45,865 nt of DNA from Candidatus Faecalibacterium faecipullorum (lineage in GTDB: Bacteria; Bacillota; Clostridia; Oscillospirales; Ruminococcaceae): contig DWXX01000044.1 of the NCBI GenBank assembly GCA_019118985.1, forward strand, positions 1 through 45,865, written 5' to 3'. Shown piece after piece: positions 1 to 45,865 of the stretch; the stretch's first letter is position 1, and the number at the start of each line of letters is the position of its first letter. The position numbers and the translations under genes were made by a program. Under the pieces are notes generated by a model. That model was not told the DNA's origin. It did not search any database and worked only from the letters and a program-made list of their open reading frames with translations.

Positions 1-725
1 TCCATGCGGGAGGTGATATTGGCGTCGCCGTAGAACTGGCCGCCGTAGAAGTAGTTGATGTCGACGGCGTTGCCGGTCTCCTGGGCAGCGGCGTCAACGC
101 CCTGCACGAAGCCGTAGCCGTAGCGGATGACGGCGGGCACAGCCATGCCGCCCAGGAAGCCCAGGTGGGTGAAGCCGTCCTTGGCGATGGCGTAGCCGGC
201 CAGGTAACCGGCCTGCTCTTCCTTGAAGGTGATGCAGTAGCAGTTGCCGGGGATGGCGTCGGTGCCGATGTCAGCCTGGGTCACATCGATGGCGATGAAG
301 CGGATGTCGGGGTACTGCTCGGCAGCCCATGCCAGGGAAGCGCCGTACAGGTAGCCGACGCAGACGACAGTGTCGGCGCCGTCGTTGACAGCCTGACGGA
401 TCATGGTCTCACGGTCCTCGTCAGAAGCGTCAGCCTCGGGGATGTAGTACTGGCAGTTGTCGCCCATGTAGTTCTGGACGGCGGTCCAGCAGGCCTGGTT
501 GAAGCTCTCGTCGTCGATGGTGCCGGTGTCGCAGCACAGGGCCACGTAAGAGACGGCGGGCGCCTCGGCAGCCTCAGAAGAGGCGGCGGAGGAAGCGGTG
601 CTGGAAGCAGCGGACGAAGCAGTGCTGGAAGCGGTGCTGGAAGAGCCGCCGCAGGCAGCCAGAACAGAAACGGCAGCGGCAGCGCCTGCCACGGCCATGA
701 ACTTACGACGCGAAATCATAGACAT
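1..725 (-). CDS. BMP-family (BmpA/PnrA-like) substrate-binding lipoprotein, 3' end cut by the window
   Basis: Solute-binding lipoprotein of a BMP-type ABC importer; members of this family usually bind purine or other nucleosides outside the membrane. The N-terminus has a basic SRRKFM stretch, an Ala-rich hydrophobic segment and a lipobox LAAC with the lipid-bearing Cys at residue 25. A Ser/Ala/Thr repeat linker (about residues 26-55) follows, then the BMP fold with the pattern DxGxIDDxSFNQACW. About 241 codons are visible and the C-terminus lies outside. I chose the ATG at 725 over the one at 719 because of the AAAGGAG about 12 bases upstream. It has its own promoter (813-841). The cdd and deoD genes just upstream on the same strand support nucleosides as the ligand; this is inference. 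ATPase and permease genes would be expected beyond the left edge. Confidence 0.88.
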   Translation of the reverse strand, partial: MSMISRRKFMAVAGAAAAVSVLAACGGSSSTASSTASSAASSTASSAASSEAAEAPAVSYVALCCDTGTIDDESFNQACWTAVQNYMGDNCQYYIPEADASDEDRETMIRQAVNDGADTVVCVGYLYGASLAWAAEQYPDIRFIAIDVTQADIGTDAIPGNCYCITFKEEQAGYLAGYAIAKDGFTHLGFLGGMAVPAVIRYGYGFVQGVDAAAQETGNAVDINYFYGGQFYGDANITSRM

Positions 726-812
726 AATGGAATTCTCTCCTTTGTACAGTTGTCTGCAATCATTCGGATAAGAAGCGGAACGCGGGGCATAGCACCGCAT
801 TCTCTACACTCC

Positions 813-841
813 AGTATAGCCGCAAAATGTGTCGGGCGCAA
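813..841 (-). promoter_or_regulatory. Sigma-A-type promoter for the BMP lipoprotein gene
   Basis: Minus strand TTGCGC, 17-base spacer, TATACT. The -10 box is strong and the -35 box partial. The transcript would have a leader of about 80 bases. It separates this gene from the cdd terminator upstream. Confidence 0.6.
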
Positions 842-886
842 GTTGTTTTAATTACAAATTCTTTACAGTTTTTCCATAAAAGCAAC

Positions 887-926
887 AAAAACCGACACAG
901 GATATGCACCCTGCATCGGTTTTTTT
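887..926 (-). terminator. Rho-independent terminator after cdd (probably works both ways)
   Basis: Imperfect stem AAAACCGA..CAGG / CCCTG..TCGGTTTT around an ATATGCA loop, with T-runs on both strands. It closes the peptidase-deoD-cdd unit before the BMP gene promoter. Confidence 0.75.
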
Positions 927-930
927 GACA

Positions 931-960
931 TCCCCCTCAGACGCGCTGCGCGCGGGGGAG
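931..960. repeat. Short G+C-rich palindrome, possible dispersed repeat
   Basis: CCCCC, five unpaired bases, then CGCG-CTG-CGCG and GGGGG, directly between the cdd stop and the terminator. It looks like the small palindromes scattered between genes in gut Clostridia. I see no second copy in this window, so the repeat call is a guess. Confidence 0.3.
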
Positions 961-976
961 CCTGGGCGGAATGGCT

Positions 977-1402
977 CTATATATTTTGGGGGCCGAAAGC
1001 GAAGGGCAAAAGCTCGCCGAGGGTGCGCTCGATGTAGTCGTCCTCGGTGCGGGCCATGATGACGTTCAGCCCGTCGCCGCAGAACTCGTACAGCGCCTGG
1101 CGGCAGACCCCGCAGGGGGCGGTGACCAGCTCGTTCACCTCGCCCATCCGGGCGCCCACCACCGCGATGTCGGTGAACCGGGTGACCCCCTCGCTGACCG
1201 CCTTGAACAGAGCGGTGCGCTCGGCGCAGCTGGTGGGGGTCAGGGCCGCGTTCTCGATGTTGCAGCCGGTAAAGACCCGCCCGTCGGCGCTGCGCAGGGC
1301 GGCCCCCACCGCAAAGCAGCTGTAGGGGGCGACGGCCTGTTTGCGGGCCTCAAACGCCGCGCGGATGAGGGTCTGCTTTTCCTCACGGGTCAGTGCAGAC
1401 AT
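977..1402 (-). CDS. cdd: Cytidine deaminase
   Basis: Hydrolyses cytidine or deoxycytidine to uridine or deoxyuridine in pyrimidine salvage, in the cytoplasm. The 141 residues match the small tetrameric family (about 130-140). The zinc site shows as CAER (about residues 59-62), holding the first Cys ligand and the catalytic Glu, and PCGVCRQ (about 95-101), holding the other two Cys ligands. The ATG at 1402 is preceded by GAGGGAGG. It starts 16 bases after the deoD stop, so the two are probably cotranscribed, and it is the last gene before the terminator at 887-926. Confidence 0.96.
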   Translation of the reverse strand: MSALTREEKQTLIRAAFEARKQAVAPYSCFAVGAALRSADGRVFTGCNIENAALTPTSCAERTALFKAVSEGVTRFTDIAVVGARMGEVNELVTAPCGVCRQALYEFCGDGLNVIMARTEDDYIERTLGELLPFAFGPQNI

Positions 1403-1418
1403 AGCGCGCGCCTCCCTC

Positions 1419-2138
1419 TCAGTAGTCGGCGCCGAGGGCTACCTTCATCATGTCGGTAAAGCTCTTCTGGCGCTGCTCGGCGGTGGTGAGCTCGGGGGAG
1501 ACAAAGCTGTCCGAGATGGTCAGCAGGCAGGCCGCCTGCTTGCCCAGCACCTGCGCGTTGGCGAAGAGGGCGAAGCTCTCCATCTCGACGCACAGGCAGC
1601 CCTGCTCGTCCCGCAGCTTTTCCCAGTAGGTGGGCTTTGCGTCGGAGGGCTGGCGGTAGAACACGTCGGAGGAGTGGACGTTCCCCTCGATGAGGGGGAT
1701 GCCGAGCTTTGCGGCCGAGGCCCGCAGCTTCTCGTTCAGCGCACGGCTGGGGAAGGTGATCTGCCCTTCAAAGCCGCTCTGGGTGCGGGCGTAGCTGGAC
1801 TCGCTCACCGCGCCCGAAGCCAGCACCACGTCGAAGAGTTTGGCCTTGTCGGTGTAGCTGCCGGCCGAGCCGATGCGGACGATGTTCTCGACGCCGTAGA
1901 ACTTGTACAGCTCGTAGGAGTAGATGCCGATGGAGGGCATCCCCATCCCGCTGCCCATCACGCTGATGGGCCGGCCCTCGTAGCTGCCGGTGAAGCCCAG
2001 CATCCCGCGGACGGCCGTCACCTGGCGGACATCCTGCAGGAAGGTCTCGGCGATGAACTGGGCCCGCAGCGGGTCGCCCGGCATCAGGACAGTCTTGGCG
2101 AAGTCGCCCATTTCGGCGGCAATGTGGGGGGTGGACAT
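1419..2138 (-). CDS. deoD: Purine-nucleoside phosphorylase, DeoD type
   Basis: Phosphorolysis of purine nucleosides to free base and (deoxy)ribose-1-phosphate. The 239 residues fit the hexameric DeoD class. The N-terminal MSTPHIAA..GDFA..VLMPGDPLRAQFIAE is the DeoD signature with the phosphate-binding Gly and Arg; EMESFALF (about residue 180) is the base/ribose-binding segment and TISDSF follows with the catalytic Asp region. AAGGAGG precedes the ATG. It sits between the M23 peptidase gene (28-base gap) and cdd (16-base gap), apparently one transcription unit. With the BMP lipoprotein this makes a nucleoside salvage neighbourhood. Confidence 0.96.
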   Translation of the reverse strand: MSTPHIAAEMGDFAKTVLMPGDPLRAQFIAETFLQDVRQVTAVRGMLGFTGSYEGRPISVMGSGMGMPSIGIYSYELYKFYGVENIVRIGSAGSYTDKAKLFDVVLASGAVSESSYARTQSGFEGQITFPSRALNEKLRASAAKLGIPLIEGNVHSSDVFYRQPSDAKPTYWEKLRDEQGCLCVEMESFALFANAQVLGKQAACLLTISDSFVSPELTTAEQRQKSFTDMMKVALGADY

Positions 2139-2166
2139 AGGGAAAACCTCCTTTTGTTTGTTGTTT

Positions 2167-4029
2167 TTACTTGTTGAAATAATTCTGCGGCGGCAGGTAG
2201 CGGCCGTTCAGCCGGATCTCAAAGTGGCAGTGGTTGCCGGTGGAGCGGCCGGTCGAGCCGACGTAGCCGATCAGCTGGCCCTGGCTGACAGCCTGTCCGG
2301 CGCTGACGGTCAGGGACAGGCAGTGGCTGTACAGGGTGCTGTAGCCGTTGCCGTGGTCGATGATGAGGGAATTGCCGTAGCCGGTGCCGGCGCCGCCCCG
2401 CTCGTAGCCCGCCTTGGTGACCACGCCGCTGGAGGACGCATAGATGGGGGTGCCGGCCGGCGCGCAGATGTCGACCCCCTTGTGGCTGCTGGAATACCAG
2501 CGCGAGCAGTAGGTGTAGTTGGGCACCGGCCAGATGAAGGTGCCGTTGCCCACCTGCGCGACGCTGCCGCTGGGCAGCTTGGTGCCCACCACGATCTCCC
2601 GCTGGACCGGTTCCTTGGTGACCTGGCTGCTGATGATGGTCTGCTGCAGCAGGTTGCCGTCAGTGTCGTAGAGGTTCTGGGCGGTGATGGTGCGCACGCC
2701 GTTCTCGCCCTCCTGGACGGTGCGGGTGGTGCCGAAGCTGTACTCGCTGGACTGGGTCTGCTTGGTGGTGAAGGGGATGTCCTCGTTCCAGGTGACGGTG
2801 CGGGTGATCTGCACCTCCAGCATGGCCTCCTCCCGGGTGACGATCAGCTCGTCGCCGGGGAAGATGGCGGTGTCGGTGTCGATGCCGTTCAAAGCGCACA
2901 GCTCGGCGGTGGTCAGGTTATTCTTGGTGGCGATCAGGCTGATGCTGTCGCCGGCGACGACGGTGTACACCCGCTCGGCCTGCCGCACCCCCGACAGCAG
3001 CCCCACCACGTCGGCGTAGGACATGAAGCTGTCGGTGAAGTACAGGCCCTGCTCCACCGTCACCTCGCGGTTGAAGCTGACCGAGACGTTGGGGTCGTCG
3101 GGGTCCTCGTAGGGCTCCAGCAGCCCGCTGAGGTAGAGCTGCAGCTGGTCCCCCTCGGCGCAGACGGCGGTCAGCTCGCCGTCCAGGTAGAGGGCGGTGC
3201 CGCTGCTGATCTCGTCGCTGACGGCGGACAGGATGGCGTCGGCCATCTGCCCCTCGTCCATCACGTCGCTGGAGATGGCCAGCCGGTAGGTGGGCTCGAT
3301 GGTCAGCTCGGCGTCGGCGTCGGCGCCGGTGTAGTTGACGCGCTGCAGCACATCCTCCCGCGCGGCGTCAAAGACGGTCTCGTTGGGCACGTTGCCCACC
3401 AACGTGCCGTTGACCTCCACGGCCAGGGTATAGGGGCGGCCCACCATCACCTGCACCACCGTCAAAAGGACGGCCAGCGCCCCGACGGGCAGGATGTAGG
3501 CCACCATCTTGGGCAGCAGCCCGCCGTAGCGCACCGCGCCCCGGCCCAGGTACCGCAGGTCGGCGGCGATGCCGGCCCAGAAGCCGCGGGCGCGCCGCAC
3601 ATCGTTGCCGTAGACCCAGATGTTGCGCACGCCGCGGAAAAATACGTACACCGGCACGAACAGCTCCCGCAGGACCACCCGCACTTCGGGGAAGGCGGTG
3701 CCCGCCAGACGGCGGCCGCCCTGCAGCAGGGCGTGCGCCAGCCAGAGGGCGGCGGCACGGGCGGTGCGCCAGGCCCGGATGAGGGCGTACTCGCCGGCAA
3801 AGCCGAGGGCGTACAGCCAGTCCCCCAGCCGGGCGGCCAGGGGCAGGGCGCAGACCAGGGCCCACAGGGCGTCCATCCGCCCGGCCAGGCGGGTGCGCAG
3901 GCGGTGGCTGCGGATCACCCGGCGGCACTCGGCCCGGGTGATGGCGGCCCGCAGCCGGTCTTGTATGGTCAGGGGAGGCGGGGCGGCCTGTACGCCGCCG
4001 GGCTGCTCCTTGATCTTTTCGTCAATCAA
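2167..4029 (-). CDS. Membrane-anchored LysM-G5-M23 cell-wall peptidase
   Basis: Probable peptidoglycan endopeptidase. From the TTG at 4029 it has 620 residues: a basic cytoplasmic N-terminal region, a membrane segment near residues 178-197, a long extracellular part, a LysM domain near 352-395 (VYTVVAGDSISLIA..), a G5-like domain near 402-460 and a C-terminal M23 domain with HKGVD (about 516) and HCHFE, the zinc ligands of the LytM type. The start is decided by the promoter: a TTG at 4074 overlaps the TATAAT box, so it cannot be in the message, whereas the TTG at 4029 follows AAGGAG by 10 bases. It is the first gene of a unit with deoD and cdd, an odd partnership. LysM suggests binding to glycan; the cleaved bond is not known. 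Confidence 0.9.
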   Translation of the reverse strand: MIDEKIKEQPGGVQAAPPPLTIQDRLRAAITRAECRRVIRSHRLRTRLAGRMDALWALVCALPLAARLGDWLYALGFAGEYALIRAWRTARAAALWLAHALLQGGRRLAGTAFPEVRVVLRELFVPVYVFFRGVRNIWVYGNDVRRARGFWAGIAADLRYLGRGAVRYGGLLPKMVAYILPVGALAVLLTVVQVMVGRPYTLAVEVNGTLVGNVPNETVFDAAREDVLQRVNYTGADADAELTIEPTYRLAISSDVMDEGQMADAILSAVSDEISSGTALYLDGELTAVCAEGDQLQLYLSGLLEPYEDPDDPNVSVSFNREVTVEQGLYFTDSFMSYADVVGLLSGVRQAERVYTVVAGDSISLIATKNNLTTAELCALNGIDTDTAIFPGDELIVTREEAMLEVQITRTVTWNEDIPFTTKQTQSSEYSFGTTRTVQEGENGVRTITAQNLYDTDGNLLQQTIISSQVTKEPVQREIVVGTKLPSGSVAQVGNGTFIWPVPNYTYCSRWYSSSHKGVDICAPAGTPIYASSSGVVTKAGYERGGAGTGYGNSLIIDHGNGYSTLYSHCLSLTVSAGQAVSQGQLIGYVGSTGRSTGNHCHFEIRLNGRYLPPQNYFNK

Positions 4030-4073
4030 AAGAGTGGTTCTCCTTCCAGTGGATTCGAAACATTCTACCCTCA

Positions 4074-4101
4074 ATTATACACCGCCGGGGCGGTGTGGCA
4101 A
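4074..4101 (-). promoter_or_regulatory. Sigma-A promoter for the M23 peptidase-deoD-cdd unit
   Basis: Minus strand TTGCCA, 16-base spacer, perfect TATAAT. The spacer contains the palindrome CACCGCCCCGGCGGTG. The predicted start point near 4067 excludes upstream start codons for the peptidase. Confidence 0.75.
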
Positions 4102-4140
4102 GGTTTTGGGCAGGATTTGGGGTCAGCTTTCACCGACTTT

Positions 4141-5055
4141 TCACGAAAAGAGGGCGGCCATGTCGGCCGGCAGCGGGCTTTCGACGGTGACCGGTTCCAG
4201 CCGCAGCGGCGTCTCGAACCAGAAGCCGTCGGCCGTCTGCCGCCCCGCCGGCACCCAGAACCGCTGCCGGGCGCAGTGCAGCGCCTGCCGGCCGATCCGC
4301 CCGCGGTGGCCGCCGTAGAGCTCGTCCCCGGCCAGGGGGCAGCCGATGGAGGCAAAGTGGACCCGGATCTGATGGGTCCGCCCGGTGACCGGGACGCAGG
4401 CGGCCAGGCTGAGGCCGTTCTGTACCTTTAGAATGGTGTACTCGGTGCGGCTGGGTTTGCCGTCCGGGGCGACGCACCGCCCGATGATGCTGTCCCCCCG
4501 CCGCCCGATGGGCGCGTCGACCACCCCCGGGCCGAGGGGCAGCTCCCCCTCGACGGCGGCGTAGTAGAGCTTTTCGACATGGCGGGCCAGCAGGGGAGCG
4601 GCGTAGGCGTTCTGCGCCGTCAGCACAAGGCCGCTGGTGTCCTTGTCGATGCGGTTGACCGGGCGGAAGACCGGGCTGCGCCCTTCGGCCAGACGCATGG
4701 CGGCGTAGCCGTTGGCCAGGGTGCCGCCGGGGTAGTTGAGGGTGGGGTGGACGGCGAGGCCGGCGGGCTTGTCCACCGCAAGGGCGAAAAAGTCCTGGTA
4801 GGCCGCCCGCACCGGGATGCCGGGGTCGGGCGCACAGCCGGCGCCGGGCTCGTCTGCGGGCAGCTCGAAGGAGACCACCTGCCCCGGCCAGACCCGCCGG
4901 TCGGCAAAGATGGGCGCGCCGTCGGCGTAAAAGCCCCCGCCGCGGAACTTGACCGCCCGCACAAGGTCGGTAGACAGCCCGCAGGCCCGCAGAAAGCTGC
5001 GCAGCACCACGCCGCCGGGCCCGGCTTCGGCCGGCACCGGGAAATACAGGCGCAT
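4141..5055 (-). CDS. RluA-family pseudouridine synthase
   Basis: Converts specific uridines in rRNA or tRNA to pseudouridine. 304 residues, the normal length. An S4-like RNA-binding region lies near residues 15-70 and the catalytic RluA core has NRIDKDTSGLVL near 133, containing the catalytic Asp; VTGRTHQIRVH follows, the second family signature. I chose ATG 5055 after GGGGGCGGGG over a GTG 21 bases upstream. It diverges from rnpB and is expressed from a promoter facing away from it. Which RNA position it modifies (RluC, RluD or other) cannot be told from the sequence. Confidence 0.93.
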   Translation of the reverse strand: MRLYFPVPAEAGPGGVVLRSFLRACGLSTDLVRAVKFRGGGFYADGAPIFADRRVWPGQVVSFELPADEPGAGCAPDPGIPVRAAYQDFFALAVDKPAGLAVHPTLNYPGGTLANGYAAMRLAEGRSPVFRPVNRIDKDTSGLVLTAQNAYAAPLLARHVEKLYYAAVEGELPLGPGVVDAPIGRRGDSIIGRCVAPDGKPSRTEYTILKVQNGLSLAACVPVTGRTHQIRVHFASIGCPLAGDELYGGHRGRIGRQALHCARQRFWVPAGRQTADGFWFETPLRLEPVTVESPLPADMAALFS

Positions 5056-5091
5056 TTGCCCCGCCCCCTTTCGCACAAAAATAACAGCACC

Positions 5092-5120
5092 AGTATATCA
5101 GAAAAGCCGGCTGCTTGCAA
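5092..5120 (-). promoter_or_regulatory. Promoter for the RluA-type gene, sharing its -35 box with rnpB
   Basis: Minus strand TTGCAA (5115-5120), 17-base spacer, TATACT (5092-5097). TTGCAA is its own reverse complement and is also the -35 box of the rnpB promoter on the plus strand. Confidence 0.65.
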
Positions 5121-5143
5121 ATCGCCGCCGTTTATGGTATCAT
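5115..5143 (+). promoter_or_regulatory. rnpB promoter
   Basis: Plus strand TTGCAA, 17-base spacer, TATCAT. The predicted start falls 6-7 bases later at about 5149, exactly where the P1 helix of RNase P RNA begins. Confidence 0.75.
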
Positions 5144-5148
5144 ACAGC

Positions 5149-5499
5149 GTGGAAAACGAGTGGAACATACGGCGGCGGGGCGGCTTTGACCGCTCTGAGG
5201 AAAGTCCGGGCTTCACAGAGCACGGTAACTGCTAACGGCAGCCGGGGGTGACCCCAGGGAAAGTGCAACAGAAAGGAAACCGCCGCGCCCCGCGCGGTAA
5301 GGATGAAAGGGCGAGGTAAGAGCTCACCAGCGGATGGGTGACCATCCGGCTTTGTAAACCCTACCGGAAGCAACGCCTGCATGGGACATACAACGCTGCT
5401 CGCGCGTCCCGATGGCGGCACGAGCCCGTCAGCAATGGCGGGCCTAGACAGATCGTCGTTTAATACAGAACCCGGCTTACGGTCTATCTCGTTTTCCGC
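5149..5499 (+). ncRNA. rnpB: RNase P RNA, class A
   Basis: Catalytic RNA of RNase P, which removes 5' leaders from pre-tRNA. The conserved block GAGGAAAGTCCGGGC lies at 5209-5223, the CR-IV/V core ACAGAAAGGAAACCGCC follows at about 5268, and ACAGAACCCGGCTTACGG near the 3' end pairs with the 5' core (P4 region). The ends are set by P1: the 5' strand GTGGAAAACGAG (5149-5160) pairs with CTCGTTTTCCGC (5488-5499). About 351 nt, usual for bacterial type A. It has its own promoter and terminator. Confidence 0.95.
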
Positions 5500-5513
5500 T
5501 TTGAAGAGTGATG

Positions 5514-5545
5514 GGGGCCCGCTGCGTGTGGCGGGCCCTCTTTTT
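5514..5545 (+). terminator. rnpB terminator
   Basis: GGGCCCGC, seven-base loop, GCGGGCCC followed by TCTTTTT. A perfect G+C-rich stem with a T-run 15 bases after the end of P1. Confidence 0.9.
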
Positions 5546-5568
5546 CTGCGCTTTTCACAAATTGTTTC

Positions 5569-5597
5569 TTTTCGTTTTGGGCAGAATGTGCTATACT
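5569..5597 (+). promoter_or_regulatory. Probable nadE promoter
   Basis: TTTTCG, 17-base spacer, TATACT. The -10 box is good and the -35 box weak. A small GCTCG-AA-CGAGC palindrome lies in the leader (5611-5622), flanked by two GTTGTAA copies, of unknown meaning. Confidence 0.5.
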
Positions 5598-5660
5598 AAG
5601 ACAGTTGTAAGCTCGAACGAGCGTGAAAAGCTGTTGTAAACTGGACAGGATGTGGCTTGT

Positions 5661-7586
5661 ATGAAGGATGGCTTTCTGAAAGCGGCCGCCCTCTCGCCCG
5701 CGCTGCGGGTGGCGGACTGCGCCTATAACGCCGGGCAGATCGTCTCGGCCATGAACGACTGCGCCGCCCGCGGGGTCAAGCTGGCGGTCTTCCCCGAGCT
5801 GGCACTGACCGGCTATACCTGCGGGGACCTGTTTTTCCAGCAGGCGCTGCAGCAGGGGGCGGCGGACGCCCTTGCGCAGGTGCTGTCGGCCAGCGCGCAG
5901 CTCGACCTGATCGCCCTGGTGGGGCTGCCTTTGCTGGTGGAGGGCAAGCTGTACAACTGCGCCGCCGCCGTCAGCCGCGGGCGGCTGCTGGGCGTCGTGC
6001 CCAAAGCCTGCCTGCCCAACTACGGCGAATTTTACGAAAAGCGCCACTTCGCCCCCGGGCCGAAACGCCCGCGGACCATCACCGTCTGCGGGCAGGAGGC
6101 GCCTTTCGGCACCGCGCTGCTCTTCGCCTGCCGGCAGATGCCGGCGTTTGTGCTGGGGGCCGAGCTGTGCGAGGACCTGTGGAGCCCGCTGCCCCCCTCC
6201 ACCTTCCACGCGCTGGCGGGGGCGACGGTCATCGCCAACCTCTCGGCCAGCGACGAGACGGTGGGCAAGGCCGAGTACCGCCGCGCCCTGGTGGAGAACC
6301 AGTCAGCCCGGCTGCTGTGCTGCTACCTCTACGCCTCGGCCGGCCGGGGCGAGAGCACCCAGGATATGGTCTTTGCGGGGCACGACCTGATCGCCGAGAA
6401 CGGCGCCCTGCTGGCCGCCACCCGCCCCTTTGAGGGCGGCTGTGCCGAGAGCGAGCTGGACTGTGCCCGGATGCTGGCCGAGCGGGCCCGCAACACCAGC
6501 TTCCTGCCGGCGGGGGAGGAGGAATACCAGCGGGTGTGGTTTGACCTGGAGGTCACCGAGACGGCCCTGACCCGCCGGGTGGACCCCGCCCCCTTCGTCC
6601 TCGGCGACCCCCGCCGCCGGGCCGAGCGGTGCGAGCTGATCCTGAAGATGCAGGCCGACGGCCTGGCCAAGCGGATCGACCACACCCATGCAAAGACCGC
6701 CGTCATCGGCATCTCGGGCGGGCTGGACAGCTGTCTGGCCCTGCTGGTGACCGCCCGCGCCATGCGGCAGCTGGGCCGCCCCGCCTCCGACGTGCTGGCG
6801 GTAACCATGCCCTGCTTCGGCACCACCCGCCGCACCCGCAGCAACGCCGAGCTGCTCTGCCAGCAGCTGGGGGTCGCCTTCCGGGAGGTGAACATCACCG
6901 GCACCGTCCGCAGCCACTTTGCCGACATCGGCCACGACGGCGTCACCCCCGACGTCACCTTTGAGAACAGCCAGGCCCGGGTGCGCACCCTCGAGCTGAT
7001 GGACATCGCCAACCTCACCGGCGGCTTTGTGGTGGGCACCGGCGACCTGTCCGAGCTGGCCCTCGGGTGGGCCACCTACAACGGCGACCACATGAGCATG
7101 TACGGGGTCAACGCCGGGGTGCCCAAGACCCTGGTCCGCCATCTTGTGCGGTACGAGGCCGACACCGCCCCCGACGAGGCGCTGCGCCGGGTGCTGCTGG
7201 ACATTCTGGACACCCCCGTCTCCCCCGAGCTGCTGCCCGCCCAAAACGGCGAGATCGCCCAGCGCACCGAGGAGCTGGTCGGCCCCTATGAGCTGCACGA
7301 CTTCTATCTGTACTATGTGCTGCGGTTCGGCTTTGGGCCGCGCAAGATCTTCCGGCTGGCCAAAGCGGCCTTCGCCGGCCGGCCCGAGTACTCCGACGCG
7401 GTGCTCTACAAGTGGCTGCGCAGCTTCTACCGGCGGTTCTTCGCCCAGCAGTTCAAGCGCAGTTGCCTGCCCGACGGGCCCAAAGTGGGCAGCGTCACCC
7501 TCTCCCCCCGGGGGGACTGGCGGATGCCCAGCGACGCGTCGGCGGCGGTCTGGCTGGCCGAGCTGGACGCCCTGGGCATCGAGTGA
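5661..7586 (+). CDS. nadE: NAD+ synthase, glutamine-hydrolysing
   Basis: Makes NAD+ from deamido-NAD+ with ATP, taking ammonia from glutamine. 641 residues, two domains. The N-terminal nitrilase-type glutaminase (about 1-270) shows the triad region ELALTGYTCGDLFF (Glu near 45), VPKACLPNYGEFYEKR (Lys) and ELCEDLW (nucleophile Cys near 169). The C-terminal synthase has the ATP loop GISGGLDS near residue 350 and NLTGGFVVGTGDLSELALGW. The family starts MKDGF, so ATG 5661 is preferred over GTG 5652. The next gene starts 9 bases after the stop. Confidence 0.96.
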   Translation: MKDGFLKAAALSPALRVADCAYNAGQIVSAMNDCAARGVKLAVFPELALTGYTCGDLFFQQALQQGAADALAQVLSASAQLDLIALVGLPLLVEGKLYNCAAAVSRGRLLGVVPKACLPNYGEFYEKRHFAPGPKRPRTITVCGQEAPFGTALLFACRQMPAFVLGAELCEDLWSPLPPSTFHALAGATVIANLSASDETVGKAEYRRALVENQSARLLCCYLYASAGRGESTQDMVFAGHDLIAENGALLAATRPFEGGCAESELDCARMLAERARNTSFLPAGEEEYQRVWFDLEVTETALTRRVDPAPFVLGDPRRRAERCELILKMQADGLAKRIDHTHAKTAVIGISGGLDSCLALLVTARAMRQLGRPASDVLAVTMPCFGTTRRTRSNAELLCQQLGVAFREVNITGTVRSHFADIGHDGVTPDVTFENSQARVRTLELMDIANLTGGFVVGTGDLSELALGWATYNGDHMSMYGVNAGVPKTLVRHLVRYEADTAPDEALRRVLLDILDTPVSPELLPAQNGEIAQRTEELVGPYELHDFYLYYVLRFGFGPRKIFRLAKAAFAGRPEYSDAVLYKWLRSFYRRFFAQQFKRSCLPDGPKVGSVTLSPRGDWRMPSDASAAVWLAELDALGIE

Positions 7587-7595
7587 GGGCGGCCC

Positions 7596-7955
7596 ATGCA
7601 GCGTAAAAAGATACTTGCCAACGCCCTGTTTGCGGCGGTGATCCTGCTGGCTGCCGCGGCGCTCTTCCTTCTGCGGGGGGCCGGGCGGGCGGCGGACGCC
7701 CCCCTGCAGGCCCGGCTTGTCTACGGCGACGGCGCCGACCGGGTATTGGACCTGCCCCTCGATGAGGACAAGGTCTACGATGTGGACACCGGCTACCTCA
7801 CCGTCCACATCGAGGTGCGGGACGGGGCGGCCCGCTTTGTCGACTCGCCCTGCCCCGACCACATCTGCGAGGGCTACGGCTGGCTGACCCTGGAGGACCA
7901 GACCGCCACCTGCCTGCCCGCCCGCGCGGTGCTGACCATCGTGCCGGCTGCCTGA
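7596..7955 (+). CDS. NusG domain II-like membrane-anchored protein
   Basis: 119 residues: a short basic start, one membrane segment (about residues 6-27), then a small extracellular beta domain with the pattern SPCPDHICE..GW, typical of the NusG_II (KOW-less insert) family common in Firmicutes. Its function is not established; it is not a NusG transcription factor. It follows nadE by 9 bases and lies 32 bases ahead of the LCP gene, so it is probably cotranscribed with both. Confidence 0.85.
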   Translation: MQRKKILANALFAAVILLAAAALFLLRGAGRAADAPLQARLVYGDGADRVLDLPLDEDKVYDVDTGYLTVHIEVRDGAARFVDSPCPDHICEGYGWLTLEDQTATCLPARAVLTIVPAA

Positions 7956-7987
7956 CCGGGCGGCCGCATTGCAAAGGAGCATATCCC

Positions 7988-9364
7988 ATGGAGTTTGAGT
8001 TCGAGCCGGACAGCCAGGAAAACGCCGGCCACACCGGCGCACAGCCCCGGCAGCCCCGGAAAATACACCGCAGCGACGGCGAGGCGTCCTCCGGCCCGGT
8101 GCCGGTGGACGGGGCGGACTTCTTCCGCCCCCGCCCCCAGGACCAGGAGCCGCCCGCCCCGCCCCCGCCCGGCCCTGCCGCCGGCGCGGGCGGCACAGCC
8201 CATCCATTCACCCGAGGTTTGACCATGCTGATCCTGACGTTGCAGGCGGCCCTGAGCGCGGCGGCCCTCTTCCAGCTTTACCGCACCCGGATGCTGCCGG
8301 GGTACTATCTGGCTATCCTGGCCGCGCTGCTGGCGCTGGTGTGGCTGCTGTTCTACAAGTGTCAGGCTTTCAAAGTGCGGGGCGCGCTGACCCGCGCGCT
8401 CTCCCTGCTGCTCAGCGCCGGGATGGCGGTGGGCTGCGTCTGGGCGCAGCAGGGCCTGGACGCCCTCGACCAGGTCACCCTTGGGGAAGAGACCGGCGGG
8501 GAAGAGGTGCTGGCCATCACCACCGAGCCCTTCGTGGTCTACCTCAGCGGGGTGGACACCCGGGGCGAGCTGACCGAGAACGCGCGCAGCGACGTGAATA
8601 TCCTGGCGGTGGTCAACCCGGTCACCAAGCGGGTGGCCCTGGTCAACACCCCGCGGGACTACTACGTCGACCTGGCCGGCACCGACGGCAAGGACAAGCT
8701 GACCCACGCCGGGCTGTACGGGGTCGAAACTTCAATGCAGACCCTCGGCAGCCTCTACGGCATCGAGGTGGACGAGTATGTCCGGATCAATTTCGCCGGC
8801 TTCATCGACATCGTGGACGCGTTGGGCGGGGTGGACGTCTACTCTGACTACACCTTCACCTCGGTGGGCAGCCCCGGCTACTACGACCCCACCGACTTTA
8901 CCGAGGGGTGGAACCATCTGGACGGCCGGGCGGCCCTCGCCTTCGCGCGGGAGCGGCACGCCTTCGCCACCGGAGACATCCAGCGGGGCATCAACCAGAT
9001 GAAGGTGATCGACGCCATGCTGGAAAAGATCAAGAGCCCCGCCCTGCTGACCGGCTACAGCCGGCTGCTGACCGCGGTGGCGGACAACTTCGTCACCAGC
9101 CTGACCTCGGCGGAAATATCCGCGCTTGTGCGGATGCAGCTGTCCGACTTTGCCGCATGGGACATCGAGAACTGCAGCGTCACCGGGGCGAGCTCGTCCA
9201 GCACCCACTGCTACTCGGCCCAGGGGCAGAAGCTGTACGTCATGACCCCCGACGAGGCGTCGGTGGAGGCCGCCAGAGCGGTCATCCAGTCGGTCCTCAG
9301 CGGCGAGGCGGCCCCCGCGCCGCAGGCCGACCCCGCAGAAGAAGCGGCCAGCGAAGCCGCCTGA
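7988..9364 (+). CDS. LCP-family (LytR-CpsA-Psr) cell-wall glycopolymer ligase
   Basis: Transfers anionic glycopolymers from a lipid carrier to peptidoglycan on the outer face of the membrane. 458 residues: a Pro-rich cytoplasmic N-terminus (about 1-75), three predicted membrane segments (about 78-155, where one is usual), and the LCP domain near 183-370 with GVDTRGE..RSDVNILAVVN, NTPRDYYV, ALGGVDV and FARERHAFATGDIQRG, which carry the Asp and Arg residues that bind pyrophosphate and Mg2+. The C-terminus is Ala/Glu-rich. AAAGGAG stands 8 bases before the ATG. A terminator follows at 9379-9408. The polymer moved is unknown. Confidence 0.92.
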   Translation: MEFEFEPDSQENAGHTGAQPRQPRKIHRSDGEASSGPVPVDGADFFRPRPQDQEPPAPPPPGPAAGAGGTAHPFTRGLTMLILTLQAALSAAALFQLYRTRMLPGYYLAILAALLALVWLLFYKCQAFKVRGALTRALSLLLSAGMAVGCVWAQQGLDALDQVTLGEETGGEEVLAITTEPFVVYLSGVDTRGELTENARSDVNILAVVNPVTKRVALVNTPRDYYVDLAGTDGKDKLTHAGLYGVETSMQTLGSLYGIEVDEYVRINFAGFIDIVDALGGVDVYSDYTFTSVGSPGYYDPTDFTEGWNHLDGRAALAFARERHAFATGDIQRGINQMKVIDAMLEKIKSPALLTGYSRLLTAVADNFVTSLTSAEISALVRMQLSDFAAWDIENCSVTGASSSSTHCYSAQGQKLYVMTPDEASVEAARAVIQSVLSGEAAPAPQADPAEEAASEAA

Positions 9365-9378
9365 ACCACCCATGACCG

Positions 9379-9408
9379 GGCTGCGCCTTTGGGCGCAGCC
9401 TATTTTTT
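9379..9408 (+). terminator. Terminator after the nadE-LCP unit
   Basis: GGCTGCGCC-TTT-GGGCGCAGCC followed by TATTTTTTG. Confidence 0.88.
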
Positions 9409-9456
9409 GTGCTATCTGCCGGTTTTACGCCCAAAATCTTGTTGCATATTATAGAA

Positions 9457-9485
9457 TTGACAGAGCTGTCCCGCTGGCATAAACT
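9457..9485 (+). promoter_or_regulatory. Promoter for the phosphohexomutase gene
   Basis: Consensus TTGACA, 17-base spacer, TAAACT. The leader is about 85 bases and includes a G+C-rich imperfect hairpin near 9507-9532. Confidence 0.7.
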
Positions 9486-9578
9486 ATAAGTAGAGTCGTA
9501 TACAAGGGGGCGGTCTGCCCGCCCCGGGGGCTCCACCACACATGAAGCGGAGAATATAGCAAAGGTAAGGTGTTCACA

Positions 9579-11261
9579 ATGTATCTGGATGAATACAAGC
9601 GTTGGATGGCGGCTGACCTGGAGGACGCTGACCTCAAGCCCGAGCTGGCCAAAATCGAGGGGAACGACGCTGAGATCAAAGACCGTTTTGCGGTGGCGCT
9701 GAAGTTCGGCACCGCCGGCCTGCGCGGCGTGCTGGGCGCCGGCACCAACCGGATGAATATCTATGTCGTCCGTCAGGCCACCCAGGGCCTGGCCAACTGG
9801 GTCAAGACCCAGGGCGGCACCCAGACCGTCGCCATCAGCTACGACAGCCGCATCAAGAGCGACGTCTTTGCCAAGACTGCCGCCGGCGTCCTGGCGGCCA
9901 ACGGCATCAAGGTGCGCATCTACGACGCGCTGATGCCGGTGCCGGCGCTGAGCTTTGCCACCCGCTACTACAACTGCAACGCGGGCATCATGGTCACCGC
10001 CAGCCACAACCCCGCCAAGTACAACGGCTACAAGGCCTACGGCCCCGACGGCTGCCAGATGACCGACGACGCGGCCGCCATCGTCTACAATGAGATCCAG
10101 AAGACCGACATCCTGACCGGCGCCAAGTACATCTCCTTCGCCGAGGGCGTCGAGCAGGGTCTGATCCGCTTTGTGGGCGACGACTGCAAGAACGCCCTGT
10201 ACCAGGCCATCGAGGCCCGTCAGGTCCGCCCCGGCCTGTGCAGGACCGCCGGCCTCAAACTGGTCTACAGCCCGCTGAACGGTTCTGGCCTTGTGCCGGT
10301 CACCCATGTGCTGAACGACATGGGCATCACCGATATCACCATCGTGCCCGAGCAGGAGTACCCGAACGGCTACTTCACCACCTGCTCCTACCCCAACCCC
10401 GAGATCTTCGAGGCCCTCAAGCTGGGCCTGGAGCTGGCCGAGAAGTCGGGCGCAGACCTGATGCTGGCCACCGACCCCGACGCCGACCGCGTCGGCATCG
10501 CCATGAAGTGCCCCGACGGCAGCTATGAGCTGGTCACCGGCAACGAGATGGGCGCGCTGCTGCTGGACTACATCTGCGCCGGCCGCATCGAGAAGGGCAC
10601 CATGCCCAAAAACCCCGTCGCCGTCAAGTCCATCGTCTCCACCCCGCTGGCTGACGCCATCGCCGCCCACTACGGCGTTGAGATGCGCAGCGTCCTGACC
10701 GGCTTCAAGTGGATCGGTGACCAGATCGCGAACCTCGAGGCTGCGGGCGAGGTGGACCGCTTCATCTTCGGCTTTGAAGAGAGCTACGGCTACCTGGCCG
10801 GCCCCTATGTCCGCGACAAGGACGCCGTCATCGGCTCGATGCTGATCTGCGAGATGGCCGCCTACTACCGCAGCATCGGCTCCTCCATCAAGCAGCGGCT
10901 GGAAGAGATCTACCAGCAGTACGGCCGCTACCTGAACAAGGTGGACAGCTTCGAATTCCCCGGCCTGACCGGCATGGACAAGATGGCCGGCATCATGAAG
11001 AACCTGCGGGAGAACCCGCCCGCCGAGTTCGCCGGCCACAAGGTGGTCAAGGTCACCGACTATGAGAAGCCCGAAGAGACCGGCCTGCCCGCGGCGAACG
11101 TCCTGATCTACGCCCTCGAGGGCGGCGCGACCGTCGTGGTCCGTCCCTCCGGTACCGAGCCCAAGATCAAGACCTACTTCACCACCCTCGGCAAAGACCT
11201 GGCCGAGGCCCAGGCGCAGAAGGACGCCCTGGCGGCGGCCCTCAAGCCGATGCTCGCGTAA
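9579..11261 (+). CDS. Phosphoglucomutase/phosphomannomutase family enzyme
   Basis: Interconverts hexose-1- and hexose-6-phosphates, feeding glycolysis, glycogen and cell-wall sugars. 560 residues, typical of the longer Firmicute PgcA-like group. All four family loops are visible: VTASHNPAKYNGYK with the phosphoserine (about residue 145), DPDADRVG for the metal ion (about 305), GFEESYGY for sugar specificity (about 400) and RPSGTEPKIK for phosphate binding (about 523). I chose ATG 9579, 8 bases after AAGG, over the upstream GTG. It has its own promoter and a strong terminator, so it is a single-gene unit. Confidence 0.94.
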   Translation: MYLDEYKRWMAADLEDADLKPELAKIEGNDAEIKDRFAVALKFGTAGLRGVLGAGTNRMNIYVVRQATQGLANWVKTQGGTQTVAISYDSRIKSDVFAKTAAGVLAANGIKVRIYDALMPVPALSFATRYYNCNAGIMVTASHNPAKYNGYKAYGPDGCQMTDDAAAIVYNEIQKTDILTGAKYISFAEGVEQGLIRFVGDDCKNALYQAIEARQVRPGLCRTAGLKLVYSPLNGSGLVPVTHVLNDMGITDITIVPEQEYPNGYFTTCSYPNPEIFEALKLGLELAEKSGADLMLATDPDADRVGIAMKCPDGSYELVTGNEMGALLLDYICAGRIEKGTMPKNPVAVKSIVSTPLADAIAAHYGVEMRSVLTGFKWIGDQIANLEAAGEVDRFIFGFEESYGYLAGPYVRDKDAVIGSMLICEMAAYYRSIGSSIKQRLEEIYQQYGRYLNKVDSFEFPGLTGMDKMAGIMKNLRENPPAEFAGHKVVKVTDYEKPEETGLPAANVLIYALEGGATVVVRPSGTEPKIKTYFTTLGKDLAEAQAQKDALAAALKPMLA

Positions 11262-11288
11262 CCCCGCGCCCCATCCCCAACACAAGCA

Positions 11289-11326
11289 AACAGCGCACGG
11301 ACATGGCAGCCCGTGCGCTGTTTTTG
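11289..11326 (+). terminator. Terminator between the mutase gene and tetR (convergent)
   Basis: AACAGCGCACGG / CCGTGCGCTGTT stem with a nine-base loop and TTTTT on the plus strand. Confidence 0.9.
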
Positions 11327-11338
11327 TCGGTGCGCAGG

Positions 11339-11899
11339 TCAGTTCTGCGCCTTTTCCTGGTTCTGCCGCATCAGGGCGGCCAGCTCTTCGGCCGATTCGG
11401 TCATGCCGCGGTCCATCCAGGTGCAGACCGTCCCGTAGATGCCGTAGGCGATGAAGGCTTTGGTATAAGCCCAGATGTTCTGGTCGTCCTCCTGCGGCCC
11501 GCAGATCCGCAGGATGGTGTCCCGCAGGATGGCGCGGTCGTTGCGGTAGACCGCGGCATAAAACTCCCGGTGGGCTTTGTAGTGCATCAGCAGGCTGACC
11601 ATCAGGTTCTCGGGTTCCCGCCCGGCGGCCTCGTCCCGCGCCTTGGCGGCGTCGTAGTCCTTCTGCCACCGGCGGACGAGGGCCTCGTCCTGCCGCTGCA
11701 GCACCGCCTCCTTGCTGTCGAAGTTGCGGTAAAAGGAGGCGCGCCCCACCCCGGCGGCGGCGCACAGCTCGCTGATGGATACCTCCTCGATGGTCTTTGT
11801 CCGCAGCAGGCCGATCAGCGCAGAGGTGATCTGCCCGATCACATAGCTGTTGCGGGCCTCGTTGCTCATCGGTGATACAGAAGGCTGGGCTTGTCTCAT
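11339..11899 (-). CDS. TetR/AcrR-family transcriptional regulator
   Basis: 186 residues. The N-terminal DNA-binding helix-turn-helix spans about residues 36-62 (SISELCAAAGVGRASFYRNFDSK), the standard TetR pattern; the C-terminal ligand domain is unassigned. Start ATG 11899 follows AAGGAG by 9 bases; an upstream in-frame ATG at 11977 has no such site and would put the promoter region inside the gene. It diverges from the small membrane gene and hydrolase remnant, whose promoter lies in the shared gap, so local control of that pair is likely. The ligand is unknown. Confidence 0.9.
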   Translation of the reverse strand: MRQAQPSVSPMSNEARNSYVIGQITSALIGLLRTKTIEEVSISELCAAAGVGRASFYRNFDSKEAVLQRQDEALVRRWQKDYDAAKARDEAAGREPENLMVSLLMHYKAHREFYAAVYRNDRAILRDTILRICGPQEDDQNIWAYTKAFIAYGIYGTVCTWMDRGMTESAEELAALMRQNQEKAQN

Positions 11900-11913
11900 T
11901 TTTGATTTTCTCC

Positions 11914-11942
11914 TTGACAGTGTGATTTTTCGCTGATACAAT
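11914..11942 (+). promoter_or_regulatory. Promoter for the small membrane gene, beside the tetR start
   Basis: TTGACA, 17-base spacer, TACAAT, a near-consensus promoter only 15 bases upstream of the tetR ATG. A partly symmetric site GTAT..ATAC (11961-11986) just downstream could be a TetR operator, but the symmetry is weak. Confidence 0.65.
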
Positions 11943-12029
11943 AGCAACGCCGTTACAGATGTATGACCGGCTTGCAACCATGATACGCCTTTTGAGCCGG
12001 TTTGTCAAGAGAAAGGAGCCGGACAAAAC

Positions 12030-12164
12030 ATGACCATGGGCACAAAGCGCGCCCTCATCCTGGCCGCCGTGGTAGTGGCGGGGGCCATTCTGGGGCGGCT
12101 GGCGGTGCGGGCCGGCCTCAACCTGCTGCTGGGGGGCACCCTGTTCGGGGGGAATATCTTATGA
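12030..12164 (+). CDS. 44-residue single-pass membrane peptide
   Basis: A small gene: ATG 12030 follows AAAGGAG by about 11 bases and the stop overlaps the next start (ATGA at 12161-12164), the usual sign of coupled translation. The product is basic at the N-terminus (MTMGTKR) with a hydrophobic helix over about residues 8-24 and a Gly/Leu-rich tail. I do not recognise the family. The position between a divergent tetR and a hydrolase remnant suggests it was expressed with that hydrolase. It might be a second small membrane partner or a leftover. Confidence 0.6.
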   Translation: MTMGTKRALILAAVVVAGAILGRLAVRAGLNLLLGGTLFGGNIL

Positions 12165-12426
12165 GAAAGACAGAGAAAAGGGGGAAGCGCAGATTGCTGT
12201 GGGGCCTTATCTACACCGGCGCGTTTCTGGCCGCCTTCGCCGGGTCGGCCGTTTTCAAGATGACCTACGACCCGCTGGGCGGGCTGACCAAAGTGGACTG
12301 GAGCGACGCGGTGGGCACCGTCTACACCGATTCCCCCACTCGGGCCACGGGCTGCAGAACGACAACAAACAGGCCCGCCTCTATTACCGGAAGATCAACG
12401 AATATCTCGACGCTTGCCTGCGGTAA
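12161..12426 (+). pseudogene. Collapsed alpha/beta hydrolase remnant (both ends kept, catalytic middle missing)
   Basis: From ATG 12161 the frame reads a basic start, a membrane segment (about residues 12-32) and FKMTYDPLGG..VDWSDAVGTVYTD, which I know as the N-terminus of a secreted/membrane alpha/beta hydrolase family in gut Clostridia. At about 12330 (TTCCCCC) the meaningful reading moves one frame: HSGHGLQNDNKQARLYYRK..EYLD, the C-terminus of the same kind of protein, ending TAA at 12426. The nucleophile Ser and Asp regions are absent, so some 200 or more codons are missing. Read without the shift the product would be 92 residues ending at 12439. The parent family is named from memory, so moderate confidence. 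Confidence 0.55.
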
Positions 12427-12440
12427 AGCCGCGGTGTAAG

Positions 12441-12475
12441 GGAGCGCCCGGCGTCCCCGCAGCTGCGGGGGCGCT
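12441..12475 (+). terminator. Probable terminator after the hydrolase remnant
   Basis: Inner palindrome CCCCGCAGCTGCGGGG inside AGCGC..GCGCT, followed by the poor T-run TTGATTTT. Confidence 0.5.
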
Positions 12476-12497
12476 TTGATTTTAGGCGGGGGAAAGG

Positions 12498-12526
12498 TTG
12501 CAGTTTACCGGTTGATGCGCTATAAT
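12498..12526 (+). promoter_or_regulatory. Promoter for ispDF and probably cdaA-cdaR
   Basis: TTGCAG, 17-base spacer, perfect TATAAT. Leader of about 70 bases. Confidence 0.75.
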
Positions 12527-12601
12527 AATAATCGGGTTTTTATCATCAGAAATACGCTGGCCGCGCCTGGATGCGGCAGCTGCAGGAATGGGACGCGACA
12601 G

Positions 12602-13774
12602 ATGAGATACAACGCTTCGGCCGTCATCCTGGCGGCAGGCTCTTCCACCCGGATGGGCTTTGACAAATTGGGGTTCGACCTTGGGGGCGAGACGGTGCTG
12701 GCCCGCAGCCTGCGCGCCTTTGACCGCTGCCCGCTGATCGGCGAACTGATCGTGGTGACGGGGGCGGACGACGCGCTGCCCCGGCGGGAGGCTGCCCGCT
12801 GCACAAAGCCGGTCCGCCTTGTGCCCGGCGGTGCGACCCGCGCCGACAGCGCCCTGAACGGGGTGCGGGCGGCTGCGGGGGCGCTGGTGGCCATCCACGA
12901 CGCGGCCCGCCCCTTTGTCAGCGGGGCGGTCATCGAGGCCGCGCTGCAGGCCGCCGCCGCGTGGGGGGCCGCCGCCCCGGCGGTGCCGGTCAAGGACACC
13001 GTCAAGCAGGGGACGCCGGGGGACGGCCGCGCCGTCCCCGACCGCTGCATGGTGGCCGGCACCCCCGACCGCAGCAGCCTGTACGCGGTGCAGACCCCGC
13101 AGTGCTTCGACCGGGCGGCCTATCTGCGGGCGGCCGAGGCCCTCGGCCCCGACGCCGCCCGGCAGGTCACCGACGACGCCAGCCTGTTTGAGCTGGCGGG
13201 GCTGCCGGTCCGGCTGACCGCCGGCGATTACGCCAACTACAAGATCACCACGCGGGAGGACCTGCCCCCCGCTGCGCCCGCAGGGCAAGGAGGATGCACC
13301 ATGCGCATCGGCCACGGCTACGACGTCCACCGCCTGACAGAAGGGCGGAAGCTCATCCTCGGCGGGGTGGAGGTGCCCTTTGAGAAGGGGCTGCTGGGCC
13401 ACTCCGACGCCGACGTGCTGGCCCACGCCGTCATGGACGCGGTACTGGGCGCGGCGGCGCTGGGGGACATCGGGCAGCACTTCCCCGACAGCGACCCCGC
13501 CTACGCCGGGGCGGACAGCCTGGCGCTGGCCCGGCAGGTGGCCGGGCTGGTGGGGCAGGCCGGCTGGCAGGTGGGCAACATCGACGCCACCATCCTCTGC
13601 CAGCGGCCCAAGCTCGCCCCTTACATCCCCGCCATGCGGCGGAACCTGGCCGACGCCTTCGGGCTGCCGGCAGATGCGGTGAGCGTCAAGGCCACCACCG
13701 AAGAGCGCCTCGGCTTTACAGGCGAGGGGCTGGGCATCGCGGCCCACGCCGTCGCCCTGATCGTGCCCCGCTGA
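12602..13774 (+). CDS. ispDF: IspDF: fused 2-C-methylerythritol 4-phosphate cytidylyltransferase and MECDP synthase
   Basis: Catalyses two steps of the MEP isoprenoid pathway (steps 3 and 5), 390 residues. The IspD part (1 to about 225) has [17 protein letters not shown], the CTP-binding loop, and [10 protein letters not shown] and TDDASLFE. The IspF part begins [12 protein letters not shown] at residue 234, with the zinc ligands in GYDVHRL and [13 protein letters not shown], and ends [22 protein letters not shown]. Just before that internal ATG (13301) stands AAGGAGG with seven-base spacing, so IspF may also be made alone. ATG 12602 is chosen because IspD starts there; its ribosome site is weak. 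The unit continues into cdaA. Confidence 0.95.
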
Positions 13775-13790
13775 CAGGAGAGACTGAGCC

Positions 13791-14684
13791 ATGAACTGGA
13801 GTTCCATCATCGCAAATTTTCAGACCTTCAATTTTGCCGACCTGCTGGATGTGCTGGTGGTGACCTTTGTCATCTACCAGATTTTGGGCATCGTCAGCCG
13901 CACCCGCGCCGGGCAGCTGGCCCGCGGCGCGCTGGTGGTGGCGCTGATCTACCTGATCGCCACCACCGCCAATATGCGGACGGTGACCTGGATCATGGAT
14001 TCGCTGCTGCAGGTCGGCTTGCTGACCCTGGTGGTGGTCTTTCAGCCTGAGATCCGCCGCGCGCTGGAGCGGATGGGCCAGACCGACCAGTGGTTTTTGA
14101 AGTTTTTCCGGGTCCGCCATGTCGACCCCGCCACCCGCGGCAGCTGGCGCAGCGCCATCATCGCCATCTGCGACGCGGCCGAGCGCTTTTCCGAGACAAA
14201 GACCGGCGCGCTGATCGTCCTTGAGCGGCGGACCGACCTGTCTGAGATCGAGCGCACCGGCACCCCGGTGGACTGCGAGGTCAACCCCGAGGTGCTGGGC
14301 ACCATCTTCTATGAGGGCACCCCCCTGCACGACGGCGCCGCCATCATCGAGGACGGGCGGGTCAAGGCGGCGGGCTGCGTGCTGCCCCTGTCCAACAACC
14401 TCGACCTGGGCAAGGATATGGGCACCCGCCACCGCGCCTGCCTTGGCATCGCCGAAAATTCGGACGCCATCGCCATCGTGGTCAGCGAGGAGACCGGCAT
14501 CATCTCGATGGCCAAAAACGGCGTTTTGATCCGCCATTTTGACCGGCAGACCCTCTACACCCGCCTGGTGGACGAGATGATCCCCAAAGACGCCGCCGCC
14601 GACAAGGGCCGCGGCCTGGACACCATCAAGGGGCAGGTGCTGTCCCTGATGGACTGGAGGAAGAAGGAGGGGGAAGGCAAATGA
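13791..14684 (+). CDS. cdaA: Diadenylate cyclase CdaA
   Basis: Makes cyclic di-AMP from two ATP at the membrane; c-di-AMP controls potassium and osmolyte balance. 297 residues. Membrane helices occupy about residues 15-75 and the DAC domain about 100-250, with the catalytic motifs LHDGAAII (about 179) and RHRACLGI (about 212). The ATG follows AGGAGAGAC. It overlaps the next gene by four bases (ATGA), the conserved cdaA-cdaR pairing; glmM, often third in this cluster, is not here. Confidence 0.96.
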   Translation: MNWSSIIANFQTFNFADLLDVLVVTFVIYQILGIVSRTRAGQLARGALVVALIYLIATTANMRTVTWIMDSLLQVGLLTLVVVFQPEIRRALERMGQTDQWFLKFFRVRHVDPATRGSWRSAIIAICDAAERFSETKTGALIVLERRTDLSEIERTGTPVDCEVNPEVLGTIFYEGTPLHDGAAIIEDGRVKAAGCVLPLSNNLDLGKDMGTRHRACLGIAENSDAIAIVVSEETGIISMAKNGVLIRHFDRQTLYTRLVDEMIPKDAAADKGRGLDTIKGQVLSLMDWRKKEGEGK

Positions 14685-15979
14685 GCCCGATCAAAAAGCT
14701 GCTGCGCCCCGAGGGCGGGCAGAACCGCTCCCTGCTGGAGGACCGCCGGGTCCGCCTGGCGCTGGCCGCGCTGCTGGCGGTGCTGCTGTGGGTGGCGGTG
14801 ACCACCGTGGTCCAGCCCGGCACCACCATCCCGCTGGGCAACGTGCCGGTGGACTACACCTATGAATCCAGCGTCTATACCTCGCGGGGGCTGAGCATCG
14901 TGGACGCCCCCGAGCGCAGCGTCACCCTGACCATCTCGGGGGACGGCTACACCATCGGCGAGCTGCGGGCGGAGGACTTTGTGGTCTACCCCGACTGCTC
15001 GTCGGTCCGCTCCAGCGGCACCAAGAACCTGCAGCTGCGGGTGCGCTGCATCAACAGCGCCGTCGCGGGCAGCATCTCGGTCTCCATCGCCGACGCCAAC
15101 AGCACGGTGGACGTCGTCTTTGACGTGGTGGAGGAAAAGACCCTGCCCATCCAGGTCAACACCCGCTACCTGACCATCGAGGACGGCTATATCCTCTACA
15201 GCACCGCCGCCTCCAGCGAGACGGTCACCCTGACCGGCCCTTCCAGCGAGCTGGCGGGGGTCGCCTCCTGCACCGCCGAGGTCAGCTACAGCGACCCCCT
15301 CAGCGACAGCGTGACGGTGGACACCAACCTCCGCTTTTACAACGAGAGCGGCCAGGAGCTGCACTTCGAGTACGTCACCCTCGACCGCACCGCGGTGGAG
15401 GTGACCCTGTCGGTCTACAAGACCGCCCGGCTGCCCATCAACGTCCGCTTTGTCAATACGCCGCCGAACTTTGACGATTCGGTGCTGATCTATTCCCTCA
15501 GCCAGACCGAGCTGCGGGTGGCGGGCCCCGCCGGCACGGTGGACGATCTGTCCGAATTGGCGGTGGGCACCATCGACCTGTCCACCTTCGCGCTGGACAA
15601 GGTGTACGAGATGCCCATCACCCTGCCCTCGGGGCTGGTGGCGCTGGACAATGTGGACACCGTCACCGTCAGCTTCAACTGCAGCGCCATGGCCACCAAG
15701 ACCCTGAACATCCCGGCCGAGAATGTCGAGGTCATCAACCTGCCCCCCACCTATCAGCTGACGGTGGAGAGCGACCGGCTGATGAACGTCACCCTCTGCG
15801 GCCCCGCCGCCGTCCTCGAGGGGCTGACCGCCGACCAGGTGGTGGCCCGCATCGACGCCGACGACTTCGCGGTGGCCCTCGGCCAGCAGAACATCGCCTG
15901 CAGCATCTACGTCCCCGCCGACGGGCGGGTCTTTGCCCTGGGCAGCTACGCCGTCCAGTGCATGATCGAAAGCAACTGA
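14681..15979 (+). CDS. cdaR: CdaR-like YbbR-domain protein, regulator of CdaA
   Basis: 432 residues: a short cytoplasmic start, one membrane helix (about 25-45) and a long extracellular beta region with three to four YbbR repeats (recurring patterns PI.VNTRY.., LPINVRFVNTPP.., LNIPAENVEVINLPP). In other Firmicutes the YbbR protein beside CdaA binds it and tunes its activity. AAGGAGG lies upstream within cdaA and the start overlaps its stop. Tight coupling supports the assignment; the direction of regulation here is unknown. Confidence 0.9.
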   Translation: MSPIKKLLRPEGGQNRSLLEDRRVRLALAALLAVLLWVAVTTVVQPGTTIPLGNVPVDYTYESSVYTSRGLSIVDAPERSVTLTISGDGYTIGELRAEDFVVYPDCSSVRSSGTKNLQLRVRCINSAVAGSISVSIADANSTVDVVFDVVEEKTLPIQVNTRYLTIEDGYILYSTAASSETVTLTGPSSELAGVASCTAEVSYSDPLSDSVTVDTNLRFYNESGQELHFEYVTLDRTAVEVTLSVYKTARLPINVRFVNTPPNFDDSVLIYSLSQTELRVAGPAGTVDDLSELAVGTIDLSTFALDKVYEMPITLPSGLVALDNVDTVTVSFNCSAMATKTLNIPAENVEVINLPPTYQLTVESDRLMNVTLCGPAAVLEGLTADQVVARIDADDFAVALGQQNIACSIYVPADGRVFALGSYAVQCMIESN

Positions 15980-16026
15980 GCGGTCCCTTGCCGCGCATCC
16001 CGGACAGAAACGGAACGATAACGCCC

Positions 16027-17622
16027 ATGATCCTGGTCAGAGACATCCGCCTGCCCCTCTCCGCCGGGGAGGAGCAGGCCAAGGCCCAGGCCCTCAAGAT
16101 CCTGCGCCTGCCTGCGGGCAGGGTCGGCCGGATGGGGGTGTCCCGCCTCTCGGTGGACGCCCGCCACGGCCGGCCCAAGCTCGTCTATACCATAGCGGTC
16201 ACGCTGAAAGATGAGGGTGAGGAACCTGCGTTTGCGGGCTCCTCGCCCTGCGTTGCTTTGCGTGCGGAGCCGCAGTTCACCCTCACCCACGGCGCAGAAA
16301 AGCTGCCCGGCCGGCCGGTGGTCTGCGGGCTGGGGCCGGCGGGGCTGTTCGCGGCGCTGGCTTTGGCGCGGCAGGGCTTCGCCCCCATCGTGCTGGAGCG
16401 CGGCCCCGCCCTCGACGAGCGGGTGCGGGCGGTGGAGCGCTTTTCCGCCACCGGCCAGCTTGACGGGAACGCCAACATCCAGTTCGGGGAGGGGGGCGCC
16501 GGCACCTTCTCGGACGGCAAGCTGACCACCCGCATCGGCGACCCGCTCTGCGGCTACGTCACCCGGGTCTTTCTGGAGCACGGCGCCCCCGCCGAGATCG
16601 CCTGGCAGCAGAAGCCCCATGTCGGCACCGACCTGCTGCGCGGGGTGATCGCCTCCATCCGGCGGGAGATCGAAGCCCTCGGGGGCGAGGTGCGCTTCCA
16701 CACCGCCCTCACCGGCCTGCGGACGGAACACGGCGTGCTGACCGGCATCGCCACCACCGCGGGGGAGCTGCCCTGCCGGGTGCTGGTGCTGGCGGTGGGC
16801 CATTCGGCCCGCGACACCTTTGAGGCGCTGATGGACGGCGGGCTGCAGCTGAGCTGCAAGCCGTTCAGCGTCGGCTTCCGGGCCGAGCATCTGCAAAGCG
16901 AGATCGAAAAGAGCCTCTACCACGAGGCCGCCGGCCACCCGGCCCTGCCGCGGGGGGAGTATCAGCTTTCCCAGCAGGTAAACGGGCGGGGCGTTTATAC
17001 GTTCTGTATGTGCCCGGGGGGCCAGGTGGTGGCCGCCGCCAGCGAAGCAGGGGGCGTCGTCACCAACGGGATGAGCTACCACGCCCGGGCCGGCCGCAAC
17101 GCCAACGCGGCGGTGGTGGCCGGGGTGGGCCCCGCCGACTTCGGGGGCGACCCGCGGCGGGCCATCGCCTTCCAGCGGGAGCTGGAAGCCCGGGCCTTCG
17201 CCGCCGGGCGGGCGGGGGGCCTCTACGCCGCCCCCGCCGAGAACATGGTCAGCTTCCTCGAGGGGCGGGGCGAGCTGAAGGTCGGCCGGGTGGTGCCCAC
17301 CTACGACCGCGGGGTGGCCCCCGCCGACCTGGGCAGCCTGCTGCCCGCCGAGCTGGCCGGCGCGCTGCGGGCCGGGCTGCGGGCCTTTGACCGCAAGCTG
17401 GCCGGCTACACCGCCCCCGAGGCCATTCTGACCGGCCTTGAGACCCGCACCTCCAGCCCGGTTCGGCTGGAGCGCGGGGCAGACTATGTATGCACCCAGC
17501 TGCAGGGGCTTTACCCCTGCGGCGAGGGGGCGGGCTATGCCGGCGGCATCATGAGCGCCGCCGTGGACGGCCTGCGGGCGGCTGCGGCTATTGTGGGCCG
17601 GTACCGCCCGGCAGGGGATTGA
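16027..17622 (+). CDS. FAD-dependent oxidoreductase (uncharacterised NAD(P)/FAD dehydrogenase family)
   Basis: 531 residues. An N-terminal ferredoxin-like domain (VRDIRLPLSAGEE..) precedes the FAD Rossmann motif GLGPAGLFAALALARQGF (about residue 100) and NIQFGEGGAGTFSDGKLTTR, characteristic of a widely conserved family of unknown substrate; it ends CGEGAGYAGGIMSAAVDGLRAA. Start ATG 16027 has only a weak ribosome site. Oddity: bases 16212-16285, between the N-terminal domain and the FAD motif, form a nested palindrome with TGAGGGTGA/TCACCCTCA ends, encoding roughly EGEEPAFAGSSPCVALRAE, likely an inserted element read through in frame. Confidence 0.85.
   Translation: MILVRDIRLPLSAGEEQAKAQALKILRLPAGRVGRMGVSRLSVDARHGRPKLVYTIAVTLKDEGEEPAFAGSSPCVALRAEPQFTLTHGAEKLPGRPVVCGLGPAGLFAALALARQGFAPIVLERGPALDERVRAVERFSATGQLDGNANIQFGEGGAGTFSDGKLTTRIGDPLCGYVTRVFLEHGAPAEIAWQQKPHVGTDLLRGVIASIRREIEALGGEVRFHTALTGLRTEHGVLTGIATTAGELPCRVLVLAVGHSARDTFEALMDGGLQLSCKPFSVGFRAEHLQSEIEKSLYHEAAGHPALPRGEYQLSQQVNGRGVYTFCMCPGGQVVAAASEAGGVVTNGMSYHARAGRNANAAVVAGVGPADFGGDPRRAIAFQRELEARAFAAGRAGGLYAAPAENMVSFLEGRGELKVGRVVPTYDRGVAPADLGSLLPAELAGALRAGLRAFDRKLAGYTAPEAILTGLETRTSSPVRLERGADYVCTQLQGLYPCGEGAGYAGGIMSAAVDGLRAAAAIVGRYRPAGD
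16212..16285 (+). repeat. Nested palindromic element inside the FAD oxidoreductase gene
   Basis: 74 bases bounded by nine-base perfect inverted repeats TGAGGGTGA and TCACCCTCA. Inside are two smaller hairpins (GGAACCTGCG-TTT-GCGGGCTCC with bulges, and GCGTTGC..TGCGTGC). The reading frame stays open across it. This resembles small palindromic elements that insert into genes in frame; only one copy is seen here. Confidence 0.5.
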
Positions 17623-17631
17623 GGGAGAAGC

Positions 17632-19062
17632 ATGGACGACAACAGAGAAAAACAGGAAAAGAAGGACCCCGGCCGGGACGAGGCCGCCGTGCAGGCGGAG
17701 CTGGAACGGCAGCTGCGTGACCTGGGGGTCAGCGTGAACGACCTGGGGGCCACCGTCGGCGACGCCTTCCGCCACGGCTTTGAGGGCCGTGGGGACGAGC
17801 TGGGCCGGCAGGTCAGCGGCGTGGCCGACGACGTCACCGCCATCCTGAACAGCGTGGTGGACGAGGTGGCCGGCGCCTTCCGGGAGGCTGCGCAGGACCT
17901 GCGGGACGACAAAGACAAGCGCCGCGCCCGCGAGCAGCGCCGCCGCCGGCGGGAAGCCCGCCGCGACGGATACGGCCGCCCGGAGGCGGACGCGCCCTAC
18001 GACTACGCCGCGCAGTTCGAGGCCGGCCCCGGGCGGGTCAGCTTTGGGCGCTGGCGCTCCGACCGGGATGCCGCCCCCGCCCCCGGCGGCGAGGGCGGGT
18101 ATGTCCGCACCATCCGGTGGAGCGCCCGCAAGCGGTTCGGCATCGGGCTGGCGCTGGCCGCGACCTGCGGCATCCTGGCCTTCAGCTTTTTTGTGGGGGG
18201 CATTGCCTGCCTGGTCGGCACCGAGGCGGTGCTGGCCGATTCGGTGGCCGAAGCGGTGCTGGTCTGGACCGGCATCGGCCTGTTCGTGGGGGGCGGCCTG
18301 TGCACCGGCGGCGCCCTCTACGGCGGCGAACAGCTGGAGGCATCCAAACTGCTGCGCCGCTGCGCCGACACCTTCGACGGGCTGGACCTGTCGGACGGGG
18401 TGGACCTGGACGACCTGGCCGGGCTGGTGCAGATCAAAAAGAAAAAGCTGCGCAAACAGCTGCGTGAGTATATCGGCAGGGGCTGGCTGGCCGGCTGGCT
18501 GGATGAAAAGGAGGACTGCCTCTACCTGAGCGCCGCCGATTACCGCGCGGCCCACAACATCCCCGCCGCCCCCGACAGGCAGCCCGCCCCGGCGGCAAAG
18601 CCCGCGCCGGACAGCGCCGAGGGGGCCGACGGGGGGCAGAAACCGCCCCTCCACCTCGAGACGGCCCGCCGCTTTGCCCAGGTGCTGGAAAAAGAGCGGC
18701 GGCTGATGGCCGACCCCGCCGCCCGGGAGGAGCTGGAACGGATGCAGCAGACCACCGAGGCCATCTGCGCCTGGCTGGAGAGCCACCCCGAGAGCGCGCC
18801 CAAGGCTCGGCGGTTTGCGGAATACTATATCCCCACCACCCTCAAGCTGCTGCACACCTACAACGACGTGCAGGGCCAGCAGGGGGAGAACGCCGAGGCC
18901 ATCCGCCGGGACATTGGCGGCATCCTGCACACCTTGAACACCGCCTACGCCAACCTCTACGACACCCTGCTGGGGGACGCGGCCCTGGATGTCTCCAGTG
19001 AGATCGCGGCGCTGGAGGGGATGCTGGCCAGCGACGGCCTGACCGGGGAGGGGCTGCGATGA
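17632..19062 (+). CDS. XpaC-like protein (5-bromo-4-chloroindolyl phosphate hydrolysis family)
   Basis: 476 residues. Highly charged N-terminal helices (about 1-150, with an Arg-rich RRRRREARRDGYG stretch), two membrane segments near 165-185 and 205-228, then a helical C-terminal region with LETARRFAQVLEKERRLM and KARRFAEYYIPTTLKLLHTYNDV, the signature of the XpaC/halogen-hydrol family. The family name comes from an old phenotype and no reaction is proven; in Bacillus its neighbours are toxic-anion resistance (TelA) genes. Here it starts 9 bases after the oxidoreductase and overlaps recJ by four bases, so it belongs to the same operon. Confidence 0.82.
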   Translation: MDDNREKQEKKDPGRDEAAVQAELERQLRDLGVSVNDLGATVGDAFRHGFEGRGDELGRQVSGVADDVTAILNSVVDEVAGAFREAAQDLRDDKDKRRAREQRRRRREARRDGYGRPEADAPYDYAAQFEAGPGRVSFGRWRSDRDAAPAPGGEGGYVRTIRWSARKRFGIGLALAATCGILAFSFFVGGIACLVGTEAVLADSVAEAVLVWTGIGLFVGGGLCTGGALYGGEQLEASKLLRRCADTFDGLDLSDGVDLDDLAGLVQIKKKKLRKQLREYIGRGWLAGWLDEKEDCLYLSAADYRAAHNIPAAPDRQPAPAAKPAPDSAEGADGGQKPPLHLETARRFAQVLEKERRLMADPAAREELERMQQTTEAICAWLESHPESAPKARRFAEYYIPTTLKLLHTYNDVQGQQGENAEAIRRDIGGILHTLNTAYANLYDTLLGDAALDVSSEIAALEGMLASDGLTGEGLR

Positions 19063-21236
19063 GCCGCCCGTGGCAGCTGCGCCCCCTTGACCGGGAGGCG
19101 GTGGCCGGCCTGCAGGAGGCCATCGCCGAAGAGCGCGCCGACCAGCTGGAGCAGGAGGCGGCCTGGAACGGCGAGGAATGGGACGACGCCAGGCACGACG
19201 CCGTCTATGCCGCCCAGTTCAAAGAGGCCGCGCTGCTGGCGGGGCTGCTGGCGGCACGGGGCTTCACCCAGCCGGAGGAGGCGCTGTCCTTCCTCGCGGG
19301 GGAGGACGGCCTCAGCGACCCCTACCTGCTGACCGACATGGACAAGGCGGTGGCCCGCATCCGGCAGGCCATCGCGAGCGGCGAGACCATCGTCATCTAT
19401 GGCGACTACGACGTGGACGGGGTGACCGCCACCTCGCTGCTGTACGAGCAGCTCAAGGGCCTGGGGGGCAATGTCAAGTGCATGCTGCCCAGCCGGGAGG
19501 GGGACGGCTACGGGCTGTCCCGGCGGGCCATCGACCGCATCCACGCCAAGGGCTACACCCTCATCGTCACGGTGGACAACGGCATCTCGGCGGTGGAAGA
19601 GGCGGCCTACGCGGCCTCCCTCGGCATCGACCTGGTGGTCACCGACCACCACCTGCCCCCCAGCGTCCTGCCCGCCGCCGTCGCGGTGGTCGACCCCAAG
19701 CGGGAGGGGGATGCGAGCCCCTTCAAGGAGCTGTGCGGCGCGGGGGTGGCCTTCAAGCTCTGCGCCGCCCTCGAGGACTGCATGCCCGAGGAGCTGCTGG
19801 AATTTTGCAGCGACCTGGCCGCCATCGGCACGGTGGCCGACGTCATGCCCCTCACCGGGGAGAACCGCACCATCGTCAAGGCGGGGCTGCAGGCGCTGCA
19901 GCGCACCCAGCGGCCCGGCCTTGCGGCCCTGCTGCAGGAAGCCGGGCTGGCCGGCCGCCCGGTGACGGCGGACAACATCAGCTTCGGCCTGGCGCCCCGG
20001 CTGAACGCCGCCGGCCGGATGGACAACGCCGCCGCCGCGCTGCAGCTCATCCTCTGCCAGGACGAGGGGCGGGCCGCCGGGATGGCCCGCCAGCTCAACG
20101 AGACCAACGCCCTGCGGCAGGAGACCGAACAGAAGATCGAAAAGGCGGTGGAAGAGATGATCGCCGCCGAGCCCGACCGCGCCGACGACCGGGTGATGCT
20201 GCTGTGGGGCAGACACTGGCACCAGGGGGTGATCGGCATCGTGGCCTCCCGCCTGGTGGAAAAATACGGCCGCCCGGTGATGGTGGTCTCCATCGCCGAC
20301 AACGGCGAGGCCAAGGGCAGCGGGCGGAGCGTCCCCGGCTTCAACCTGCACGGGTGCATCACCGCCTGCGAGGATCTGCTGATCCGCTTCGGCGGGCACG
20401 CGATGGCCGCCGGCCTGCTGGTGCGGGAGGAGAACCTGCCCGCCCTGCGCCGCCGGATGAACGAGTGGGCCGCCCGGGAGTGCCCGGTCATCCACACCCC
20501 GCCGCTGGTCTGCGACCTGTCGCTGCGGCTGGGCAGGGTCACGGTGGAGGAGGTGCGCGCCCTCGAGCGGATGGCCCCCTTCGGCGCAGACAACCCCGCC
20601 CCGGTCTTTCTGCTGGAAAACGCCGTGGTGGAGGCGGTCTACCCGGTATCGGACGGCAGGCACAGCCGGCTGCGGCTGCATCAGGGCGGCGCGGGGCTGT
20701 ACGCGGTCTGGTTCGGCGTGCCGCCCGAGCAGGTGCCCTATCAGCCGGGGGATGCGGTGGACGCCGCGGTCAGCCTGTCGGTCTACGAGGGGCAGCGGGG
20801 GGCGCAGCTGTCGGGGCGGATCATCGAGCTGCACCCGGCGGGCTTCGGCCCTGACGCCGCCCATCAGGCCGCCCTGGCCGAGGCGCTGGCCCGCGGGGCC
20901 GACCTCTCGGAGGAGGAGCGGCAGCTGCTGCGCCCCGCTCGGGAGGATGTGGCCGCCCTGTACCGCGCGCTCAAGGCCCGGCGCTGGCACGCCGGCGACC
21001 TGCAGCCCCTGTGCGCCAGGATGGGGCAGGCCAACACCGGCCGCACCCTGGTGGCCCTGACCGCATTGCGGCAGATGGGCCTGGTGGCCGAAGCCGGGCA
21101 GGACGGCGCGCGGTACCTCGAATTGGTGCCGGTGGCCGGCAAAAAGAACCTGGCCGACGCGCCCATCCTGCAGCATCTGGAAGCGATCCGGACAAACGGC
21201 GGAGAGGAAAGCCGGGAGGAGAAGGAGGAAACGTAA
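19059..21236 (+). CDS. recJ: Single-stranded-DNA-specific exonuclease RecJ
   Basis: 5'-3' single-strand exonuclease for recombination and repair. 725 residues. DHH-phosphoesterase motifs: IYGDYDVDGVTATSLL (about residue 112), VTVDNGISA, VVTDHHLPP (about 194) and DHHA1 motif GSGRSVPGFNLHGCI (about 419); an OB-like domain and a C-terminal extension follow. An N-terminal helix (residues 1-60) is longer than in some homologues. It is translationally coupled to the XpaC gene (ATGA overlap), and relA follows two bases after its stop, a common Clostridial order. Confidence 0.95.
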   Translation: MSRPWQLRPLDREAVAGLQEAIAEERADQLEQEAAWNGEEWDDARHDAVYAAQFKEAALLAGLLAARGFTQPEEALSFLAGEDGLSDPYLLTDMDKAVARIRQAIASGETIVIYGDYDVDGVTATSLLYEQLKGLGGNVKCMLPSREGDGYGLSRRAIDRIHAKGYTLIVTVDNGISAVEEAAYAASLGIDLVVTDHHLPPSVLPAAVAVVDPKREGDASPFKELCGAGVAFKLCAALEDCMPEELLEFCSDLAAIGTVADVMPLTGENRTIVKAGLQALQRTQRPGLAALLQEAGLAGRPVTADNISFGLAPRLNAAGRMDNAAAALQLILCQDEGRAAGMARQLNETNALRQETEQKIEKAVEEMIAAEPDRADDRVMLLWGRHWHQGVIGIVASRLVEKYGRPVMVVSIADNGEAKGSGRSVPGFNLHGCITACEDLLIRFGGHAMAAGLLVREENLPALRRRMNEWAARECPVIHTPPLVCDLSLRLGRVTVEEVRALERMAPFGADNPAPVFLLENAVVEAVYPVSDGRHSRLRLHQGGAGLYAVWFGVPPEQVPYQPGDAVDAAVSLSVYEGQRGAQLSGRIIELHPAGFGPDAAHQAALAEALARGADLSEEERQLLRPAREDVAALYRALKARRWHAGDLQPLCARMGQANTGRTLVALTALRQMGLVAEAGQDGARYLELVPVAGKKNLADAPILQHLEAIRTNGGEESREEKEET

Positions 21237-21238
21237 AC

Positions 21239-23554
<2,316 letters not shown>

Positions 23555-23585
23555 CAGAACGCTATTTTTTGAAGGAGTCGAACAG

Positions 23586-24047
23586 ATGAGAGCTGTGATC
23601 CAGGCTGTATCTTCAGCCAGCGTGCGGGTGGACGGCGGCGAGCCGCGGTCCATCGGCCCGGGGCTGGTCATCCTCTTCGGGGTGAAGGACACCGACACCC
23701 TCGACATGGTGCCCCGCTTTGCCGAAAAGTGCGCCGGGCTGCGCATCTTCCACGATGAAAACGGCAAGCTGAACCGCAGCGCCCGCGACAACGGCTATGC
23801 GGCGCTGGTGGTCTCGCAGTTCACTCTCTACGGGGACACCAAAAAGGGGATGCGGCCCAGCTTCATCCGGGCGGCCAAGCCCCCGCTGTCGGTCGAGGCG
23901 TACGAGCTGTTCGTGGCCGAGATGGGCAAGCAGGGCCTGAAAGAGGTCAAGCACGGGGAGTTCGGCGCCTCGATGCAGGTGTCCCTTGTCAACGAGGGGC
24001 CCTGCACCATCGTGATGGACACCGACGAGTGGAAGAAGGGAGACTGA
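23586..24047 (+). CDS. dtd: D-aminoacyl-tRNA deacylase
   Basis: Removes D-amino acids wrongly attached to tRNA. 153 residues, family length. Visible signatures are the SQFTLYGDTKKG loop (about 78-89) and the cross-subunit GP motif NEGPCTIVMDT near the C-terminus (usually NxGPVT). GAAGGAG precedes the ATG. It lies 31 bases after relA, the usual relA-dtd order in Firmicutes. Confidence 0.96.
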   Translation: MRAVIQAVSSASVRVDGGEPRSIGPGLVILFGVKDTDTLDMVPRFAEKCAGLRIFHDENGKLNRSARDNGYAALVVSQFTLYGDTKKGMRPSFIRAAKPPLSVEAYELFVAEMGKQGLKEVKHGEFGASMQVSLVNEGPCTIVMDTDEWKKGD

Positions 24048-24048
24048 G

Positions 24049-24657
24049 ATGAAGGCATACCATGTGGTGGGGCAGGCCCCCATGTACACCAACACCTTCC
24101 TGCTGATCTCGGCGGGGGGGCACGCCGCCGTCATCGACCCGGCGGGGGCCGCCGCCGACTACGACGCGCTGCTGAACAGGGAGGGCGCGGCCCTGACCCA
24201 TATCTTCTGCACCCACGGCCATTACGACCATGTGGGCAGCGCCGCCGCCCTGAAAGAGGAGTGGGGGGCAACGCTCTACTGCGAGGCGTCCGACCTGGCC
24301 GGCGGGCAGTTCTTCCCCCTTGCCGCGGCCGACCGCGGCTATGAGGAGGGGCAGACCATCGCCGTCGACGAGCTTGCCTTCACCGCGTGGCACACCCCGG
24401 GGCACACCCCCGGCAGCGTCTGCCTGCTCTGCGGGGAGTATCTCTTCACCGGCGACACCCTCTTTGCAGGCAGCATCGGCCGCACCGACCTGCCCGGCGG
24501 CAGCACCCGGCAGCTGAACGATTCGCTGCGCAAGCTGGCCGCCCTGCCCATCCCGCCGTCGGCGCAGGTGCTGCCCGGCCACGGGGACCTGTCCACCTTT
24601 GAGGAAGAGCTCGCGCACAACTGGTACATCCGCAGCGCCTGCAAAAACGACAGATAA
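24049..24657 (+). CDS. MBL-fold metallohydrolase (glyoxalase II-like)
   Basis: 202 residues with the metal motif THGHYDHVG (about residue 55), HTPGHTPGSVC (about 114), FTGDTLFAGSIGRTD and a final PGHGDLST, all ligands for a two-metal site present. The family includes hydroxyacylglutathione hydrolases, but the C-terminal substrate domain of true GloB is missing, so the substrate is unknown. It starts one base after the dtd stop and is followed by hemZ. Confidence 0.9.
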   Translation: MKAYHVVGQAPMYTNTFLLISAGGHAAVIDPAGAAADYDALLNREGAALTHIFCTHGHYDHVGSAAALKEEWGATLYCEASDLAGGQFFPLAAADRGYEEGQTIAVDELAFTAWHTPGHTPGSVCLLCGEYLFTGDTLFAGSIGRTDLPGGSTRQLNDSLRKLAALPIPPSAQVLPGHGDLSTFEEELAHNWYIRSACKNDR

Positions 24658-24672
24658 AACACGGACGAACGT

Positions 24673-26121
24673 ATGAAACTATATATCACTGGGCTGCCCT
24701 CGGGCTACGATGTCGAGCATTTGATCCGCATCTTCTACCCCATGGCGCCCGTCACCCAGACCCCGCCCGCAGACGGCGAGGACTGCGTCTGGGCCGCCTG
24801 CACCCCCGACGGGCTTTCGGCCATGGTGCGGGAGGGCGGCCGCAGCCGCACCGTCACCGCCCCGCTGCCGGCGCCCGGCGGCCCCGACAGCCCCGAATTT
24901 GCCCTGGCCAGCCTGACCTACGACCTGCTGCGCGGCTGGACCGGCCTGCGCCCCCCCTGGGGCAAGATGACCGGGGTCCGCCCGGTCCGCCTCATCCACG
25001 ACAAACTGGCCGCCGGCTGGACCGAAGGGCAGGTGGACGAGCTGTTCTTAAAGCGGTTCGACTGCTCGCAGGAAAAGTACTGGATGGCCAAGCGGATCGC
25101 CGCGCTGCAGCGGCCCATCCTCCGCCGCGGGTCGGAGCCGAAGGCTTACAGCCTCTACATCGGCATCCCGTTCTGCCCGTCGCGGTGCAGCTATTGCAGC
25201 TTCATCAGCTGCAACCTCGACCGGGACCACAAGCTGGTGCAGCCCTACGTCGACTGCCTGTGCCGGGAACTTGCCGCCATCCGCGCCGAGGCGGAGGGGG
25301 CGGGGCTGCGTCTGCAGACGATCTACATCGGCGGGGGGACCCCCACCAGCCTGTCGGCGGCGCAGCTGCGGCAGCTGATGGGGGCGGTGCGGGAGAACTT
25401 CGCCCTCGGCGCCCTGGACGAGTACACGGTGGAAGCCGGCCGCCCCGACTGCACCGACGCCGAAAAGCTGGCTGTCATCAGGGAATACGGGGCCACCCGC
25501 ATCTCGATCAACCCCCAGACCTTCTCGGACGAGGTGCTGGCGCGGATCGGCCGCCGGCACACCGCCCAGGACATCCTGGACTGTTACGCCGCCGCCCGCG
25601 CCGCCGGCCACACCGACATCAACATGGACCTGATCGCCGGGCTGCCGGGGGACACGGTGGAGGGCTTTGAGCACAGCCTGCGCACCGCCATCGCCCTCGA
25701 CCCCGAGAATATCACCGTCCACACCCTGACCCTCAAGCGGGCCTCCCGCATCGTCATGGACGGCGAGCAGGACAGCTACGCCGACGTGGCCGCCATGCTG
25801 GAAAAGTGCAGCCTGCTGGAACAGGCCGGCTACCGCCCCTACTACCTCTACCGGCAGAAGAACACTTTGCAGAACCTCGAAAACGTCGGCTGGAGCAAGC
25901 CGGGCAAAGAGGGCTATTACAACATCTATATTATGGAGGAAGTGCAGACCATCCTCTCGGCGGGGGCGGGGGGCAGCACCAAACTGGTGGACGCCGCCGG
26001 CCGCAGGATGCAGCGCATCTTCAACTTCAAGTACCCCAACGAATACATTCTGCGCTTTGACGAGGTCCTGGCGCGCAAAAAAGGAGTGGCTGCGTTTTAT
26101 GATCACGATTTGGGTACCTAA
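24673..26121 (+). CDS. hemZ: HemZ-type radical SAM protein (coproporphyrinogen dehydrogenase-like)
   Basis: 482 residues. Radical SAM cluster motif CPSRCSYCSF (Cys about 168, 172, 175), GGGTPTSL and YTVEAGRPD follow the HemN/HemZ pattern. HemN-like proteins catalyse oxygen-independent heme synthesis, but relatives in Clostridia lacking the rest of heme synthesis may do something else; no other heme gene is in view. The C-terminus overlaps the following kinase by 23 bases. Confidence 0.88.
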   Translation: MKLYITGLPSGYDVEHLIRIFYPMAPVTQTPPADGEDCVWAACTPDGLSAMVREGGRSRTVTAPLPAPGGPDSPEFALASLTYDLLRGWTGLRPPWGKMTGVRPVRLIHDKLAAGWTEGQVDELFLKRFDCSQEKYWMAKRIAALQRPILRRGSEPKAYSLYIGIPFCPSRCSYCSFISCNLDRDHKLVQPYVDCLCRELAAIRAEAEGAGLRLQTIYIGGGTPTSLSAAQLRQLMGAVRENFALGALDEYTVEAGRPDCTDAEKLAVIREYGATRISINPQTFSDEVLARIGRRHTAQDILDCYAAARAAGHTDINMDLIAGLPGDTVEGFEHSLRTAIALDPENITVHTLTLKRASRIVMDGEQDSYADVAAMLEKCSLLEQAGYRPYYLYRQKNTLQNLENVGWSKPGKEGYYNIYIMEEVQTILSAGAGGSTKLVDAAGRRMQRIFNFKYPNEYILRFDEVLARKKGVAAFYDHDLGT

Positions 26122-27043
26122 GCGCCTGGTGGAGATCGACCTGTGCAACGTGGCAGCCCGCAGCGCCCCGCAGCTGGTCGCCTCCTGCGAGGAGAGCTAC
26201 GGCCGCCGGCTGCGGTACGCGGCCCAGAAGGTGCGGCAGTCGGGGGCCAAGATCATCATGCTGACCGGGCCGTCGGCCAGCGGCAAGACCACCACCTCCC
26301 ACAAGCTGGCCGCCGCGCTGCGGGAGATGGGCATCCCGGCGCAGGTCATCAGCCTGGACAACTTCTTCAAAGGGGCCGAGTACTATCCCAAAATGCCGGA
26401 CGGCACGTTGGATTACGAGCACCCCGACACTTTGGATATGCCGCTGATCCGCCAGTGCCTGCAGGAGCTCAGCCAGACCGACCACACCATATTGCCCACC
26501 TACGACTTTGTCAGGGAGCAGCGCGCCGACAAGACCGAGCCCATCGACCTTGCGGGCGGGGTCTGCATCGTGGAGGGGATCCACGCCCTCAACCCGGTGC
26601 TGACCAGTCTGGTGCCGTCGGGGCATGTCTACCGCATCTACGCCGGATTGCGGGAGGAATACTGCCAGGAGGGCCGCCGCCTGATCAGCACCCAGGACAT
26701 CCGGCTCTGCCGCCGGGTGCTGCGGGACGCCGCCACCCGCGGGCGCAGCCCCGAAAAGACCCTCGCCATGTGGGAGCGGGTGCTGGACGGCGAGACCCGG
26801 TACATCAAGGGCTTCAAGAACACGGCGGACTTTCTGCTGGACACCGCCTTCAGCTACGAGCTGCCCGTCATCGCCGGCATGCTGCCCGAAGTGGGGCGGA
26901 AGATGCCCTCGGACAGCATCTACACCGAGATGTGGGACGAGACCGCCCGCCGCTTTGAGCACGTCGACCCGCTCAGCCGCACCCTTGTGCCCGCCCACAG
27001 CATGCTGCGGGAGTTTTACGCGGCCCCCGAGCCGGCGCAATGA
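26099..27043 (+). CDS. Uridine-kinase-like nucleoside kinase
   Basis: 314 residues. P-loop GPSASGKTTTS near residue 56, then SLDNFF and DYEHPDTLDMPL, the uridine kinase/phosphoribulokinase pattern, and VEGIHALNP as Walker-B-like segment. The first about 45 residues form a short extension. Relatives are called nucleoside kinases fused to TGS/threonyl-tRNA-synthetase-like domains; here that part is missing, so it is the short form. ATG 26099 is preceded by AAAGGAG within hemZ and overlaps its end by 23 bases. The exact substrate is unknown. Confidence 0.85.
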   Translation: MITIWVPKRLVEIDLCNVAARSAPQLVASCEESYGRRLRYAAQKVRQSGAKIIMLTGPSASGKTTTSHKLAAALREMGIPAQVISLDNFFKGAEYYPKMPDGTLDYEHPDTLDMPLIRQCLQELSQTDHTILPTYDFVREQRADKTEPIDLAGGVCIVEGIHALNPVLTSLVPSGHVYRIYAGLREEYCQEGRRLISTQDIRLCRRVLRDAATRGRSPEKTLAMWERVLDGETRYIKGFKNTADFLLDTAFSYELPVIAGMLPEVGRKMPSDSIYTEMWDETARRFEHVDPLSRTLVPAHSMLREFYAAPEPAQ

Positions 27044-27095
27044 GAACATTTTGTGGCAAAATCATCAGAAAACTGTAAAAGCTGTGCCGGACTTG

Positions 27096-27124
27096 TTGCA
27101 TCATGCTGCAAAGTGCGGTATACT
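27096..27124 (+). promoter_or_regulatory. Promoter for the zinc-ribbon protein gene
   Basis: TTGCAT, 17-base spacer, TATACT; leader of about 65 bases. Confidence 0.7.
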
Positions 27125-27196
27125 GAGAACACAGACCCGGCGGCCTGCCCATCCTGAAAAGCTGCCGGCAGACTATGGAGAAGCGAGGTGTCTTTG

Positions 27197-27694
27197 ATGA
27201 TGGATGCAGAAAAATGGAAGGATACCATCCTTGCCAAAAGCCGCGAATATATGGAGATCGGCGTCACCGTGGCCAACGACCTGACCGAGAAGGGCAAGAC
27301 CCAGGCCAGGATCCTCTCCAACCAGGCCAAGATCAGCAAGGCGCAGCGGCAGCTGGGCGCTCTGGTCTACAGCCTGGCCAAGGGCAATGAGGAAAACCAG
27401 CCCCTGGTGGATAAGTACATCGACATGATCGACTCGATCGAGCAGGAGAACCGGCAGCTGAAGGCCAAGCTCACCCCCGCCGAAGCCACCGAGGTGGAGC
27501 ATGTGGCGGACAGCGAGGAGGCCGACCTGGCCGATGTGATGGCCGACCCTGCCGAGGCGCAGGACGAAGAAGCCGCCCCCGCCCCCGAGGCGGATGCCGC
27601 CGCAGACGCCCCCGCCGGCAGGTTCTGCCCGCAGTGCGGCGCACCGGTGGCGCCGGACGCGCTGTTCTGCAACAAATGCGGCGCACAGCTGTAA
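27197..27694 (+). CDS. Coiled-coil protein with C-terminal zinc ribbon
   Basis: 165 residues. The N-terminal two-thirds is helical with likely coiled coil (about 30-100, KAQRQLGALVYSLAKGNEEN..IEQENRQLKAKL), followed by an acidic Ala/Glu/Pro-rich linker and a C-terminal ribbon CPQCG..CNKCG (about 144-162) that should bind one zinc. I know similar single-gene proteins in Clostridia but no function. ATG 27197 lies 8 bases after GAGG; an in-frame GTG at 27188 is less likely. It has its own promoter and terminator. Confidence 0.8.
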   Translation: MMDAEKWKDTILAKSREYMEIGVTVANDLTEKGKTQARILSNQAKISKAQRQLGALVYSLAKGNEENQPLVDKYIDMIDSIEQENRQLKAKLTPAEATEVEHVADSEEADLADVMADPAEAQDEEAAPAPEADAAADAPAGRFCPQCGAPVAPDALFCNKCGAQL

Positions 27695-27708
27695 GCTGAG
27701 CGGGACAC

Positions 27709-27740
27709 GGCGCTCCCTGGACGGAAGGGGGCGCCTTTTG
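27709..27740 (+). terminator. Terminator after the zinc-ribbon gene
   Basis: GGCGCTCCCT / AGGGGGCGCC stem followed by TTTTG. Confidence 0.8.
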
Positions 27741-27784
27741 TCTGCGGCCCGGCGGCAAAAATTTGGGAAAATCGGCGCAACCAC

Positions 27785-27813
27785 TTGCAAAACCGGGCTG
27801 TATCGGTTACAAT
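27785..27813 (+). promoter_or_regulatory. Promoter for the mazG cluster
   Basis: TTGCAA, 17-base spacer, TACAAT; start of mazG about 35 bases beyond the predicted start point. Confidence 0.7.
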
Positions 27814-27855
27814 AAACTGGGATTTTGCTAAAACGGCAAAAGGGAGGACGCCCGG

Positions 27856-28587
27856 ATGGTAGACTGGCCCGAAAAGGAGCATTACGAGGCGGAGGACCTG
27901 GTCGAGATCATCCGCATCCTGCGGGATGAAAAGGACGGCTGCCCCTGGGATAAGGTCCAGACCCACCAGTCCATCCGCAAAAACTTCCTGGAAGAGACCT
28001 GCGAGGCGCTGGAAGCCATCGACGCGGACGACGCCGGGATGCTGCGGGAGGAACTGGGGGACGTGCTGATGCAGGTGGCCTTCCACGCCGTGCTGGAGGA
28101 AGAGCAGGGCCGCAGCACCTTTTCGGACATCTGCCGTGAGGTCTGCGAGAAGCTGGTCTACCGCCACCCCCACGTCTTTGCCTCGTCGGCGGCGCGCGGC
28201 GCCGGTATAAACGGCTGGGACGCGCTCAAAAATAAGGAAAAGGGCCGCCGCACCCTGGCGGATGAGCTGGACAGCGTCCCCGCCACCCTGCCGGCGCTGA
28301 TGCGGGCCCAAAAGCTGCAGAAGCGGGCGTCGGGCCACGGCGTCGGCCCCGCGGGCCAGACGGAGGCGCTGGCAGACCTCGGCAGGGCGCAGGCGCGCTG
28401 GCAGGCGGCCGCCGCGGCCGACTGCCCCCGGGAGGAAAAGGCGCAGGCCGCCGGCGCGCTGCTGTTCGCGGCGGCGCAGTCCATCCGCCTGGCCGGCCTG
28501 GACGCGGAAGAGGCCCTGACATTCGCATCCAAGGCGTACTGCAAGGCGCTGGAAGGCGGGCAGGACGCTGCAAAAGAAACGAACTGA
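27856..28587 (+). CDS. mazG: Nucleoside triphosphate pyrophosphohydrolase MazG
   Basis: Hydrolyses (d)NTPs to monophosphate and pyrophosphate, a house-cleaning role. 243 residues. The N-terminal MazG domain is intact: CPWDKVQTHQSI, EETCEALEAI and EELGDVLMQVAFHA hold the EExxE..ExxD metal residues. The C-terminal half keeps a second MazG shape (FAAAQSIRLAGLDAEEAL) but the expected E-L-G-D metal motif reads AAGA, so this half is probably inactive. AGGGAGG precedes the ATG. It leads the conserved mazG-hup-rqcP-yabP-yabQ-divIC-S1 cluster. Confidence 0.93.
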   Translation: MVDWPEKEHYEAEDLVEIIRILRDEKDGCPWDKVQTHQSIRKNFLEETCEALEAIDADDAGMLREELGDVLMQVAFHAVLEEEQGRSTFSDICREVCEKLVYRHPHVFASSAARGAGINGWDALKNKEKGRRTLADELDSVPATLPALMRAQKLQKRASGHGVGPAGQTEALADLGRAQARWQAAAAADCPREEKAQAAGALLFAAAQSIRLAGLDAEEALTFASKAYCKALEGGQDAAKETN

Positions 28588-28608
28588 ACTGACTGGGAGG
28601 TAACTACT

Positions 28609-28878
28609 ATGACCAAAGCCGATCTGACTGCACAGGTAGCGGCCAACACCGATATGACCAAGAAGGACGCCGACAAGGCGGTCAACGCCGTCTTTGAGGC
28701 ACTCAGCCGGGCGCTCGCCAACGGGGAGAAGGTCACCATCTCGGGCTTCGGCACCTTTGAAGTGCGCGAGCGGGCCGAGCGGCAGGGCATCAACCCCCGC
28801 ACCCAGGAGCCCATCACCATCGCCGCGTCCCGCAGCATCGTATTCAAGCAGGGCAAGGCGCTCAAGGATTCCCTGTGA
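28609..28878 (+). CDS. hup: HU-family nucleoid protein
   Basis: 89 residues, family length. The pattern MTKADLTAQVA..TKKDADKAVNAVFEAL, GEKVTISGFGTFEVRERAERQGINPRT.E.I.I and the ending FKQGKALKD is that of HU, with the DNA-intercalating Pro arm (INPRT). GGGAGG lies eight bases upstream of the ATG. It sits 21 bases after mazG and is followed by a terminator, so much of the message probably stops here. Confidence 0.96.
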   Translation: MTKADLTAQVAANTDMTKKDADKAVNAVFEALSRALANGEKVTISGFGTFEVRERAERQGINPRTQEPITIAASRSIVFKQGKALKDSL

Positions 28879-28897
28879 TCATCCGCTGAACCGTACC

Positions 28898-28930
28898 GCT
28901 GCCGGCGTGCTGAGCGCCGGCGGCTTTTTT
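28898..28930 (+). terminator. Terminator after hup
   Basis: GCCGGCG-loop-CGCCGGC with flanking GCT/GGC and a TTTTTT run. Probably partial, since rqcP follows 30 bases later. Confidence 0.85.
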
Positions 28931-28959
28931 GTGCATCACAACCAGCAAAGGAGCATCGT

Positions 28960-29205
28960 ATGCGTTTGGACAAATATCTCAAGGTCTCCCGCCTGATCAA
29001 GCGGCGGACCGTCGCCAACGAGGTGGCCGACGCCGGCCGCATCCTCATCAACGGCAAGGTGGCCAAAGCCAGCGCCGCCGTCGCCCCGGGGGATGTCATC
29101 GAGATCACCTTCGGCAACCGGCCGGTCAAGGTGCGGGTCCTCTCGGACGCCGAGCCCCGCACCAAAGACGTCGCCCGGGAGATGTACGAGATCATCCCCG
29201 ACTGA
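28960..29205 (+). CDS. rqcP: RqcP-type S4 RNA-binding protein (YabO)
   Basis: 81 residues, a lone S4 domain: MRLDKYLKVSRLIKRRTVA..ILINGKVAKASAAVAPGDVIEI. RqcP/YabO binds the 50S subunit with RqcH in ribosome-associated quality control, stabilising tRNA during alanine tailing. AAAGGAG precedes the ATG. Its position between hup and yabP matches the Bacillus order. Confidence 0.92.
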   Translation: MRLDKYLKVSRLIKRRTVANEVADAGRILINGKVAKASAAVAPGDVIEITFGNRPVKVRVLSDAEPRTKDVAREMYEIIPD

Positions 29206-29257
29206 CATAACCCCGCCCCCCGCCGCATAGATTGACGGTGACAAGGGGGCGATGGGG

Positions 29258-29539
29258 ATGGAAAAGCAGACCGAACGGCCGGCCGCCGCGCCGCACGACC
29301 TGATCCTGGAAGGGCGGAGCCATCTGACCGTCACCGGGGTGCGGCGGGTGCTGCGCTGCGACGCCGACGGCGCCGCCATCGAGACGGCGGACTGCCTGCT
29401 CACCCTCTCGGGGGCGGAGATCAGCGTCACCGCCCTCGACCTCGAGCGGGGGGAGGCGAAGCTGTCGGGGCGGTTCGACGCCTTTGAATACGCCGAAGCC
29501 CGCACCCCGGGCGGCCTGCTGCGCCGCCTGCTGCGCTGA
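29258..29539 (+). CDS. yabP: Sporulation protein YabP
   Basis: 93 residues from ATG 29258 (8 bases after AAGGGGG; the ATG at 29252 is too close). The pattern HDLILEGRSHLTVTGVRRVLRCD..AIETADCLLTLSGAEISVTALDLERGEAKLSGRFDAFEYAE is the YabP/YqfC fold. In Bacillus YabP is made in the mother cell and needed for sporulation. It overlaps yabQ by one base. Confidence 0.88.
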   Translation: MEKQTERPAAAPHDLILEGRSHLTVTGVRRVLRCDADGAAIETADCLLTLSGAEISVTALDLERGEAKLSGRFDAFEYAEARTPGGLLRRLLR

Positions 29540-29982
29540 TGGCCGCCGCGCCGGCCCTCTGGCAGACCGGGTGGGAGCTGCTGTGCTGCCTGTACCTGGG
29601 CGGGCTGGTGGGCGCGCTGCGGGCCCTTGCCCCCGGGCGGGGGCGGGGGGCGGTGCTGCCCGATTTAGTGCTGGTGGGGATGCTGCTGCTCTTTCTGCAG
29701 AGCTACGCCGCCGGCTACAGCGCCGCCGGCACCCTGCGGTGGTACATGGGGGCCGCCGGCTTTGCGGGGGCGCTGGCCGCCCACGCTTTGCTGGACCCGC
29801 TGACCGGGCGGCTGCGGCGCGCCCTGCTGCGCCCGCTGCGCCGCCTGCGGCACGGGCTCCTTTGCCCCCGTTTTGTGTCTCTGCGGGCCCGCCGCGCCCC
29901 AAAATGCGCAAAAACGGCGGCAGAAAATCAAAAAAAGAGCTTGCCAAAGCAGCCGCATCTGTTGTATAATTCAAACGTGTAA
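29539..29982 (+). CDS. yabQ: Sporulation membrane protein YabQ
   Basis: 147 residues; three or four membrane helices (about 10-28, 38-60, 68-95) with the family pattern of a GGLVGALRAL cytoplasmic loop, DLVLVGMLLLFLQSYAAGYSAAGTLRWYMGAAGFAG, then a basic C-terminal tail. YabQ is a spore-cortex protein of the mother cell. It starts on the last base of yabP (TGATG). The divIC promoter lies inside its 3' end. Confidence 0.82.
   Translation: MAAAPALWQTGWELLCCLYLGGLVGALRALAPGRGRGAVLPDLVLVGMLLLFLQSYAAGYSAAGTLRWYMGAAGFAGALAAHALLDPLTGRLRRALLRPLRRLRHGLLCPRFVSLRARRAPKCAKTAAENQKKSLPKQPHLLYNSNV
29941..29970 (+). promoter_or_regulatory. divIC promoter inside the 3' end of yabQ
   Basis: TTGCCA, 18-base spacer, perfect TATAAT. 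It would let the vegetative genes divIC and S1 be expressed without the sporulation pair upstream. Confidence 0.72.
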
Positions 29983-30026
29983 CAGCACGGTTGCGCAATC
30001 AAGTTCGATCCGGGAGGCAGGGCAGA

Positions 30027-30323
30027 ATGGCACGGAACCGTAAAAAAGCCAAGACGCTGTGGTGGGGCATCTCCCGCCTGTTTTTCGTGCTGCTGCTGCT
30101 CAGCATGCTGGCGGCGTATGTCTCCAACCAGGTGACCATCAGCTCCAAGCAGGCTGAACTGGACGCCCTCAACGGGCAGATCGCCCAGCAGCAGGCCGAA
30201 AACGAGGAGCTGGAGCGTATCCTCAGCGGCGACCACGACGAGATCGTCGAGTGGATCGCGCGGGATTCCTACGGCTATGCGGCCCCCAACGAGCGGATCA
30301 TCGTCGATATTTCGGGCAACTGA
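30027..30323 (+). CDS. divIC: Septum formation initiator DivIC/FtsB-like
   Basis: 98 residues: basic cytoplasmic start, one membrane helix (about 12-33) and an extracellular coiled coil (about 38-70, SKQAELDALNGQIAQQQAENEELERIL), then the short conserved end DSYGYAAPNERIIVD. It works in the divisome with DivIB and FtsL. ATG 30027 follows GGAGG by 9 bases; a TTG at 29991 is upstream but lacks a site. Confidence 0.92.
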   Translation: MARNRKKAKTLWWGISRLFFVLLLLSMLAAYVSNQVTISSKQAELDALNGQIAQQQAENEELERILSGDHDEIVEWIARDSYGYAAPNERIIVDISGN

Positions 30324-30396
30324 GGCTGGTTCTTGCGGCGGGCCGCCCTCTGGGCGCGGCCCCGACACCACTGGGCAGAAGAAAGGGTATACAGCT

Positions 30397-30900
30397 TTGA
30401 TAGAGGTCGGTAATATTTTCGAAGGCCGGGTCACCGGCATCAAGCCCTTCGGCGCATTTGTGGCCCTCCCCGAGGGAAGGGTGGGCATGGTCCATATTTC
30501 GGAGGTCTCCAACTCCTATGTGCAGGACATCGCGGCGGTGCTGCATGAAGGGGAGACGGTCAAGGTCAAGGTGATCAGCATCTCCCCCGAGGGGAAGATC
30601 GCCCTGTCCATCAAGCAGCTGCTGCCCCCGCCCGAGCGCCCCGCCCGGGAGGGACGCGGCCCCCGCCCCGACCGCCCGCGGGACAACCGCGGCGGCCCCC
30701 GCGGCGCTAAGCGCCCCGCGCGGGACGACGGGCCCCGCGTCTGGCAGCCCCGCCCCCCCGCAAAGAGCGACAACCTCTCCTTTGAGGATATGATGAGCCG
30801 CTTCAAGAGCCAGAGCGAATCGAAGCTGGCCGACCTCGACCACGAGTCGGGGGGCCGCCGGGGCGGCTCTGCCTCCCGCGGGCGGCGGGGCGGCCGCTGA
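30397..30900 (+). CDS. S1-domain RNA-binding protein (YabR-like)
   Basis: 167 residues from the TTG at 30397, which follows AAAGGG by 9 bases. An S1 domain fills residues 3-72 (IEVGNIFEGRVTGIKPFGAFVALPEGRVGMVHISE..). The rest is a disordered Arg/Gly/Pro-rich tail with a short conserved helix SFEDMMSRFKSQSESKLADL and an RGG-type end. Such tails bind RNA; the target is unknown. It closes the mazG-to-S1 cluster and is followed by a terminator. Confidence 0.9.
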   Translation: MIEVGNIFEGRVTGIKPFGAFVALPEGRVGMVHISEVSNSYVQDIAAVLHEGETVKVKVISISPEGKIALSIKQLLPPPERPAREGRGPRPDRPRDNRGGPRGAKRPARDDGPRVWQPRPPAKSDNLSFEDMMSRFKSQSESKLADLDHESGGRRGGSASRGRRGGR

Positions 30901-30933
30901 GCGCGCCGCGCAAACCGAACAGGACGCAACACC

Positions 30934-30966
30934 CGGGCCTGCCCCCTGCGGGGCGGGCCTGTTTTA
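30934..30966 (+). terminator. Terminator after the S1 gene
   Basis: GGGCCTGCCCC-CTGC-GGGGCGGGCC followed by TGTTTT. Confidence 0.78.
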
Positions 30967-31000
30967 TGCCCCTGCGGGCAGAATCAGAAAGGAAGTACCC

Positions 31001-32227
31001 ATGTCTGCAACCTATGAACTGATCGCACCCTGCTTTTTTGGCTGCGAGTCCACCGCCGCCTTCGAGCTGCGGCGGCTGGGCGCCGAGGACCTGCGGGTCA
31101 CCGACGGGCGGCTGACTTTCCGCGGCGGGGCCGAGATGATCGCCGCCGCCAACCTCAATCTGCGCTCGGCCGAGCGGGTGCTGCTGCTGCTTGCCAGTTA
31201 CAAGGCCGACACCTTCGACGAGCTGTTCGACGGGGTGTACGCCATCCCGTGGGAAGAGCTGCTGCCCGCCGACGCGGCCTTCCCGGTCAAGGGGTCGTCG
31301 CTGAACAGCAAGCTGAGCAGCGTGCCGGCCTGTCAGCGGATCATCAAGAAGGCCATGGTCAAGCGGCTGATGCACGGGCATAAGACCTCGGTGCTGCCCG
31401 AGACCGGCAGCGCGTACCAGGTGCAGTTTTTGCTCCGCAAGGACCTGTGCGAGATCATGCTGGACACAAGCGGCGAGGGCCTGCACAAGCGCGGCTACCG
31501 CCGCAATGCCATGGAGGCCCCCCTGCGGGAGACGTTAGCCGCCACCATCGCCGACCTGGGCCGGGTACGGCGGGACAGCCGGGTGGAGGACCCCTTCTGC
31601 GGCAGCGGCACCCTGGTCATCGAGGCGGCGCAGAAGGCGCTGAACATGGCCCCCGGCCTGCAGCGGCGGTTCGCGGCCGAGCGGTACAGCTTCATCCCGC
31701 AGCAGGTCTGGGCGCAGCAGCGGCAGAAGGCCCTGGCCGACATCCGGCAGGACGCCGCCTTCGAGGGGGTGGGGTACGACATCGACCCCGCCGCCGTCGA
31801 GCTGGCCCGGGCCAACGCCCGTTTGGCCGGCGTGGACCACCGCTGCCGCTTCGAGGTGGCTGACGTGGCCGTCTTTGCCCCGGCGGCGGAGAGCATCGTC
31901 CTGACCAACCCCCCCTACGGCGAGCGGATGAGCACCATCGAGGGGGCCGCCCGGCTGGCAAAGACCTTCGGCCGGCAGATGGAGGCCCATCCCTGCGCGG
32001 GGGTGTACGTCATCACCGCCGACATGGAGTTTGAGGCCCACTACGGCCGCCGTGCGGTCAAGCGCCGCAAGATGTACAACGGTATGATCCCCTGCCAGGT
32101 ATACATGTACTACAGCGCGCCGGCCGGCAGGGCCGCCCGCCCCATGCCGAAAGAGGGCTTCGACGGGCGGCGGGGGCGTCCGTCGGCCGCGGCGGAGGGC
32201 GCAAAGGGGCCGGCAGCCGACAAATGA
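31001..32227 (+). CDS. THUMP-domain class I SAM-dependent RNA methyltransferase (RlmL/YpsC-like)
   Basis: 408 residues. An N-terminal THUMP RNA-binding domain (about 1-160) precedes a methyltransferase domain with VEDPFCGSGTLVIEAA (SAM loop, about 195-210) and LTNPPYGERM (catalytic NPPY, about 305), typical of N2-guanine rRNA methylation by the RlmL/RlmK group. A Gly/Arg-rich tail follows. AGAAAGGAAGTACCC precedes the ATG. The modified base is inferred from family only. Confidence 0.9.
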   Translation: MSATYELIAPCFFGCESTAAFELRRLGAEDLRVTDGRLTFRGGAEMIAAANLNLRSAERVLLLLASYKADTFDELFDGVYAIPWEELLPADAAFPVKGSSLNSKLSSVPACQRIIKKAMVKRLMHGHKTSVLPETGSAYQVQFLLRKDLCEIMLDTSGEGLHKRGYRRNAMEAPLRETLAATIADLGRVRRDSRVEDPFCGSGTLVIEAAQKALNMAPGLQRRFAAERYSFIPQQVWAQQRQKALADIRQDAAFEGVGYDIDPAAVELARANARLAGVDHRCRFEVADVAVFAPAAESIVLTNPPYGERMSTIEGAARLAKTFGRQMEAHPCAGVYVITADMEFEAHYGRRAVKRRKMYNGMIPCQVYMYYSAPAGRAARPMPKEGFDGRRGRPSAAAEGAKGPAADK

Positions 32228-32373
32228 CCAGCCCTTCAAGCCCGGAAACACCATCAAATAAGTCGGGAAATGGAACAGGTCAAGTTTGACGCTCATACAT
32301 TGAAAATAGGCGGTATCCCGGCACGCAACCGAACTTTTTCGGTGAGAAACTTGAAAGACTTGCCAAATAGCAA

Positions 32374-32402
32374 TTGCATCTCGGGCCAAAATCGATTATA
32401 CT
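32374..32402 (+). promoter_or_regulatory. Promoter for the DUF5685-like gene pair
   Basis: TTGCAT, 17-base spacer, TATACT. The 225-base gap before it holds only a small ACCGAA/TTCGGT hairpin. Confidence 0.7.
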
Positions 32403-32452
32403 AAGAGCAGCGAGGGCCAGCGAGGCCCGCACTGTATGGGAGGCAGAGGGTC

Positions 32453-33325
32453 ATGACGACAGGCAAGCTCCACCCCTATCTGCCGGAGCTTTCGATCCGG
32501 GATTACAATACCTACCTGCGCTATATGCGCGGGGTGGCCTATCAGACGTATCTTGATTACGGCATGGTGACCTACGGCGTTTTGCCAAACAAGGGCGGCG
32601 TGCTGGCGCTGCTGGCCGACAGCCTGGCGGGGCGGCAGGCCACCTGCCGCAGCGTGCGGCTGCCCGGCAGCCTGATGCATGTGCCCATCATGTGCCAGAC
32701 CCGGGGCATCCGGCTGGCGGCGCAGATCGACGTGCTGATGAACTGGCACCGCCTGCAGGACCGCCGCAGCGAAGAGCTGCCCCTGGCCCAGAAGCTGGAA
32801 AAGGTGACCCAGCGCCTGACCTTGCAGAACGCCTTCCAGAAGGCTGCCGAAGAGGAGCCCGCCCTCGAGCGGATCTTCTGCCAGCAGCAGGCCCAGGCCA
32901 TCGCGCAGCAGCAGCTGCGGGGCCAGAACTATGCCGTCGCCTCTGAGCCTATGAGCAACGTCTACGGGGCACTGTTCTCGCTGCTCGCCTCCGACGACCC
33001 GGTACAGCGGAAAAATATGCGCTACATCGGCAGCTGCATCGGCAAGGCGTTCTACCTGCTGGACAAGGCGCAGCGCCACGAGCAGGACAAAAAAGAGGAC
33101 CGCTACAACGTCTTTCTGGCCAACGGCCTGAGCCGCGAGGCCGCGCAGGAGAACGCCCGCCGCCAGGCCATCGCCGCCATCAACGACTTGTCCCGGGTGT
33201 ACAGCCTGATGGACTTCAAACTGAACCGGTCCCTGCTGGACAACATCATGATCCTGGGCCTGCGGGACGCCGTCGACCCACTGGAGCACGGCGGGTGGGA
33301 CCTGGATTGGGAGCTCCCTTCATGA
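32453..33325 (+). CDS. Uncharacterised cytoplasmic protein, possibly DUF5685-like
   Basis: 290 residues, helical, no signal or membrane segment. The start RDYNTYLRYMRG..YQTYLDYG recalls DUF5685 proteins, whose normal Cys-rich YCGLC motif is replaced here by YMRGVAY. Long central Gln/Glu-rich helices (about 95-165) and a conserved-looking block IGSCIGKAFYLLDKAQRHEQDKKEDRYNVF follow. GGGAGG precedes the ATG. It overlaps the membrane-protein gene by four bases. I do not know its function. Confidence 0.6.
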   Translation: MTTGKLHPYLPELSIRDYNTYLRYMRGVAYQTYLDYGMVTYGVLPNKGGVLALLADSLAGRQATCRSVRLPGSLMHVPIMCQTRGIRLAAQIDVLMNWHRLQDRRSEELPLAQKLEKVTQRLTLQNAFQKAAEEEPALERIFCQQQAQAIAQQQLRGQNYAVASEPMSNVYGALFSLLASDDPVQRKNMRYIGSCIGKAFYLLDKAQRHEQDKKEDRYNVFLANGLSREAAQENARRQAIAAINDLSRVYSLMDFKLNRSLLDNIMILGLRDAVDPLEHGGWDLDWELPS

Positions 33326-33876
33326 AACGACAGAATACAAGCTGGCCGGTCGCCCTCTGCGGGGTGACCGCCGCCCTCTCGACGGCGCTGATGCTGCTGG
33401 GGGCCATCCTTCCCATCGCGATGTTCATTGCCCCCGCCGTCGGGGGCATTTTTATCGGCGTGGTGGCTGTGGAATGCGGCCGCCGCTGGGCCTGGACGGC
33501 CTACGCCGCCGCAAGCGTGCTGGGGCTGCTCTTTGTCCCGGACAAGGAGACCGCCCTCTTTTTCGTCCTGCTGCTGGGGTATTACCCTCTGGTCAAGCCC
33601 CGGCTGGACCGTCTGCGCCCCGCCGCGCTGCGGGTGGGGGCCAAGCTGCTGCTCTGCAACGGGGCGGCGGCGGTGCTCTATGCGGGGATGCTGCTCTTCT
33701 TCCCCGGCGGCGAGGCGGCGGGGGAGCTGCGGGCCGCGGCCCTCATCCTGGGCGCCGCCACACTGCTGATGGGCAACGTGGCCTTCCTGCTGTTTGACCG
33801 GGCGCTGGCCAATCTCCTGCGGGTCTACCGCCTGCTGTGGCAGCCACGGCTGCACAAAATGCTGGGCCGGCGCTGA
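33322..33876 (+). CDS. Polytopic membrane protein of unknown function
   Basis: 184 residues with five to six membrane helices and short loops; PLVKPRLDRLRP in the middle and a basic C-terminus (RLLWQPRLHKMLGRR). The start overlaps the previous stop (ATGA at 33322-33325), so the two proteins are made together. The shape is like small transporter S-components, but no specific motif supports that. Confidence 0.65.
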   Translation: MKRQNTSWPVALCGVTAALSTALMLLGAILPIAMFIAPAVGGIFIGVVAVECGRRWAWTAYAAASVLGLLFVPDKETALFFVLLLGYYPLVKPRLDRLRPAALRVGAKLLLCNGAAAVLYAGMLLFFPGGEAAGELRAAALILGAATLLMGNVAFLLFDRALANLLRVYRLLWQPRLHKMLGRR

Positions 33877-33895
33877 CCGGCTGCATCAGCCCGCC

Positions 33896-33924
33896 TTGCG
33901 CCGCATCTCCTTTTGTGATAGAAT
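33896..33924 (+). promoter_or_regulatory. glmS promoter
   Basis: TTGCGC, 17-base spacer, TAGAAT. The leader is about 55 bases, too short for a glmS ribozyme. Confidence 0.6.
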
Positions 33925-33984
33925 GCAGCTGAGCGGGGGGCCCGGGCGGGCCTGCCGCCGTCATAGAGGGAGGTGCATTTGTAT

Positions 33985-35805
33985 ATGTGTGGTATCGTAG
34001 GCTATGTGGGCGCGCGCAGCGCCCAGGACGTATTGCTGGATGGGCTGACCAAACTGGAATACCGCGGCTACGACTCGGCGGGGGTGGCCCTCGCCGTCGC
34101 GGGAGGCATCCGGGTGGTCAAGACCAAGGGGCGGCTGACCGCCCTGCGGGCCCGTCTGGACGGGGCGGGGCTGCCGGTGGCCCACTGCGGCATCGGGCAC
34201 ACCCGCTGGGCCACCCACGGGGAACCCAGCGATGTGAACAGCCACCCCCATTCCACCCCGTATGTCAGCATCGTCCACAACGGCATCATCGAGAATTACG
34301 GCGCCCTCAAGGAGATGCTGGAGGCCCGGGGTTATGCCTTTGTCAGCGAGACTGACACCGAGGTGCTGGTCAAATTGATCGACAGCTGCTACCACGGCGA
34401 GCCCCTGCGGGCCCTGACCGAGGCCCTGGCCCGGGTGCGGGGCAGCTACGCCCTGGCCGTCCTGTTCAGCGACTGGCCCGACACCCTCTTCGCCGTCCGG
34501 CGGGAGAGCCCCCTCATCGTGGGTTATGGGGAAGGGGAGAACTTCCTGGCGTCGGACATCCCCGCCATCCTCAAGTATACCCGCAGCTACAGCGTCCTGG
34601 AAGAAGGGGATATGGTGGTCTGCAAGGCCGGCGGGGTGGCCTTCTACGATGAGTTCGGCCGGCCGACCGAGCGGCAGCGCCTGACCGCCGACTGGGACGT
34701 CGAGGCGGCCGAAAAGGGGGGCTACCCCCACTTCATGCTCAAGGAGATCAACGAGCAGCCGGCGGCCATCGCCGCGACGGTGGGCCCCCGGGTGGAGGAC
34801 GGCATGCCCGACCTGCGCATCCCGGCACTGAGCGACGAGCGGCTGGCCGCCATCCGGCGGGTCCATCTGGTGGCCTGCGGCACCGCCATGCACGCCGGCA
34901 TGGTGGGCAAAGCCGCCATCGAAAAGCTGGCCCGCCTGCCCGCCGAGGTGGACATCGCCAGCGAGTTCCGCTACCGGGACCCCATCCTCAGCCCGGAGGA
35001 CCTGGTAATCATCATCAGCCAGTCGGGGGAGACCAGCGACACCCTGGCCGCCCTCAAGCTGGCTAAGAGCCGCGGGGTGCCGGTGCTGGCCATCGTCAAT
35101 GTGGTGGGCAGCTCGATCGCGCGGGCGGCCGACTGGGTGATGTACACCTACGCCGGGCCTGAGATCGCGGTGGCCTCCACCAAGGCGTATATGGTGCAGA
35201 TGTGCGTGCTCTACCTCTTTGCGCTGCGGCTGGCCTATGCCCGCGGCAAGCTGACCGAGGCCGAGACCCGCCGCTACACCGCCGAGCTGCAGCGCGCCCC
35301 CGAGGTCATCCGCCCGCGGCTGGATGACTGTGAGTATATCAAGTACCTGGCAAGCCTGTTTGTAAACACCCAGAGCTGCTTTTTCATCGGGCGGGGGTTC
35401 GATTACGCCCTCTCGCTGGAGGGCAGCCTCAAGCTGAAGGAGATCAGCTACGTCCACTCCGACGCCTACGCGGCGGGGGAGCTCAAGCACGGCACCATCA
35501 GCCTGGTGACCGACGGCGTGCCGGTCATCGCCCTGGCTACCCAGCACGCCGTGTTTGAAAAGACCCTCTCCAACGCGCGGGAGACCAAGAGCCGCGGGGC
35601 GCGGGTGCTGCTCTTCACCACCAGAGATGCGGCAGTGCCCGACGGCATCGCCGACTACATCGTCCGGCTGGACGAATATGAGGACATCTTGATGCCGTTG
35701 CAGCTGATCGTGCCGCTGCAGCTGTTCGCCTACTACATGGCGGTGCTGCGCGGCTGCGACGTCGACAAGCCCCGCAACCTGGCCAAGAGCGTGACCGTCG
35801 AATAA
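33985..35805 (+). CDS. glmS: Glutamine-fructose-6-phosphate aminotransferase
   Basis: Makes glucosamine-6-phosphate from fructose-6-phosphate and glutamine, the first step to UDP-GlcNAc. 606 residues, standard. The start MCGIVGY puts the nucleophile Cys at position 2, exposed after Met removal, so ATG 33985 is correct despite in-frame GTG/TTG codons upstream. Glutaminase domain with GHTRWATHGEPSDVNSHPH; two SIS sugar-isomerase domains (SQSGETSDT about 345, EIAVASTKAY about 393) and the terminal DKPRNLAKSVTVE. GGGAGG lies 11 bases upstream. Single gene, closed by a strong terminator. Confidence 0.97.
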   Translation: MCGIVGYVGARSAQDVLLDGLTKLEYRGYDSAGVALAVAGGIRVVKTKGRLTALRARLDGAGLPVAHCGIGHTRWATHGEPSDVNSHPHSTPYVSIVHNGIIENYGALKEMLEARGYAFVSETDTEVLVKLIDSCYHGEPLRALTEALARVRGSYALAVLFSDWPDTLFAVRRESPLIVGYGEGENFLASDIPAILKYTRSYSVLEEGDMVVCKAGGVAFYDEFGRPTERQRLTADWDVEAAEKGGYPHFMLKEINEQPAAIAATVGPRVEDGMPDLRIPALSDERLAAIRRVHLVACGTAMHAGMVGKAAIEKLARLPAEVDIASEFRYRDPILSPEDLVIIISQSGETSDTLAALKLAKSRGVPVLAIVNVVGSSIARAADWVMYTYAGPEIAVASTKAYMVQMCVLYLFALRLAYARGKLTEAETRRYTAELQRAPEVIRPRLDDCEYIKYLASLFVNTQSCFFIGRGFDYALSLEGSLKLKEISYVHSDAYAAGELKHGTISLVTDGVPVIALATQHAVFEKTLSNARETKSRGARVLLFTTRDAAVPDGIADYIVRLDEYEDILMPLQLIVPLQLFAYYMAVLRGCDVDKPRNLAKSVTVE

Positions 35806-35807
35806 AA

Positions 35808-35840
35808 CAAGACCCCGCCTTGCGAAAAGGCGGGGTTTTG
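35808..35840 (+). terminator. glmS terminator
   Basis: AGACCCCGCCTT-GCGA-AAAGGCGGGGTTTTG. Perfect stem; it lies between convergent genes and may stop both. Confidence 0.9.
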
Positions 35841-35870
35841 CTTTGGTAAGATTCTATCAGATGGCCTGCA

Positions 35871-37343
35871 TCACCAGAACCAATACCTCTTTTTGACCAC
35901 GATATAGACCACGACGATGGCCAGCAGGGCGACCCCCGCGGCGGCCAGCGCATAGAGATTCACGTGGATGAAGGTGAGCGTCTCGTTGGTCAGCAGATAG
36001 CGGCCGGCGGTGTCGGTGGTGATCACCCCGCCGTCGTAGCTGTTCAGGTACTGCCACTGCCCGGTGGCCTCATTGTACAGGTAGAGGCGGCTGTACCCGG
36101 CGTTGTCGCCGGTGACGGTCAGGCTGACGGTGCAGGGCATCGCGCCGCCGTCGTTGAGGGCAAACTCCACCCCATCCTGGTCGGCGCTGGGGGCAAAGGC
36201 GACCAGGGTGTCCACCACGTTCTGGGTGTTGCGGATGGCGCTGCCGTCGATGGTCAGGATATAGCCCGCGCCGGTGATGTTCATGGTCTTGCCGGTGCGG
36301 CGCAGCGCGTCCAGCATCTCAGAGGTGACGGTGGGGATATCCGCCTGCTCGAGGTTGACCAGCTCCCCCTGGGCGTCGTTGATCTGCCGGACGATGGGGT
36401 CGTCCGAGGGCGTCTCGCCGCTGCCGGGGGTGCTGCTGCCCCCATTGGAGGAGGCGCCCCCATCCGGGCTGCTGGAGGCCGCCCCGCCCTGGTTGACGAT
36501 GACCGTCACCATGCTGAGGGAGTCCCCGTTGGAGACCACGATGGAGGTGGACCCCACCCCCGCCGCCGTCACCGTGCCGCCGCCGCTGACGGTGGCCACG
36601 CTGGTGTCGCTGGAGCGGAAGGTGAGGGCCTGCGGCGCGCTGGAGGGCGAGACGCTGCCGGTGATCCGGGCTGTCTCGCCCGGCTTGAGGACCAGATAGT
36701 TGGTGTTCAGGTGGATGCCGTCGGTAGGGATATAGACGGTGACGTCCACCGTGCGGACGATGTCGCCGCAGGTGACGGTGATGGTGGCGCTGCCGCGGCC
36801 CACCGCCGTCACCCGGCCGAAGTTGTTGACCGACGCCACCGCCTCGTTGGAGGAGGCGAAGGTGACGTTGGCGGTGGCGGCCGCCGACGACGGGCTGACC
36901 GACACCGAAATGGTGGCCACGTCCCCCAGGGCGATCTCGTCTGCCGAGATGGCGGCGTCCATATCCGCCACCACGGTGGACGGGTCGGGCAGGACGGTGA
37001 TGTCGTAGTAGATGGTCACGTCGCCGGCGGTGGCCGACACCCGGGTCGAGCCCACCGACGCCGCCCCGATCAGGCCGTCCTGGCCGATCTGGACGATGCT
37101 GATGTCCTCAGAGGCGAAGGTCACCGTCTTGTTGTGGGCGTCCTCGGGCAGGACCACCGGCTTGAGCTGCTGGGTGGTGCCCACCACCATCTCGGCGTCG
37201 TAGGCGCCGGGGTCGATGCTCTCCACCTGCACCCGGCCGAAGGGCCAGGACGGCAGGTGGAGCGCGCCGGCAGGCAGGGCCGCGCCGGCGGCCAGGGCGG
37301 CCAGCAGCAGCAGCGCCGCCAGCCGTTTTGTCAGATGCTTCAT
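35871..37343 (-). CDS. Secreted, membrane-anchored protein with three Ig-like (Big_2) domains
   Basis: 490 residues. Signal peptide (about 1-27, basic then Leu/Ala-rich, ending PAGA). Three Big_2-like domains follow at about 38-118, 125-205 and 207-288, each with the repeating pattern ..VTFASSNEAVASVNNFGRVTAVGRGSATITV... A Ser/Gly linker (289-320) leads to a fourth beta-rich region, and a membrane helix near 463-483 ends in KKRYWFW on the inside. It is the last gene of the GyrI-like/HlyD unit, 27 bases after the HlyD gene, with GAGG before the ATG. It might be an envelope docking, adhesion or self-protection partner of the exporter; this is a guess. Confidence 0.8.
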   Translation of the reverse strand: MKHLTKRLAALLLLAALAAGAALPAGALHLPSWPFGRVQVESIDPGAYDAEMVVGTTQQLKPVVLPEDAHNKTVTFASEDISIVQIGQDGLIGAASVGSTRVSATAGDVTIYYDITVLPDPSTVVADMDAAISADEIALGDVATISVSVSPSSAAATANVTFASSNEAVASVNNFGRVTAVGRGSATITVTCGDIVRTVDVTVYIPTDGIHLNTNYLVLKPGETARITGSVSPSSAPQALTFRSSDTSVATVSGGGTVTAAGVGSTSIVVSNGDSLSMVTVIVNQGGAASSSPDGGASSNGGSSTPGSGETPSDDPIVRQINDAQGELVNLEQADIPTVTSEMLDALRRTGKTMNITGAGYILTIDGSAIRNTQNVVDTLVAFAPSADQDGVEFALNDGGAMPCTVSLTVTGDNAGYSRLYLYNEATGQWQYLNSYDGGVITTDTAGRYLLTNETLTFIHVNLYALAAAGVALLAIVVVYIVVKKRYWFW

Positions 37344-37370
37344 GTCATACCTCGCTGCGGACAGGTTTAC

Positions 37371-38486
37371 TCAGCGTACTAAAACGCCCAAAGCCTCCAG
37401 CGCGTACTGGAAGTAGGTCACCTCGTCGTACTGGACCCGGGCGGTCACGCTCATGCCGTTGGCGAGGTCCACCTGGTCGCCGCTCTTGCTGATCAGGTAG
37501 GTGCTGTCCGGCTTGACGGTCACTTTATAGAAGGAGGTGTTGTTGGCTGTGGTCACGTCGCTGTCGATGGCGGTGACGGTGCCGGTCAGGGTGCCGTAGG
37601 CGGTCTGCGCCAGGCCGGTGATGGCGATGGTGCAGGGGTCGCCGACGTCCAGCAGGGGTCGGTCGCTGAGGGTGGCGTAGGCCACGATCTCATAGTCGGC
37701 GTTCTCGCTGGCGACGGTGGCAAGCACCGAGCCCGCCGACAGCACCATCCCGACGCTGTAGGGGGTGTCCATGTGGATGACGCCGGAGGTGGGCGCGTAG
37801 ATGTAGTAATCGTTGGCGCCGGTGCTCAGCGCGTCCAGCTGGGAGCGGAGGTTCTCGATGTTGGCCTGCACGCTGCTGACGTTCTGCGCCGCCGACTGCA
37901 GGGCGGAGTAATAGATCTGCTCCAGCTCGCTCTGGTTCTGCTCCATCATGGTCTGGATCTGCGCCTCGGTGTAGCCGGCGGCGCGGTAGGCAGACGAGTC
38001 GAAGGTGTGCTGCGCCACCTGGCTCTGGTAGCTCTCGTACTGGTAGTAATAGGTCTGGTCGGCGGGGTCCGACTCGCTGAAATAGTTGGTGTTGTCCTGG
38101 ATGGACTGGATCAGCTTGTTGTACTGGTCCAGCTGGGTCTGGTAGATGGCGAGCTGGTTTTCCAGCTGGCTGCGCTGGATGTCGATGTCGGTGCTCTTGA
38201 CATGGGCGATCAGGTCGCCCTGCTCGACATAGCTGCCCTCTGAGATGGTCAGCTCGGTGATCTGGCCCGAATAGGACGACATGATGTAGGTCTTGTTGGC
38301 AGACTGCACCGACCCCTGCAGCTGGCTGATGTAGATGCGGGGGGTGACGGTGCTCCATGCCACAAGGCCGACCATCAGCGCCGCCACGATGAGCAGCAGA
38401 GCGTACCCGTAGGGGGGCAGCTTTTTCTCCATCATGATGCGGCGGTCCTGCAGGTCGTAGAGGTTGGTGACTTTCAGGTTGGTCAT
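37371..38486 (-). CDS. HlyD-family membrane fusion protein of the peptide exporter
   Basis: 371 residues: cytoplasmic start, one membrane helix (about 22-44), a short lipoyl half (YIMSSYSGQITELTISEGSYVEQGDLIAHV), a long coiled coil (about 90-210), the second lipoyl half (YIYAPTSGVIHMDTPYSVG) and a beta-barrel domain to the end. Such proteins work with C39-type ABC exporters of double-glycine peptides. ATG 38486 follows AAGGA by eight bases; a longer frame from 38594 lacks support. It starts four bases after the GyrI-like gene stop. Confidence 0.9.
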   Translation of the reverse strand: MTNLKVTNLYDLQDRRIMMEKKLPPYGYALLLIVAALMVGLVAWSTVTPRIYISQLQGSVQSANKTYIMSSYSGQITELTISEGSYVEQGDLIAHVKSTDIDIQRSQLENQLAIYQTQLDQYNKLIQSIQDNTNYFSESDPADQTYYYQYESYQSQVAQHTFDSSAYRAAGYTEAQIQTMMEQNQSELEQIYYSALQSAAQNVSSVQANIENLRSQLDALSTGANDYYIYAPTSGVIHMDTPYSVGMVLSAGSVLATVASENADYEIVAYATLSDRPLLDVGDPCTIAITGLAQTAYGTLTGTVTAIDSDVTTANNTSFYKVTVKPDSTYLISKSGDQVDLANGMSVTARVQYDEVTYFQYALEALGVLVR

Positions 38487-38490
38487 ACGG

Positions 38491-38946
38491 TCAGTCCTTC
38501 TCCATAAAGACATCCACGACGGCCTCGTCGTCGTCCTGGCTGACAAAGATGGTGTAGACGCTGTTGGCGGTCTTGATGTCATGCTCGAAGGCATAGATGT
38601 TCAGCTTCTGGCCGGCCAGGTCGTTGCGGTTCATGGGGCCGACGTAGTGGGCGTACAGGCAGTTGCGCACCCGCAGCAGGGCGTCCATGTGGTACTGGGG
38701 GTCCAGCCGGGTGATCATCTGGTTGGCCTGGCGCATGATGTACATCTGGGGCTCGGGCTTGGGGCCCTTGGTGACCACCACATGCTGGATCAGCGGGCCG
38801 ATGGGCTGGGCGTTGTGGCTGCGGACAAAATTCTCCATCTGGGTGACGATCAGGGGGATATTGCCAAACTCCTCAGGCATGATGCGGCGGCTGAGCACGT
38901 TGGTCAGCTTGAGGGTCTTTGCTTCGCTTACGACAATTTCATTCAT
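38491..38946 (-). CDS. GyrI-like (effector-binding fold) protein of unknown function
   Basis: 151 residues, no membrane segment, no DNA-binding domain. The two-part pattern NVLSRRI..F..I......FV..HNAQPIGPLIQHVVVT and CLYAHYVGPMNRNDLAGQKLNIYAFEHD..YTIFVSQ resembles the duplicated SHS2 unit of GyrI-like/AraC effector-binding domains and DUF5085 proteins of toxin loci; I name this by pattern only. It sits first in the unit with HlyD and the Ig-like gene, 142 bases downstream of a strong terminator. A small-molecule sensor, chaperone or immunity protein would all fit. Confidence 0.5.
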   Translation of the reverse strand: MNEIVVSEAKTLKLTNVLSRRIMPEEFGNIPLIVTQMENFVRSHNAQPIGPLIQHVVVTKGPKPEPQMYIMRQANQMITRLDPQYHMDALLRVRNCLYAHYVGPMNRNDLAGQKLNIYAFEHDIKTANSVYTIFVSQDDDEAVVDVFMEKD

Positions 38947-39087
38947 AGTGTTTCACCTGTTCATGTAATCTATGCTGTGCAGCGGCAGGAATGTGCGCAG
39001 TGCAGCAGGCAAGGGCGGACGGCGACCGGCGCGCGCTCGCAGCCCGCCTTTGCCTGCCGCGCCCGGTGGGCACGACAGACGCCGCAT

Positions 39088-39129
39088 AAAAATAAGGTGC
39101 GCCAGGAGGTACTTGCCTCCTGGCACACC
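39088..39129 (-). terminator. Strong terminator between the precursor genes and the GyrI-like/HlyD unit
   Basis: Minus strand GGTGTGCCAGGAGG, six-base loop, CCTCCTGGCGCACC then TTATTTTT: a 14-base stem with one wobble. A second G+C-rich hairpin (GACCCCG..CGGGGTC, 39157-39177) lies just upstream. The remaining 38947-39087 gap shows no clear promoter. Confidence 0.88.
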
Positions 39130-39232
39130 ATAACGAGGCATTTTGATCTGCCCCGACCCCGTGGGGGCGGGGTCAGACTAAAATACACTTGCAATCGAGA
39201 TTAGAGCTGAAGCTCCGACTCAACCGGATCGA

Positions 39233-39595
39233 TTAGCCCTCGTACCACTCGACAGAGTAGCCGGCCTTCGCACTGTCAGTGCCCAGGCTGTAGATGGTAG
39301 CAATACCAGCAACTACCTGCATGGCAGTGTTGAAGAAGTCCATATTGGCAACCTTCGCGTTCATGGCAGTGCCGATGTCGCCGAACGCATAGTGGGTGCC
39401 AAAAGTGGTGCCCAGAATGCAGCTGACAAAGCTGCCCAGGAAGGTGTTGCCAATGATCTTGATCAGGTTGGTGCCGAAGGTGCGCCAATTCTCGGAGGTC
39501 ATGACCGGGGGCAGAACGTCCGCGATCACACCGCCGCCAGTGACATAAGTCAGCTCATCCTCTGCCATTACTGCGTAATTTGCAGGAAAGGTCAT
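39233..39595 (-). CDS. Double-glycine-leader secreted peptide precursor (paralogue 1)
   Basis: 120 residues. Leader of 21 residues with ELTYVTGG at positions 14-21, the C39 cleavage signal; predicted core 22-120 of 99 residues, large for an unmodified bacteriocin. The core has MTSENWRTFGTNLIKIIGNT near its start, a hydrophobic Gly/Ala-rich middle, one Cys (in FVSCILG) and the ending IYSLGTDSAKAGYSVEWYEG. It shares the leader, NWRTFGTNLI and IY.LG..AAK-like block with the next precursor. AAAGGTGG precedes the ATG; 42 bases separate it from paralogue 2. G+C content is visibly lower than in flanking housekeeping genes. Function (bacteriocin, signal or toxin) is not shown. Confidence 0.85.
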   Translation of the reverse strand: MTFPANYAVMAEDELTYVTGGGVIADVLPPVMTSENWRTFGTNLIKIIGNTFLGSFVSCILGTTFGTHYAFGDIGTAMNAKVANMDFFNTAMQVVAGIATIYSLGTDSAKAGYSVEWYEG

Positions 39596-39637
39596 GATGA
39601 ACCACCTTTCTTAATTAGAATGTTTCTGACTTATATC

Positions 39638-40015
39638 TTAGTAAGTGGTGCCGTCGATCTTGACAACCTTGTCGTTGTGCAGGGTCTTGGCAGCGTTGAT
39701 GCCCAGGGTGTAGATGGCAGCAGCGGCGCCAACCCAGGACAGAACGGTGTTGCCGATGTCGTTGGGATCCCAGTAAGCCTCTTCCAGCTTAGCGCCCAGA
39801 GCGTCAGCAGAAGCATGGCCGCCGAACAGAACGCCGATGGTGGAGCTCAGCAGGGTGGGGATGGTGGTGTTGCCGATGATGGTGATCAGGTTGGTGCCGA
39901 AGGTGCGCCAGTTAGCGCTGTTCATGACGGCGGGGAAAGCATCCCAAATGTTACCGCCAGTGACGTAGGTCAGTTCGTTCTCAGCAATAGCCGAGTAGTT
40001 TGCAGGCATCATCAT
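39638..40015 (-). CDS. Double-glycine-leader secreted peptide precursor (paralogue 2)
   Basis: 125 residues. Leader with the same ELTYVTGG at 14-21; core 22-125 of 104 residues beginning NIWDAFPAVMNSANWRTFGTNL, then a Gly/Ala-rich hydrophobic middle (GVLFGGHASADALG), AYWDPNDIGNTVLSWVGAAAAIYTLG and a polar end. No Cys, so no disulfide. AAGGGAG is nine bases before ATG 40015. It lies 109 bases downstream of the exporter gene, behind two perfect 14-base palindromes. Two related precursors side by side suggest a two-component product or gene duplication. Confidence 0.86.
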   Translation of the reverse strand: MMMPANYSAIAENELTYVTGGNIWDAFPAVMNSANWRTFGTNLITIIGNTTIPTLLSSTIGVLFGGHASADALGAKLEEAYWDPNDIGNTVLSWVGAAAAIYTLGINAAKTLHNDKVVKIDGTTY

Positions 40016-40066
40016 AATGAATTACTCCCTTCAAATGATTGAAACGAAAATCTTTCGGCCGCCAAA

Positions 40067-40115
40067 CGGTTGCGCAACCGCCTGGTAACCATTTATGTAA
40101 CCGGGTGCGCACCCG
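40067..40115. promoter_or_regulatory. Twin 14-base palindromes ahead of the precursor genes
   Basis: CGGTTGCGCAACCG (40067-40080) and CGGGTGCGCACCCG (40102-40115), centres 35 bases apart, with GGTTAC/GGTTACC copies between them. Both are perfect. They could be a pair of operator sites, or RNA hairpins that protect or limit the precursor message. No convincing promoter is seen between them and the ATG. Confidence 0.5.
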
Positions 40116-40124
40116 ATTGCACCT

Positions 40125-42455
40125 TTAATACGTCATCGAGTCGTCATCGTCCTCTTCATCCGGGGCGGCCGTCTCGACAACGGGCTGTTTGGGCTCTTCC
40201 CGCTTGCGGAAGATGCCCTGCTGCAGGTTCCAGAGGGCGAAGTATTTGCCTTCTTTCGCCATCAGCTCATCGTGGGTACCCTGCTCCACAATGCGGCCCT
40301 CTTCCATGACCAGGATCTGGTCGCAGCCGCGGACGGTGGACAGGCGGTGGGCGACGATCAGCATCGAACGGTCGGCCAGCTGGTTGTAGATCATGTCAAA
40401 AATGGCATTCTCTGTGGCGAAGTCGAGGTTCGAGGTAGATTCGTCCAGAATATAGAGGTTCGAGTCTTTCAAAAAGGCCCGCGCCAGGGCGATGCGCTGC
40501 TTTTCACCGCCGGACAGGCCGTTGCCGGCTTCTTCCAGGTAGGTGTAGTACTGCAGCGGCAGCTTGCGGATAAACTCGTGCGCGTCCGCCTTTTTGGCGG
40601 CTTCCTTGACTTCATCGATCTTCGCGTCGGGGCGGGAGATGCGGATGTTGTCAAAGATGGTCTTGCTGAAAAGCTCGATGTTCTGCGGGACATAGGAGAT
40701 GGCGCGCCGGACCGAATCATTGGAATATTCGTTCAGGTTGACGCCGTTCACCCTGATCTCACCTGACTCCGGCTCGTAATATTTTAGCAGGAGCTTGGTG
40801 ATGGTGGACTTGCCGCTGCCCGAAGAGCCCACCAGCGCCACCTTCTTCCCCGCGGGGATGGTGAAGGAGACGTGGTCCAGCGCCGGGTTGCGGTTGCCGT
40901 ACCGGAAGGTGACGTCGCGGAATTCGATGTCGCCCTCGATCTGCTCAAGCTCGGTGTGCTCGCGCTCGTCGTCCTGCTCGGCTTTGTAGTCCATAATCTC
41001 GGTCAGGCGCTTCATCGAGATGGAAGCCTCCTGGATCTGCAGCTGCAGGTTGACAAGGTTATTCACCGGGCTGGTGAAATAGCTGGAAAGTGTGCTGAAC
41101 GCCATGAAGGAGCCGAGGGTCATATCCCCGTTCAGCACCTGGCTGATGCCTACATAGGTGGTCAGCATCGAGAAGCCGGTGGAGATCAGGCTGGTCAGCA
41201 GCGACTGCGTTGTGGACAGCTTGCTGGACCGGATGCTGATCTTGAGGCTCTTGATATACTCGCGCTCAAGGCGTTCGAGCTCGTTGTCCTCGCCGGCGTT
41301 GCACTTGATGGTCTCGATGCCGCGCAGCCCCTCGATCATCTGGCTGTTGAGGATGGACGCCTGCTGCATGGTCTCTTCGTTGATCTTCTTGTAGGGGCGC
41401 CGGTAGACCAGCACCAGCAGGATGCTGACCAGCGTCATGAACAGCGCGATCGAGAAGAGGGTGGCGTTCATCCTGAACAGGATGATGCCGGTGATGACCG
41501 CCATCGAGATGTCCATGATCAGACTCAGCGCAATGCTTGTGAAGATGGACTTGATGGTGTTGGCGTCGGAGTAGCGGGTGGTGATATCGCCCGTTTTGCG
41601 TGTGGCGAAGAACTTCATGGGCAGCTTGTAGATGTGCCCGAAGTAGCCCAGCATCATGGGGATATCTATCTTAATGGACAGATGGACCAGAATCCACTGC
41701 CGCACGAAGGTGACGAATGCGGAGGTAATGCTGACCACGCTGAATACCAAAATCAGCGTCACCAGCAGGTTCTGCAGCCCGTAGGGCAGCACCTCGTCCA
41801 TCAAGATCTTGTTGAACAGCGAGGACGCGATGCCCAGTATGGTCAGCAGCACCGAGCTGAGGATGGCGTAGGCGAACAGCTTCTTCTGCGGCCAAAGCAG
41901 GTTGACGTACCGCTTGAAGATGCTGCCCTGCTCCACTTTGCCGGGCTGAAAGTCAGCCGTCGGGTTCAAAAGCAGCAGCACGCCGGTAAAGTTCTTGTAG
42001 AATTCGTCCAGGGTCATCCGGCGCAGCTCGGTGCCGGGGTCGCCCACCACGACGTATTCCTTGTCCTTGTATTTCTCACCGGTCTTTTCGGCCTTCTCCT
42101 TGGCTTCGGTCACGCTCAGCATATGCTTGCGGCGCGCGCCTTCGTCCGGGATGGTGGTCTTTTTGAACACCACCACAAAGTGGGTCAGGCCCTGGTCGGT
42201 GATCTCCTGCGCGATGCAGGGCAGGGTAAAGTCGCTTAAAAAGTTTTCGCGGTCCACCCGCACGGCGGCGGTGGTGAACCCCAGTTCGTTTGCGGCCTTC
42301 TGCAGGCCGACGAGGTTTGTGCCCTTCAGGTCGGTGCCCATCATATCACGCAGCCGCGTGATGGTGATTTCCTTTCTGTAATGGAGGCACACCATCGCGA
42401 GACAGGCGGCCGCGCAATCTGTGGTGTCGTGCTGCCGCACATACGTATAGCGCAT
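40125..42455 (-). CDS. C39-peptidase ABC exporter (PCAT) for double-glycine peptides
   Basis: 776 residues: N-terminal C39 peptidase (1-150), six-helix transmembrane domain (about 170-460) and ATPase (about 500-740). Peptidase triad: Cys14 in QHDTTDCAAAC, His92 in LTHFVVV and Asp139 in VVVGDPG. The ATPase shows GSSGSGKST, LSGGEKQRIALARA and LYILDES, all intact. It should cut leaders after GG and export the cores. Odd: His92 and Asp139 are 47 residues apart against about 16 in usual PCATs, because of a charged Lys/Glu-rich insert (about 98-133). The C-terminal tail is acidic (EEDDDDS). ATG 42455 follows AAAGGA by seven bases. Confidence 0.95.
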   Translation of the reverse strand: MRYTYVRQHDTTDCAAACLAMVCLHYRKEITITRLRDMMGTDLKGTNLVGLQKAANELGFTTAAVRVDRENFLSDFTLPCIAQEITDQGLTHFVVVFKKTTIPDEGARRKHMLSVTEAKEKAEKTGEKYKDKEYVVVGDPGTELRRMTLDEFYKNFTGVLLLLNPTADFQPGKVEQGSIFKRYVNLLWPQKKLFAYAILSSVLLTILGIASSLFNKILMDEVLPYGLQNLLVTLILVFSVVSITSAFVTFVRQWILVHLSIKIDIPMMLGYFGHIYKLPMKFFATRKTGDITTRYSDANTIKSIFTSIALSLIMDISMAVITGIILFRMNATLFSIALFMTLVSILLVLVYRRPYKKINEETMQQASILNSQMIEGLRGIETIKCNAGEDNELERLEREYIKSLKISIRSSKLSTTQSLLTSLISTGFSMLTTYVGISQVLNGDMTLGSFMAFSTLSSYFTSPVNNLVNLQLQIQEASISMKRLTEIMDYKAEQDDEREHTELEQIEGDIEFRDVTFRYGNRNPALDHVSFTIPAGKKVALVGSSGSGKSTITKLLLKYYEPESGEIRVNGVNLNEYSNDSVRRAISYVPQNIELFSKTIFDNIRISRPDAKIDEVKEAAKKADAHEFIRKLPLQYYTYLEEAGNGLSGGEKQRIALARAFLKDSNLYILDESTSNLDFATENAIFDMIYNQLADRSMLIVAHRLSTVRGCDQILVMEEGRIVEQGTHDELMAKEGKYFALWNLQQGIFRKREEPKQPVVETAAPDEEDDDDSMTY

Positions 42456-42545
42456 AGATGTTTCCTTTACAAGAGATACACGGGGCGAAGGGCCGCCATC
42501 TCTTTGAGAATGTATGATGATTTTATTCCAATGGACTATGGACAC

Positions 42546-42574
42546 ATTCTATCATATTCCGCTCAAATTCACAA
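42546..42574 (-). promoter_or_regulatory. Promoter for the exporter-precursor unit
   Basis: Minus strand TTGTGA, 17-base spacer, TAGAAT. Leader of about 84 bases to the exporter ATG. Confidence 0.6.
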
Positions 42575-42646
42575 GAGGAAAATTGTTCCGCACTTTGCCA
42601 GTTCAGGCAGAATCAGGGCGGTTTTTGCGATGTGCCCGCGCCAGTG

Positions 42647-42808
42647 AAACAAAAGGGGGTAACCCTGCAGCAGCACGCAGTCCCCTGCTTTGCCCTGCCC
42701 CTGCGGAGAAACAGGACAAAGCAGAGGTCAGCTGCTATCAAAAGAAGGGAGCGCCTACCCTTTGATCAAGGTGCTGCAGCCTTAAAAGCCGTCAAGCTCT
42801 TAAAGCTC
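42647..42808 (-). ncRNA. Candidate structured RNA of unknown class upstream of the exporter
   Basis: On the minus strand a promoter (42815-42843) is followed by a region that folds: closing stem GGCTGCAGCAC (42771-42781) with GTGCTG..CAGG (42664-42676), hairpin ATCAAAGGG..TTTTGAT (42737-42768), and hairpin CTGCTTTGTCCTG / CAGGGCAAAGCAG (42685-42724), whose one non-Watson-Crick pair is G-U only in the minus-strand RNA. The end GGGTTACCC..CCTTTTG can act as a weak terminator and also pairs alternatively with the CAAAGCAGGGG strand. No protein frame is convincing here. I do not recognise a known riboswitch, 6S or SRP core. It may be a stand-alone RNA or a leader. Confidence 0.5.
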
Positions 42809-42814
42809 AAGTGT

Positions 42815-42843
42815 AGTTTACCACAATGCGACAGTTTCTTCAA
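42815..42843 (-). promoter_or_regulatory. Promoter for the candidate structured RNA
   Basis: Minus strand TTGAAG, 17-base spacer, TAAACT. Confidence 0.6.
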
Positions 42844-42920
42844 GGGGCCATTTTTAAATTTTGAGTAAAATTACGTGCCTGATTCGCCAAAAATGGCCGT
42901 CTGTTCTGTACAGGGTGCAC

Positions 42921-42954
42921 AAAAAAGGGGCGCGGACCCCCAGCGTCCGCGCCC
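42921..42954 (-). terminator. tRNA-Asn terminator
   Basis: Minus strand GGGCGCGGAC-loop-GTCCGCGCCCC followed by TTTTTT. Confidence 0.9.
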
Positions 42955-42958
42955 TCAG

Positions 42959-43032
42959 CGCCTCTTGCCTGACTCGAACAGGCGACACCCTGATTAACAG
43001 TCAGGTGCTCTAACCGACTGAGCTAAAGAGGC
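42959..43032 (-). tRNA. tRNA-Asn (anticodon GUU)
   Basis: 74 nt without encoded CCA. Acceptor GCCTCTT/AAGAGGC, D-arm AGCTCAGTCGGTTAGAGC, anticodon loop CTGTTAATC with GTT, T-loop GTTCGAGTC. Single tRNA with its own promoter and terminator. Confidence 0.96.
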
Positions 43033-43054
43033 ATATCACAGCTTTGCGAGAGGT

Positions 43055-43083
43055 ATTCTACCACACCCGCCGCCATTTTGCAA
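43055..43083 (-). promoter_or_regulatory. tRNA-Asn promoter
   Basis: Minus strand TTGCAA, 17-base spacer, TAGAAT, 22 bases before the mature tRNA. Confidence 0.75.
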
Positions 43084-43172
43084 GGGGGAGCGGGAAAAAA
43101 GCGGCCGCCGCCGCCCCTTCGCCCTTTTTCCCGCCGGGGGCGGGGTATGCTGGATGGCAGGGGGTGACGGCG

Positions 43173-44027
43173 GTGCGGGTGCTGTATCTGGATGAGCTGC
43201 TGCTGGTGAATTTTGCGGCGGGGGCGGCCTTTCTGCTGGCGGCGGGGCTGCTGGCGGGGGTGCGGTGCAGCGGGCCGCGGCTGGCTGCCGGGGCGGCCCT
43301 TGCGGCGGCCAGCTGCCTTGTCCTCCTTGCGCCCGAGATGGGGGCCCTGCCCGCCCTGGCCTATAAGGCAGCGAGCGGGGCGGGGGCGGCCGCCCTGGCC
43401 TACGGCTGGCCGGGGGGGCGGGTGTTCGGGCGGCTGTGCGGGTGGTACCTGGCCCTCAACCTGCTGCTGGCGGGGGCGGCGGGCCTTGCGCCGGGGGGCC
43501 ATGCGGCCAACCTCACCGCCTACCTGGACATCACCCCGGGGCGCTTGCTGGCCGGGACGGCGGCGGTCTACATAGGGGTGCGGGGTCTGCTGGCCTTTTT
43601 GGGCAGGCCGGGGCGCGCCGCCGTCCCCGCCCGGCTGGAGCTTGCCGGCGGCGCGGTGGATGTGCTGGCCTACTACGACAGCGGCTTCACCCTGGCCGAC
43701 CCGGTGTCGGGGCGGGGGGTGGTGCTGGTGCGGTACGGCGCGGTGCGTGACGCCCTGCCCGCAGACTGCCGCGCCTGCCTGGACGCCGTCTTTGCCGGCG
43801 AGGCGCCAGCGGGCCCGGCTTTGGGGCTGCGGTACCTGTGCTGCGGCACCATCGCGGGGCGCACCCTGCTGCCCGCCCTGCCGGCGGCCGCCCTGAACCG
43901 CGCCGCCGGGCCCCGCAGCTGGCGGGCCGAAGGGCTGCTGGCGGCCTTCTGCCCCGGGGACGCCGGCGAAGGGGAGGGCTGGACGCTGCTGCTGGGCCCG
44001 GGGCTTGCCGGGCAGATGGGCCTGTGA
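43173..44027 (+). CDS. spoIIGA: Sigma-E processing peptidase SpoIIGA
   Basis: Membrane-embedded aspartic protease that cuts the pro-sequence of sigma-E in the mother cell. 284 residues from GTG 43173 (8 bases after GGGGG). The N-terminal half has five membrane helices beginning VLYLDELLLVNFAAGAAFLLAA, the family start; the C-terminal protease half has YYDSGFTLADPVSGRGVVLV, where the catalytic Asp lies in D-S-G rather than the common D-T-G-N. Its position just before sigE is the conserved spoIIGA-sigE order and settles the call despite low conservation. Confidence 0.88.
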   Translation: MRVLYLDELLLVNFAAGAAFLLAAGLLAGVRCSGPRLAAGAALAAASCLVLLAPEMGALPALAYKAASGAGAAALAYGWPGGRVFGRLCGWYLALNLLLAGAAGLAPGGHAANLTAYLDITPGRLLAGTAAVYIGVRGLLAFLGRPGRAAVPARLELAGGAVDVLAYYDSGFTLADPVSGRGVVLVRYGAVRDALPADCRACLDAVFAGEAPAGPALGLRYLCCGTIAGRTLLPALPAAALNRAAGPRSWRAEGLLAAFCPGDAGEGEGWTLLLGPGLAGQMGL

Positions 44028-44062
44028 GGGCCGCCGCAGATCGCATAGGGGAGGAACTGTAT

Positions 44063-44773
44063 ATGCTGCATTGGTTCAAAACGCTCAGAAGCCTGTGGGT
44101 GCGGCTGCTGCGCCGGGCGGGGGCATGGGGGTCGGCCCACGCCATCGGGGGCGGGCCCAGCCTGCCCGCCCCCCTCGCCCCCGAGGAGGAGAAGGCCCTG
44201 CTGGCCCAAATGGCCGCCGGCGACCGCGCCGCCCGGGACGAGCTGATCTGCCGCAACCTGCGGCTGGTGGTCTACTTATCCAAAAAGTTCGAGTCCAGCG
44301 GGGTGCCCCCCGAGGACCTGGTCTCGATCGGGACCATCGGGCTGATCAAGGCGGTCAACACCTTCACCCCGGGGCGGAACATCAAGCTGGCCACCTACGC
44401 CAGCCGCTGCATCGGCAACGAAATCCTGATGTACCTGCGCAAAACCAGCGCCCGCCGGCAGGAGGCCAGCATCGACGAGCCCCTCAACGTGGACAGCGAC
44501 GGCAACGAGCTGCTGCTGTCCGACGTGCTGGGCAGTGAGGACACGGTGGGCCAGCGCCTGGAACAGGACGCCGAGCGGGCGGTGCTGCGCCGTCAGCTGG
44601 CCCGCCTGCCCGAGCGGGAGCGCCGGATCATGGAGCTGCGCTTCGGCCTGGTGGACGGGGTGGAGCGCACCCAGAAGGAAGCCGCCGACGCCATCGGCAT
44701 CAGCCAGAGCTACATCTCCCGGCTGGAAAAGCGGATCATCCGCGACCTGCGCCGCCAGCTGGAAAGCGAGTGA
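44063..44773 (+). CDS. sigE: Sporulation sigma factor sigma-E (pro-form)
   Basis: Early mother-cell sigma factor. 236 residues, family length. A basic, partly hydrophobic pro-region (about 1-28, MLHWFKTLRSLWVRLLRR) should anchor it until SpoIIGA cleavage. Region 2 shows ARDELICRNLRLVVYLSKKFE, DLVSIGTIGLIKAVNTFTPGRNIKLATYASRCIGNEILMYLRK, and region 4 QKEAADAIGISQSYISRLEKRII. GGGGAGG precedes the ATG. It follows spoIIGA by 35 bases. Confidence 0.95.
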   Translation: MLHWFKTLRSLWVRLLRRAGAWGSAHAIGGGPSLPAPLAPEEEKALLAQMAAGDRAARDELICRNLRLVVYLSKKFESSGVPPEDLVSIGTIGLIKAVNTFTPGRNIKLATYASRCIGNEILMYLRKTSARRQEASIDEPLNVDSDGNELLLSDVLGSEDTVGQRLEQDAERAVLRRQLARLPERERRIMELRFGLVDGVERTQKEAADAIGISQSYISRLEKRIIRDLRRQLESE

Positions 44774-44786
44774 GCAGTCCCCCCGC

Positions 44787-44821
44787 CCGGCGCGGCAGGG
44801 CAAATTTCCCATCCGCGCCGG
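44787..44821. repeat. Inverted repeat between sigE and sigG
   Basis: CCGGCGCGG and CCGCGCCGG, perfect nine-base arms around GGGCAAATTTCCC. It has no T-run, so it may be a weak attenuator or protein site rather than a terminator. Confidence 0.45.
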
Positions 44822-44822
44822 T

Positions 44823-44852
44823 GCATGAGGGGGCGGGGCGGGGGCCATACTT
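44823..44852 (+). promoter_or_regulatory. Sigma-G (or sigma-F) type promoter ahead of sigG
   Basis: GCATG, 18-base spacer, CATACTT, against the forespore pattern GHATR-N18-CATnhTA. The predicted start is about 24 bases before the sigG ATG. In Bacillus sigG is driven by sigma-F and by itself. Confidence 0.6.
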
Positions 44853-44881
44853 CCGGTGACAACGATACCGGGAGGCACAGG

Positions 44882-45655
44882 ATGTACAACAAGGTGGAGC
44901 TGTGCGGCGTCAATACCGCCGAGCTGCCCGTCCTCTCTGAGGAGGAAAAGCGCGCCCTGCTGACCGCCGCCCGCGCCGGGGACGCCGGGGCCCGCCGCCG
45001 GATGATCGAGGGCAACCTGCGGCTGGTGCTGAGCGTGGTGCAGAAGTTCGCGCAGCGGGGCGAGAATCTGGACGATCTGTTCCAGGTGGGGTGCATCGGG
45101 CTGATCAAGGCCATCGACAACTTCGACCCCGGGCTGGACGTCCGGTTCTCCACCTACGGGGTGCCGATGATCGTGGGGGAGATCCGGCGGTTCCTGCGGG
45201 ACAACAACGCCCTGCGGGTCTCCCGCTCGATGCGGGACACCGCCTGCCGCGCCATGCAGGCGCGGGAACAGCTGGAAAAGTCCCTCGGCCGGGAGCCCAC
45301 CCTCGCCGAAGTGTGCGGGGCGGTGGGCCGCCCGCAGCGGGAGGTGACCGCCGCGCTGGAATCGGTGGTGGAGCCCCTCAGCCTGGAGGAACCACTGGGC
45401 GGCGGCCCCGACGCGGTCTATCTGATGGACCAGGTCAGGGACACCGACGGCGAGGACAGCTGGATCAGCGCCCTGGAGTTCCGGCAGACGGTGCAGGGCC
45501 TGTCCGAGCGGGAGCGCCGGATCATGGAGCTGCGCTACTTTTTGGGCCGCACCCAGATGGAGGTGGCCCGGGAGATCGGCATCAGCCAGGCGCAGGTCAG
45601 CCGGCTGGAAAAGGGCGCCCTGGCGCAGTTCCGCCGCGTCGGGCAGGAAAGCTGA
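44882..45655 (+). CDS. sigG: Sporulation sigma factor sigma-G
   Basis: Late forespore sigma factor. 257 residues. The start MYNKVELCGVNTAELPVL is the sigma-G hallmark; region 2 FQVGCIGLIKAIDNFDPGLDVRFSTYGVPMIVGEIRRFLRD and region 4 RTQMEVAREIGISQAQVSRLEKGAL follow. ATG 44882 is preceded by GGGAGG and the N-terminus fits the family, so in-frame codons upstream are rejected. Preceded by spoIIGA-sigE as in Bacillus, with its own forespore-type promoter. Confidence 0.95.
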   Translation: MYNKVELCGVNTAELPVLSEEEKRALLTAARAGDAGARRRMIEGNLRLVLSVVQKFAQRGENLDDLFQVGCIGLIKAIDNFDPGLDVRFSTYGVPMIVGEIRRFLRDNNALRVSRSMRDTACRAMQAREQLEKSLGREPTLAEVCGAVGRPQREVTAALESVVEPLSLEEPLGGGPDAVYLMDQVRDTDGEDSWISALEFRQTVQGLSERERRIMELRYFLGRTQMEVAREIGISQAQVSRLEKGALAQFRRVGQES

Positions 45656-45677
45656 GGCCGGAAAAAAACGCGCAAAA

Positions 45678-45738
45678 AACGCAAATAAGGCCGCCGCAGA
45701 CGGGCAGAAATACCCGCCGCGGCGGCTTATTTGCGCGT
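45678..45738 (-). terminator. Terminator between sigG and spoIIID
   Basis: Long stem CGCAAATAAGGCCGCCGC / GCGGCGGCTTATTTGCG with an inner CGGG/CCCG. On the minus strand it runs into TTTTTT and then TTTTTTT, so it serves spoIIID first, and may also stop sigG. Confidence 0.8.
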
Positions 45739-45751
45739 ATGGCCCCGGGCG

Positions 45752-45865
45752 TCACGGCCCGCCGGTGGGCGGGCGGTGCATCCGGCTGTACTTGGCCCGG
45801 GTGGCGGCCCCGCCCCGCAGATGGCGCTCGGCCTTGTTGCGCGCCAGCACCGCCCGCACCTGCTC
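45752..45865 (-). CDS. spoIIID: Sporulation regulator SpoIIID, C-terminal 37 residues (5' part outside the window)
   Basis: The frame entering from the right edge reads EQVRAVLARNKAERHLRGGAATRAKYS and stops after RPPTGGP. The block RHLRGG.AT..KY is the conserved C-terminal basic region of SpoIIID, the mother-cell DNA-binding regulator acting just after sigma-E. The helix-turn-helix lies outside. Short but specific, and the sigE/sigG neighbours agree. Confidence 0.82.
   Translation of the reverse strand, partial: EQVRAVLARNKAERHLRGGAATRAKYSRMHRPPTGGP

What the first reader, a model, noticed from the sequence alone, without database searches (positions are those of the whole stretch)
42647..42843. 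Promoter-led structured RNA of unknown class beside the export locus
A sigma-A-type promoter with exact 17-base spacing is followed by a three-way-junction-like fold, whose largest hairpin is completed by a G-U pair only in the minus-strand RNA, and by an alternative pairing that would make a terminator-like stem ending in CCTTTTG. That is how an sRNA or a switching leader looks. I could not match it to a family.
Basis: partly seen in the sequence, partly recalled or inferred. Interest (0 to 1): 0.6.

Follow-up and report, generated by a model that had tools for sequence, protein, structure and literature searches.

The report
New RNA beside Faecalibacterium MAM exporter
In front of the gene that exports MAM, the anti-inflammatory protein of the gut bacterium Faecalibacterium, lies an unnamed RNA whose folded shape has been kept through evolution, probably a built-in switch for that export operon.

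Summary
The minus strand folds much better than chance (z -4.43; plus strand -1.40), has a conserved promoter, and matches no Rfam family. The window is from Faecalibacterium and the "export locus" is the MAM locus: PCAT exporter plus two MAM genes.

In 31 genus genomes, mam and PCAT occur in the same 26. All 26 carry an element of this kind between tRNA-Asn and PCAT: 21 intact, 1 decayed, 4 reduced. None of the five genomes lacking mam and PCAT gave a blastn hit. No relative was found in about 790 draws of family and order genomes.

The long hairpin has compensatory changes (10 pairs in the structure; 0 of 500 shuffles). A second hairpin, H1, is almost invariant in sequence.

Best reading: a roughly 160-nt leader or attenuator RNA of the MAM export operon. 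H1 can trade its partner for a downstream terminator-like segment. In 11 of 26 genomes no second promoter precedes PCAT, so readthrough seems needed. In four genomes the H1 motif builds a real terminator.

A trans-acting sRNA is the main rival, but pairing with the mam ribosome-binding site is no better than for many genes. Transcription and mechanism are unproven.

The parts
42815..42843 (-). Promoter P1 of the RNA: TTGAAG, 17 bases, TGTGG-TAAACT
   Evidence: -35 segment 99% and -10 segment 94% identity to the majority in 22 relatives; also present in the 4 reduced loci
42650..42808 (-). Inferred RNA, about 160 nt (5' end set 7 nt after the -10; 3' end set at CCTTTTG; both inferred)
   Evidence: Fold z -4.43; homologs in 22 of 31 genus genomes by blastn, own included, none outside the genus; no Rfam match
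42778..42807 (-). H0, 5' hairpin, sequence variable
   Evidence: A hairpin at this place in most single-sequence folds although identity is only 63%; covariation not counted
42737..42766 (-). H1, nearly invariant hairpin AUCAAAGGGUAGGCGCUCCCUUCUUUUGAU
   Evidence: 97% identity over 22 sequences including one decayed copy; 11 of 12 pairs never vary among 14 distinct sequences
42731..42736 (-). 5' side of the stem closing H2, AGCAGC
   Evidence: 4 of 6 pairs invariant, 1 with a change on both sides
42682..42727 (-). H2, long hairpin of about 20 pairs
   Evidence: 9 pairs with compensatory changes
42669..42674 (-). 3' side of the stem closing H2, GCUGCU
42650..42668 (-). Segment D, alternative partner of the H1 5' arm, GCAGGGUUACCCCCUUUUG; terminator-like
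   Evidence: window p 0.735; p 0.007 to 0.05 in L011, L013, L015, L016; reduced loci have GGCGCUCC...GGAGCGC + T run
42546..42574 (-). Second promoter P2 in front of PCAT, TTGTGA-17-TAGAAT
   Evidence: comparable site in 15 of 26 loci
40125..42461 (-). PCAT: peptidase C39-containing ABC exporter
   Evidence: Pfam Peptidase_C39, ABC_membrane, ABC_tran; NCBIfam TIGR01193
40067..40115 (-). Twin-hairpin leader of mam with UGCGCA tips (HP-A 40115-40102, HP-B 40080-40067)
39638..40015 (-). mam gene 1, MMMPAN...GG leader
   Evidence: leader motif as in PMC12184118; 26 of 31 genus genomes
39233..39595 (-). mam-like gene 2, MTFPAN...GG leader

Best explanation
It is a Faecalibacterium-specific structured RNA of about 160 nt, transcribed from its own promoter P1 at the head of the MAM export operon (RNA, PCAT, mam). 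It works as a leader or attenuator. The 5' arm and loop of H1 (AAAGGGUAGGCGCUCC) can pair either with the H1 3' arm, or, across the stable H2 domain, with a downstream segment ending in CCUUUU. The first state lets RNA polymerase run on to PCAT; the second makes a terminator-like stem. SHOWN by sequence: conserved promoter, conserved H1 sequence, covarying H2, fixed position before PCAT, and presence following mam plus PCAT. INFERRED: that it is transcribed, that the two folds switch, which fold is 'on', and what signal H1 binds.
For: Position: between tRNA-Asn and PCAT, same strand, in all loci where it could be placed; RNA end to PCAT start 103-384 nt. Distribution: mam and PCAT in the same 26 of 31 genus genomes; all 26 have a P1 element (21 intact, G029 decayed, G003/G006/G022/G026 reduced); none of the five others gave a blastn hit. 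Structure: 10 pairs changed on both sides and 96.8% of cells paired, 0 of 500 shuffles for each. Cis role: no recognisable second promoter before PCAT in 11 of 26 loci, so PCAT there seems to depend on P1 readthrough. Alternative pairing: combined p about 6e-4 over ten lineages. The four reduced loci keep AGGCGCUCC and use it in a hairpin of about -21 to -24 kcal/mol running into a T run; G029, which lost H1, has H2 followed by TTTTT.
Against: 15 of 26 loci have a P2-like promoter between the RNA and PCAT, which would bypass attenuation. In most lineages the T run after the alternative stem is short and partly paired, and in the window's clade the alternative pairing is no better than shuffles. 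H1 hardly varies, so covariation cannot test it, nor the alternative stem. The test of the alternative pairing was made after seeing the pattern and treats lineages as independent. No transcript, ligand or mutant data.
Confidence: 0.48

Rival explanations
1. A free trans-acting small RNA, ended at the downstream terminator-like segment, that uses H1 to pair with mRNAs (for instance the mam ribosome-binding site) or to bind a protein.
For: Own conserved promoter and 5' hairpin; P2 in 15 of 26 loci makes PCAT independent of it. H1 3' half GCUCCCUUC pairs over 9 bases with the conserved mam site GAAGGGAGU. All 18 genomes with mam next to PCAT have an intact RNA; 5 of the 8 with mam elsewhere have a decayed or reduced one.
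Against: The pairing is not distinctive: mam ranks 10th of 345 gene starts in G025, and roughly a fifth of Shine-Dalgarno-bearing starts in two genomes have 9 or more consecutive pairs with H1. The mam site is kept in genomes that lack H1. The eight unlinked genomes are probably few independent events.
Confidence: 0.3
2. A passive element: a stable stem that sets an RNA processing site or protects the 5' end of the PCAT-mam transcript, with no switching.
For: Very stable 20-pair H2 with compensatory changes; 5' hairpin H0; the operon seems to need unequal output, since MAM is the second most abundant protein (PMC12184118).
Against: Does not explain why the H1 sequence, including its loop, is almost invariant while H0 and H2 drift.
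Confidence: 0.13
3. A DNA-level feature (operator or mobile repeat) rather than an RNA.
For: Near-palindromic sequence beside a tRNA gene; the published mam region is described as much rearranged (PMC8836110).
Against: Single copy in its genome, one full copy per genome, always at this place, compensatory changes, promoter in register.
Confidence: 0.04
4. A known family (6S RNA or another Rfam class) or a small protein gene.
For: Length and long hairpin superficially recall 6S.
Against: No Rfam match even at E 10 except chance microRNA and snoRNA models; 6S found elsewhere in the same genome and in 30 of 31 genus genomes; single-base insertions within the conserved core and no frame open throughout.
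Confidence: 0.02

Closest known systems
Transcription-attenuation leaders of Gram-positive bacteria (T-box, ribosomal-protein and PyrR leaders; own knowledge)
   Same: Promoter, structured leader, mutually exclusive stems, terminator-like end, regulated gene just downstream
   Different: No T-box or other known motif (Rfam negative); signal unknown; second promoter often present; restricted to one genus
Regulatory RNAs of peptide-export or signalling loci such as staphylococcal RNAIII (own knowledge)
   Same: RNA with its own promoter inside a peptide processing/export locus
   Different: No sequence or structural relation shown, same strand as the exporter, no embedded peptide gene; works-like comparison only
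6S RNA (RF00013)
   Same: Similar length, long hairpin
   Different: Real 6S is elsewhere in the genome; no score here
The 3161 candidate structured RNAs predicted from human microbiomes (PMC8040213)
   Same: Same kind of object, from gut metagenomes; this RNA could be among them unnamed
   Different: The main text does not name Faecalibacterium or transporters as context; its supplementary tables could not be opened here
Published mam/PCAT locus (PMC8836110, PMC12184118)
   Same: Same genes and tRNA neighbours
   Different: No intergenic RNA turned up in term searches of either text; only the mam promoter region was analysed

Membership tests
6S RNA (RF00013) | Scores above the Rfam gathering score | tested here: not met
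   No match in the region; true 6S at G000:C36
Any Rfam 15 family | Match at gathering score | tested here: not met
   Only tRNA and RNase P in the window
Structured non-coding RNA | Covariation that keeps base pairs, beyond shuffled and slid controls | tested here: met
   10 pairs, 20 cells, 0 of 500 shuffles
Structured non-coding RNA | A transcript of the expected size | not testable with these tools
   No expression data available
Cis-acting leader/attenuator | Constant position 5' of the same gene on the same strand | tested here: met
   All 26 PCAT loci
Cis-acting leader/attenuator | Transcription from the RNA's promoter must be able to serve the gene | tested here: inconclusive
   No second promoter in 11 loci, a P2-like one in 15
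Cis-acting leader/attenuator | Terminator mutually exclusive with another conserved stem | tested here: inconclusive
   Clear terminator in the 4 reduced loci; alternative pairing significant only in aggregate elsewhere
Trans-acting antisense sRNA for mam | Complementarity to the target better than to other mRNAs | tested here: not met
   Top 3% in one genome by duplex energy, ordinary by run length
Small protein gene | Open frame kept across relatives | tested here: not met
   Frame-shifting indels; no common open frame

The most novel reading that the evidence does not exclude
The RNA is a feedback sensor that ties MAM production to export capacity. H1 would be opened by a product of the same operon (the MAM leader peptide, a PCAT part, or the GCGC-tipped twin hairpins of the mam leader touching the GGCGCU loop of H1), switching PCAT and mam transcription: a new, self-contained class of export-coupled riboregulator in one of the commonest human gut bacteria.
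Probability: 0.13. Interest if true: 0.82.

Novelty: new variant of a known kind. Interest (0 to 1): 0.55.

Why it matters
MAM is described as the second most abundant protein of F. duncaniae and a main candidate for this gut symbiont's anti-inflammatory effect (PMC12184118). The 2022 paper concluded that mam transcriptional regulation is not conserved between strains (PMC8836110). A near-invariant RNA at the head of the operon points to a conserved control layer that was missed because only the mam promoter was examined. It can be tested by re-mapping existing RNA-seq reads.

Tried and rejected
Rfam at gathering and relaxed thresholds: nothing. 6S: present elsewhere. Viral contigs with the H1 pattern: none. 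One Chryseobacterium MAG matched the H1 pattern, but the covariance model finds nothing there: taken as chance. Pairing of H1 with the mam ribosome-binding site looked striking (9 + 4 pairs) but is no better than for many genes, because the H1 3' arm resembles the anti-Shine-Dalgarno sequence: not used as main evidence. Pairing of H1 with the PCAT ribosome-binding site: unremarkable. The outer three-way-junction stem as a general feature: not conserved.

Full report
WHAT WAS CLAIMED. A promoter with 17-base spacing at 42843-42815 on the minus strand, followed by a structured RNA reaching 42647, beside an export locus.

CHECK. The minus strand of 42647-42843 folds to -84.7 kcal/mol against a shuffled mean of -65.7 (z -4.43, 0 of 200), while the plus strand is unremarkable (z -1.40). 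No Rfam family matches, at gathering score or with relaxed filters. The promoter is weak against the E. coli consensus, but its two boxes are invariant or nearly so in 22 relatives.

WHERE IT IS. A nucleotide search found matches in 22 genomes, the window's own included, all in one genus, and 0 in about 120 genomes of other genera. An exact H1-pattern scan of about 85,000 species genomes returned 17 contigs, 16 of them Faecalibacterium; the seventeenth, a Chryseobacterium MAG, has no covariance-model match. A covariance model built from 14 sequences found nothing outside the genus in about 790 draws of family and order genomes (overlapping sets, stricter filters). The neighbouring genes are the MAM locus: PCAT at 40125-42461 (Peptidase_C39, ABC_membrane, ABC_tran) and two genes with the MAM leader motif at 40015-39638 and 39595-39233, as described in PMC8836110 and PMC12184118.

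DISTRIBUTION. mam was found in 26 of 31 genus genomes, PCAT in exactly the same 26. All 26 have the P1 promoter and an element between tRNA-Asn and PCAT: 21 intact, one decayed (G029, H1 lost), four reduced (G003, G006, G022, G026). None of the five genomes lacking mam and PCAT gave a blastn hit. mam lies next to PCAT in 18 genomes, and all 18 have an intact RNA; of 8 with mam elsewhere, only 3 do (Fisher p 0.0009, not corrected for relatedness).

ANATOMY. 5' to 3': H0, a 5' hairpin of variable sequence; H1, AUCAAAGGGUAGGCGCUCCCUUCUUUUGAU, 97% identical across the genus; the stem AGCAGC/GCUGCU; H2, a 20-pair hairpin; segment D. On the alignment, 96.8% of cells pair and 10 pairs have changes on both sides; no shuffle in 500 reaches either, and every slid control is far lower. 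H1 does not vary, so it is a sequence-constrained site rather than a proven helix. The outer three-way-junction stem seen in the window is not general.

ALTERNATIVE PAIRING. The H1 5' arm and loop can pair with segment D, on the far side of H2. In L011 this is 12 consecutive pairs; L012, L013, L015 and L016 have two-part or three-part stems of similar total length. Against dinucleotide shuffles the combined p over ten lineages is about 6e-4, but the window's clade shows no excess. In the four reduced loci AGGCGCUCC is retained and pairs with GGAGCGC just before a T run, an ordinary intrinsic terminator. G029, which lost H1, has H2 running into TTTTT.

SECOND PROMOTER. Fifteen loci, the window among them, have a good promoter (P2) about 80-90 bases (44 in G007) before PCAT. 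Eleven loci have none. In those eleven the simplest way to express PCAT is readthrough from P1, which makes the RNA a leader; in the fifteen it could be a separate small RNA. The best single account is an RNA that partly terminates and partly reads through.

TARGET TEST. The 3' half of H1 is complementary to the mam ribosome-binding site over nine bases. Against predicted gene starts, mam ranks 10th of 345 in G025, and about a fifth of starts with a Shine-Dalgarno motif have runs at least as long. This is a lead only.

A SECOND STRUCTURED LEADER. Between PCAT and mam lie two hairpins with the same self-complementary tip UGCGCA and co-varying stems (11 of 18 predicted pairs changed on both sides in at least one sequence). 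The pattern GTGCGCACNNNNTTACATA occurs in 19 genomes, at mam copies of the PCAT locus and nowhere else except after PCAT in G009, where mam has been deleted. These tips and the H1 loop all contain GCGC; a contact is possible but only four pairs long.

CONCLUSION. A real, unclassified, genus-specific structured RNA at the head of the MAM export operon. Cis attenuation is the best-supported mechanism at about even odds; a trans-acting small RNA is next. Transcription itself has not been shown.

Noticed in passing
40067-40115 (minus strand): Twin hairpins with invariant, self-complementary UGCGCA tips and co-varying stems in the leader of mam; found only at PCAT-linked mam copies (19 genomes, counting a remnant in G009 where mam is deleted).
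   Followed up: yes
42460-42510 (minus strand) and the same place in L074-L082, L085, L096: A further hairpin (AGAGAU...AUCUCUU) just before the PCAT ribosome-binding site in loci that have P2, with apparent compensatory changes in L080 and L085 (read by eye).
   Followed up: no
window 40015-40120; PMC8836110: The published 5' end of mam mRNA, 110 bases before the start codon, would fall near the base of the first twin hairpin in linked loci, so it might be a processed end rather than a transcription start. Not tested in strain A2-165 itself.
   Followed up: no
L016 (reverse strand, about 1770-1960) and L020 (forward strand, about 220-415): A repeated element (GGCTCTCCC...GGGAGAGCTGGCGCG...CGCCTGAGAGGGCAAG...CACCTCTCCC) inserted near the RNA in two species; looks like a small palindromic mobile repeat.
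   Followed up: no
38494-38946 (minus strand): A 151-residue protein between mam and the HlyD-like gene, without any Pfam or NCBIfam match, and apparently conserved after PCAT in G009.
   Followed up: no
G030:C1:1947559-1949888: PCAT reads as two pieces in G030 (one piece with a TGA inside), so the exporter may be broken or mis-sequenced there although RNA and mam persist.
   Followed up: no
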